This document shows, piece by piece, positions 1 through 44,720 of a DNA stretch of 44,720 nt. This stretch comes from Deltaproteobacteria bacterium (GTDB taxonomy: Bacteria > Desulfobacterota > Dissulfuribacteria > Dissulfuribacterales > QOAL01). The stretch is taken from positions 1 to 44,720 of the forward strand of contig JALWYS010000148.1 of the NCBI GenBank assembly GCA_027003115.1, written 5' to 3'. Numbering within the stretch: position 1 is the first letter of the stretch; each line of letters opens with the position of its first letter. The notes beneath the pieces are model-generated. The model saw nothing but the letters and a program-made list of their open reading frames with translations. It searched no databases and had not been told where the DNA came from. Position numbers and translations under genes: made by a program.

Positions 1-116
1 CAGCACTGAGGAAGGAGGCCCAAACACTTTTTAAAAGCGTTCGAATCTTTAAGCCCAAGAGCTCAAGGGCAGAAAGCGTAGAAAAGTTTCTTCTGTGTCA
101 GAACAAGAAGTCGTAG
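1..116 (+). CDS. rlmE: C-terminal fragment of 23S rRNA (uridine-2'-O-)-methyltransferase RlmE/FtsJ
   Basis: Frame 3 is open from the window edge to a TAG at 114-116 and encodes about 37 residues. They include the stretch VRIFKPKSSRAESVEKFLL, the typical end of RlmE/FtsJ, where a KP-(K)-(A/S)-SR motif carries the catalytic lysine region and is followed by S-x-E. The family 2'-O-methylates U2552 of 23S rRNA with S-adenosylmethionine. Only the tail is present, so the call rests on this short motif. It lies 3 nt before hemW, suggesting co-transcription. Confidence 0.7.
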   Translation, partial: ALRKEAQTLFKSVRIFKPKSSRAESVEKFLLCQNKKS

Positions 117-119
117 GAA

Positions 120-1265
120 TTGGCTGGGCTGTATATTCACATACCCTTTTGCAGGAAAAGGTGTAACTACTGCTCCTTTGTCTCCTTTGAAGGAAGGCTA
201 CATCTGATACGCCAATATGTTTCCTGCCTGAAGAAGGAGGCAGCGCTTACAGTAGAGACAGGCTTAACAGATGGACTTTCCTTTGATACCATCTATTTTG
301 GAGGTGGAACCCCTTCCCTTCTGCCTGCTGATTCCATCCCTGGGCTCATTGACCAACTGCTTTCAATACTTCCCGTCTCATCTGGAAACGGCCTTGAAAT
401 AAGCTTTGAGTGTAACCCAGAGTCTGTTCATACGCCCTTACTACATGCGCTGAGGAAGGCAGGGGTAAACAGAATAAGCCTTGGCATCCAGGACCTTACG
501 GAGAAGGGACTTTTGACCCTTGGAAGGATACATTCTGTCTCAGATGCCAAAAGGGCTGTTCGGAAGATAAGGGAATTCGGATTTAAAAACCTCTCAGTGG
601 ATATAATCTACAGCCTTCCTGGACAGGACGTGAGGCTTCTTGAAAAAACTCTTAAAGAGGTCGTCAGCCTTGGCCCGACCCATATTTCGGCATACGAGCT
701 TACTGTGGAAAAGGAAACCAGGCTCTACCAGATGGTTAAAAAGGGCAAGGTAACGCTTCCAGGCCAGGATGAAAGGCTTGGGCTTACAAAATTTCTTGAA
801 ACATTTCTTGAGGCAAGGGGCATTAAGCAGTACGAAATCTCAAACTTTGCCAGAGACGGCTTTGAATGCAGACATAACGTAAACTACTGGAAGTGCGGAG
901 ACTATCTCGGACTTGGCTGCGGTGCAGTATCTTATATTAATGGAATCAGGTACTTTAATACCACTGACATCAACGATTACGTTAAACGGACAGAGGCTAA
1001 GGAGCTACCTGTTTCCGAAAAGGAGCGTCTTGACAGAATTACCAGATTCAGGGAAACATTTGTCATGTCTCTTAGGATGACAAAAGGGATTGAGCTTGTA
1101 TCCCTAAAAAGTCTCTTTGGAATAGATCCCCTTTCCCATTACAAGGGCCTTATTGAGGGGATGTGCCAAAACGGCCTCATGGAGATGGATGACAGGAAAA
1201 CCAGGCTAAAACTCACAGAAAGGGGCCGATACATATCAAACTACGTACTAAGCCACTTCGTATGA
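120..1265 (+). CDS. hemW: Radical SAM heme chaperone HemW (HemN-like)
   Basis: The 381-residue protein starts MAGLYIHIPFC and carries the radical SAM cluster motif C11-x3-C15-x2-C18, followed by the FGGGTPSLL segment of the HemN/HemW family. Members bind a 4Fe-4S cluster and SAM. HemW is regarded as a heme-trafficking chaperone rather than a true coproporphyrinogen dehydrogenase, and its length (about 380) fits HemW better than HemN (about 450). The start is TTG at 120, chosen because the N-terminus aligns directly with the family. The ribosome binding site is weak (TAGGAA). The stop overlaps the next start as ATGA. Confidence 0.9.
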   Translation: MAGLYIHIPFCRKRCNYCSFVSFEGRLHLIRQYVSCLKKEAALTVETGLTDGLSFDTIYFGGGTPSLLPADSIPGLIDQLLSILPVSSGNGLEISFECNPESVHTPLLHALRKAGVNRISLGIQDLTEKGLLTLGRIHSVSDAKRAVRKIREFGFKNLSVDIIYSLPGQDVRLLEKTLKEVVSLGPTHISAYELTVEKETRLYQMVKKGKVTLPGQDERLGLTKFLETFLEARGIKQYEISNFARDGFECRHNVNYWKCGDYLGLGCGAVSYINGIRYFNTTDINDYVKRTEAKELPVSEKERLDRITRFRETFVMSLRMTKGIELVSLKSLFGIDPLSHYKGLIEGMCQNGLMEMDDRKTRLKLTERGRYISNYVLSHFV

Positions 1266-1939
1266 ATCATGCGTTTAAGGCCCTCATACTTGCTGCAGCC
1301 TCGTTCTGCCTGCTTTGCGGATGCTCTGATTTCAGGGACAGGTGCACCAATATTTACAGCCCTGATGTCAAGATCATAAACCATCACATCGAGAAACACT
1401 ACCAAGCCGTAAGGTCCCTGGCAAAACGGCTCTATGCCAGAAACCCCTGTTATGAGTCAGACCTTCGCGTAAGAGTAGAGAAGATAAGGGCCATATTTGG
1501 CGAAAAAAGTTCTTATTCCATTCCTTACCAGCTGCAGATTATGCTCTCTCACGAGCTTTTAAAGACCGCCTTCAGTCCCAAACCTCCCATAGGGGACAGG
1601 GTGCTTATACTAATCCTTGGCCTTAAAAGGGGAATAGACGAGGCCTACAACACCGGGCGCGGACCCTTTCTCACAGGTTGCCAGATAGATGCAAAGCGCC
1701 TTGAAAGGCTCTACAGCAACATATCCCAGACAAACTGGAGGCTAAAGACCTATAAAGGGCCGGATGGAAGGCCCCTGTTTCTTACAAACCAAGCCTCTCT
1801 AGACGGCTATGTAAATATGGGATTTGAGGTTATCATGACGCAGATGTTGACTCGAATTCAAGATGATATTTATCTTAGGGGTGGCCTTGAGGGTAATTTG
1901 ACCTTCAGGCTCAGTACCGTGTTTCTTTCTATTTTATAA
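1262..1939 (+). CDS. Putative lipoprotein, unknown function
   Basis: The 225-residue product begins with a hydrophobic signal segment ending in a lipobox, L18-C19-G20-C21, so it is probably lipid-anchored in the envelope after signal peptidase II cleavage at Cys21. The rest is a mostly helical, basic protein with no family motif I recognise. It has several further cysteines (for example RDRCTN and RNPCYES). It is translationally coupled to hemW through an ATGA overlap and precedes the YkgJ-like gene by 32 nt. The context gives no firm hint of function. Confidence 0.6.
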   Translation: MNHAFKALILAAASFCLLCGCSDFRDRCTNIYSPDVKIINHHIEKHYQAVRSLAKRLYARNPCYESDLRVRVEKIRAIFGEKSSYSIPYQLQIMLSHELLKTAFSPKPPIGDRVLILILGLKRGIDEAYNTGRGPFLTGCQIDAKRLERLYSNISQTNWRLKTYKGPDGRPLFLTNQASLDGYVNMGFEVIMTQMLTRIQDDIYLRGGLEGNLTFRLSTVFLSIL

Positions 1940-1971
1940 GCAAGAACCATCTAAAAAAAGGAGCTAGACAT

Positions 1972-2757
1972 ATGTCCCAGGGACCTGAATCATATCTTGA
2001 CGACTCAAAACAGCTTACCGACGACAGCACCTTCTGCTTTTCTTGTACGCCTGAAAAGAAGTGCTTTACCAGGTGCTGTTACGACATCAATCTCGTGCTA
2101 ATGCCCTACGATATCCTGAGACTCAAGAACAGGCTTGGCATGAAGTCCGGGGATTTCCTCAAAAAATACACCTCGGTTCACGTGGGTTTTGGATCAGGAC
2201 TGCCGGTTGTAGTGCTTAAGATGGACGGGCCATATCTTAAGTGCCCTTTCCTTGAGGAGGGAAAGGGATGCACTGTCTATGACGCAAGGCCAGGGGCCTG
2301 CCGCACCTATCCCCTTGCAAGAATGGCAAAAAGGAGCAAGGACTCGGAGACGGTTGAGGAATTCTATTACATTGTCAGAGAACCAGACTGTCACGGTTTC
2401 AGGGATGGCAAGGAGTGGACCGTAAGGGAGTGGAAGGAAAACGAAGGCATAGACGAATACAACGAGATGAATGACATCTTTGGTGAGCTGCTCCAGGCAA
2501 AGACCGAGTCTGGGATCGAAACCTTGAATGCGGACCAGATAGATATATTTTACATGGGATGTTACGATATAGACTCTTTTAGAGAAAATTTTCTTGAGGG
2601 ACCGAACCTTGAAAGATACATGGAGGACCCGGAGGTGATCGAGCTCATCTCAAAGGATGAAAAAGAGCTTTTAAAATATGGCATGCGCTGGGTCAAGAAG
2701 AAACTGTTCCAGGGAGGATGTCTTGCCTGTGCAGGCAGCTGTTCAACGGAGAAATAA
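1972..2757 (+). CDS. YkgJ-family cysteine cluster protein (UPF0153)
   Basis: The 261-residue protein has an N-terminal cysteine cluster C22-x2-C25-x5-C31-x3-C35-C36. It is followed by the family signature in which a CPFL segment and a GC-x(4)-ARPGACRTYP segment supply more cysteines, which matches the YkgJ/Fe-S-oxidoreductase-like zinc- or iron-chelating family. A second cluster, CLACAGSC, sits at the C-terminus and may bind another metal. The family's biochemical role is not settled, so only metal binding is inferred. The ATG at 1972 has a good AGGAG ribosome binding site 7 nt upstream. Confidence 0.75.
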   Translation: MSQGPESYLDDSKQLTDDSTFCFSCTPEKKCFTRCCYDINLVLMPYDILRLKNRLGMKSGDFLKKYTSVHVGFGSGLPVVVLKMDGPYLKCPFLEEGKGCTVYDARPGACRTYPLARMAKRSKDSETVEEFYYIVREPDCHGFRDGKEWTVREWKENEGIDEYNEMNDIFGELLQAKTESGIETLNADQIDIFYMGCYDIDSFRENFLEGPNLERYMEDPEVIELISKDEKELLKYGMRWVKKKLFQGGCLACAGSCSTEK

Positions 2758-2920
2758 GAAAAAAGGCTTGGGAAGGCGTTTTTTCACCCACCCTCTTACC
2801 GTTGCCGGGGGCCTTCTCCTTGCCAGGTTTGGGCTTGATCTTTTCGCACAAATGATCCTTGAAAAACACCAAAGAAAGAACTCACTAACTGAGAGAAAGG
2901 AGGAATGCCAATGCCCTTGA
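2723..2920 (+). CDS. Small hypothetical protein with one hydrophobic segment
   Basis: A short frame runs past the end of the YkgJ-like gene and finishes at 2920, overlapping the RAM gene by 10 nt. The encoded protein has a basic N-terminus (RRNKKKGLGRR) followed by a moderately hydrophobic helix (LTVAGGLLLARFGLDLFA) and a charged tail, which resembles a small membrane-associated protein. The upstream limit is uncertain. An AGGGAGG at 2711-2717 suits a TTG at 2723 or a GTG at 2729 better than the first in-frame start at 2678. No family was recognised. Confidence 0.45.
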   Translation: MPVQAAVQRRNKKKGLGRRFFTHPLTVAGGLLLARFGLDLFAQMILEKHQRKNSLTERKEECQCP

Positions 2921-3165
2921 AGGCCTATATCCTGATCAACACCAAGATAGGAAAAACCGCGGATGTTTTAAAACAGCTTAAGGAGATGGATGAGATCAAG
3001 CACCTGGATGTCATCATGGGCCCTTATGACATCATTGCCCAGGTGGAAACAGATTCCCACGATTCCCTCTCACAGATAGTCATGCAGAGGCTTCAGGCCA
3101 TTGACGCAATAAAGCACACTATGACCTGCACCGTGGTAAATGTGGATCAGGAAACACAGACGTAG
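2911..3165 (+). CDS. Stand-alone Lrp/AsnC effector-binding (RAM) domain protein
   Basis: The 84-residue protein has the ACT-like beta-alpha-beta fold sequence of the Lrp/AsnC C-terminal RAM domain (AYILINTKIGKTADVL, then a VIMGPYDIIAQVE core, and a terminal IKHTMTCTVV strand). It has no DNA-binding helix-turn-helix. Such proteins oligomerise and bind small ligands such as amino acids. AAAGGAGG at 2896-2903 is only 1 nt from the ATG at 2905 but 7 nt from the ATG at 2911, so 2911 is the likely start. It is the last gene of the plus-strand group and converges on the flagellar operon. Confidence 0.8.
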   Translation: MPLKAYILINTKIGKTADVLKQLKEMDEIKHLDVIMGPYDIIAQVETDSHDSLSQIVMQRLQAIDAIKHTMTCTVVNVDQETQT

Positions 3166-3193
3166 CCTGAAAGCACTTCCTTTTAAGGCGAAT

Positions 3194-3571
3194 TTAAGAT
3201 GCCACACTGTTTATTGAAAGGATAAGTTCCACCTCTCCAGTGGTAAGACCTGCCATCTCGGCTATCTGGGCCGCCTCAAACCCCTTCTCATGAAGAGCAA
3301 GCACCTTGTCCCGATTTATCAGAAAGGTGTTTTCACCTCCCGGACTTTTTTGGAGCAGCCGGGACTTGAGTTCACTTGAAAGTCTCGCCTTTTCCTCCAC
3401 TATTTTGTCAAGCCGTCTCACTAGTTCCTGACTCTCCTTAAGTTGGCTTATGAGAAGCTCAAGCCTTCTGGGACCAAGCTGCCTGACCTTGAAAAACAGC
3501 CAGCCAATAAGGACAAAGAGTAGCAGATCGCAACAGATGGAAACTATGACAAGGAACTGAATGTTCTCCAT
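3194..3571 (-). CDS. DUF2802-family membrane-anchored protein, end of flagellar operon
   Basis: This 125-residue protein has an N-terminal membrane helix (residues about 6-28), a charged coiled-coil-like linker rich in Leu, Arg and Glu, and a C-terminal helix-turn-helix-like segment. That segment (ALHEKGFEAAQIAEMAGLTT, then GEVELIL) is characteristic of DUF2802 proteins, which occur at the ends of flagellar/chemotaxis operons in several proteobacteria. A DNA-binding role is not established. It lies 6 nt after the arginine-rich gene and is the last gene of the minus-strand flagellar operon. Confidence 0.65.
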   Translation of the reverse strand: MENIQFLVIVSICCDLLLFVLIGWLFFKVRQLGPRRLELLISQLKESQELVRRLDKIVEEKARLSSELKSRLLQKSPGGENTFLINRDKVLALHEKGFEAAQIAEMAGLTTGEVELILSINSVAS

Positions 3572-3577
3572 TTTTGC

Positions 3578-3874
3578 TCAGATCCTTATATCTATATGCC
3601 GAACTTGATGTTCAGATTCGTGGGCTGAAGCCTTGTCCTGACTCCTTTTTTGGGCAGCCTCCCCTTTCATATCCTTTTCCACTGCGTGTTCAATGGTAAT
3701 CCTGTCCTTGCCAGATAGTGAAGAGGCTTCACGTTTCCTTTTCTTTCCGCCACCGTCCCGAGATCCTTGCCCTCCACGCCTTCTCCTCCTTTCATGCCTG
3801 ATATTTGATGGATGCGGCCTTATTGGTGCCACTTGGCTGAGAGGAACGATATCATGGACGTAATCCTCGGGCAT
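3578..3874 (-). CDS. Small highly basic protein of the flagellar operon, unknown
   Basis: The 98-residue product has a central strongly basic patch (RRRRRGG, then GGGKKRKRE, around residues 29-48) flanked by more neutral ends. No family was recognised. The ATG at 3874 is preceded by GAGGTAGG, a strong ribosome binding site. The gene sits 4 nt after the FliL-like gene and 6 nt before the DUF2802 gene, so it is almost certainly co-transcribed with them. The basic patch could bind nucleic acid, or the acidic arm of the FliL-like protein encoded just upstream; both are inferences. Confidence 0.5.
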   Translation of the reverse strand: MPEDYVHDIVPLSQVAPIRPHPSNIRHERRRRRGGQGSRDGGGKKRKREASSLSGKDRITIEHAVEKDMKGEAAQKRSQDKASAHESEHQVRHIDIRI

Positions 3875-3878
3875 AAAC

Positions 3879-5027
3879 CTACCTCAAAAGATAGCCCATC
3901 AATCGAATATCCTTTATTTTAAGGGGTGAAAATTCCATGTTGAGTCTTTTCAAAAGCGGTGCCCTGTAACGATCAAGAATGTCACCTTGGATTCCCCTTG
4001 AGATGTCAAGGCCCTTTAGCTCCTGATAAATTATGTCCCTGAGCCAGGCCTGCCTTCTCATAAGCTCCTGCTTTGTTAAGGCGTCCTGGACAATAAGCTC
4101 AACCTGGAGCTTGAAAAACACAAGCTCCCCGCCACTTTTTCCAGGGATTATGAAGGGAGCTAGGTCTATGGCCTCAAATCCTTGCCGTGCCCCGGTAGGA
4201 CTCTGAATATTTACTTTTTTTTCTGCCCTTTTTACGATTTTTTGAGTTGAGACTGGCTGGGAACTTTCAAGAACCTTTGCCTGCTGGTTAGCAGGACCAC
4301 TCCACATGAGATAAATGGTAAGAACTGCAAGTATTATAAGAATGGACGAAAAGCCTGTGACTATCCAGGGAAGAAGCCTTGATGCGAGCCCTGGTGCCTC
4401 TTTTGGGGATAAATCCTCTACCTCATCGACTTGGTTGTCCTCGATATCCTCCTGTTTCTTTTCCGCCTCCTCTGATCCTTGGCCCTCATCTGCTAAAAGT
4501 TCTTCACTAAGCTCATCTGATAAACCTTCCGACCCTTCAGAGACACCCTCAACCAAAGGCTCTGAAGGCTTGCTCTCATTGTTAGCCTGTTTTTCCTTCT
4601 CCTCTTCCTGGCTTATCTCGCTCAGAAGTTCTTCCTCAAAAAGAGGAATTTCCTCAACCTCTCCGTCATCCCAAAGCTCATCATCGTCAAGATTTATTCC
4701 AACCTCGTCCTCTGTGACTGGTTGTTGGCCCTTTTCTGCTTCAGGCTCTTTTACTTTGACAGATTCAGCTTTCTCCGGTTCGGTATCCTTGGAAGTTAAC
4801 GGATCTTCTGTGACCGCCTCTTCAACATTCTCCTTGCCCAAGGCATCAATTGAGGTCTCATCGGCAGGCTTTTCCACATTCAGTGAGAGCTCTTGATCTT
4901 CAACCCCGGATTCATCAGTGGCAGTCTTAAGGCTCTTTTCCTTTCCGTTTACCTCTTCCATCTGCCGACCTAGTTCTCCAAGCTTTTCAAGGACATCTAT
5001 CTTATACTCTTCAAGAGCCTGTGCCAT
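3879..5027 (-). CDS. FliL-like membrane protein with long acidic N-terminal arm
   Basis: This is a 382-residue, three-part protein. Residues 1-210 are extremely acidic and low-complexity (Glu/Asp/Ser rich, with a starting coiled-coil segment). Residues 218-242 form one membrane helix. Residues about 285-382 resemble the periplasmic domain of FliL: IDLAPFIIP, then a FFKLQVELIV strand, an internal DIIYQELKG segment and a terminal KIKDIRLMGYLL, paralleling VVDLKPFLVN and KDVYFSQFVVQ of the FliL encoded at 15455-15982. FliL proteins surround stators and modulate torque. A second, divergent copy with a large charged cytoplasmic arm is unusual. It lies 9 nt after cheY. Confidence 0.6.
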   Translation of the reverse strand: MAQALEEYKIDVLEKLGELGRQMEEVNGKEKSLKTATDESGVEDQELSLNVEKPADETSIDALGKENVEEAVTEDPLTSKDTEPEKAESVKVKEPEAEKGQQPVTEDEVGINLDDDELWDDGEVEEIPLFEEELLSEISQEEEKEKQANNESKPSEPLVEGVSEGSEGLSDELSEELLADEGQGSEEAEKKQEDIEDNQVDEVEDLSPKEAPGLASRLLPWIVTGFSSILIILAVLTIYLMWSGPANQQAKVLESSQPVSTQKIVKRAEKKVNIQSPTGARQGFEAIDLAPFIIPGKSGGELVFFKLQVELIVQDALTKQELMRRQAWLRDIIYQELKGLDISRGIQGDILDRYRAPLLKRLNMEFSPLKIKDIRLMGYLLR

Positions 5028-5036
5028 GCATCATAA

Positions 5037-5417
5037 TTACACAAAGATCTTTTCTATCTTCTCACCAAGGGTCTCGGGTGTAAAGGGTTTCACAATGTAG
5101 TTGCTCACCTTTGCCTTTACAGCCTCGATTATATTCTCCTTCTGGGCCTCGGCTGTAACCATCAGGAAGGGGATATCCTTTAGCTTTTCGTCTGCCCGAA
5201 CCTTCTTAAGAAGCTCGATCCCAGGCATTTTGGGCATGTTCCAGTCGGAGACTATGAAGTCCACCGGTTCCTTCTGGAGGATATCCCAAGCAACAGAGCC
5301 GTCGTCTGCCTCAATAAAATTTTTAAAACCAAGCTGTATAAGAATATTTTTTACTATACGTCGCATTGTGGCAAAATCATCCACAATAAGAATTTTCATA
5401 TCATAGTTTATGGCCAT
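5037..5417 (-). CDS. cheY: Chemotaxis response regulator CheY
   Basis: A single-domain receiver protein of 126 residues with the full active site: D13-D14, phosphoacceptor D58 (in IVSDWNMP), T88 and K110 (in YIVKPF). The phosphorylated protein binds the FliM N-terminal peptide to reverse flagellar rotation. The start could be MAINYD at 5417 or MKILIVDD at 5399; AGGAGG 12-13 nt upstream slightly favours the former. It is 76 nt downstream of fliA in the flagellar operon and next to the FliL-like gene. Confidence 0.92.
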   Translation of the reverse strand: MAINYDMKILIVDDFATMRRIVKNILIQLGFKNFIEADDGSVAWDILQKEPVDFIVSDWNMPKMPGIELLKKVRADEKLKDIPFLMVTAEAQKENIIEAVKAKVSNYIVKPFTPETLGEKIEKIFV

Positions 5418-5493
5418 TTAGAGCACACCTCCTGACTCACGTTGATTTTACTAATTCATCGAACTTTTCGGACAATTTCATAAATGGGCCTAA

Positions 5494-6312
5494 TCAAAAA
5501 ATCTCACGTATCTGGGACAGCTCATTCTTGTCAAAAATCTCTGCCAGTCTGGTCCTGATAGTCATTACCGCCTTGGTATGCATTTGGGATATGCGGCTTT
5601 CCGTATATCCCATTATCTCGCCTATCTCTTTCATGGTCAGATCCTCGAAGTAGTAGAGGGAGACAACGAGTTTTTCCTTCTCAGGCAACTTCTTTATGCA
5701 GTCAACCACGATCTCCTTGATCTCAAGCATGTTCAGTCTTTCAAAGGGGTCACTTTGTCCATCATCAGCTATCAGGTCGAAAAGATCTTCATCGGTGGCG
5801 TCGGGCATGCGGCGTCTGATGGCGTCTATGTCAAGAAAGGTAACGCCCCTGGTCTTATCAAGAAGCTTGTAGTATTCATCAAGGCTTATTCCCATCTCCT
5901 GTGCGATTTCCTCATCTTCAGGAACCCGTTCAAGCCTCTTTTCCAGCCTCTCTATCACCTGCTCAAGCTCTGTGGCCTTTTTCCGGACAGAGCGGGGAAC
6001 CCAGTCGAGATGCCTGAGCTCGTCGAGCATTGCACCCCTTATGCGAAATTCAGCGTATGTCTTGAATTTTATCTTTTTGGAAGGGTCAAATTTCTCAATG
6101 GCATCAATAAGTCCAATTACACCAGGGCCTATGAGGTCTTCCGGAAGAATGTGCGGTGGAAGCCTTCCGGCAAGCCTGTTGGCCACATAGTTAACAAGGG
6201 GAGAGTACTTGACTATCAACTCCTCCCTCTTCTCAGGGGTTAGATGCCTTCCCTCACCAAAGAACTCCTCTGTATAATCTTTGAGCTTAGGAGCTGCATT
6301 CGTCTTTGCCAT
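5494..6312 (-). CDS. fliA: Flagellar RNA polymerase sigma factor FliA (sigma28)
   Basis: This is a FliA/WhiG-type sigma factor. It shows region 2 (LVNYVANRLAGRLPPHILPEDL, and later YAEFRIRGAMLDELR with the DWVPRSVR motif), region 3 (LEQVIERLEKRL) and region 4 (VVSLYYFEDLTMKEIGEIMG, then ESRISQMHTKA). It directs core polymerase to late flagellar and chemotaxis promoters. I set the start at the ATG at 6312 (MAKTNAAPK), which has GAGG 8 nt upstream and lies 2 nt after flhG. The longer TTG start at 6339 has no ribosome binding site and would overlap flhG by 25 nt. This gives 272 residues. Confidence 0.93.
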   Translation of the reverse strand: MAKTNAAPKLKDYTEEFFGEGRHLTPEKREELIVKYSPLVNYVANRLAGRLPPHILPEDLIGPGVIGLIDAIEKFDPSKKIKFKTYAEFRIRGAMLDELRHLDWVPRSVRKKATELEQVIERLEKRLERVPEDEEIAQEMGISLDEYYKLLDKTRGVTFLDIDAIRRRMPDATDEDLFDLIADDGQSDPFERLNMLEIKEIVVDCIKKLPEKEKLVVSLYYFEDLTMKEIGEIMGYTESRISQMHTKAVMTIRTRLAEIFDKNELSQIREIF

Positions 6313-6314
6313 AT

Positions 6315-7211
6315 CTATAGCCTCAACAGATTTTTCCAAAAAAATTTTATGTTTCCGTCACTGGTTTTTACTTGCTGATTCAATATGTTTTCTGCAAGCT
6401 GCCTGAACCCCTTGCATGCCCTGGATTCTGGAAAGAGCTCAAGGGCAGGCTTTTGCTGCCGTACCGATTTTGGAATGGACATATCCTTTGGTATGTGGCC
6501 CAAGAAATTGAAGGACAAAAACCCAAGGAACCTGTCTGCAACTGCGGTAAGTTGCCTGAATATCTTGTAGGCCTCTTGCCTGCTGCTGGTCCAATTAACG
6601 ATTATTGAAAATTCCTTTACCATGTACCTGGTAGAAAGCACCTTTATGAGGGCATAGGCATCGGTGATGGAAGTGGGCTCTGGCGTCAAAATAATTACCC
6701 TGCTTTGGGATGCCATGTTAAAATACATGACAGTGTCAGAAATTCCGGCAGCATTGTCTATAAGCATTACATCCACAGGGTCTTCAAGGGTGTCAAATTC
6801 GTTCAAAAGAAAGAGCTTTTCGCTTTCATTTAGATGACAAAGCTCCTGGATGCCTGAGCTTGCCGGAAGAAGTCTAATACCGCCAGGCCCCCTCATGATG
6901 ATGTCCGAAAGGCTTCGTTCCCCTGAAAAAACGTGTTGGATGGAATACTTTGGCGTTATGCCAAGCATGACATCCACGTTGGCAAGGCCAAGGTCTGCAT
7001 CCAGAACCAGGACATTTTTGCCCATTTTGGATATTGCAATGGCAAGATTTGTAACGATGCTTGTTTTGCCGACTCCTCCCTTTCCGCTACTGAAGCAGAG
7101 TACCCGAGGATTTGACACCGTTGCATTGTAATTTCCGTTCCCTCCGTTAAGACCCGTCCCGTCCAGGGAACAGAATGCCTTCCATTGCTTTAGAGTAGCC
7201 GCCTGATTCAT
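6315..7211 (-). CDS. flhG: MinD-like flagellar number regulator FlhG (FleN/YlxH)
   Basis: A 298-residue ParA/MinD-type ATPase with a deviant Walker A GKGGVGKT at residues 43-50, VLDADLGLANVDVMLG as switch I, and MLIDNAAG as Walker B. The N-terminus carries NQAATLKQW, equivalent to the DQAxxLR motif by which FlhG stimulates the GTPase of FlhF. The C-terminus (NIKFFWKNLLRL) resembles a membrane-targeting amphipathic helix. It counts and places flagella together with FlhF. The start overlaps the end of flhF by 4 nt, indicating translational coupling. Confidence 0.93.
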   Translation of the reverse strand: MNQAATLKQWKAFCSLDGTGLNGGNGNYNATVSNPRVLCFSSGKGGVGKTSIVTNLAIAISKMGKNVLVLDADLGLANVDVMLGITPKYSIQHVFSGERSLSDIIMRGPGGIRLLPASSGIQELCHLNESEKLFLLNEFDTLEDPVDVMLIDNAAGISDTVMYFNMASQSRVIILTPEPTSITDAYALIKVLSTRYMVKEFSIIVNWTSSRQEAYKIFRQLTAVADRFLGFLSFNFLGHIPKDMSIPKSVRQQKPALELFPESRACKGFRQLAENILNQQVKTSDGNIKFFWKNLLRL

Positions 7212-8428
7212 ATGGTCTCCGAAACCGCCTTTTTGTGGTCTCTAACTTGAACAACTGGAACTTCCAAGAGCCTTTCAAGGCCCTTCAAGGGCTCAAGTGA
7301 AAGTTCAGCAATCTCTGACCCGTGTACATGCATTATGTCCTCTGGCACCCTTTGACCGTTTGTTACATAAGAAACCGGAAGATCAGCCTCTATGAGAGGA
7401 AAAACGGAGGAGGCCAGGGACCTGGTCTCGTCTGTCTTTGTCAGGGTCCAGCCCGCAAAGGGGAATTGTCTGTAGAAACTGATGGCTCCCATAAGGTCCT
7501 CTCTCTTACTAGTTGCACTAAGCATGACCTGTGCCATAAGTCCTGGGACAGAATCAAAGAGTCTTTCGAGTTCAGTCTTATGGGAAGAAGAGAAGGGATT
7601 TCGGCCAGTTGTATCCACAAAGATGAAATCCATGTCTTTGTATTCGCCAAAAAGCCTCACAAGGTCCTTGTTCGTTCTTGCAATTTCCAGTGGGATCGAC
7701 ATTAAATTGGCGTACTTTTCAAGCTGTTCCCTTGCTCCCATCCTGTAGCCATCAACGCAAATGAAGACCCCTTGGCGCTTGCAGAGGAATTTTAGCCTTG
7801 CAGCAATTTTGGCAAGGGTAGTCGTTTTTCCGACACCGGTTGGCCCCACAAAGGCCCACCAACACCTTTCCTTTACATCTTCTGCCACAGGCCCTGGCTT
7901 TATGTTTGATGAAATGAAGCTTCGAAGCCTTAGCACCACTCTGTTCAAGCTACAAAGCTCATCTTCCGGGCATGACGAAAGCAGCTTGTGTACAATGTTC
8001 TGTCCCCTTTTGTCTAGTCCCAGGCAGGAGGCTATGCTGTCTGAAAGGCGCAATATGTCGTCTGGACTGTCACTTCCTGTGGCATTGAGGGCTGATTCTC
8101 TCTCATTGAGTTCTCTAAGCGCCTTGTGCATCTGTTTGATTTCGGTTTTAAGTTCATCTATTTCCTTAAGAAGCCTGGCCTCAGCATCCTGGGCCTTTGG
8201 CCTTGATTGAAATATCCTTGGAGCCCTGCCCTTTCCTACACTGGACGATTCCTTGGCCCCTCTATCAATTGCAGCCACCACTTCTACGTAATTTATGGTG
8301 CGGCCTGTCTTTTCATCAATTCTTGACCTGTTTTTTGTGCCAAGGATTATGGCATCAGGCCCAAGGCTTTCCTTGACCTTTAAAAGTGCCTCTGAAGCAT
8401 TTTTTGCACTAAAACGTCTAAGCTGCAT
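7208..8428 (-). CDS. flhF: Flagellar biosynthesis SRP-type GTPase FlhF
   Basis: A 406-residue protein starting MQLRRFSAKNASEALLKVK, typical of FlhF, with a variable basic B domain, then an NG GTPase domain: G1 FVGPTGVGKTTTLAKIAA (about residues 194-210), G3 VDTTGRN (271-277) and G4 LTKTDE. It localises the first export apparatus components to the pole and acts with FlhG. The ATG is preceded by GGAGG (GGAGGCTCATC). It lies between flhA and flhG in the usual order. Confidence 0.95.
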   Translation of the reverse strand: MQLRRFSAKNASEALLKVKESLGPDAIILGTKNRSRIDEKTGRTINYVEVVAAIDRGAKESSSVGKGRAPRIFQSRPKAQDAEARLLKEIDELKTEIKQMHKALRELNERESALNATGSDSPDDILRLSDSIASCLGLDKRGQNIVHKLLSSCPEDELCSLNRVVLRLRSFISSNIKPGPVAEDVKERCWWAFVGPTGVGKTTTLAKIAARLKFLCKRQGVFICVDGYRMGAREQLEKYANLMSIPLEIARTNKDLVRLFGEYKDMDFIFVDTTGRNPFSSSHKTELERLFDSVPGLMAQVMLSATSKREDLMGAISFYRQFPFAGWTLTKTDETRSLASSVFPLIEADLPVSYVTNGQRVPEDIMHVHGSEIAELSLEPLKGLERLLEVPVVQVRDHKKAVSETI

Positions 8429-8442
8429 GATGAGCCTCCTGC

Positions 8443-10545
8443 CTATTCAAGGGAGATAACCCCCACGGATTCCAGCTGGATATTGCCTGGAATTTCTGAA
8501 TGTGAAATCACGTTAACGTCTGGTATAAAGCGTTCCACAAGACGCCTAAGGTGCCTTCTCAGTGTCGGGTTCGTAAGGATCACCGGGGTCAGCCCCATGC
8601 CCTCTGCCTCCTCAAGGGCCTTTTTGACCGCATTTATGATCTTCTGGGCGGACGCTGGATCAAGAGTGAGATAGGCCCCGTGTTCTGTCTGCTGCAAACT
8701 GTTACGAAGGGTCTCCTCTATTTGCGAATCCAGGGTGAGCACCCTGAGGGTGTCGTTTTCATCAAGAAACGGCTTGACAATGGCCCTTCCAAGCCTCTGA
8801 CGGACGTACTCGGTAAGGATCTCTGGGTCCTTTGTCATCTCGCCGTAATCGGCAAGGGCCTCTGTTATGGTAAGAAGGTCCCTGATTGAAATGCCCTCTC
8901 TGACCAGGTTCTGGAGAACCTTCTGGATGATTCCCAGATTGAGGACATTGGTTACCTCTTCCACCGCCTTTGGGCTTGTTTTTGAAAGGGCATCAAGCAG
9001 CCTCTGTACCTCCTGCCTTCCAAGAAGGTCCGCAGCGTTTTTCTTTATGACCTCTGCAAGATGTGTTGCAATGACGGTTGAAAGGTCAACTACTGTGTAT
9101 CCGGCAAGCTGAGCCTCCTCCTTTTGCTCCTCGGTTATCCAGATGGCGGGAAGGCCAAAGGCTGGCTCCGTTGTTGGGATACCCTCTATCTCCTTTCTCA
9201 CATCCCCTGGATTCATTGCGAGAAAATGGCCAATCATCAGGTTACCCTTTGCAACATCGATCCCCTTTATAAGAAAACGGTACTGGCCAGGCTGAAGCTG
9301 AAGATTGTCTCTCACGTGAAGAGGGGGAACGATTATTCCCATCTCCTGGGCAAACTGACGTCTTATGGACTTTATCCTGTCTAGCAGATCTCCTCCCTGC
9401 TCTTCATCCACAAGGGGAATCAGGCCATAGCCCACCTCAAGCTCAAGGATGTCGAGCTGCAGAAGCCGTTCAACCTCCTCGGGCTCAGATACTTCTTCCT
9501 CAGGTCTTGTCTCTTCCTCTGTACCCCTTCCGGCAATTTCCTCCTTCACCCTTTTCTCTTCCTTGAAGGCCGTGTAAGCCAGAAATGCTATTGCAGAGGA
9601 AAGGATCACAAAGGGCACAGTTGGAAGGCCCGGTATGAAGCTAAAAAGAAAGACGATGACGCTTGTTACTGCAAGGGCCTGGGGATGGGTTGAAAACTGG
9701 CGCAGGAACTCCTTTCCCATGCTTGCAGTAGAGGCGGCCCTGCTGACAAGCACGCCTGCAGCAGTTGAGATTATGAGGGCTGGAATCTGGGAAACAAGCC
9801 CGTCACCAATGGTAAGAAGGGTGTAGCTTTGGGCAGCGGCTGAGACTTCCATTCCCTGCTGAAGCACTCCTATTACAAAGCCTCCCACCACGTTTATGGC
9901 CATTATGATTAGACCGGCAATGGCCTCGCCTCTTACAAACTTGCTGGCACCGTCCATGGCCCCGTAAAATTCAGACTCCTTTGCAATCTCCTCCCTGCGC
10001 CTTTTGGCCTCTGCCTCGTCAATGAGTCCGGCATTTAAGTCTGCATCTATGGCCATCTGCTTTCCTGGCATTGCATCCAGGGTGAAGCGTGCTGCAACCT
10101 CTGCAATCCTTCCAGCACCCTTAGTGATGACAACGAAGTTGATGATAACGAGGATAAAGAAGACGATTGCCCCGACCACAAAGTTGCCTCCAACAACAAA
10201 GTGGCCAAAGCCCATGATTATCTTTCCTGCAGCATCAACTCCCTCATGCCCATGAAGCAGGATGAGCCTCGTGGAGGCAATATTCAGGGAGAGTCTGAAA
10301 AGCGTGGTTATGAGAAGAAGGGAGGGAAACACTGGAAAATCAAGGGGCTTTAGGATGTAGATGGACATGAGAAAAATAAGAAGCGAGATGGTGATGTTAA
10401 GTGCCAGGAAAAGATCCAGGGCCGGGGCTGGAAGGGGCAGAATCATAAGAAGGAGAATGCCAACCAAGCCTACAGCCGCCAAAATGTTGCTCTTGTCAAC
10501 TTCCATCCCTGTCCAAATGGATCTTACTGCATCTATGGCTGCCAC
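8443..10545 (-). CDS. flhA: Flagellar type III export protein FlhA
   Basis: A 700-residue FHIPEP-family export gate protein. The N-terminal half has about eight membrane helices. The conserved cytoplasmic loop reads RFTLDAMPGKQMAIDADL, followed by GLIDEAEAKRRREEI. The C-terminal half is the soluble ring-forming domain that receives chaperone-substrate complexes. Length and composition match the family. It follows flhB after 11 nt and precedes flhF. Confidence 0.97.
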   Translation of the reverse strand: MAAIDAVRSIWTGMEVDKSNILAAVGLVGILLLMILPLPAPALDLFLALNITISLLIFLMSIYILKPLDFPVFPSLLLITTLFRLSLNIASTRLILLHGHEGVDAAGKIIMGFGHFVVGGNFVVGAIVFFILVIINFVVITKGAGRIAEVAARFTLDAMPGKQMAIDADLNAGLIDEAEAKRRREEIAKESEFYGAMDGASKFVRGEAIAGLIIMAINVVGGFVIGVLQQGMEVSAAAQSYTLLTIGDGLVSQIPALIISTAAGVLVSRAASTASMGKEFLRQFSTHPQALAVTSVIVFLFSFIPGLPTVPFVILSSAIAFLAYTAFKEEKRVKEEIAGRGTEEETRPEEEVSEPEEVERLLQLDILELEVGYGLIPLVDEEQGGDLLDRIKSIRRQFAQEMGIIVPPLHVRDNLQLQPGQYRFLIKGIDVAKGNLMIGHFLAMNPGDVRKEIEGIPTTEPAFGLPAIWITEEQKEEAQLAGYTVVDLSTVIATHLAEVIKKNAADLLGRQEVQRLLDALSKTSPKAVEEVTNVLNLGIIQKVLQNLVREGISIRDLLTITEALADYGEMTKDPEILTEYVRQRLGRAIVKPFLDENDTLRVLTLDSQIEETLRNSLQQTEHGAYLTLDPASAQKIINAVKKALEEAEGMGLTPVILTNPTLRRHLRRLVERFIPDVNVISHSEIPGNIQLESVGVISLE

Positions 10546-10556
10546 AATATTTCCTC

Positions 10557-11639
10557 CTAGCTCCTTCCTGATGCCGCCTTTTTACCCTTTAGCCTGTAAA
10601 CGTAGGCAAATATCTCGGCCACGGCCTTAAAGAGGCTCTCGGGGATCACCTGCCCGATATCCACCAGTTTGTACAGGCTTTGGGCAACGGGCTTGTTCTC
10701 GATCACTGGCACTGAATGCTTTCTGGCTATTTGTCTTATTTTTTCAGCCAGATGGCCTGCGCCCTTGGCCACAACCATGGGGGCATCCATGTCACCCGGC
10801 TCGTATTTCAAGGCAACGGCAAGATGGGTCGGGTTGGTGATTACAACATCCGCCTCAGGCACCTCCTGCATCATGCGCTTTCTTGCCATCTCCCGCTGTA
10901 TGCTTCTTATTCTACTTTTTACCTGAGGATCTCCCTCTGTTTGCTTGAACTCTTCCTTTACTTCCTGCTTGGTCATCTTAAGATTCTTCTCATGGTCGTA
11001 GCGCTGGAACATGTAATCAAGGATAGAAAGCAATATCATTGCCAAACAGGATTTCCAGAATATCTCGTAACTCACCATGCCTATAAAGGAGGCGATGTGA
11101 TAAGGCGTCATGTCAAGAAGGGGAACCATCTTGTCAAGGCCCTTTGAAACAGTGGAATAGACAATCCAGCAAACAACGATGAGCTTAAAAAGTGATTTCA
11201 GGAACTCCATGAGGGCCTGGAGGGAAAAAAGCCGCTTGATGCCCTGAAGAGGGCTTATCCTGGAAAATTGTGGAATCAGGGGTTCAAGGGTCAAAAGCGG
11301 CCCCACCTGCAGGAAATTTGACAGTATGGCCACCACGGTGATTACGAGAAGGAGGGGCGCCATGATGGATGCCATCTGTGCAAGGCCCAAAAGGCCCATG
11401 GAGCGCATGGATGTAAGAGTTATTGTATGGCTGTGAAGGTTTTCAAGATAATAGGCAAGCATCCTGTCCATTCGTGACATGAAAAAGCCACTTCCCCAGT
11501 AAAGGGTAAAAAGGCCTGAAAGAAGGACGGCAACCGAGGCGAGCTCTCTGCTCTTTGGTACCTGACCTTTTTTTCTGGCCTCCTCCCGTCGTTTCGGGGT
11601 GGCCTGCTCTGTCCTTTCCTGGAAGGATTCCTGTGCCAC
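10557..11639 (-). CDS. flhB: Flagellar export switch protein FlhB
   Basis: A 360-residue protein starting with the typical EQATPKRREEARKKGQVPKS segment, then four membrane helices and a cytoplasmic domain with the autocleavage motif N269-P270-T271-H272 in VVITNPTHLAVALKYE. Cleavage between Asn and Pro switches export from rod/hook to filament substrates. All motif residues are intact. It follows fliR with a 1-nt gap and precedes flhA, the standard order. Confidence 0.97.
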   Translation of the reverse strand: MAQESFQERTEQATPKRREEARKKGQVPKSRELASVAVLLSGLFTLYWGSGFFMSRMDRMLAYYLENLHSHTITLTSMRSMGLLGLAQMASIMAPLLLVITVVAILSNFLQVGPLLTLEPLIPQFSRISPLQGIKRLFSLQALMEFLKSLFKLIVVCWIVYSTVSKGLDKMVPLLDMTPYHIASFIGMVSYEIFWKSCLAMILLSILDYMFQRYDHEKNLKMTKQEVKEEFKQTEGDPQVKSRIRSIQREMARKRMMQEVPEADVVITNPTHLAVALKYEPGDMDAPMVVAKGAGHLAEKIRQIARKHSVPVIENKPVAQSLYKLVDIGQVIPESLFKAVAEIFAYVYRLKGKKAASGRS

Positions 11640-11640
11640 T

Positions 11641-12429
11641 TCAACCTCCCATGGCCCTAAGGGCGAGGGGCATAAGCTCCACCGCCCTGTTTAGGGAGCG
11701 GGCAAGTACAGGCCAGAAGTACTGGAGCGTGAGGCCAAAAAAGAAAAGGCCCAGGGCAACGTTTACGTTGAAGCTAACTATCAGCATGTTTATCTGGGGG
11801 ACAAGTTTTGCAAGTATGCCCAGAGCCACCTGGGAGAGAAAGAGTATGGCCATGACAGGGGCCATGAGCTTTATGGAAAGTACAAACATCTCATGCCCCA
11901 TGGTCATGATTATCTCGTAGAGGGGCTTTGAAAAAATAAGACTACCAGGGGGAAGTATCTCAAAGCTTTCAAAAAGCGTCCTTATGACTGCGTGGTGTCC
12001 GTTTGCCACGAGAAAAAGCAAAAGGGCAATCATGTAGGCAAACTGGGAAACTATTACAGACTGCACCCCTGTCTGCGGATCCATTATATTGGCAATACTA
12101 AGCCCCATCTGTACACCAACCATCTGGCCAGCTATCTGTAGGCCAGCAAACACCATCCTAAGAAGAAGGGAGAGTATCAGGCCAATAATGAGCTCCTGGA
12201 CTGTAAGGAGGAAAAACCCAAAGGAGGTGGCAGGGAAAAGGGCCCCGGATACGTGGACTACCGGCGCAACCAACCATGAAAGCACAAGGGCCATGGCCGC
12301 CTTTACTGGCATGGCAATGGTCCTTGAATTGAACACAGGCATGAGGAAAAGAATTGTTGAAATCCTAACCAGAACCAGAATAAATACCTTGTAATGGAGA
12401 AGGATCCAGGCAAGGGCGTCATTTCCCAT
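11641..12429 (-). CDS. fliR: Flagellar biosynthetic protein FliR
   Basis: A 262-residue polytopic membrane protein with the FliR pattern: RISTILFLMPVFNSRTIAMPVKAAMAL near the N-terminus (quoted here across positions 22-48), the conserved GQMVGVQMGLSIANIMDPQ segment in the middle, and hydrophobic helices to the end. It forms the export gate core with FliP and FliQ. It lies 7 nt after fliQ and 1 nt before flhB. Confidence 0.95.
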   Translation of the reverse strand: MGNDALAWILLHYKVFILVLVRISTILFLMPVFNSRTIAMPVKAAMALVLSWLVAPVVHVSGALFPATSFGFFLLTVQELIIGLILSLLLRMVFAGLQIAGQMVGVQMGLSIANIMDPQTGVQSVIVSQFAYMIALLLFLVANGHHAVIRTLFESFEILPPGSLIFSKPLYEIIMTMGHEMFVLSIKLMAPVMAILFLSQVALGILAKLVPQINMLIVSFNVNVALGLFFFGLTLQYFWPVLARSLNRAVELMPLALRAMGG

Positions 12430-12436
12430 GGCCCGT

Positions 12437-12706
12437 CTACCTGATGAAGTTTGGTATGTTGACTATGATGTCCCTTGTGTAGTCCACCATCTTGTTCATC
12501 ATCCAGGGAAATGCAACAAGTAGCCCTATAAGGACCGCAATGATCTTGGGAACAAAGGTGAGGGTCATCTCCTGGATCTGTGTCACCGCCTGGAAGATGC
12601 TTACGAGAAGGCCCACTACAAGCCCAAGGCCCAGCATTGGCAGGCTAATAAGCAGGGTTATCTCAACAGCGTTTCTTGCAAGGCCAACTACCATATCCTG
12701 GGTCAT
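12437..12706 (-). CDS. fliQ: Flagellar biosynthetic protein FliQ
   Basis: An 89-residue protein with two membrane helices and the FliQ signature VVGLLVSIFQAVTQIQEMTL followed by FVPKIIAVL. It is part of the FliPQR export gate. Length equals the family norm. It is 11 nt downstream of fliP. Confidence 0.96.
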   Translation of the reverse strand: MTQDMVVGLARNAVEITLLISLPMLGLGLVVGLLVSIFQAVTQIQEMTLTFVPKIIAVLIGLLVAFPWMMNKMVDYTRDIIVNIPNFIR

Positions 12707-12717
12707 CTCATACCTCC

Positions 12718-13464
12718 CTAAAAGAAACTCTTTAACAAGGAGCCTGTCAGCAAATGCCAGCCGTCAACGAGAACAAAAAGAAGGAGCTTAAAGGGCAAGG
12801 AAATGAGAACAGGCGGTAGCATCATCATTCCCATGGAAAGAAGAACAGAGGAGACCACCATGTCTATGATGAGAAACGGGATATAGAGCACGAAACCTAT
12901 CTCAAAGGCAGTTTTGAGCTCACTTATCATGAAGGAGGGAACCAGAACGGATGTTGGTATCTCACTTTCGTCCTTTGGGTCCTCTATCTTTGCAAAACGG
13001 GCAAAAAGGGCGAGGTCTTCTTCCCTGGTGTTCTTGAACATGAAGCGTCTGATTGGGCCTTCAACATTCTTAAGTGCCTGCTTGAAGTTTATCTCATCGT
13101 TTAAATAGGGCTGTATGCCTCTTTCATTGGCAGTACTCCATACAGGCTGCATGATGAAAAAGGTGAGAAAAAGGGACAGACCAATAATTACCTGGTTGGG
13201 AGGCATTTGCTGGGTACCAATGGCCTGGCGCAGAAAGCCAAAGACAATGATGAGCCTGGTAAAAGACGTCATCATGAGTAGAATCGACGGGGCAAGGGAA
13301 AGTACGGTAAGAAGAAGGACAATCTCTATGGCTGCGGAAATCTTTTTGGGATCATCAGTGTTTTCAATACCGATGCTTACGCTTGGTATGTGAACGGCCA
13401 AGGCATCGAGTGGAAGCAAAAAGAAGAGCCCAAGCAGTGTTCCCAAAAAAATCCACCTCTTCAT
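12718..13464 (-). CDS. fliP: Flagellar biosynthetic protein FliP
   Basis: A 248-residue protein with a cleavable Sec signal peptide (MKRWIFLGTLLGLFFLLPL, cleavage near ALA-VH). The FliP core follows: LAPSILLMMTSFTRLIIVFG, then QMPPNQVIIGLSLFLTFFIM, and the C-terminal IPFLIIDMVVSSVLLSMGMM. It forms the pentameric centre of the export gate. The start overlaps the end of fliO by 4 nt (ATGA). Confidence 0.97.
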   Translation of the reverse strand: MKRWIFLGTLLGLFFLLPLDALAVHIPSVSIGIENTDDPKKISAAIEIVLLLTVLSLAPSILLMMTSFTRLIIVFGFLRQAIGTQQMPPNQVIIGLSLFLTFFIMQPVWSTANERGIQPYLNDEINFKQALKNVEGPIRRFMFKNTREEDLALFARFAKIEDPKDESEIPTSVLVPSFMISELKTAFEIGFVLYIPFLIIDMVVSSVLLSMGMMMLPPVLISLPFKLLLFVLVDGWHLLTGSLLKSFF

Positions 13465-13784
13465 GAGGCCTCCATCTTCTGGGCCTTTTCTACCTCCCTT
13501 GAAAGCACCTGATTGAATCCTTCAAGGTTTTCACCCTTCATGGAACCGAGAAGGGTGATGCCCTGTTCTGTTGAACCTATGAGAAAATAACTTCCTGCAA
13601 CACGGACAAGGGAAATATGGCGTTTTGGAAGAATGGCCCTATTCTCAATCACCTCTATAAGCCCCTTGCTGGCACCTTGGGCCACAAGGCCAAACCTTCT
13701 GAGTATGAACGCAACCAGGAACATGAGCCCGAGTATCAATGCCAGGGCTCCTGCCATTTTCACTATTAGCTCAAAGACGTCCAT
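13461..13784 (-). CDS. fliO: Flagellar biosynthetic protein FliO
   Basis: A 107-residue protein with one N-terminal membrane helix (residues about 8-28) followed by the FliO cytoplasmic domain: GLIEVIENRAILPKRHISLVR, then VAGSYFLIGSTEQGITLL. FliO assists FliP assembly. It is small and poorly conserved generally, but the RxxLxPKxxLxxV pattern and the position between fliN and fliP are diagnostic. Confidence 0.9.
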   Translation of the reverse strand: MDVFELIVKMAGALALILGLMFLVAFILRRFGLVAQGASKGLIEVIENRAILPKRHISLVRVAGSYFLIGSTEQGITLLGSMKGENLEGFNQVLSREVEKAQKMEAS

Positions 13785-13789
13785 GAAAC

Positions 13790-14440
13790 CTACCCTAGTG
13801 ACTTGACCCTTTCCTGAGGGCTTATGATCTCGGTAAGCTTTATGCCAAACTTTTCATTCACCACCACCACCTCGCCCTTGGCCATGAGCTTGCGGTTTAC
13901 ATAGATGTCCGCAGGCTCCCCTGCCATCTTGTTGAGCTCGACAATGGAGCCCTGGCCTAGCTGCAAGAGGTCCTTTATCTTCATTGTGGATCTTCCAAGC
14001 TCAACTTGTATCTCTAGTGGAATCTCAAGGAGAAAATTGAGCTCAGGCTTCGTGCCAGGCTCTACCTCCCCGTCACTTTTTAGCTCATGGAATTCGGCTG
14101 CTGGTGCAGGCTCCCCGGTGCCAGCTTCTTGGGCCCCCTGGGCGTCTTCTGGAAGCCCTTCGCTGACGGCCTTCTGGGCAGCAGCATCGCCCCCTTCTGC
14201 AGCCTCCTTAAAGGCATCGGACCAGTCTATGTCGTCTGATCCCGCCTCTGGTGATTCTTCGGATTTTGGTGTTTCATCCTGGGAATCTTTACCTTCCAAG
14301 AGCTTGTCCAACTCATCTTGGCTCACAGCACCTTGAGATTCATTTGAGCCCTTGGCGGCTTCCTGCTCCTGGCCTGCCTTTTCTCCAGAGCCTTCTCCCT
14401 CTTCCTGTAAAAGCTTGTCCAACTCTTCCTGTGTCAACAT
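13790..14440 (-). CDS. fliN: Flagellar motor switch protein FliN with duplicated FliM-like N-terminal peptide
   Basis: A 216-residue protein whose C-terminal 80 residues are a standard SpoA/FliN domain (LLEIPLEIQVELGRSTMKIK, then GQGSIVELNKMAGEPADIYV). The N-terminal 130 residues form an acidic, low-complexity extension. It contains two copies of a peptide resembling the FliM CheY-binding sequence: TQEELDKLL at residues 3-11 and SQDELDKLL at 40-48. The FliM in this window has SQDEIDALL at residues 6-14. Simple FliN proteins are about 100-140 residues, so this is a long form. It is part of the C-ring switch. Confidence 0.94.
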   Translation of the reverse strand: MLTQEELDKLLQEEGEGSGEKAGQEQEAAKGSNESQGAVSQDELDKLLEGKDSQDETPKSEESPEAGSDDIDWSDAFKEAAEGGDAAAQKAVSEGLPEDAQGAQEAGTGEPAPAAEFHELKSDGEVEPGTKPELNFLLEIPLEIQVELGRSTMKIKDLLQLGQGSIVELNKMAGEPADIYVNRKLMAKGEVVVVNEKFGIKLTEIISPQERVKSLG

Positions 14441-14458
14441 AGTGTGCCCCTGACTTCT

Positions 14459-15442
14459 TTATTCTTCTAGTAGTACCTTTTCTATCTTAAGGGCCTTCTG
14501 ACCCCGGTATATACCTGGCTGCCCCAGGAACTTGGGCTGATCTTTTATGAGGGCAGTCAGAAGATCATCCACCCTGGTGTCCAGCTGTATTATGTCTCCC
14601 ACCTCAAGGTCGAGGATGTCTGTACCTGTAAGTTCTGCGGTGCCAAGCGGTACATCCACCCTCACGGGTATATCCAGCACATTTTTTAGCATTGCCTGTC
14701 TCCAGGCTGGATCCTCTGTTTCATCGATCTGGAACGACTTTTGGAGTTTGCTTTTTATGGGCTGTATGAGGCTCACGGGAAGGCATATATATATGACGCC
14801 ACTCATCTCCTCTATATCCAGTTGGAACTTGCACACGATCACCGCATCCTCTTCCTGTATTATCTTTGCAAATTGTGGGTTTATCTCGCTTCTAACGTAC
14901 TGGATCTCCACTGGATGAATGGACGACCAGGCACGGCTCCAGTCTTTCAAAATGGAGTTGACTATGCGTTTTATAAGCCTTTGCTCTATGGAGGTAAATT
15001 CCCTTCCCTCTATGCGACTCTGTCCTATGGACGTTGAACCAAGGAATATTTCAACAATGCAAAATACAAGCTGCGAATCCATGACCAGCATGGCGTGCCC
15101 GCGAAAGGGCTCCATTTTTATTATGTGAAGACTGCTTGGGACTGGCACCTTTTTGAGAAAATCCTTGAACAGGATAACCTCTATGGGAACCACTGAACTG
15201 TCGACCATCACCCGGAGGATGGAAGAAAGGGTGCTCCTGAGGCCACGGTTAAAGTGGTCATTTATGATGGCAAAACCTGGAAACTTCACCCTTGACATAG
15301 CCGTGGCATTGGCAAAGTCGTAGGGTATTACATCACCTTCCTGCTCCCCGGATTGTGATTGTTCCTCAGATTCTGGCTCAACGGCCTCATCCAGCCCCCC
15401 GAGAAGGGCATCTATTTCATCCTGACTTAATACCTGGGCCAT
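14459..15442 (-). CDS. fliM: Flagellar motor switch protein FliM
   Basis: A 327-residue protein beginning MAQVLSQDEIDALLGGLDE, the CheY-P binding peptide. A CheC-like middle domain follows (YDFANATAMSRVKFPGFAIIND onward, with a FRGHAMLVMD segment). A C-terminal SpoA domain ends the protein (DVPLGTAELTGTDILDLEVG). It links CheY signalling to rotor direction. It lies 12 nt after fliL and 18 nt before fliN. Confidence 0.97.
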   Translation of the reverse strand: MAQVLSQDEIDALLGGLDEAVEPESEEQSQSGEQEGDVIPYDFANATAMSRVKFPGFAIINDHFNRGLRSTLSSILRVMVDSSVVPIEVILFKDFLKKVPVPSSLHIIKMEPFRGHAMLVMDSQLVFCIVEIFLGSTSIGQSRIEGREFTSIEQRLIKRIVNSILKDWSRAWSSIHPVEIQYVRSEINPQFAKIIQEEDAVIVCKFQLDIEEMSGVIYICLPVSLIQPIKSKLQKSFQIDETEDPAWRQAMLKNVLDIPVRVDVPLGTAELTGTDILDLEVGDIIQLDTRVDDLLTALIKDQPKFLGQPGIYRGQKALKIEKVLLEE

Positions 15443-15454
15443 TAACTTACCCCC

Positions 15455-15982
15455 TTACTGGACAACAAACTGGCTGAAATAGACGTCCTTGAGCTTTCCA
15501 GGACCGATTATCCTGCTCACCCTGGACATTATCTCGTCCTTGAGTCGCACCTTTCCTTCAATGGTTATTACGTCCTCAAGGGTCTTGCTGCTAAGGAGTA
15601 AAAGTATGTCGTTTCTGATCTTTGGGAGAAACTTCTCCACCAGCCCCTTGGCATCATCATCTTTGACCTCTAAAGATATGGTCGCCTTCAAGAAATGACG
15701 GGCCTTGGGATCCGCAAGATTCACCAAAAACGGCTTTAAATCTACAACAACGCCTATACTATCAGGGGAAGGGGCAACAATTTCCTGAGGAGTCTCATCC
15801 TTTTTGATCTCCTTTGCCACCTCCTCATCACTGGGTGCAGAATAGAGAAAGAAAAAGGCCCCTGCACCTCCGATGATGATTAGAACCAAGAGGGCGATGA
15901 TTATGAGAAGGAGCTTTGAACCGCCTTTCTTTTCCTTCTTTTCCTTTTCCTCTGATTTTTCCTTTTTTTCTTCCTTTGCCAT
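15455..15982 (-). CDS. fliL: Flagellar basal body-associated protein FliL
   Basis: A FliL protein of 175 residues with a lysine/glutamate-rich cytoplasmic start, one membrane helix (LLLIIIALLVLIIIGGAGAF) and a periplasmic stomatin-like domain starting GVVVDLKPFLVNLADPKARH and ending KDVYFSQFVVQ. FliL surrounds MotAB stators. The ATG at 15982 has GGAG about 6 nt upstream. The TTG at 15994 proposed by the longest frame lacks a ribosome binding site. It is the first gene after the sigma54 promoter. Confidence 0.94.
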   Translation of the reverse strand: MAKEEKKEKSEEKEKKEKKGGSKLLLIIIALLVLIIIGGAGAFFFLYSAPSDEEVAKEIKKDETPQEIVAPSPDSIGVVVDLKPFLVNLADPKARHFLKATISLEVKDDDAKGLVEKFLPKIRNDILLLLSSKTLEDVITIEGKVRLKDEIMSRVSRIIGPGKLKDVYFSQFVVQ

Positions 15983-16024
15983 TGGGTGCTCCAAAATTTG
16001 TCATGATTTTGTCAGGACAAAAAA

Positions 16025-16041
16025 GAGCAACCGTCGTGCCA
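16025..16041 (-). promoter_or_regulatory. Sigma54 promoter for the fliL-DUF2802 flagellar operon
   Basis: On the minus strand the sequence reads TGGCAC, five bases, then TTGCTC, with the invariant GG and GC at -24 and -12. This matches the sigma54 consensus TGGCACN5TTGCW completely. It lies about 43 nt upstream of the fliL ATG, with no other gene between. A FlrC/NtrC-like activator is encoded at 25661-27067. Confidence 0.88.
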
Positions 16042-16154
16042 ACTACCTTTCCTCATATTAACTTTTTGATATTAAAGGATATTTTTAAAAAGTGGTTTAA
16101 TAATGAAACTAAGATCAGGCCACAAACAAGGCCTTTTCGTCATATTTATGACGC

Positions 16155-17804
16155 TCATTGGAAGATGAAAATAGAAAGGACCTTTTTTGCGTGGATGTAA
16201 CCCTTTGAAATAATTTTATATTTCCGACTTTCTAAAACTTTTAACACCTTCCTTTTGTCCTTTTCATACACAACCAGCATGGCCCCTTTGGGTAAGGACT
16301 TGAGCATGTCTTCATTCTTGAAAAAAGTTATTTCCCCAGAAGAAAACCTGCTATAGAGGGCATACTTTAGGCCTTCCCCATCTGGTTTGAATCTGAAAAG
16401 AAATACCCCTGCCGCAGCATTTACAGATCCTTCAGATTCCATAACGAACTGCCTTCCAGACTCTTTCTTGGAAATTCCTGGTTCCAGGGTACAGGTAAGG
16501 CCTGCTGCAAAAACAAAAATCAAAATGCCATATAAAAAAATTGGCCTCCAAGTACCCGGAGCCCTGGCGAAAAAGTACATCAAGGCTAAAAAGACACCAG
16601 TAAAAAGAAGAACCAAGGCCAAAAATGAAAACGGCTCTTTTCCATGATTAATAAAGAAAATGGCAACAAGCAGAAAAGATATAAAAACGAACACCCTCTT
16701 CCAGTGACGTGTGATGATATTCAAGCGTCCCATGGTTTCACTGGCATCTACTTCTTGGCACAAGAGACATGTAAAAAGAATGGATATGGCAGGGAATACA
16801 GGTAATAGGTAGCGGCCATGCCTTGATGTGGCAAAAAGAAAAGGCAGAATAGTTCCTACCGCCATGAGGACAACAAAGACATTAAAATCATTTCCTGAAA
16901 AACAGATAGACCTTTGCTTTATACAGCTTCTGGCTTTTTTGACGCAAAGACCACCAAGAAGCAGCCACCAGGGGGAAAATACCACTAAAAGGTAAAAAAA
17001 GTAGAAGTAAAAGGGCTTGTTTGCACTGCCTGATATCCTTGAAAGGATTTGGGCGTTAAGCACCCTAAAAACAAGTTCCTCTCCTCCCTGGAAAAAAAGG
17101 GCCAGTAGATGGAGACCTGCTACAAGCCCACAAGTGACAGCAGCATAAACAAAAAAGATGACAAGTTTCCTGACATCCCTTTTTAAAGCGAGAAAAGAGG
17201 CAATGGGAATAATACAAAGGACAAGGCCCACGGGCCCCTTCACAAGGTAGGAAAAGGCCATGAACAAATATCCCAGGCCCTTTTTTATGCGGTTTTTACC
17301 CTCTTGTTCCCAAAAGCCTTGGAACAAAAGCATGTTTGAAGAAAAGACCGAAAGCGCAAGCAGCATATCAAGCGTTGCCCTTTCTGCCTTTAGAAAGAAC
17401 TCAGGGGTTGCAAAAAGAATCAGGGAAGAAATGGCGGCCTGGATGCCGCCTGCGTATTTCCTTGTAAAAGAAAAAACAAGTACGAGCAACGCCGTTGCCC
17501 CAAGGAGACTGGGAATGGAAATGCAAAGGGCACAAACCCTTCCCATTAACAGGCAAAAAGGGGCTGAAAGCAGGAAATATAAGGGTGGATAATCGGGATA
17601 GGGCCGACCAAAAAGGATCGGGCAAAATAGGCCCTCACCTTTTAGAACCCCCTTTACGAAAAGGGCCACCCTTGTCTCAAGGCCGTAGATATCCCTTTGG
17701 ACAAGCACAAGCAGGGACGTAAAAAGAAAGAGAAGGGATAGAACCAACACGAAAAAGAAGGGCGATGCTTCAAATGAATCGCCCTCTGCATTCTGTTGTT
17801 TCAT
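16155..17804 (-). CDS. ArnT-like lipid A glycosyltransferase (PMT/GT39-GT83 type membrane protein)
   Basis: A 549-residue polytopic membrane protein with about 11-12 hydrophobic helices. It has an N-terminal periplasmic loop motif RDIYGLETRVALFVKGVLKG, where the acidic residue of the family DE motif lies, and then PDYPPLYFLLSAP, matching the KPPLYYW-like motif of PMT family glycosyltransferases. ArnT moves 4-amino-arabinose from undecaprenyl phosphate to lipid A, and its usual length is about 550. The assignment to ArnT rests on length, topology and the two ArnA halves directly upstream in the operon. Another undecaprenyl-phosphate sugar as donor is possible. Confidence 0.72.
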   Translation of the reverse strand: MKQQNAEGDSFEASPFFFVLVLSLLFLFTSLLVLVQRDIYGLETRVALFVKGVLKGEGLFCPILFGRPYPDYPPLYFLLSAPFCLLMGRVCALCISIPSLLGATALLVLVFSFTRKYAGGIQAAISSLILFATPEFFLKAERATLDMLLALSVFSSNMLLFQGFWEQEGKNRIKKGLGYLFMAFSYLVKGPVGLVLCIIPIASFLALKRDVRKLVIFFVYAAVTCGLVAGLHLLALFFQGGEELVFRVLNAQILSRISGSANKPFYFYFFYLLVVFSPWWLLLGGLCVKKARSCIKQRSICFSGNDFNVFVVLMAVGTILPFLFATSRHGRYLLPVFPAISILFTCLLCQEVDASETMGRLNIITRHWKRVFVFISFLLVAIFFINHGKEPFSFLALVLLFTGVFLALMYFFARAPGTWRPIFLYGILIFVFAAGLTCTLEPGISKKESGRQFVMESEGSVNAAAGVFLFRFKPDGEGLKYALYSRFSSGEITFFKNEDMLKSLPKGAMLVVYEKDKRKVLKVLESRKYKIISKGYIHAKKVLSIFIFQ

Positions 17805-17822
17805 ATTGCAGATTTCAGTCTC

Positions 17823-18878
17823 TTAGAGGTCCCCTGGCCTTCCAAGGTCCTCTAGGCCAATCTGGCCGGAGTCAACATAGAAGGAGATGGTCTTTCTTAG
17901 TGCCTCCTTGAGCCCAACCCTTGGCTCCCAGCCCAGAATCTTCTTTGCGTTTGATATGTCAGGGACCCTGTAGCCTACGTCCTGGTAGTCAGGGCCGTAG
18001 TAATCCTCCGAGGAGACTTCCCGGAATTCCACCCTTTCTGCAAGGTGGGAGAGGTGTGGAAACTCCTTGACCACCTCTATCATCATCTGGGCAAGATCGC
18101 GTATGGAATAGTCGTTGTGGGGATTCCCAATGTTGAAGATCTGTGAATCGCAACAGCCATCCCTGTTGTGTATAATCCTGAAAAGACAGTCAAGGCCATC
18201 ATCCACATAGGTGAAACAGCGCCTCTGGCTTCCGCCATCAACGAGGGTAATGGGCTCACCCCTTAGTATGTGGCCAAGGAACTGGGTGACCACCCTTGAG
18301 CTGCCCTCCTTTGGTGTGGCAAGGCTGTCAAGCCCGGAACCAATCCAGTTGAAGGGGCGTATGAGTGTAAAACGAAGGCCCTTGTGCTTTCCCATGGCCC
18401 AGATCACCCTATCCATCATTTGCTTGGCACAGGCGTATATCCAGCGCTGTTTGTGGATGGGCCCATAGACCAGGTTGCTTGTCTCTTCGTTGAACTTCTC
18501 ATCCTCGCACATGCCGTAAACCTCGCTGGTGGATGGGAATATCACCCTTGTTCCGTATCTTGCGCACTGCCTTACGATCCTAAGGTTCTGCTCAAAGTCC
18601 AGCTCAAAAACCGCAAGGGGATCCTTTACATAGCTGGCAGGGGTTGCGATTGCTACCAGGGGAAGACAGACATCACACTTTTTTACATGGTACTCGATCC
18701 ACTCCTTGTTTATGGATATGTCACCTTCTATGAAGTGTACCCGGGGATGATTCACCCTGTCCCCAAGCCTGTCACAGGCGAGATCCATGCCGTATATCTC
18801 CCAGTCTGTCTCATCTACTGCCCTTCTGACAAAGTGGCTTCCAATGAATCCGTTGACCCCAAGTATAAGTATCTTCAT
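17823..18878 (-). CDS. UDP-glucuronate decarboxylase (ArnA C-terminal domain homologue)
   Basis: A 351-residue extended short-chain dehydrogenase with a Rossmann NAD motif ILGVNGFIGSH (residues 5-14 region), the catalytic T117-S118-E119 in FPSTSEVYGM, Y148-x3-K152, and the segment GYQDVGYRVPDISNAKKILG. It closely follows the dehydrogenase half of E. coli ArnA, which oxidatively decarboxylates UDP-glucuronate to UDP-4-keto-arabinose. Here it is a separate gene rather than fused to the formyltransferase. The ATG at 18878 has AGGAG upstream. It lies 29 nt after the formyltransferase gene. Confidence 0.88.
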   Translation of the reverse strand: MKILILGVNGFIGSHFVRRAVDETDWEIYGMDLACDRLGDRVNHPRVHFIEGDISINKEWIEYHVKKCDVCLPLVAIATPASYVKDPLAVFELDFEQNLRIVRQCARYGTRVIFPSTSEVYGMCEDEKFNEETSNLVYGPIHKQRWIYACAKQMMDRVIWAMGKHKGLRFTLIRPFNWIGSGLDSLATPKEGSSRVVTQFLGHILRGEPITLVDGGSQRRCFTYVDDGLDCLFRIIHNRDGCCDSQIFNIGNPHNDYSIRDLAQMMIEVVKEFPHLSHLAERVEFREVSSEDYYGPDYQDVGYRVPDISNAKKILGWEPRVGLKEALRKTISFYVDSGQIGLEDLGRPGDL

Positions 18879-18907
18879 GAAAGGCTCCTAAATAGCTTCT
18901 GTATTTC

Positions 18908-19828
18908 TTATCTCAAAATGACTTGCCTTTTAAAAAGCTCTTCTGGGATTTTGCCCGCATCAGGCGCAATTTTATTTGTAAAAGAGGCGCTAATCACCCT
19001 TAGCATCCCCTTTCCTGTCTGTACAAGCACCCTTTCATCCTGAACATGCACCGTACCCTCCTTGAAGCCAAGGTGGGTGTCCTCGAGGGGCTCCGCGTCC
19101 CAGATAAAAAGACTCCTATCTTCCAATTGGCAAAATGCCCCAGGATAGGGCCAGGTAACGGCCCTTATTAGGTTGTAAATGTTTACGCAGGAATCCTTCC
19201 AGTTGATCCTTCCATCCTCAGGACGCCTTCCTCCAAAGTATGTGGCCTTGGAATGGTCCTGGGGGATACGGGGTGCCGTACCGTCAAGGAGCATTGGAAT
19301 GAACCTTCGCAGGACCTGTTCCGCAGCATCCTCGAGCTTTTTGAAAAGGGTAAGGGCCGTATCCCTAGGCGAGACCTCAACCGCCTCCTGGCCAACTATG
19401 TCCCCTGCATCAGGCCTTACAACCATGTGGTGCAAGGTTACTCCGCTTACCCGCTCTCCATGGACGAGCTGCCAATTCACTGGGCAGCGACCCCTGTACT
19501 TTGGAAGAAGGGATCCGTGCAAATTCACGGCTGCAATGCGGGGGATGGAAAGTATCTCCTCCTTGATCATCTGCCTGAAATAACAAGATAGAATCACCTC
19601 TGGAGAAAGGTCCCTCAGAAGATCCACCCACTCTTTTTCATTTACATTTTCAGGAAAGTAAACTGGGATATTGTAACTCCTTGCAAGGGCTGCAAGGGAG
19701 TCAAACCATATGTTTTCAGACTCACTATCTTTGTGGGTAAAGACTGCTGGCACATCCAAGCCAAGATCCATGAGGACCTTCAGCGCCCTGCACCCCATAT
19801 TGTGATATCCGAGAAGGACAACGGACAT
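18908..19828 (-). CDS. UDP-4-amino-arabinose formyltransferase (ArnA N-terminal domain homologue)
   Basis: A 306-residue protein matching the N-terminal half of ArnA. It has the formyltransferase signature NLHGSLLPKYRG with N102 and H104, and D140 in RPDAGDIVG. These catalytic positions have the same numbers as in E. coli ArnA. The C-terminal part (ATYFGGRRPEDGRINW) also follows the family. It uses N10-formyl-THF to formylate UDP-L-Ara4N. The ATG at 19828 has AGGAGG 5-6 nt upstream. It is immediately downstream of the broken PAP2 gene. Confidence 0.88.
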   Translation of the reverse strand: MSVVLLGYHNMGCRALKVLMDLGLDVPAVFTHKDSESENIWFDSLAALARSYNIPVYFPENVNEKEWVDLLRDLSPEVILSCYFRQMIKEEILSIPRIAAVNLHGSLLPKYRGRCPVNWQLVHGERVSGVTLHHMVVRPDAGDIVGQEAVEVSPRDTALTLFKKLEDAAEQVLRRFIPMLLDGTAPRIPQDHSKATYFGGRRPEDGRINWKDSCVNIYNLIRAVTWPYPGAFCQLEDRSLFIWDAEPLEDTHLGFKEGTVHVQDERVLVQTGKGMLRVISASFTNKIAPDAGKIPEELFKRQVILR

Positions 19829-20033
19829 GGCCCCTCCTAATTCCTTGTTATTGGCATCATTGATTGGTCTTGATGGTCAAAAGGCGGGGCCCCACCCGGA
19901 ATTGTAAAGGGAGTGCCCCCTTGACAACTACCTCTGCAGAGATAATCGCCAAAAGGAATCCTGCTGCAATGTCGGTCAGAAAGTTGGACTGACCCACAAA
20001 TCTTCCCAGAGAAACAAACATTGCAAAAGACAT

Positions 20034-20047
20034 AAACAGAGACCTCT
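20034..20047. repeat. Target duplication AAACA plus left terminal inverted repeat of the IS
   Basis: AAACA at 20034-20038 is repeated at 21300-21304. GAGACCTCT at 20039-20047 is the perfect 9-bp inverse of 21291-21299, and partial matching (AAA, TTT) continues inward. The next base is G on both sides, so the duplication could be counted as 6 bp. Confidence 0.85.
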
Positions 20048-21299
20048 TAAAAAGAGCTTTCAATTCGGCGTTTTTGAGCTTAAGCTCATAAAAAATGGCA
20101 TGAATCAAACACAACGAGATTTTATCACAAATTAGGGCATTGTATGCATGATTTTCATGTCATATCTAAGCTTATTTCCGTCTATTTCTGCCAGAAGGCG
20201 CACTACTCCTATGAAATCCTTTATCCGGTGGCCAGTGAACAGGCTCGTCGCAGGTTGTAAGCCATGGAAATAAGGAGAAGATGAACCTCGTTTCTAAAAA
20301 GCCCTATATATCTAGCCCGGGCATGGCCCCATTTGCTCTTTATTATGGCAAAGGGCCTTTCTACCTGGGCCCGTATCTTGGAAATCTCCTTGTTCCTTTT
20401 CTTGTCTTTCTCAGAAAGAGGTGCCCCTCTATAAGCCTTCTTCATAAGACCGTTCTTGATGCCCTTTGCTTCAAGCTCCTTGGCCCTATGTTTGTCATAA
20501 TATGCCTTGTCTGCATATACGGCCTTTTCATCCCCGCTAAGAAGCTCATTGAATATCTCATGGTCATTTACTCTTGCCTGGGTCATCTCAGCTTTTCTGA
20601 TTATGCCAGAGCCCTGGTCCACTCCAATATGGGCCTTGTAGCCATAGCAGTGCTTCTTATTCTTGCCTTTTCCCTTTGCTCCCCAGGAGGCCTCTGGGTC
20701 CCTGGGCTTCTTGTCTTTTCCAGGGGGTCTTGTGGCAGCAGGATAAAAGGTGGCATCAATCAGAGTGCCAGCCTTTACCACAAAACCCTTGTTCTCTATC
20801 TGTCTGTTGATTTCCTCAAAAAGCTCTTTTGCAAGATCACCAAGCTGTTTTCTGAAAAGGCAAATTGTGGTTTCATCAGGACCTGTTTGGGTAATCTCCA
20901 TATCTAGGAAGACCTTGAAAGAGATCCTGTCATTGACCTGGGCTTCTGCCTGGGGATCAGAGAGCCCGAACCACTGCTGGAGCAAGAGAATCTTGAACAT
21001 GAGGACCGGGTCATATGCAGGTCTTCCTGTATTGGAGGGATGGAGTCCTGCGAGCTTTTTACGAATTGGAGCCCAGTCGATGATGTCGTTGACCTTGTGG
21101 AGCCAATGGGCGGTGTTGATACAGTTCTTGACCTGGAATTGTGCAAATGATAACTGTTGGGTTTTCTTTCGTATCATTGCGATATCTCCTTGATTATGAA
21201 CTGTAGCTATTATAAAATATTTAGTAAAATTTGGCAATAGCTAGTAAATACTATACTGATTTAGTTTTTAAATGAGACAAAAAGTTTCTCAGAGGTCTC
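20039..21299 (-). mobile_element. IS5-family insertion sequence (1261 bp)
   Basis: Bounded by 9-bp perfect terminal inverted repeats (GAGACCTCT) and flanked by AAACA direct repeats. It carries one transposase gene on the minus strand and about 170 bp of apparently non-coding DNA at its left end. Total length fits the IS5 family. The boundary call is supported independently because excision repairs the PAP2 frame. A 5-bp target duplication is not the 4-bp YTAR type usual for the IS5 group, so subgroup assignment is open. Confidence 0.88.
20221..21177 (-). CDS. IS5-family DDE transposase
   Basis: A 318-residue transposase with the IS5 layout. It has the N-terminal GRPAYDPVLMFKILLLQQWF domain, first catalytic Asp in TLIDATFYPAA, second in AVYADKAYYDK, and the Glu in the RAQVERPFAIIKSKWG motif (Y/R-x3-E-x6-K region). 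The start is set at MIRKKTQQLSF because GGAG lies 8 nt upstream of that ATG; the longer frame from 21237 has no such site. The frame is intact, so the element may still be mobile. Confidence 0.93.
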   Translation of the reverse strand: MIRKKTQQLSFAQFQVKNCINTAHWLHKVNDIIDWAPIRKKLAGLHPSNTGRPAYDPVLMFKILLLQQWFGLSDPQAEAQVNDRISFKVFLDMEITQTGPDETTICLFRKQLGDLAKELFEEINRQIENKGFVVKAGTLIDATFYPAATRPPGKDKKPRDPEASWGAKGKGKNKKHCYGYKAHIGVDQGSGIIRKAEMTQARVNDHEIFNELLSGDEKAVYADKAYYDKHRAKELEAKGIKNGLMKKAYRGAPLSEKDKKRNKEISKIRAQVERPFAIIKSKWGHARARYIGLFRNEVHLLLISMAYNLRRACSLATG

Positions 21300-21304
21300 A
21301 AACA
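21291..21304. repeat. Right terminal inverted repeat of the IS plus target duplication AAACA
   Basis: AGAGGTCTC at 21291-21299 is the inverse of the left end, and AAACA at 21300-21304 repeats 20034-20038. Together they define the right boundary of the insertion inside the PAP2 gene. Confidence 0.85.
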
Positions 21305-21787
21305 GATACTTATACCTTGGAAAATAATGGGAAAGAACAAGGGCAACAACAAGTGCCCCCGCTGCATGCCCTGACGGGAAGGAGTGAAAGTCGTTCCTTG
21401 TCGAAAACATGCTAAGGGCCCAGCTCTCTAGACCTGTGCCAGGCCTTGGACGGCCAATTACGAATTTCAAAAGCTGCCCTGCAAGCCCTGCCACCACAAA
21501 GGCCAAAACTGTTTGAATCATACACTTTCGCCGGTAAGACCGCGTACCCTTGGGAACGAAAAAACAGAACAACAAAGTGAGGCCCAGCAGGACTATGCCG
21601 TTTCCCAGGAGATCGGCACTGTGGGCCCAAAGGGTTCCAAGATCGCTGTTTGAAAGTGGCAGGACCAAATTGAAAAAAAACCTGTCAAGGGGTATGACCA
21701 AAGAGCAAAGTATGAGCCCAATAATCAGAAAGTAGAAATACCAACGCCCAAACAGAAAATGTGCAGAGCGGAACGAAGGAAGCACCT

Positions 21788-24043
21788 TTACCAGATACCC
21801 CTCATTCCGAACTCTTTCCTGACCCTGTCTATTCGTCTTTCAAGGTCAACACGCCACTCAGCATGTATCCTGGCACTAGGTGGTGCAATGAGTTCCGGAA
21901 GCCCGTAAACCAGCCTGTCTGCCGCCTGGCTCGCCTCAATGACTGCCTCTATACTCCTTGCGCCAAACTTGTACTTTGCCACAAGAAGCCTCAGGAGGAG
22001 CCCAGATGTCTTTCTCGCAGCCTTTTTCCAGTGGGTCTCCATCTGGTGGGCAATTATGAAGGCCCTTTTAAGAAGTATTCGCTTTAGTCTTTCAAGTTCG
22101 GCGCCAGAGGCGGAATCCCTTAGTAGCTCTTCTGGAATGTCTATGCCATCGATATCGATTACAACCCTCAACCTGCTCATAAAATCGGGTATCTTAAGTG
22201 CCTTTATTTTCCTGAGTTCCTCATGGTCATCCGTATGAAGCAGGGCCTCCATGGCGCTATAGGAATCCTTCACCCCTCCTGCAAACACAAAGACACTTCG
22301 CCCAATGTAACGTGGTATGCCATCAACATAGGTAACACCGTCCTGCATGGATGGAAGAAAGTAGCGCAAGTAACCAAACTCGTTGTCATCGTAGCGACAG
22401 TCAAACTCATCCCAGAAGGCCACAGGCACCCTTCCCTTGGCAACACTTGCCCTCACAAGATCAATGGCAGAGTTAATCTCCTCAGGACCGGAAAATTGGG
22501 TGAGATTGAACTCGAAAAACTCAAAGGGATTGGTATCGAAATTTTCCGCAATGACCTTTGCCACCTGTTCCACTGCAAAGGATTTGCCAGAACCAGGAGG
22601 GCCAAAAACACCTATGCACAAAGGACGCTTGCAGACCTCACGCATGACATAACTGTTCATTACACCCCTTAGGGTAACAACCGGTGCCATCTCAGCCGGG
22701 TCGGTGGTGCGAAGATGTCCAACATTGAACATCCTCAAATCCTTGAAGCCCTGTTTGCGGTTGACCTCCTCCTTTAGATTCTTGAGAACCTGTAGGATCA
22801 CAGAGATGTAGCCGAGATTGTCCACCTTGTCATCGATGTGGCAAGAACTCCGCTTCTCCACATTGGTAAAGAACTGGCGAAATGCCTCCTTTCTTTCTTC
22901 ATCCCAAGACTGGCAGGAAACCTTTTCCAGGATACGCTCCATCTCAAGGCTGTAGGGCGGAAGTTCAAAGAAGCACGGATCTGATTCCGTCTCCAGGAAG
23001 GAACACGGAACCCCTTTGGGATAGTTGGAAGAAAAGTCAAGGTCCGGAAACTCGAGGGCCCCTGAAAAGGCGTAGCCCTTTTGACGAAGGAGCTCCCAAT
23101 TCATCAGGACCCTCTTTGAAAAGTCAAAGAAGAAACTCCTTTCACTGGGAATCCTTGAAAGTCTCAAGGCATCTAAGGTAAGCATTGCCGTAACCAGTGT
23201 ATCGTAACATGGCACAGAGCCCCGCTGTCTGTTGGACCCCCTTTCAGGAAGGCTCGCCTCCTTGTGCCTGAACATCATGTGGCGTGGCCCCACGTATAAC
23301 AGGGCATTGGGAAATATCTCCACAAGGATGTGGCATTTGAACCTCATGGATGAAGGACGCCACAGCCCAACCTCGTCGGATTTGAGGGCCCTGATGCACA
23401 TTGCAACCAGGGACTCCCAGACCACCGCACTGTCCATCTCCATGCGCGTAGTCTCAAGGTCTGACAGGCGGCAAAAGAGCATGAACTTGTTTCCAAAGGC
23501 ATCTGCCCAGTCCTGCCAGTTGGCAGGCGTTATTCCAAGGGCCATGACCCAGGCATTTGGGTTCCTTTTCTTAAGCTCCTGGGCAATGCGCGGAGGATTG
23601 CCACCGTCATCCACTATGATGATCCCCGAATTGTCGCTCACCTTTTTCTGGTTTTCTCCATCCAGATCGACATGATCCGGTTGGCCAGGACGGCCGCCTG
23701 GAGGCAAAATCTGGCGCATCATGAACCAGCCGTGGCCAGGATCCTCAGTGGGCTCTCCCTTCTTGTAAAATATCTGGAATACGTCCCTGGGCTCCCCGTA
23801 GGATATCGTGCTTATCTTCGGGGCAAGTTCCGAGGGGGTGAGAAAGGAAGAAAGCCAAGTCAGGCACTCTTCCAGCCTGCCTTCCTCGGTTGTTATCTCT
23901 CCTGCCAGAAGCTCGATAAAATCCCCGGGATTGTAACCGTAGGCTGGAAGGCTGCCTTCGGCTATCATGCTTACTTCCTTTATGGGAAGATTGGTTATCT
24001 TTACATGGGAACCAAGCAAGAGAAGTCTGTGATCTGTCTTCAC
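21788..24043 (-). CDS. Large AAA+ ATPase with N-terminal PfkB-kinase-like region, function unknown
   Basis: The frame reaches back to a TTG at 24073, but GGGGGTGA lies 4-7 nt before a GTG at 24043, so that start is preferred (751 residues). Numbering from 24073: residues about 150-300 resemble a degenerate PfkB/ribokinase-like domain (GIIIVDDGGNPPR, a DLET...VVWESLV segment, and RGSVPCYDTLVTAML where kinases have their GxGD region, here without the catalytic Gly-Asp pair). Residues about 480-640 form a AAA+ ATPase with Walker A GPPGSGKS (491-498) and Walker B VAFWDEFD (551-558), then a sensor-like strand FVFAGG. Similar kinase-AAA proteins, some with RyR domains, exist but have no settled role. 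It is 51 nt downstream of the secreted repeat protein gene. Confidence 0.6.
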   Translation of the reverse strand: MKTDHRLLLLGSHVKITNLPIKEVSMIAEGSLPAYGYNPGDFIELLAGEITTEEGRLEECLTWLSSFLTPSELAPKISTISYGEPRDVFQIFYKKGEPTEDPGHGWFMMRQILPPGGRPGQPDHVDLDGENQKKVSDNSGIIIVDDGGNPPRIAQELKKRNPNAWVMALGITPANWQDWADAFGNKFMLFCRLSDLETTRMEMDSAVVWESLVAMCIRALKSDEVGLWRPSSMRFKCHILVEIFPNALLYVGPRHMMFRHKEASLPERGSNRQRGSVPCYDTLVTAMLTLDALRLSRIPSERSFFFDFSKRVLMNWELLRQKGYAFSGALEFPDLDFSSNYPKGVPCSFLETESDPCFFELPPYSLEMERILEKVSCQSWDEERKEAFRQFFTNVEKRSSCHIDDKVDNLGYISVILQVLKNLKEEVNRKQGFKDLRMFNVGHLRTTDPAEMAPVVTLRGVMNSYVMREVCKRPLCIGVFGPPGSGKSFAVEQVAKVIAENFDTNPFEFFEFNLTQFSGPEEINSAIDLVRASVAKGRVPVAFWDEFDCRYDDNEFGYLRYFLPSMQDGVTYVDGIPRYIGRSVFVFAGGVKDSYSAMEALLHTDDHEELRKIKALKIPDFMSRLRVVIDIDGIDIPEELLRDSASGAELERLKRILLKRAFIIAHQMETHWKKAARKTSGLLLRLLVAKYKFGARSIEAVIEASQAADRLVYGLPELIAPPSARIHAEWRVDLERRIDRVRKEFGMRGIW

Positions 24044-24124
24044 CTTGTCACCCCCGTTAAAGCCACTTACCAAATACGAAACAAGACTTTAAAGACTCCC
24101 TGAATGAAGCTGTCTTATTCGTCA

Positions 24125-25657
24125 TCAGTTCCACTGCCAAATTGGCCCTTGCGTCTGCGCTGGCCCATTTTCAGGGGCTTCCACTGAAGGGACCTCTATC
24201 TTTTTTTCTGTTACCTCCTTTGGGGAAGATGGTAGAGCCTGCGCGGGAACCGAGGCTGCTGGAAGTTGAGAACCTCCTTCTGCATGATGGCCCCTTTCCA
24301 TCTCAAGCTGTCTCCTTAGTGCCTCAATCTGTGCACCTGAATCAAAGGAGTGGACACCGCCTTCCACGGGCTTTTGTACCTCCTGGGCCATAACGTGCGG
24401 AGGCGTGGTTTTTACCACCAACTCTTCGTCAGAGTCACCCCAAGGCCAAAGCCTTGAAAGCCAGCCCTTTTCCTTCTTCCTCTCCACCTTGATGTTCTCT
24501 ATCTGTCCTAGAGCCTTTTCCAAAGGAACCGGCTCCGGGATGCTAAACTCCACTTCTGGCGGTGGAGGAACAGGAAGCTTTTCCTTGGAGCTCACCACCA
24601 CTGGCTCCTTGTCTTCCTTCTCCTTCTCAAGCCTTGTCTCCTTTGCCTGGGAGACGGTTGGCAACTGGTTCTCCTTTTCCTTACTGCCAAAGGGCCAAAG
24701 CCAAGAGTACCAGCTCCCCTTTTCCTTCTGTGCAGCCCCAGATGAAGGGGACGATCCTTCCTCAGTATCTCCCGCACTGGTCATTTGCGTTTCGTTTTTG
24801 ACAGACACTTTCTTTGGAGTTTCCACGGCATTTTCATCATCGTCAGGTTCATAGACATCTGGCAGTGGGAAAAAGGAATTGTCGTCCTCCTCCTCTGTTT
24901 TAACGGTTGCAGCCTTATTTACTGTATTGCCAGTCATTTCACCTTCTGGCACGTCATCACCTGCGTCATAAACGTCGGGCAAAGGCATGTAAGAGTCGTC
25001 CTCACCAGTTGCCAAAGGACGACTGCTGCCTGTTTGTTGTGCTTGCCTCTTCTGCTGCCTGATCTCACGTTCCTCGTCCTTTTCAAGTCTTTGGCGAACA
25101 AGGATGTCTGGATGAAGCCTCGCCATTGCAAATTCATCATTGGCCTCTATCTTTTTTGACCCAGGTCCTGCAAGGGTTGCAAAATTGGAAACTGTATCGG
25201 CAACAAGTACCTCGCCTGTATGCTTTATGGCATCAGCCATTTTTGCTGAAAGAAGACTGGTTTTTTGGGCAAGCATGCCAAGATCTGAGGCCACAAGGTC
25301 CCAGGTTTTTACTGTCTTGCCATTTTGGGAGGATTTGAGCCAAAAAGAGGCCCCAAAACCATTGCCCATTCGAGAAACCTTGCCAGAAAGTATAAAATCG
25401 GCAAGTTCCACCACACTTGTTTTTCCCTTTCCCACCAAAACCGTGTCTATGTCCTCAGACGAAAGCCTGGTAATGAGCATCTGGCTCAAGGCCTTTCCAA
25501 TATATGCCGGGGAAGAAGAATCACACTTGATGGGCTCTATGGCTACCAGAGGTTTTTTGGATCCTTGAGCATATGCTGCAACGACAAACAATAAGAGCAG
25601 AAAAATAAAAAAAGAAAAAAACAATGAATTCCAGCGAAAAAATACTTTTTTTACCAT
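24125..25657 (-). CDS. Secreted low-complexity protein with TolB/CsgG-like N-terminal domain and internal repeats
   Basis: A 510-residue protein with a signal peptide (residues 1-30, cleavage near AYA-QG). A domain of about 130 residues resembles the TolB/CsgG-like N-terminal domains of some envelope proteins (PLVAIEPIKC, then AYIGKALSQMLITRL). The remainder is acidic and proline-rich with two duplicated modules: PLPDVY at 225-230 and 264-269, each in an acidic setting, and a tryptophan motif WLWPFG (319-324) and RLWPWG (402-407). A final IWQWN echoes it. I do not recognise the whole protein. It starts 3 nt after the FlrC-like gene, suggesting co-expression. Confidence 0.5.
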   Translation of the reverse strand: MVKKVFFRWNSLFFSFFIFLLLLFVVAAYAQGSKKPLVAIEPIKCDSSSPAYIGKALSQMLITRLSSEDIDTVLVGKGKTSVVELADFILSGKVSRMGNGFGASFWLKSSQNGKTVKTWDLVASDLGMLAQKTSLLSAKMADAIKHTGEVLVADTVSNFATLAGPGSKKIEANDEFAMARLHPDILVRQRLEKDEEREIRQQKRQAQQTGSSRPLATGEDDSYMPLPDVYDAGDDVPEGEMTGNTVNKAATVKTEEEDDNSFFPLPDVYEPDDDENAVETPKKVSVKNETQMTSAGDTEEGSSPSSGAAQKEKGSWYSWLWPFGSKEKENQLPTVSQAKETRLEKEKEDKEPVVVSSKEKLPVPPPPEVEFSIPEPVPLEKALGQIENIKVERKKEKGWLSRLWPWGDSDEELVVKTTPPHVMAQEVQKPVEGGVHSFDSGAQIEALRRQLEMERGHHAEGGSQLPAASVPAQALPSSPKEVTEKKIEVPSVEAPENGPAQTQGPIWQWN

Positions 25658-25660
25658 TTT

Positions 25661-27067
25661 TTAAGCTGCCTTCTTGGATTTTGGCATAAGACCCAATTTC
25701 TTCATTTTTTCAATGAGGGTAGTTCTGTTCATCTTAAGTAGTTTGGCGGCCCGGTTCTTTACGCCGTCTGTCCTTTCAAGGGCCATAAGTATGAGCCTTT
25801 TTTCAAGTTCAGAAACCGCCTGGCTAAGGCTTAACCCGTCTTCAGGAAATTCCAGATCTCCAGAAATTGCGCGCCCGGAAGCCCCAACTGTCTTTTCAAC
25901 TATCTGAAAGGGAAGGTCATCCTTGGTGATCATTTTGCCATTTGCAAGAATAACCATTCGCTCCATGATGTTTTCAAGCTCCCTGACGTTACCAGGCCAG
26001 TCATACCTGGTAAGGATGTCCAGGGCCTCATCCGTTATACCTTCTACACATCTCTTTTTACCACTACAGTACTTTTTGAGAAAGTGGTTGGCGAGAAGGG
26101 GTATGTCGCTCTTTCTCTCTCTTAGCGGTGGCACATGAATGGGTATGACGTTCAGCCTGTAAAAGAGATCTTCTCGGAATCTACCCTCCTTTACAGCTAT
26201 CTCAAGGTCCTGGTTCGTTGCGGAAACCACCCTTATATCCACTGATATGGTCTTTACACCACCCACCCTCTCGAATTTCCTCTCCTGAAGCACCCTGAGA
26301 AGCTTCACCTGCAGAGATGGGCTCATCTCCCCTATCTCGTCGAGAAATATGGTGCCCTTGTTGGCAAGCTCGAACCTGCCAATTCTTGTTTTGATGGCGT
26401 GGGTAAAGGCCCCTTTTTCATGGCCAAAGAGCTCGCTTTCCAGGAGTTCTTCCGGAATGGCTGCACAGTTGACAGGTATGAAGGGACCATCCTTCCTGTC
26501 ACTGGCGTAGTGAATCGCATGGGCAATGAGTTCCTTGCCCGTACCGCTTTCACCAGTGATAAGAACGGTGCTGTCGGTGTCGGCAACCTTTTCCACCAGC
26601 CCAAAGACCTCTTGCATGGCCTTGCTGTTGCCAACTATGTTTTCAAAACCATACCTGGTCTTAAGTTCCTTCTTTAGGCTCTTGTTCTCCCTTTTTAGAT
26701 TTCTGAGCTCAAGGGCCTTATCAATTAGAATCGTTACTTCATCCGGCTTAATGGGCTTACAAAGATAATCGTATGCCCCCATTTTCAGGGCCTCTACAGC
26801 ACCCTGTATGGACCCAAAACCGGTAATGATTATGCATATTGTTTCAGGGGAGTGCTGCGTAACATAACGGAGCACATCCATGCCCGTCTTTCTGGGCATG
26901 CTAAGATCTGTTAGCACTATGTCAAAAAAACGGTTGTCCAGAATCTCTATGGCCTCCTGGCCATCACTGGCACTTTCAACAGAAAAGCCCTTGGCCCGGA
27001 GCACCTCTGACATGGTAAAACGTATGTCAGGGGAGTCATCAACGACCAAAATACACTCGTTTCTCAT
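25661..27067 (-). CDS. Sigma54-dependent response regulator, FlrC/NtrC family
   Basis: A 468-residue protein with a receiver domain (D10, D11, phosphoacceptor D54 in VLTDLSMP, K104). A sigma54-activator AAA+ domain follows (Walker A GESGTGKE at 172-179, Walker B FLDEIGEM at 241-248). A Fis-type helix-turn-helix ends it ([20 protein letters not shown]). The loop that contacts sigma54 is GAFTHA (219-224) instead of GAFTGA. It is the best candidate to activate the sigma54 promoter of the flagellar operon; pairing with the kinase-like gene at 29268-30044 is inferred from proximity and from FlrB/FlrC organisation elsewhere. Confidence 0.88.
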
Positions 27068-27186
27068 CTTTATTCCTCTCCCTGTTCTCCTCTGCCTCCG
27101 TGAAGGCCCTATGAAAAAGCAGCCTATAAGATACCCATTTCTTCAAATTGTTGATAATTTCAGGTTAATAAACAGGTAGATAGGTG

Positions 27187-28698
27187 TCAAACCTTTTGTG
27201 CCATTTTTTTGACGGAGAACCTTGTAGGAAAAGGCGTCCCAGATAGATAGCTGTTAAGGCCTTGATAACCAAGGTCAAGGCCCGTATGGGTTTTTAAAAA
27301 AGAGACAAGGTCCAGCCTGTTTCCATGAAAAGACCACTTCTTGAGGAGACCGAATGCATCAGCCTTTAAAAACCACCCGTTGCCAAACTCTTTCCTTAAA
27401 AGATCTCTCAGCATCCATGCCCCTAAAAAGGCCTGGAAGTAGTCAAGACTATAAAGATCTGGCATGAGATCAAAGTAGTATGTCTCGGCATGGTACCTGA
27501 AACCGGTCTGTTCCTTCATGACCTTTGCATATCTTTTCTGGCTGGCTTCAGATCCTTCATGAAAAGAAAAATTTTCATATTCTATGAGACTTTTTGCACC
27601 GTATCTTCTGGCTAGGGTTAAAAACTTGACAGATTGAAGCGTGTTCAAAAGCCCCGCCTGTTCATCATCAAGCCCCATGACTCTTACGAGAAATTCCTGA
27701 TCCATGGAAATGAGCTGAAACAAAAAGGCAAAGGTTTCACCAAGAGCAAAGTCCATGAAAAAATCCTTTAAGGCAACATCCATCTTTGCGTCGTTGTTCA
27801 AAAAGAAAAAGGCGTGACCAAGCTCATGGAAGAGTGCCTCCAGATCTATCCAACCACTAAGGCTGCCTGTTATCACATGAATCTCACCAGGAATCTGAAC
27901 TGGAAGACAGCATGACTGCCCCCTGGCCCCTTGACCCATGTGTAGTTTAAGGGCCTTAGAGTCTTTCAAAATCGGTCCGAAAAACCCCATCACCTTCTCT
28001 GTGCCTTTGTCCGCCTTCCAGGACAGGGGATAAAGATGGTCAAGATAACGAAGGCCGAGGAGATAGATGGCATCAAACCGACTCCTTTCTTCTGGTTCAA
28101 CAGATTCCTCTAGCATGTAAAACCATGTATCCACAAGCTCCTGGTAGACCCTGGATGTCTCGGAAAGAAAATCCCTGGAAAGCCGTATCAGCCTTTCAAG
28201 CCTGTCTCTCCCCTTCTTGTGGGCCAAAAACTCGATATAGCCCTGATAGTCAAGGTCTTCGGATACAGTCTTAAAGGTCTTGTTCCATGTTGCCTGGCTA
28301 AAGGGGGACAAAAACCTGCACAGGGATCTTGCCTCCCTTTCAAGTGTGTCTCTAAATGTCTTTTTATGCTGCTCCTGGCACCAATATATTATGTTTGAAA
28401 ACTGGATATCTTCTCCGTTAACCTGTGCCTTTGCACCACTCATCCAGTTGTTAAAGACCTGTTGAAGAGGCTCAACCTGGTTGCGAATATAAAGATCGCA
28501 GGCCTGGAAATATACATTTTTGTGTATGGTCCCCTTCTCAACCAACCTCCTTATCTCCTTTACATGATCGAGGCTGATGAAAGGTATCGTCTTTTCAAGA
28601 CCTTTCATGTCAGGAGCACGCCCAAGATAGTAAAGGAGATCCCTTTTCCTGTTTAAGACCACCTGGTCAAGGATTAACTTTCTAAGATCCTTATGCAT
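27187..28698 (-). CDS. M3-like zinc metallopeptidase (oligoendopeptidase F type)
   Basis: A 503-residue, mostly helical protein with the gluzincin motif H291-E-L-G-H295 and a likely third zinc ligand E321 in LGETFAFLF, about 25 residues on. The placement and the later YYFDLMPDLYSLDYFQAFLG region fit M3/oligoendopeptidase F proteins, which cleave short peptides in the cytoplasm. There is no signal peptide. It is somewhat shorter than typical PepF (about 600). It lies between the SGNH hydrolase gene (12-nt gap) and the FlrC-like gene (119-nt gap). Confidence 0.72.
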   Translation of the reverse strand: MHKDLRKLILDQVVLNRKRDLLYYLGRAPDMKGLEKTIPFISLDHVKEIRRLVEKGTIHKNVYFQACDLYIRNQVEPLQQVFNNWMSGAKAQVNGEDIQFSNIIYWCQEQHKKTFRDTLEREARSLCRFLSPFSQATWNKTFKTVSEDLDYQGYIEFLAHKKGRDRLERLIRLSRDFLSETSRVYQELVDTWFYMLEESVEPEERSRFDAIYLLGLRYLDHLYPLSWKADKGTEKVMGFFGPILKDSKALKLHMGQGARGQSCCLPVQIPGEIHVITGSLSGWIDLEALFHELGHAFFFLNNDAKMDVALKDFFMDFALGETFAFLFQLISMDQEFLVRVMGLDDEQAGLLNTLQSVKFLTLARRYGAKSLIEYENFSFHEGSEASQKRYAKVMKEQTGFRYHAETYYFDLMPDLYSLDYFQAFLGAWMLRDLLRKEFGNGWFLKADAFGLLKKWSFHGNRLDLVSFLKTHTGLDLGYQGLNSYLSGTPFPTRFSVKKMAQKV

Positions 28699-28710
28699 GG
28701 GGAAGTGGTT

Positions 28711-29241
28711 TTAAAAAAGATTCTTCTTTAGAAGAAAGTTGCAAACACCTGATGCGATTTTGGAATAGCCAGACTCGTTTGGGTGAAGTCCGTCTGGAAG
28801 AAAGTCCCCTCCCCTTTTTGAAAGGCCTTCAAATATGTTTGGGTAAAGGGGTATGTTGCATTTTTCTGAAAGGCGTCTGTAAAGTTTTATCCATTCTGGC
28901 ACCCCTGGGTAATCCATGTTGAAACCTAAAAGGACTGGCCTGTGACCCGTTGAATGAATGTGCCCGATTATCTTTTCAAGATTTGTTTCACATGCCTTGG
29001 CGGGGATTGCCATAAAAAAGTCATTTATGCCAAACTCAATCAGCACCAGCACCTGCTCATCCGTTGAAAGGTGCTCATTAAGCTCACCAAGTCTTTTGAG
29101 AGCGTCATAGGAGGTATCACCAGAAACACCCAAATTTACACAGTTTACACCCAAAAGCCTTGACAAAAGAGTTGGGTAGGATGCCTCCCTGGAGACCATG
29201 TAACCCTCTGTAATACTGTCTCCAAAACATACCATTTTCAC
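28711..29241 (-). CDS. SGNH/GDSL hydrolase (TesA-like esterase)
   Basis: The protein has all SGNH blocks: block I FGDSITEG (catalytic Ser), block II NLGVSGDTS (Gly), block III FGINDFF (Asn) and block V DGLHPNESG (Asp and His). It probably hydrolyses acyl esters. No signal peptide is evident, suggesting a cytoplasmic location. The start is uncertain. AAGGAG with a 9-nt spacer supports a GTG at 29241 (VKMVCFGDS, 176 residues), while an ATG at 29262 or TTG at 29271 would lengthen it without a ribosome binding site. It is 26 nt downstream of the kinase-like gene. Confidence 0.85.
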   Translation of the reverse strand: MKMVCFGDSITEGYMVSREASYPTLLSRLLGVNCVNLGVSGDTSYDALKRLGELNEHLSTDEQVLVLIEFGINDFFMAIPAKACETNLEKIIGHIHSTGHRPVLLGFNMDYPGVPEWIKLYRRLSEKCNIPLYPNIFEGLSKRGGDFLPDGLHPNESGYSKIASGVCNFLLKKNLF

Positions 29242-29267
29242 GTAAAGGCGCTCCTTGGCCATTTTTT

Positions 29268-30044
29268 TCAAGAAGCGTTTCTAAGTTTGACCACAACGCC
29301 ATCTCTGACTATTTCCATGTCAGACCCCGCCTTTTTAAGGCTTGTCTTTGCCACTGCCATTGCCAGGAGAAGTGGCTTGAGGGTGAGGGAGACTAATTCC
29401 TTCGCCAGCTCGTTTTCATTGGAGATGGATGAAATCTTTTCAAGTTCTTCCACAGGATAGCTGATGCCCTTTGGATAGAAACCCACAGACACTAGATTTT
29501 CATCGCTGGTTGAAAGGGCTATTTCAAGGACCGGCTCCGGTGTTTCCCTGAGAAGCTCTATTGTTGAAAAAAGGATGCCATCGAAACTGTCCTTGACATG
29601 CTGTTCGTTAAGTATCAGCACCGGCGAAGTCTCAGGGAATGAAAGGTCAAGGCCTACCTTGTGCTTAAAAAAGAGATCGGATTTCCAGAATTCGATTGTT
29701 TCTGAAAGAAGCTGGGTAACCATTACGGGCCCTTCTTCCTCCTGTTGCTCTTCATCATAGACCCTGGAACCAACCAGCTTCACCATGTCATTGATCCTGG
29801 AGACAATGTCCTCAAGCTGCTCAAGCCTGTTGGCAGCCTGGCTGATGCCTGAAGTGATCTGGCTGTTTTCGCATTTAAGACCGGAAAGATGCCCAAGGTC
29901 CATTGCCAGAAGCTCCATGTGCATGGACAGCACCTGGAGAGGACTGTTCATGTTGTGTACTATTCCCTTGGCATTTCTCCCAATAAGGCTGTCCCTGAAA
30001 TACCTTAGAAGATTCGCGACAGCCACATCCTTGTCAAAAGACAT
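29268..30044 (-). CDS. FlrB-like histidine kinase remnant: H-box present, ATP-binding boxes absent
   Basis: The ATG at 30044 (MSFDKDVAV) follows AGGAGG with a 9-nt spacer and gives 258 residues; the longer frame to 30125 has no such site. An H-box, GIVHNMNSPLQVLSMHMELL, with His30 resembles the HisKA dimerisation domain, and an AANRLEQLEDIVSRINDMV helix follows as in kinases. The C-terminal half occupies the place of a HATPase domain, but I see no N-box (NLLxNAxD), no DxGxG and no later glycine boxes. It could be phosphorylated in trans, or be a phosphatase or scaffold. It may partner the FlrC-like regulator. Confidence 0.6.
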   Translation of the reverse strand: MSFDKDVAVANLLRYFRDSLIGRNAKGIVHNMNSPLQVLSMHMELLAMDLGHLSGLKCENSQITSGISQAANRLEQLEDIVSRINDMVKLVGSRVYDEEQQEEEGPVMVTQLLSETIEFWKSDLFFKHKVGLDLSFPETSPVLILNEQHVKDSFDGILFSTIELLRETPEPVLEIALSTSDENLVSVGFYPKGISYPVEELEKISSISNENELAKELVSLTLKPLLLAMAVAKTSLKKAGSDMEIVRDGVVVKLRNAS

Positions 30045-30083
30045 ATCTTTCACCCTCCTGATAACCCACCGGTGTAGGAAAGG

Positions 30084-30127
30084 CCATGCCCAGGAGCCGC
30101 AGGCTTTTAGAAAAAGTCCTGGCATGG
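30084..30127. repeat. Inverted repeat in the leader of the kinase-like gene
   Basis: CCATGCCCAGGA (30084-30095) faces TCCTGGCATGG (30117-30127) across 21 nt, complementary except for one bulged C. It lies 40 nt upstream of the ATG at 30044, inside the 213-nt gap 30045-30257. No T-tract follows, so a leader hairpin or protein-binding site is more likely than a terminator. Confidence 0.5.
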
Positions 30128-30257
30128 TTAACTGTCAAATATATTTATTTTTTGGCTTTCTACAACAAAATTTCAGAAAAAATTGGTAAAGGTGCAAAAG
30201 AGAGGGAAATGTTTTGAAAAAGTTTTGGAACTAAACAGGGAGGGGGCTTTTTACGGG

Positions 30258-31862
30258 TCATTCATCCTGACCCTTTCTCCTCTTCTCATCCATTATGGAA
30301 GAAAAGGCCTCTACTACATCAGGGTCAAACTGGCTTCCTGAATTTCTTATTATTTCTTTGCAGGCGAACTCCACTGACATGGCCTTTCTGTATGGACGTC
30401 TTGACGTAATGGCATCATACGTGTCTGCAACCGCCAGTATCCTGCTCAACCTGGGAATCTCATCCCCTTTGAGTCCATCAGGGTAACCCTTACCATCCCA
30501 TCTTTCGTGATGGTGCCTGATGATGGCTGTTTCCAGCTGGAGAAGACCCAGATGCCCAACGATCTCCGCACCAATGACCGGGTGGGTCTTTATGATCTCG
30601 TACTCCTCATCCGTAAGCCTGCCTGGCTTCATGAGTATCTGGTCCCTGATCCCGATTTTTCCGATATCGTGAAGATGGCCTGCAAATGTCAGGGACTCTA
30701 TCTCTTCCTCTGAACAGTTCATCTTCTTTGCCACCTCAACCGCCCACTGGGTTACCCTTTCTGAATGGAGCTTTGTATAAGGATCCTTGGCTTCAAGGCT
30801 TCGAACAAGGGCACGAAGGGTGGCGTGCAGATTCATAAAAAGGCTGTCATAAAGGAGGATGTTCTCCACTGTAAGGCTTGCCCTTTCAGACAGTATATGA
30901 AGAAGAAAAAGATACTCGTGGGCGACTTCAGCCTCAATATCTTGTGAAGATATCCCTAATACACCAAGTATCTCCTCCCTGATCTTGAAGGGCACCATGA
31001 GATAGCACCCATCCGAACCATGGGTGCTTCCTGACTGGGGTTCATGTTTGATGGGATTTCTGCCAAGAACAGGGATGCCATCCTTCATGACCTTAACTAC
31101 AGGATGGCGCGCATCCATAACAGGTATCTCTGATAGCCCTCTGTCCACGTCGCCGTGAGATGCAACCATCACAAGGCTGTCTGCCTCTTCCTCTTTAATC
31201 CATAACATGGCCATGGATGAGTCAAGCAGGCTCGCCCCAAGATCAACAAGGGTTTGATAGAGCTCGCTGGTGTTCTTGGTCTTGGCAAGGGTCTCGTTTA
31301 TGGTAAAAAGAATACTCTGCTCCCGCATTTTCTTCTCAAGCTTCCTGTTCATCTGTTCAAGAAGCTTTTTTACCTTTACCTCTTCTGTTAGAAATGCATT
31401 TTCAAGCAGGATGCTTCTTTCCTTTACGAGACGCTTAAGTGCCACCTGGAACTGCTCAAACTTGAACGGCTTTGAAAGGAAATCCGATGCTCCGCTCCTC
31501 ATGGCCTTTATAATCACGTCCATGGAAGGGTCACCGGTTATAATGGCTGCAACCACGGTCCTGTCCCTTTCCTTCAGCCTCTTGACAAACTCGATTCCGC
31601 TCATGCCAGGCATATTGATATCAACAAGGACAACGTCCACATCCACTGTCTGGTCCAATACGTTAAAGGCATCAAAGGCATTGGAGGCCTTAAAGACCTC
31701 GTAACACTTCTGAAACTTGAGAAAGGACTCGAGCATGTCGATGATCTGGGGATCGTCGTCAACGATCAACACGCGCCAGACCTTGTCCTTACTGATGGGG
31801 CTGTCTGAATGGGAGCTAGGAGTAGATGCAGAAGATTGCATTGGCTGGTCAAATCTGGTCAA
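30258..31862 (-). CDS. REC-GAF-HD-GYP response regulator (cyclic-di-GMP phosphodiesterase)
   Basis: A 534-residue protein with a receiver domain (D35-D37, phosphoacceptor D81 in VLVDINMP, K131), a coiled-coil linker (about 150-190), a GAF-like domain (about 190-335) and an HD-GYP domain. The last has H398-D399 in HLHDIGKIG, HHERWDGKGYP at 451-461 and the DTYDAITSRRPYR ending. The metal-binding and GYP residues are intact, so it should degrade cyclic-di-GMP, favouring motility. The start is uncertain (TTG 31862 or ATG 31841). It overlaps the preceding REC-SHOCT gene by 14 nt. Confidence 0.88.
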   Translation of the reverse strand: MTRFDQPMQSSASTPSSHSDSPISKDKVWRVLIVDDDPQIIDMLESFLKFQKCYEVFKASNAFDAFNVLDQTVDVDVVLVDINMPGMSGIEFVKRLKERDRTVVAAIITGDPSMDVIIKAMRSGASDFLSKPFKFEQFQVALKRLVKERSILLENAFLTEEVKVKKLLEQMNRKLEKKMREQSILFTINETLAKTKNTSELYQTLVDLGASLLDSSMAMLWIKEEEADSLVMVASHGDVDRGLSEIPVMDARHPVVKVMKDGIPVLGRNPIKHEPQSGSTHGSDGCYLMVPFKIREEILGVLGISSQDIEAEVAHEYLFLLHILSERASLTVENILLYDSLFMNLHATLRALVRSLEAKDPYTKLHSERVTQWAVEVAKKMNCSEEEIESLTFAGHLHDIGKIGIRDQILMKPGRLTDEEYEIIKTHPVIGAEIVGHLGLLQLETAIIRHHHERWDGKGYPDGLKGDEIPRLSRILAVADTYDAITSRRPYRKAMSVEFACKEIIRNSGSQFDPDVVEAFSSIMDEKRRKGQDE

Positions 31863-32514
31863 AGAGTTTCTTTTTCAAGGTTAGAAACTCTTTCTCTGTA
31901 ATGGCACCCTGGGCCTTGAGTTTTGCCAAACGCTCAAGCTGGGTGAGAACCTCTTCCCTGTCAGGACCGCCTTTATGGTGTTGAAGGATATAGGGCGAAA
32001 ACCATTCGGGTCCAAAAAGGGCCTTCTGGCTTGCCTCATCTGGGGTGGCCTTGGTGCTTGCATCCTTGGTATCACCGTCACCCTTTCTGCATGCCTTCAC
32101 AAATTCAATTAACCTCTGGTTTTCCTGCTGAAGCCTTATTTTCTCACAGGCGTTATCAACGCTGATCTTGAGCTCCTCAAGACGAAAGGGCTTTCTAAGA
32201 TAGTCGTAGGCGCCCTCTTTTACTGCCTGAATGGCTGTTTCAAGGGAAGCATAACCTGTTATTATGATAACAATGATATCTGGGTGAAGTTTCTTGGCCT
32301 GATGCAGCACCTCCATCCCGTCCACTTCTGGCATCATGAGATCCGTAATAAGGAGATCAAAGTGTCCTTCCTTCAACTTGCCAACTGCCTCAAGACCGTT
32401 GTGGACAAGGACTATCTCCCTGTCTTCCCGGTCGAGCAATTCGGTAAGAAGGTCACCGATATTTTTTTCGTCTTCGGCTATGAGTACTCTAAGGGGGGTC
32501 TGCTGGTCTGCCAT
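31849..32514 (-). CDS. Response regulator with C-terminal SHOCT domain
   Basis: A 221-residue protein with an N-terminal receiver (E14-D15-E16, phosphoacceptor D58 in LITDLMMPEVDG, K108) and a helical linker with a low-complexity stretch. It ends in a SHOCT domain of about 32 residues (LTQLERLAKLKAQGAITEKE, then FLTLKKKLFDQI). SHOCT is a short oligomerisation or targeting module usually found at the ends of membrane or phage proteins. No DNA-binding domain is present. It is the first gene after the sigma28-type promoter and is coupled to the HD-GYP gene. Confidence 0.82.
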   Translation of the reverse strand: MADQQTPLRVLIAEDEKNIGDLLTELLDREDREIVLVHNGLEAVGKLKEGHFDLLITDLMMPEVDGMEVLHQAKKLHPDIIVIIITGYASLETAIQAVKEGAYDYLRKPFRLEELKISVDNACEKIRLQQENQRLIEFVKACRKGDGDTKDASTKATPDEASQKALFGPEWFSPYILQHHKGGPDREEVLTQLERLAKLKAQGAITEKEFLTLKKKLFDQI

Positions 32515-32619
32515 TTTATAAAGCCCACTTGTGAAAGCAATTAAGTATGATTAACGTTTGGGACCGCAAGAAATATACCCAAAAACTCTTATTATTCACA
32601 ATAATTTAACTTTTTTTCT

Positions 32620-32646
32620 TTATCGGAGCTATGACAAATAACTTGA
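32620..32646 (-). promoter_or_regulatory. Candidate sigma28 (FliA) promoter for the REC-SHOCT/HD-GYP pair
   Basis: On the minus strand TCAAGTTA, 11 bases, then TCCGATAA resembles the FliA consensus TAAAGTTT-N11-GCCGATAA (6/8 and 7/8 matches with the exact spacer). It would start transcription about 95 nt upstream of the REC-SHOCT ATG. The -35 element overlaps the start of the divergent DUF6178 gene. Confidence 0.5.
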
Positions 32647-34349
32647 AGCCACAAAAAAACAATGAAAAGAAAACAGATTTGGAGACCCAAATCAATACCC
32701 TGGATCTATCAGATCAACTGAATTTGGTTTTGACAGCACCCTGGGAGAAACGATTTGAGATCATAACGTCTTCTGAACGGGCGGGTGAGATCGTTGCCAA
32801 CATGCCTGTTGAAGAGCTTTTCTGGACCATAAAGGCGACAGGCATTGAAGACTCCGCCATTATCCTGTCACTTGCAACGGCCGAACAGCTCCAGTTCATC
32901 TTTGACCTTGACTGGTGGCAAAAGGACCGTTTGAGGCCAGAAAAAATAGCCGCCTGGCTCCTGGTCATGTTTGAGCTTTCTGTGCAGGTGCTCAAAAACT
33001 GGCTCAAATGGATACTTAACCGCGATCCTTGGCTTTTGCCTGCCATACTCAACGAGTTTATTACTGTGGTAAAAAGACCGGATGACATGGATATCCAGGA
33101 GGCAAAGGACAGATTGCCAGCCTTCACCCTGGATAACGTATATTTCATGGATTTTAAGAAAAAGAAACTTGCCCCCCTTTTCATAAGACTTATAACGGAC
33201 ATGGTTGAAATGGATGCAGGTAAATACAGGGACATCCTTGAAACCATGCTGTGGGAGACGCCGAGCCACAACCTGGAGACCGCTTACAGGCTAAGATGCG
33301 GGCGCATTGGTGACTTTGGCATACCAGACTACTATCAGTCCCTTGACATCTACGTGCCCATTTCAGAAGAGGAGATGCACGTAATCGAGCCGGAAAACTC
33401 TCCCTTTGCAAGGCTTCCAGTAAACTATGACATGCCCGCCTTTGTGCCGACCCTGTATGTGTCCGGCTATCCAGCCCTTGAAGATGCAGTGCGAATACTG
33501 GCAGGAAACCCTGTAATGGAAAGGATAGTGCGGGAGACAACCGGCGTTGCTAACAAGGTTTTGATGGCAGACCTTGTTGACCTGGATGATCCTGAAAGGC
33601 TGAAAATGGCTCTGGAAAAGGCCTTTTCCCTTATCAACCTGGGAATGGAGAAGCTTTCAGAATCATCGGGAAAGTCTCCTGAGGAAATACTCAAAAGCCA
33701 CTACTTGGAAGAGATAACAAGGTTTGCTTCAGGTCTTCTTCTGCCCTTTGGAGATAAGGCACGAAAAATCATGTCTGAGCCGTTTTTCAAAATATTACCT
33801 CATAGGCTCAAGGATGTGGTTGAGGCGGCAAGCCTTCGCCCGTCCATGCTCTTGGACGTTGGCACAGGCCTGTCAGAGAACGTAAAACACCTTAATGAGT
33901 TGGAAAAACTTGAATTTCTTCTATCCAAGGCCTCATCATGGAGCAAGGTGATCCCGTTTATTGAGCCATCCTTCGAGAAGTGGCCCTCCCAAATTAAATG
34001 GCAAGAGACCAACTTTCTTGCACCTGAGGAATTTTCAGTGGATAGCGCCCTTGCAACTGCTGTTTCCAACCTCATTATCAAGGCAATCTTCCACGTTTCC
34101 CCTCTGGACAGGGAGGAATTAGAAGCACTTTATGAAAGGCTTTCTGAAATGGGAAAAGAAGAGGTCTTTGGGCTTCTTAAAGAGCTCTTAGACCCCCTTT
34201 GCACAGGAGATGATTCTGGGTTGACTGAAAAGGAGCTCAACGAAACTATCCTTCCATATCTTGTGGAGGTATTCTCCGAGCTAGTCACACAAGGCAAAAG
34301 GGTCATTAATGAACCCCGGTACATCAAAAACATACTGGTAAAAGTCTAG
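32631..34349 (+). CDS. DUF6178-family protein
   Basis: A 572-residue, mainly helical, leucine-rich acidic protein without signal peptide or membrane helices. Its layout (MPVEELFWTIKATG near the N-terminus, WWQKDRLRPEKIAAWL, the LPAFTLDNVYFMDF region) matches my recollection of DUF6178, a family found mainly in Desulfobacterota and without an assigned function. GGAG is only 2 nt from the ATG at 32631, so a later TTG at 32643 is possible. It diverges from the response-regulator pair, and its start overlaps their candidate sigma28 promoter. Confidence 0.6.
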   Translation: MTNNLKPQKNNEKKTDLETQINTLDLSDQLNLVLTAPWEKRFEIITSSERAGEIVANMPVEELFWTIKATGIEDSAIILSLATAEQLQFIFDLDWWQKDRLRPEKIAAWLLVMFELSVQVLKNWLKWILNRDPWLLPAILNEFITVVKRPDDMDIQEAKDRLPAFTLDNVYFMDFKKKKLAPLFIRLITDMVEMDAGKYRDILETMLWETPSHNLETAYRLRCGRIGDFGIPDYYQSLDIYVPISEEEMHVIEPENSPFARLPVNYDMPAFVPTLYVSGYPALEDAVRILAGNPVMERIVRETTGVANKVLMADLVDLDDPERLKMALEKAFSLINLGMEKLSESSGKSPEEILKSHYLEEITRFASGLLLPFGDKARKIMSEPFFKILPHRLKDVVEAASLRPSMLLDVGTGLSENVKHLNELEKLEFLLSKASSWSKVIPFIEPSFEKWPSQIKWQETNFLAPEEFSVDSALATAVSNLIIKAIFHVSPLDREELEALYERLSEMGKEEVFGLLKELLDPLCTGDDSGLTEKELNETILPYLVEVFSELVTQGKRVINEPRYIKNILVKV

Positions 34350-34398
34350 CCTAGGGCGACTCCAAATCCCTTGCTTTTTAGGGCAGGCTCCTCAAGCG

Positions 34399-34426
34399 TT
34401 GACTGGCTGTCTTTAATGTCTTAAAT
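34399..34426 (+). promoter_or_regulatory. Candidate sigma70 promoter of the cobalamin riboswitch operon
   Basis: TTGACT (34399-34404), a 16-nt spacer and TTAAAT (34421-34426) match the -35/-10 consensus at 5/6 and 4/6. The predicted start falls near 34433, exactly where the riboswitch P1 stem begins. Confidence 0.5.
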
Positions 34427-34432
34427 ATTTAG

Positions 34433-34583
34433 GCGTCTTGACCGCTGGGAATCTGGTGAAAATCCAGAACGGGCCCGCCACTGTGAGTGGGGACGAAACC
34501 TGAACGACGCCACTTTGACTTTGGGTCAAGGGAAGGCTCAGGTGGTAGGATGATCCACGAGTCAGGATACCGCGGCAAGACGC
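34433..34583 (+). promoter_or_regulatory. Cobalamin (AdoCbl) riboswitch aptamer
   Basis: Hallmarks are in order: GGGAATCTGGTGAAAATCC then CCCGCCACTGTGA in the conserved core, and the B12 box AGTCAGGATACCGC near 34559-34573. The P1 stem is clear: GCGTCTTG (34433-34440) pairs with CAAGACGC (34576-34583), extended by CCGC with GCGG. A further strong hairpin (GTTTGC...GCAAAC, 34586-34619) follows before the terminator. Binding of B12 should favour termination and shut off btuF-cobI. Confidence 0.95.
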
Positions 34584-34645
34584 ATGTTTGCTGCACCGGC
34601 CAAGGCCCGGTCTGCAAACGCGGGCAGGATATACGGGAAAAGGGC

Positions 34646-34680
34646 GCCCGAATCCTTGTGGATTCGGGCTTTTTATTTTT
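34646..34680 (+). terminator. Rho-independent terminator of the cobalamin riboswitch
   Basis: A perfect 10-bp stem (GCCCGAATCC and GGATTCGGGC) with a TTGT loop is followed by TTTTTATTTTT. It sits between the aptamer and the btuF start, so it acts as the attenuator of the expression platform. Confidence 0.93.
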
Positions 34681-34690
34681 GGGAATGAAT

Positions 34691-35617
34691 ATGCACCCTT
34701 TAAAAACATGTCTCATTCTGTTTTTTGTAACTTGCTTTTTGTTTGTTTGCTCCTCTGGTCATGCGAAAGTCTCCGTGGTTGACGACGCAGAAAGCCGCAT
34801 AAGCCTTAACCGTCCTGCCAAAAGGATTGTCAGTCTCTATGGAGGAATGACAGAGATAGTCTGTGCAGTTGGGGCATGTAATCAACTGGTTGGGGTAACC
34901 AAGAGGGACGCCTGGCCTGTCCAGGTTAAGAATAAACCCAAGATTGGCACACACATGCGGCCCAATCTTGAGCTCATACTTGCGCTTAAGCCAGAGCTTG
35001 TTCTTCAAGGCTCGTCAAGGCCTGGAAGCCAGATGGTGGTTCAGAAGCTTAAAGAGATGGGCATCAAGGTGGCCATCTTTAATCCCAGGGACTTCCCTAC
35101 CCTTTATTCCACCATTGAGAGGGTAGCCAGGCTTTGCGGACACGAAGACGAAGGAAGAGACCTTGTTGAACATATGCGAAAGCAGCTTGAAGCAGCTGAA
35201 AAGAAGTATCCCCTTGAAAAAAGGCCCAGGATCGTTTTTGAGGTGAGTTATCCCAGCCTGCTATTTGCCGGGCAAAAAAACATAGTAAACGACATCATAC
35301 GTATGGCCGGGGCAGAAAACATAGTTAAAAAGGACAAGAAATTTGTAAGATTCAGCCTTGAACAGATAATAGTGGATGATCCAGATGTCTACATTGTTCA
35401 AAAAGGCCCCATGAACAGGAACAACATTTCCCCTCAAAAAAGGCCAAATTTTGACGCCATAAGGGCAGTGAAGGCCGGACATGTGCTGGTTGTGGACGAG
35501 TTCCTCTTTTCACGGCCAGGGCCAAGATCTGTAAAGGCAGTTGAGCAGCTAAGGGGCTACCTCTACTCCCTTTACGGAGGGGACAGGACAAATGAAAAAC
35601 AAATTGGTGACAGGTGA
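34691..35617 (+). CDS. btuF: Periplasmic cobalamin-binding protein, BtuF-like ABC transporter component
   Basis: The frame is open back through the riboswitch, but the real start follows the terminator: ATG at 34691 (MHPLKTC) or 34685 with GGGAA just upstream. The protein (about 308 residues) has a Sec signal peptide ending near GHA-KV and a type III periplasmic-binding-protein domain (RIVSLYGGMTEIVCAVG, LELILALKPELVLQG, LFAGQKNIVNDIIRMAGAEN). The riboswitch points to cobalamin rather than iron-siderophore. The matching permease and ATPase (BtuC, BtuD) are not adjacent. It overlaps the next start as GTGA. Confidence 0.85.
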   Translation: MHPLKTCLILFFVTCFLFVCSSGHAKVSVVDDAESRISLNRPAKRIVSLYGGMTEIVCAVGACNQLVGVTKRDAWPVQVKNKPKIGTHMRPNLELILALKPELVLQGSSRPGSQMVVQKLKEMGIKVAIFNPRDFPTLYSTIERVARLCGHEDEGRDLVEHMRKQLEAAEKKYPLEKRPRIVFEVSYPSLLFAGQKNIVNDIIRMAGAENIVKKDKKFVRFSLEQIIVDDPDVYIVQKGPMNRNNISPQKRPNFDAIRAVKAGHVLVVDEFLFSRPGPRSVKAVEQLRGYLYSLYGGDRTNEKQIGDR

Positions 35618-36378
35618 TAATTGTGGCCTGTTCAAAAAAAGAAAATAATTCAGGAACCCTTTATGCTGTGGGCGTAGGCCCAGGAGACCCAGAACTTTTG
35701 ACCATCAAGGGGAAGCGGGTTCTTGAGAGGGTCAAATACGTCTTTAGCGCCACATCCAAGAGGGAGAAAAAGAGCCTTGCCCTTGATATTGCACGGCCTT
35801 TTCTTAAAGAGGATGCCCAAATCGTACCCCTGGTATTTCCAATGGTCCGGGACAAGAAGGTCCTTGAGGAGGCCTGGAAGAATGCTGCCCAAAAGGTCCT
35901 TGAACTTCTTGGTACCGGAAGCGATGGAGCCTTCGTAACCCTTGGAGACCCTTGTACTTATTCTACCTTTACCTATCTCCAAAGAACTGTCACATCCCTT
36001 TTGCCTGAAACAAAGGTGGAGATCATACCGGGAATCACCTCCTTTCAGGCGGCTGCAGCACGGGTAAAAAGCCCCCTTGCAGAGGGGGAGGAGTCCCTGG
36101 CCGTGGTCTCAGGCGCAAAGGGTGGCAAGGAAATAAAAAGGCTGGCTCACCACGTGGACAACCTTGTCATCATGAAGGCCTACAGGCATTACAACGAGGT
36201 TGTTGATTGCCTTGACGAGCTTGGACTTTTAAAGGGTACTGTGGCAGTCAGACGTGTGGGACTGGACGGAGAGTCCGTTACGGAAAAACTTAGGGATTGG
36301 GACGGCCACAAACCCTCCTATTTCACGCTTTTAATCTCCAAGAAGAACAGGGAAGACAAGAAACTTCATAACAGCTAG
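35614..36378 (+). CDS. cobI: Precorrin-2 / cobalt-factor II C20-methyltransferase (CobI/CbiL)
   Basis: A 254-residue tetrapyrrole methylase with the P-loop-like motif YAVGVGPGDPELLTIKG (residues 17-33), then GDPCTYSTFTYLQRT and PGITSFQAAAA, characteristic of the C20-methyltransferase. It adds the C20 methyl group from SAM during corrin ring synthesis; whether cobalt is already present cannot be told. GTG start with the upstream btuF stop overlapping. Control by the cobalamin riboswitch agrees with the function. It ends convergent to recO, overlapping its end by 4 nt. Confidence 0.9.
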   Translation: MIIVACSKKENNSGTLYAVGVGPGDPELLTIKGKRVLERVKYVFSATSKREKKSLALDIARPFLKEDAQIVPLVFPMVRDKKVLEEAWKNAAQKVLELLGTGSDGAFVTLGDPCTYSTFTYLQRTVTSLLPETKVEIIPGITSFQAAAARVKSPLAEGEESLAVVSGAKGGKEIKRLAHHVDNLVIMKAYRHYNEVVDCLDELGLLKGTVAVRRVGLDGESVTEKLRDWDGHKPSYFTLLISKKNREDKKLHNS

Positions 36379-37145
36379 ACCGCCTCTTCATGAGGAGGGA
36401 GCAGGTTCCTTGTAAAACGGTAGGCGTTTGGCTCCCTCTCAAGGCAGTTGGTGTGTACCCTTCTCAAATATGTCCAGACCTGGCTCATTATCTCACCGCT
36501 TACCCGGAGCCTTAAGACCTTGGCCAGGGGCTGGGCCAGCCAGAAATCCATGGACTTGATGGCAGATATTCCAAGGCTCCTTCCAGGCTTTTCATTTCCA
36601 CAATCCTTACAAAACACCTGGCCTGTTGATGCCTCGTAGCCAAAGTGTTTCCCCGATAACTCCTTTTTACAACCATGACAGGCCTTCAGAGAAGGCATGA
36701 AACCACAGGCCTTTAAAAGCCTTGTTTCAAAGATTAGCGTGCATAGTAAAAAATCCCTTCCCACTTCAATACTTTCAAGGTACCAGGAAAGGAGCTGGTA
36801 GATTTCTTTTTCTGCCTGATGTTCCCTGCACCAAAGGTCAACGAGCTCAAGACACAGAGAGGCAAGGATAAATCGGCTGTAGTCCTTTCGCACCGACTCA
36901 AGGCCCCTTTTAAGCCAGCCATTTTCCAGGAAAAAAAGGCCCGTTTTGGTCGGCGTTCGGACAACGGCATCAATATTTGCAAAGGGATCAAGCACGTTCA
37001 TGAACCTTTTCTTGCTCTTTCTGGCCCCCTTGGCAATGCACCTTATCTTCCCAAGCTCAAGGGTCAAAAGGGTTACAAGAAGGTCACTTTCGCCTGTTGG
37101 GTTGGTTTCGATCACAAAGGAATGAAGAAGCTGCTTTTCAGACAT
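36375..37145 (-). CDS. recO: DNA repair protein RecO
   Basis: A 256-residue RecO with an N-terminal OB fold (SFVIETNPTGESDLLVTLLT, then IRCIAKGARKSKKRF), a helical middle and a zinc-binding pair C156-x2-C159 and C179-x2-C182. It works with RecR to load RecA at gaps. Length is normal. It is 28 nt after the RodZ-like gene and convergent with cobI. Confidence 0.92.
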   Translation of the reverse strand: MSEKQLLHSFVIETNPTGESDLLVTLLTLELGKIRCIAKGARKSKKRFMNVLDPFANIDAVVRTPTKTGLFFLENGWLKRGLESVRKDYSRFILASLCLELVDLWCREHQAEKEIYQLLSWYLESIEVGRDFLLCTLIFETRLLKACGFMPSLKACHGCKKELSGKHFGYEASTGQVFCKDCGNEKPGRSLGISAIKSMDFWLAQPLAKVLRLRVSGEIMSQVWTYLRRVHTNCLEREPNAYRFTRNLLPPHEEAV

Positions 37146-37173
37146 GAAGGATCAAAGATAAAAAGCATAGGCG

Positions 37174-37767
37174 CTAGTTTTTCTGTTTTCCCCTTGTGAA
37201 AGAAGGGCTTTTGATGGGTGGTTCATTGGTGGTATTGGTCTCCTCTTCCAGCAGGATTTTTGGAGCCTCCCCTCCTGATTTGATTTCCATGGATCCGTTT
37301 GCGCCGCTTTGAATCCCTTCAGTAGTTCCAAAGGTTGTGTTTGACCCCATGGTTAAAATGGAGGTCTTTTTGTGTCCAGAAAAGAAAAAGTAATAGACTC
37401 CCGCAGCCACAAGGAGGATAAGGATAACACCTATTATCCAACCAATGATACGTCTCGGGTCCCGGGCCCTTATATCAATGGTGGTGGAGCTTGTCATTTC
37501 CGGCTGTCTTGCAACTGAGGCAGACTGGCCTTTAAGGTCTTCTTCCAGCCTCAATATGGCCTCTTCTGGGTCAATACCTATGTATTCTGCATAGTTTCTT
37601 ATGAATCCCCTTACAAAAACCTCTGCTGGAAGATCATCAAATCTGTTCTCTTCAATGAGTCGTAGGCGGCTGATGGATATCTTTGTTCCTTCTGCCACCT
37701 CCTGTATGGAGATCTGCCTTAATTCCCGTTCCTTTTTCAGGTATTCGCCTACCGTTTCCTTTGACAT
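37174..37767 (-). CDS. RodZ-like helix-turn-helix membrane protein without the C-terminal domain
   Basis: A 197-residue protein with an N-terminal helix_turn_helix domain of the RodZ type (MSKETVGEYLKKERELRQIS, IQEVAEGTKISISRLRLIEE, EVFVRGFIRNYAEYIG), a linker, one membrane helix (about residues 107-128) and a short Ser/Thr/Gly-rich tail of about 65 residues. Typical RodZ proteins end in a periplasmic DUF4115 domain, which is missing here with no sign of a frameshift. It may still anchor MreB-type structures. The ATG follows GGGAG. It is between surA-like and recO genes. Confidence 0.78.
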   Translation of the reverse strand: MSKETVGEYLKKERELRQISIQEVAEGTKISISRLRLIEENRFDDLPAEVFVRGFIRNYAEYIGIDPEEAILRLEEDLKGQSASVARQPEMTSSTTIDIRARDPRRIIGWIIGVILILLVAAGVYYFFFSGHKKTSILTMGSNTTFGTTEGIQSGANGSMEIKSGGEAPKILLEEETNTTNEPPIKSPSFTRGKQKN

Positions 37768-37798
37768 GGAATCTCCCTGACCCTTTTTATTGAACCAG

Positions 37799-38785
37799 CT
37801 ACAATAGTATCCTGATGGTTGACTTGGAACGCAGTTCGTTAAGCCAATCCTGGAAGCGTTCGTTTATCTCCTGATCGTAAAGCCTTCTTCTGACCTCCTC
37901 CATGGTGGCAGGATCGACATCTTCATCCTTTGAGTTGGATATACCAGCAAGCCGCAAGATTTCAAAACCAAGGGGGGTCTTTAGTACGCCAGAATGTTCT
38001 CCAGGGGATAATTTTTTTACCGTCTCTTTAATATAGGGGGCCATCTCATCGAGACTGAAGACTCCGAGCCTAACCTCCCTTGCAACAGGCACATTGCTTG
38101 AATAACGTCTTGCCGCCTCCTCAAAGGGCATCCCCTCTTCAAGGGCCTTTAGCGCGTCCCTGGCCCTCTTTTTGGCAGCCTCCATATCTGAAGGAGAATC
38201 TCCCTTAGGCACCACGCATATGTGTTCAAGGATGTAAAAGGGGCCCTGATATCCAGTGGATCCCTTTTGCTTTCTAAGATAGTCCCTGACCATCTCATCA
38301 GTGATGACTATCTTGGACTTGACCTCGGCATTTACGAGCTGGAGCCTTTCTATCTGGGTGGCTATCTGTTTTTTATACTCTTTTAACGATACCCCATCTT
38401 TTTTGAGCTTTTCCTCAAATTCCTGCCTGGTAAGGCCGTTATTCCTGCAGATATTGTCTATGGCATCCTCAACTTCCTGATCAGTCACCTTGATGCCAAG
38501 CCTGCGGATCTCTTCTTCAACCAAGTAATCGTCTATCATCTGAGGAAGGATCTGGGCAAATATCTTTCGCTTGACCTCTGCCCTTTGTTCCTTGGACATA
38601 TCCGGGGTCAAATACTTTGAAAGGATTGGCGCTGCCCTTTTCTCAAGCTCCGAAAGGGTAATCACCTTGCCATTTACGACAGCTACAATCCGGTCCACTA
38701 TTACAGCCCTTGCTGTAACAGCGGTTGTCATGGTCCCCAAGAGAATGGATAAAAAAAGTGCCCAGGATATGTATTTATTTTTCAT
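37799..38785 (-). CDS. SurA-like periplasmic peptidyl-prolyl isomerase/chaperone
   Basis: A 328-residue protein with a signal peptide (residues 1-27), the SurA N-terminal chaperone domain (IVAVVNGKVITLSELEKRAA, then QMIDDYLVEEEIRRLG) and one parvulin/PpiC domain (about 178-290, ending KTPLGFEILRL). SurA assists outer-membrane protein folding; E. coli SurA has two parvulin domains, this version one. The ATG follows AAGGA. It lies between mfd and the RodZ-like gene. Confidence 0.88.
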   Translation of the reverse strand: MKNKYISWALFLSILLGTMTTAVTARAVIVDRIVAVVNGKVITLSELEKRAAPILSKYLTPDMSKEQRAEVKRKIFAQILPQMIDDYLVEEEIRRLGIKVTDQEVEDAIDNICRNNGLTRQEFEEKLKKDGVSLKEYKKQIATQIERLQLVNAEVKSKIVITDEMVRDYLRKQKGSTGYQGPFYILEHICVVPKGDSPSDMEAAKKRARDALKALEEGMPFEEAARRYSSNVPVAREVRLGVFSLDEMAPYIKETVKKLSPGEHSGVLKTPLGFEILRLAGISNSKDEDVDPATMEEVRRRLYDQEINERFQDWLNELRSKSTIRILL

Positions 38786-38852
38786 TGTTTTCCTTTTTTG
38801 GCCTCAAGAATTATCTTTCTTGAAAATTTAAGATAAGGAAGAAACCTAGACC

Positions 38853-41800
38853 TTAATTAGTAAGTTTAATCAATTCTTTCAATACCCCAATAGTCTCCTG
38901 GATAAGACCCTTTGATTCTACATCCTTTTGGTTCATTTTGAAAAGCACCCTTTCACCAGGAAGCAGTTTAAGGCGCCCATCCCTCTGAATAAGACGTATC
39001 AACCCCTCGCTGTTTGGAGGACCCTGCGGGCCAAAGGAAAGGGTGAGCCTGGGAGCCCCTTTTCCCGCCCCATCTAGCCTTATGCAGTTAAGCCTCCTAA
39101 GGAGGGCCTTTATCACCATGATATCAAGAAGATTCTTGACCTCCCTAGGCACAGTGCCGAACCTGTCCTCAAGCTCCATCATGGTCTCGTCTCTTTCATC
39201 CTCTGTTTCAATATGGGAAAACCACCTGTACATCTCAAGACGCTGGCTGATATCCGGTACGTACTCCTCGGGGATAAAGGCTGAAAGCCCAAGATTTACC
39301 TCCGGCTCAATCCTTTCCTCCGACTTGTTTCCCTTTATGTCTTCAATGGCCTCCTTTAGCAGGTCAAGGTAGAGATCGTAGCCCACCTCTGATATCTGGC
39401 CTGCCTGGGCCACCCCAAGAAGGTTGCCGGCGCCCCTTATCTTGAGATCGTGCATAGCAAGGTTCATTCCTGCACCAAGGTCACTGGTCTCTATTATAGC
39501 CTTAAGGCGCAGGGCAGCGTCCCTGGTAATGGACTGAAGGGCTGGCACAAGCATGTAGGCATAGGCCTGACGGCTGCTTCGCCCCACCCTGCCACGTAAC
39601 TGGTAAAGATATGCAATTCCGAGCATGTCCGCCCGATTTATTATGAGGGTATTTGCAGATGGAATATCAAGGCCCGACTCTATTATTGTAGTGCAGACCA
39701 GACAGTCTATGTCTCCCCTGACAAACCGTACCATCTTTTCCTCAAGCTCGGCAGGCTCCATCTGACCGTGGGCAACATCTATCCTTGCCTCTGGCACGAG
39801 ACCTTCCAGGTGTTCTGCAACCCTGTATATACCCTTTACCCTGTTATGCACGAAAAAGACCTGGCCACCCCTTTTCACCTCTTTTTCTATTGCATCCTTA
39901 ACTATGGCGTCGTCATATTCAGCAAGAAAGGTCTTAATGGCCATGCGCCCCCGAGGTGGGATCTCTATGGTGGAAAGGTCCCTTATTCCCAAAAGAGAAA
40001 GCTGGAGTGTCCTTGGAATGGGTGTGGCTGTTAGACTCAGGCAGTTTATGTCCCTGGCTAGAAGCTTTAGCTTCTCCTTGTGCCTTACACCAAAACGGTG
40101 CTCCTCATCTATTATTATAAGGCCGAGCCTTTTGAAGATTACGTCACTCTGGAGCAGCCTGTGTGTTCCAATGAGGATATCCACCTTGCCCTCCTTCACC
40201 ATGGAAAGGATTTCTCGCTGCTCTGCCCGGGATTTCATGCGGCTTAACCCTGCTATTGTCACCGGAAAATTCCTGAACCTTTCCGAAAAGGTTCGCTGGT
40301 GCTGCTCGGCAAGAAGGGTTGTGGGCACAAGAACCGCCACCTGATAACCGTTTTCCACAGCAAGAAAGGCGGCCCTCATGGCTACTTCTGTCTTTCCAAA
40401 ACCCACATCCCCGCAAAGAAGCCTGTCCATGGGGTAGTCCGCCTTTAGGTCCTTAATTATTTCCCCTATGGCCTCCAGCTGGTCCCTTGTCTCCTCAAAG
40501 GGAAAGGCTGCCTCAAACTGCCTGTACATCTCGTCTGGGCCATGAAACGACAAACCTTTTTTAACCTTTCTGAGGGCGTAAAGCTCAACGAGTTCATGGG
40601 CTACCTCCTTTATGGCCTTTTTTACCTTGTTCTTTCTAAGGGCCCATGATTTTCCACCAAGGCGGTCAAGCCTGGGCTCTTTTCCTTCAAGGCCGACGTA
40701 CTTTTGAAGAAGGCCCAGTCTGTCTACAGGTACGTAGAGCTTGTCTCCACCATGGTATTCAAGGTGTACAAACTCGCCCTCCACCCCTGCCACATCCATT
40801 CTAACAAGGCCAATGTACCTTCCTATGCCCTTGTCCCTGTGGACAACAAGCTCTCCCGGGCTTATCTCATCAAGGCCAAAGGCCCTGGTCTTTCCCTTCC
40901 TCGCCCTCCGTCCTGCCTTTGGCTCAGACGGGACCTTAAAAAGGGTGTGATCCGGAATGAAGACCTCCCTTGCCTCCTCAAGCAAAAAGGCCTCTTCCAC
41001 GTAACCATTTGTCAGGAAAAGGCCTCCACCACCTTTTGCCTGAATCTCACTCAAGGGGCCCTTTACCTGGGTAAACTCCTGGCCATAGTGCTCAAAAAGG
41101 CCTGAAATCCTTTCAAAACCGGAATCGGAATCACTAAGCACGTAAACCCTTTTTCCCTCCTCAAGCCACCTTCCAAGTTTTTCAAAAAACGGGGCAAAAA
41201 GCTCCATCCTGGAGCCTGTCCTGGACGTCACAAGAGACGATTCAAGGCCCTTTGCAGAAACCTCTAGTCCCTCATCAAACTGCCCCAAAAATCTCGAAAC
41301 CGGACCTGATGTTTCTGAAAGTAGAGCAGGCGGATTTATAAGAATGCGGCTGTAACCTTCAAACCTTGAACAAAGTTCATACATGTCTAGCCTGAAGGAA
41401 TCAATGTCTGGCAGAAGCCTTCCCGGGCTCACCTGGGCAGTATAGGAATCCTCCATCCTTTTCAAATGCTCCAAAACTGCCGCGGCCAAGGCAAGGGGTG
41501 ATTCCATCACAATCACTGCATCCTTTTTGAGAAAATCAAAGATGGACCACAGCGAGCCATACAAAAAGGGCATGAAGGCAAGGCTTCCTTCTGTCTGACA
41601 CCTGTTTTCAAGGCTGTGAAGGACCTGGGCCACCTGCTCACCGCTCCATCCAGCCCTGGAGGCACGACCCACAATGTCTTTTCTTGCCCTTTCCACCAAC
41701 GCATCTGAAAGGATACTTTCAGCAGCTGGAAGAAGCACTACCTCCTGCCTCTTCTCAATGGTTCTCTGGCTTTTAGGGTCAAAAAGCCTGATCTCTTCAA

Positions 41801-42371
41801 CAAGATCGTCAAAGAAAAGAAGCCTTATGGGCGAGCTGAAACCGGGAGAAAATATGTCCATTATCTCGCCACGCACTGCAAAATGGCCAGGAAGTGACAC
41901 CTGCGGTATGCGCTCGTATCCGGTTTCAATGAGCCACTTTAGAAGCGCATCCCTGTCAACCTCCTCACCTTCCAGTATGAGCTCTTCGTGGTTGAGGATT
42001 TCGCTTCCAGGCACGTATTTTTCCACCAGGCTCGAAGCACTGCAGACAACAAAGCCGGAACATCCCTCCAGGAGACTGTGAAGGATGCCTATGCGCCTTG
42101 AAGCGGTCTCAAGGGATGGAACAAGAGGAAGAAAACCAAAATGTTCGTATGAAGGCAAAAGCCCAACTTTGTTTTTATAAAAAAAGGAAAGTTCGCGGGC
42201 CCTTTTTTCAGCAAGCTCCCTTTCGGAAACTATCCAGAGTACCTGCGTTGGGCCTTTTTCGAAAAATTCTGAAAGGATACGGGAGCATGCGGAAACGGAA
42301 CTACTTTTTATGGAAAGGCTGCACGAGTCAGCCCCCTGCTTTTCCAAAAAGGTACAGATATCAAAATCCAT
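38853..42371 (-). CDS. mfd: Transcription-repair coupling factor Mfd
   Basis: A 1172-residue protein with UvrB-homology N-terminal region (LLPSYEHFGFLPLVPS), the RNA polymerase interaction domain (about 500-565, GELVVHRDKGIGRYIGL) and a RecG-like SF2 translocase: Walker A GDVGFGKT (654-661), DEEH (755-758), SLTATPIPRTLQ and the QLRGRVGRS motif. It ends with the TRCF domain. It removes stalled RNA polymerase and recruits UvrA. Length is normal and all motifs are intact. Confidence 0.97.
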   Translation of the reverse strand: MDFDICTFLEKQGADSCSLSIKSSSVSACSRILSEFFEKGPTQVLWIVSERELAEKRARELSFFYKNKVGLLPSYEHFGFLPLVPSLETASRRIGILHSLLEGCSGFVVCSASSLVEKYVPGSEILNHEELILEGEEVDRDALLKWLIETGYERIPQVSLPGHFAVRGEIMDIFSPGFSSPIRLLFFDDLVEEIRLFDPKSQRTIEKRQEVVLLPAAESILSDALVERARKDIVGRASRAGWSGEQVAQVLHSLENRCQTEGSLAFMPFLYGSLWSIFDFLKKDAVIVMESPLALAAAVLEHLKRMEDSYTAQVSPGRLLPDIDSFRLDMYELCSRFEGYSRILINPPALLSETSGPVSRFLGQFDEGLEVSAKGLESSLVTSRTGSRMELFAPFFEKLGRWLEEGKRVYVLSDSDSGFERISGLFEHYGQEFTQVKGPLSEIQAKGGGGLFLTNGYVEEAFLLEEAREVFIPDHTLFKVPSEPKAGRRARKGKTRAFGLDEISPGELVVHRDKGIGRYIGLVRMDVAGVEGEFVHLEYHGGDKLYVPVDRLGLLQKYVGLEGKEPRLDRLGGKSWALRKNKVKKAIKEVAHELVELYALRKVKKGLSFHGPDEMYRQFEAAFPFEETRDQLEAIGEIIKDLKADYPMDRLLCGDVGFGKTEVAMRAAFLAVENGYQVAVLVPTTLLAEQHQRTFSERFRNFPVTIAGLSRMKSRAEQREILSMVKEGKVDILIGTHRLLQSDVIFKRLGLIIIDEEHRFGVRHKEKLKLLARDINCLSLTATPIPRTLQLSLLGIRDLSTIEIPPRGRMAIKTFLAEYDDAIVKDAIEKEVKRGGQVFFVHNRVKGIYRVAEHLEGLVPEARIDVAHGQMEPAELEEKMVRFVRGDIDCLVCTTIIESGLDIPSANTLIINRADMLGIAYLYQLRGRVGRSSRQAYAYMLVPALQSITRDAALRLKAIIETSDLGAGMNLAMHDLKIRGAGNLLGVAQAGQISEVGYDLYLDLLKEAIEDIKGNKSEERIEPEVNLGLSAFIPEEYVPDISQRLEMYRWFSHIETEDERDETMMELEDRFGTVPREVKNLLDIMVIKALLRRLNCIRLDGAGKGAPRLTLSFGPQGPPNSEGLIRLIQRDGRLKLLPGERVLFKMNQKDVESKGLIQETIGVLKELIKLTN

Positions 42372-42397
42372 GATTTAGAAATTTAAAAGGGACGAGG

Positions 42398-43009
42398 TCA
42401 GGAAAGAAGGGCCTTGGAAATCTTTAGACTGGTCACTTTTAAAAGCTTTTGAACATCTTCTATCAACTCATCCGTTGGACCATTTTCTCCTAAAAAGGGC
42501 CCCATATGCTCTTCAACAATAGACTTGGCCACATCAAAGGTAGATATATTTTTTGACTTTTCAAGACCTTGCGGGCCAAAAGAAAAAGAATTTGCCTCAA
42601 GCTGGTCAAGTTCGCTTTGAAAAATGCAGCCAAAATACTCGAAGTCCTTTCCTAATGCGTCCTTTTGAAACATGGACTCAAAGAGATAGGCACAGATACC
42701 CTTTTTCAATTCATTAAGATCAGAAAGGGAGTCGGATACCCTTTCAAACAAGGGATCCTTTTGAATAAGTAGCAAGGAATAATAAAGTATTTCCTTTGAA
42801 ATGGCAAAGAAGGCGTCGGCAGACTCTTCCCCTTTCTCATTAGCTAAAGCAAATATGCCCCTGACCCCGTCAACTACGTGAGCGACAATGGCGCAGGCCT
42901 CTTGAGTCATGGCCGCAGACTTCCAGGGCTTTGTACCACTAGGGGATCCCTGGGCCTTCTTATCCTCGTTATTTGAAAGATTGCTTTTACCTGATGCTGT
43001 CATGGCCAA
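42398..43009 (-). CDS. Hypothetical cytoplasmic protein
   Basis: A 203-residue protein with a polar, probably disordered N-terminus (about 35 residues) and a helical acidic body (for example AHVVDGVRGIFALANEKGEE). There is no signal peptide or membrane segment, and no family motif I recognise. The start may be TTG 43009 or ATG 43003. It follows rsmA after a 137-nt gap with its own candidate promoter and precedes mfd by 26 nt. Confidence 0.5.
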   Translation of the reverse strand: MAMTASGKSNLSNNEDKKAQGSPSGTKPWKSAAMTQEACAIVAHVVDGVRGIFALANEKGEESADAFFAISKEILYYSLLLIQKDPLFERVSDSLSDLNELKKGICAYLFESMFQKDALGKDFEYFGCIFQSELDQLEANSFSFGPQGLEKSKNISTFDVAKSIVEEHMGPFLGENGPTDELIEDVQKLLKVTSLKISKALLS

Positions 43010-43029
43010 TTATTTACATTTTCATGAAA

Positions 43030-43059
43030 AGATTACGCTGAAAAGACTTTAAATGTCAA
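43030..43059 (-). promoter_or_regulatory. Candidate sigma70 promoter upstream of the hypothetical gene/mfd
   Basis: On the minus strand a perfect TTGACA (43059-43054), an 18-nt spacer and TAATCT (43035-43030) lie just upstream of the gene ending at 42398. The -35 is strong and the -10 is weak (3/6). Confidence 0.35.
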
Positions 43060-43146
43060 GAAATAGAAGGATTTTCTTTAAAAAAATTACCTTGTACTAC
43101 CAGTTTTACAATTCCAAGGGATGCCCTAGGCCCCATGACAAGATTT

Positions 43147-43971
43147 CTATGATGTCAACAGATCTGACAGGAAGACATAATTTTCAAGAGAAACATCCTC
43201 TGCCCTGCTGTCAGGCTCTATGCCCGCCTCAAGAAGGAGCCCTTCAAGCCCTTTTTTTGAAATATTCATTTGATGAGACAAGCTGTTCACTATTTTTTTT
43301 CTTCTCTGGGAAAAAGCCGCCTTGACAACGCTTACAAAGTTGGAAAAATCCTTGGCCTTCGGACCTACTTTTCTCCTCTTAAAGAGTACCAGGGAGGAAA
43401 CCACCTTGGGCCTTGGTCTGAAGAGATTTGGAGACAGATCCATCACAATCTCTACTTTGTAAAAATGTTGAGCAATTAGACTAAGTACCCCATAGCTCTT
43501 TGATGAACGCGTAGACACTACCCTTTGGGCAACCTCCTTTTGGAAAAGAAGCAGGGCAGAAGGGATGGAACTGTATTCATGGGCAAGCTTGAAAACGATC
43601 TGTGAGGAAATGTTATAGGGAAGGTTTCCTGCCAAAAAGGCCTTGTTTTCTCCATAAGGCCTTAAAATCGAATCAAAGGAGACCTCTAGCACATCTTCAT
43701 GCAGTAAATGGCAGTTTTCCGGAAGGCACCCGGTCTTAAGAAGCCAATCAACCAGCCTGTCATCCTTTTCAATGGTGACAACATCCTTAAATCGTTTGCA
43801 AAGAAGCATTGTCATGTTGGCTGTTCCCGTTCCGATTTCAATGACAAGCCCAGGGGACTTTTCCGGAATAAAGGAGACAATTCTTTCAAGTACGCCCCTG
43901 TCTGATAAAAAATTCTGCCCAAGGCTCCTTTTAGGTGTAGGTGGGTTTTCGTTGTGATAACGGTAGTTCAA
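43147..43971 (-). CDS. rsmA: 16S rRNA dimethyladenosine transferase RsmA (KsgA)
   Basis: A 274-residue methyltransferase with the N-terminal PKRSLGQNFLSD motif, SAM motif I VIEIGTGTANMT (43-54), and the adenine-methylase catalytic NLPY (116-119, in AGNLPYNISS). It dimethylates two adjacent adenines in helix 45 of 16S rRNA. The start overlaps the end of the DUF2062 gene by 4 nt. Confidence 0.95.
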   Translation of the reverse strand: MNYRYHNENPPTPKRSLGQNFLSDRGVLERIVSFIPEKSPGLVIEIGTGTANMTMLLCKRFKDVVTIEKDDRLVDWLLKTGCLPENCHLLHEDVLEVSFDSILRPYGENKAFLAGNLPYNISSQIVFKLAHEYSSIPSALLLFQKEVAQRVVSTRSSKSYGVLSLIAQHFYKVEIVMDLSPNLFRPRPKVVSSLVLFKRRKVGPKAKDFSNFVSVVKAAFSQRRKKIVNSLSHQMNISKKGLEGLLLEAGIEPDSRAEDVSLENYVFLSDLLTS

Positions 43972-44498
43972 TTCTGTTTTTTCGATATCCTTTTAAGGAA
44001 TTTTTCCTGTTTCTTTCTCTGCCTGTAAAAATAAAAATATACTGCTCCAAAATAAGATAAGAATCCAAAGGGCAATGCCAATACCACGCCACCTGCAACC
44101 AGGCAGCAGACCACGTGCATGAACTTTGCACAAAGCATCTGTGCCGCCTCCAAAAAACCTGCCTGATGGATATCATGAAGCATCGCCTGGACCTGCTGCC
44201 ACGTCACAGGCCTTCCTGTTATCAGAACCCCCAGCTTCCAGGAGACGTAATATTCAATTGGTATGGTAAGGGGGTTACTTACGATCCAGTTTGCAACTAT
44301 TGCCGCAATGATATTTGCCCTAAAAATGGCGCAGAAGAAGAGGCTAAGCACTGTATGAAAGGGAATGGTTGGAGTTAGGCCAACAAAAGTGCCAACGGCA
44401 ATGCCACGTGCAATAAAAAATGGATTGCCCCTTAGCCTTATGAGTCTTAGCCAGTAGTATCTGATCTGCCGCCGAGGCGACATCGCCTTTTTAAACAT
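43968..44498 (-). CDS. DUF2062-family membrane protein
   Basis: A 176-residue protein with the DUF2062 signature: a basic start, then GNPFFIARGIAVGTFVGLTP and AAIVANWIVSNPLTIPIEYY, with three or four hydrophobic helices and a lysine/arginine-rich C-terminus. The family's role is unknown. It is translationally coupled to rsmA by a 4-nt overlap. Confidence 0.85.
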   Translation of the reverse strand: MFKKAMSPRRQIRYYWLRLIRLRGNPFFIARGIAVGTFVGLTPTIPFHTVLSLFFCAIFRANIIAAIVANWIVSNPLTIPIEYYVSWKLGVLITGRPVTWQQVQAMLHDIHQAGFLEAAQMLCAKFMHVVCCLVAGGVVLALPFGFLSYFGAVYFYFYRQRKKQEKFLKRISKKQN

Positions 44499-44552
44499 GG
44501 AGTCACTTTTACCACAACCAAGGACGGCAGGCTATCACACGTCTGTTTTTTA

Positions 44553-44576
44553 TATGTCCTGGAGCCACAGGACATA
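44553..44576. repeat. Perfect 9-bp inverted repeat upstream of the DUF2062 gene
   Basis: TATGTCCTG and CAGGACATA are separated by GAGCCA. A second small hairpin, ACCGT-TTTC-ACGGT, follows almost at once at about 44576-44589. Neither has a T-tract placed for termination on the minus strand. It sits 54 nt before the DUF2062 ATG, so it would lie in that gene's leader or be an operator. Confidence 0.5.
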
Positions 44577-44621
44577 CCGTTTTCACGGTCGGCCTTTTCC
44601 TCTGTTGTCAACAAATAGAGT

Positions 44622-44655
44622 TGTCCGGTTTTATAGCAAATAAACTGTCCGGTTT
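44622..44655. repeat. Direct repeat TGTCCGGTTT, two copies 24 bp apart
   Basis: TGTCCGGTTT occurs at 44622-44631 and 44646-44655, each preceded by an AAATA-containing A/T-rich stretch. The 222-bp end of the window (44499-44720) holds no convincing gene. Such spaced repeats may mark the end of an insertion sequence lying beyond the window, or a regulator-binding array. Confidence 0.4.
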
Positions 44656-44720
44656 GACATATGCTAATTTTTTTAGGGAACCGCCCCGCCGGAGGCATCT
44701 TGCTGACATGAAAATGGCAG

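Follow-up and report, generated by a model that had tools for sequence, protein, structure and literature searches.

An ordinary IS-generated pseudogene is present in this window (the whole 44,720-nucleotide stretch that was analyzed), where an insertion sequence sits within a PAP2 gene on the minus strand, from 21785 to 19857. The account that explains it as a whole, and which we consider very probable, is that an IS5-family element inserted into an LpxE/YodM-like PAP2 gene once this lineage had diverged from the sequenced congeners, turning the gene into a pseudogene. The insertion, its junction, the synteny with relatives, a substitution at the catalytic site and a second PAP2 gene in the same genome are all directly observed. 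In the proposed mechanism, an autonomous element would have transposed into the gene, duplicating a 5-bp target (AAACA), breaking the protein within the transmembrane helix leading into motif 3, and thereby parting motifs 1 and 2 from motif 3. Two lesions affect the gene, namely this split and the replacement of the nucleophilic histidine of motif 3 by asparagine; a loss of activity would be expected.

The element spans 1,261 bp (20039–21299, minus strand) and has the termini GAGACCTCT...AGAGGTCTC. Perfect 9-bp terminal inverted repeats are formed by GAGACCTCT at 20039–20047 on the plus strand and at 21291–21299 on the minus strand, and the inverted repeat continues imperfectly to 15 nt (87% complementary). 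Direct copies of AAACA lie on the left (20034–20038) and on the right (21300–21304). The direct match stretches two bases further (AAACAGA) because GA begins the IS and the right flank alike. A 7-bp duplication was considered and rejected on the evidence of independent copies, which place the termini at GAGACC and GGTCTC. Eight further copies or fragments begin at IS base 1, of which seven read GAGACC and one GAGGCC; all have unrelated flanks, while 12 finish at IS base 1261 with GGTCTC, followed by unrelated sequence. This gives the element a length of 1,261 bp and a duplication of 5 bp, and the repeat match at its ends is not due to chance. The inverted and direct repeats by which the initial annotation had defined the insertion are thus exact in their coordinates. 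In 46 genomes of the order and 395 of the phylum, no further copy with both flanks was found, and the best copy in the congener G007 ends at a contig edge; the 5-bp duplication is that of the window copy, the only one in which both flanks are visible. Five bp differs from the duplication size usually quoted for IS5 subgroups, and a literature search yielded no usable target-duplication sizes for these subgroups. A third occurrence of GAGACCTCT in the window, at 43679–43687, is apparently fortuitous.

The single long open reading frame of the element shares the orientation of the broken PAP2 gene and encodes a transposase of 318 residues (20221–21177, minus strand) with DUF772 and DDE_Tnp_1 domains (Pfam scores of 119.8 bits for PF01609 and 90.9 bits for PF05598). 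The start assigned mechanically to this frame is a TTG at 21237, which sits in the −35 box of a promoter-like sequence, so that the ATG at 21177 is the likelier start. The score against NCBIfam NF033581 (transpos_IS5_4) is 270.5 bits, with a cut-off of 140, in agreement with the earlier description of an intact IS5-family transposase. The element resembles the IS5 family (NF033581; ISAba23-like plasmid elements) in its DUF772 and DDE_Tnp_1 domains, a score well above the curated cut-off, a single open reading frame, a length of about 1.26 kb and short terminal inverted repeats. It differs in the apparent 5-bp duplication, and the closest plasmid copies share only 37–41% protein identity with its transposase.

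A copy of the IS with 91% identity is found in G007. The two transposases differ by a dN of 0.038 and a dS of 0.313, giving a dN/dS of 0.12, which indicates that the element stayed functional. Between the same genomes, the neighboring host genes fliM and UDP dehydrogenase have dS values of 1.8–2.2 (two other host genes saturate). The much lower dS of the transposase therefore indicates that the IS moved between the species after their split, documenting a mobile IS5-family element common to congeneric genomes of Deltaproteobacteria/Thermodesulfobacteriota type. The window genome contains one full-length copy, that of the window itself, and three fragments. These fragments were considered as possible MITEs and rejected, as none has a matching other end within 1.6 kb. 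Left ends of the IS lie at L081 2188–2240 (contig C129) and L079 1588–1726 (contig C69), where they break off after 53 and 143 bp, respectively; the sequences beyond apparently contain genes of other mobile elements.

The 5′ fragment of the PAP2 gene (21300–21785, minus strand; residues 1–162 from a GTG start at 21785) scores 45.9 bits against PF01569 and carries motif 1 (KFVIGRPRP) and motif 2 (PSGH). Its reading frame extends into the IS as far as a stop at 21261. The 3′ fragment (19857–20033, minus strand; residues 163–220) contains the substituted motif 3 and scores 23.4 bits. Neither fragment has stops or frameshifts, and their matches to the PF01569 profile adjoin, covering positions 6–76 and 78–122. 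When the IS and one AAACA are deleted, ...RYKYLF joins MSFAMF... in a single open frame of 220 residues from the GTG at 21785, as the initial annotation had predicted (about 220 residues). The joined protein scores 68.8 bits against PF01569 (cut-off 27.2, which the 3′ fragment alone does not reach), confirming that the interrupted gene belongs to the PAP2 family. The KX6RP and PSGH motifs are intact in it (K107, R114-P115, P137-S138-G139-H140).

The gene is whole in five congeneric genomes (G001, G002, G003, G006 and G007). In the metagenome-assembled G003 (contig JALWNK010000040.1), the uninterrupted PAP2 is 75% identical to that of the window, and the window junction KYLFMSFAMF aligns with RYMFMSFALF without gaps or indels, so that the predicted junction is matched by a natural intact gene. 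All five orthologues lie in the same gene order, which, as far as the contigs reach, is AAA ATPase, PAP2, formyltransferase, UDP dehydrogenase, PMT, fliL, fliM and fliN. The AAA ATPase (21788–24073, minus strand) lies directly upstream of PAP2, its stop nearly abutting the PAP2 start, likewise in G003. These comparisons bear on the possibility that the contig is an assembly chimaera into which the IS was wrongly joined. The metagenomic assembly comprises 207 contigs, repeats are a frequent cause of contig breaks, and several IS copies in G007 and G015 lie at contig ends. However, the target duplication is present on both sides of the IS, both flanks are exactly colinear with five genomes, and the single full-length copy in the window genome leaves no other copy for mis-joining. 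An assembly error is given almost no credence on these grounds, and a genuine insertion is preferred.

The histidine of motif 3 (R-X5-H-X3-D) is the nucleophile in PAP2 catalysis. According to the homologue alignment, this position is occupied in the window by Asn179 (codon AAC, 19983–19985, minus strand). The motif reads GRFVGQSNFLTD, containing GQSNFLTD, and is thus R-X5-N-X3-D. Histidine is found in 57 of 57 aligned homologue rows, which represent about 50 distinct loci, seven of them present under two names; asparagine occurs only in the window. K107, S138, R173 and D183 are also invariant in this alignment. The H207A variant of PgpB from E. coli has undetectable activity and does not complement (PMC7413402), and in LpxE the equivalent attacking residue, H143, is positioned for in-line attack (PMC6581854). 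The expectation that excision would restore all three PAP2 motif regions thus holds for KX6RP and PSGH but fails for motif 3, which is recovered without its catalytic residue, Asn179 standing at the histidine position. The rejoined halves are PAP2 by descent, and since the catalytic histidine has been replaced, the rejoined protein is probably not a working phosphatase. This case is a worked example of how a frame restored by in-silico excision is not necessarily a restored enzyme, and motif residues should be checked against uninterrupted relatives. Because the contig comes from a metagenome assembly, a consensus error might underlie the Asn codon, and part of the population might lack the insertion. 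A second PAP2 gene, with an intact motif 3 (SRIYLGVHYPLD), is located on contig C188 of the window genome and may cover any housekeeping need.

The initial annotation regarded the insertion as a recent event. Its recency is supported only relative to species divergence: the congeners lack it, its transposase remains intact, and both PAP2 fragments are without stops or frameshifts, which places it late relative to the split from G003. Compared with G003, the PAP2 gene has a dS of about 0.5–1.0, and dN/dS is 0.18 for the 5′ fragment and 0.36 for the 3′ fragment. Amino-acid changes polarized with outgroups number nine in the window lineage and 14 in the G003 lineage for the 5′ fragment, and six and one, respectively, for the 3′ fragment (Fisher p = 0.08 for the contrast, on small numbers). 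Decay is not general, because the 5′ fragment has no excess of changes; the excess in the 3′ fragment weakly favors decay after the insertion.

These counts are relevant to whether PAP2 was already dead, or a pseudoenzyme that had first lost its catalytic histidine, when the IS struck a gene free of selection. The asparagine at the catalytic position is compatible with such an order of events, and the absence of relaxation in the 5′ fragment implies that most of the branch was under constraint, so that sequence alone does not tell which loss came first. On the other side, the lineage-specific excess is confined to the 3′ fragment, as expected for drift after this part was cut off from the start, albeit with small numbers. 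We regard a prior loss of the histidine as a somewhat unlikely order, and infer that the insertion probably came before the His-to-Asn change or close to it.

By the sequence and predicted fold of its orthologues, the PAP2 family of the split gene resembles LpxE and YodM. When orthologue profiles were compared with solved structures, Aquifex LpxE ranked first (1.1e-7, and 1.3e-21 with profile A2). A structure was predicted for the G003 orthologue (mean pLDDT 82.6), and within this model the insertion point (after residue 162) falls in helix 156–175, just before motif 3. The lipid A 1-phosphatase LpxE of Aquifex aeolicus (PDB 6EBU) is both the best PDB sequence match and the best Foldseek match, and it superimposes on the model with a VIA-align Z of 17.7 and an rmsd of 2.8 over 157 aligned residues. 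The identity is only 26%, and the catalytic histidine of LpxE is absent from the window copy. YodM and PgpB are PAP2 phosphatidylglycerophosphate and C55-PP phosphatases. YodM (5JKI; Z 18.3, rmsd 4.1, 183 aligned), tied with LpxE, and the PgpB H207A structure (8BM3; Z 13.5, rmsd 4.5, 186 aligned) have the same fold as the model, at identities of 19% and 14%, respectively, the model in each case being that of the G003 orthologue and not of the broken window gene. LpxE dephosphorylates C55-PP as well (PMC6581854). The SepP and PRK11837 undecaprenyl-diphosphatase equivalogs were rejected on their NCBIfam cut-offs (49.4 bits vs 250 and 21 bits vs 229, respectively).

Downstream of the split gene on the minus strand are an intact ArnA-type formyltransferase (18908–19828; NF005414, 368 bits, cut-off 316), an intact UDP-4-keto-pentose/UDP-xylose synthase of the ArnA dehydrogenase type (17823–18878; NF008872, 583 bits, cut-off 294), and a PMT_2-type glycosyltransferase (16155–17804) that is weakly ArnT-like and scores under the curated cut-offs. 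The formyltransferase has a dN/dS of 0.07 relative to G003. ArnB-like and ArnD-like genes, also under curated cut-offs, occur together on contig C65 of the window genome. With the formyltransferase and dehydrogenase adjoining it and LpxE as its closest solved structure by sequence, the PAP2 gene fits the envelope-lipid gene set to which it had been assigned, and it may plausibly act in the dephosphorylation of envelope lipids, alongside a possible aminoarabinose pathway. The linkage of this LpxE-like gene with ArnA-type genes is conserved in the genus: PAP2 adjoins the formyltransferase in six genomes, the window genome included, and the congener G008, which is without the formyltransferase, is also without an ortholog of the split gene.

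A promoter-like sequence precedes the transposase ATG (TTGCCA-17-TATAAT, 21209–21237, minus strand; 11 of 12 matches, by consensus only). It also faces the 3′ fragment of PAP2 and the arn-like genes, and its strand showed no terminator-like site. The surviving Arn-type genes, which lie in the same orientation as the IS, may thus receive transcriptional read-through from it. It is conceivable that the insertion was adaptive or regulatory, with phosphatase loss or a promoter supplied by the IS being selected and altering envelope-lipid modification by the Arn-type genes. The linkage in six genomes, the joint absence in G008 and the direction of the promoter-like site would accord with this. Nevertheless, the insertion is a single event in a single genome, the number of promoter-like matches in the region (three found, 2.5 expected by chance) is at chance level, and selection is unnecessary for an IS to insert into a dispensable gene; an adaptive origin seems improbable. 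More doubtful still is a combined scheme in which the His-to-Asn change came first, the pseudoenzyme was kept near the Arn-type genes, and the IS then took its place, serving the lipid-modification genes downstream as a mobile promoter. Insertion as an ordinary pseudogene-forming event is preferred to both.

Two further observations concern other genes of the window. A 510-residue protein (24125–25657, minus strand), unmatched in Pfam and NCBIfam, has accumulated more amino-acid changes in the window lineage than in G003 (71 vs 35, p = 0.001), while the adjoining AAA ATPase displays the opposite trend (five window-lineage vs 18 G003 changes). Two adjacent response-regulator proteins (30258–31862 and 31849–32514, minus strand) overlap by a few bases, and one of them contains an HD-type c-di-GMP phosphodiesterase domain.
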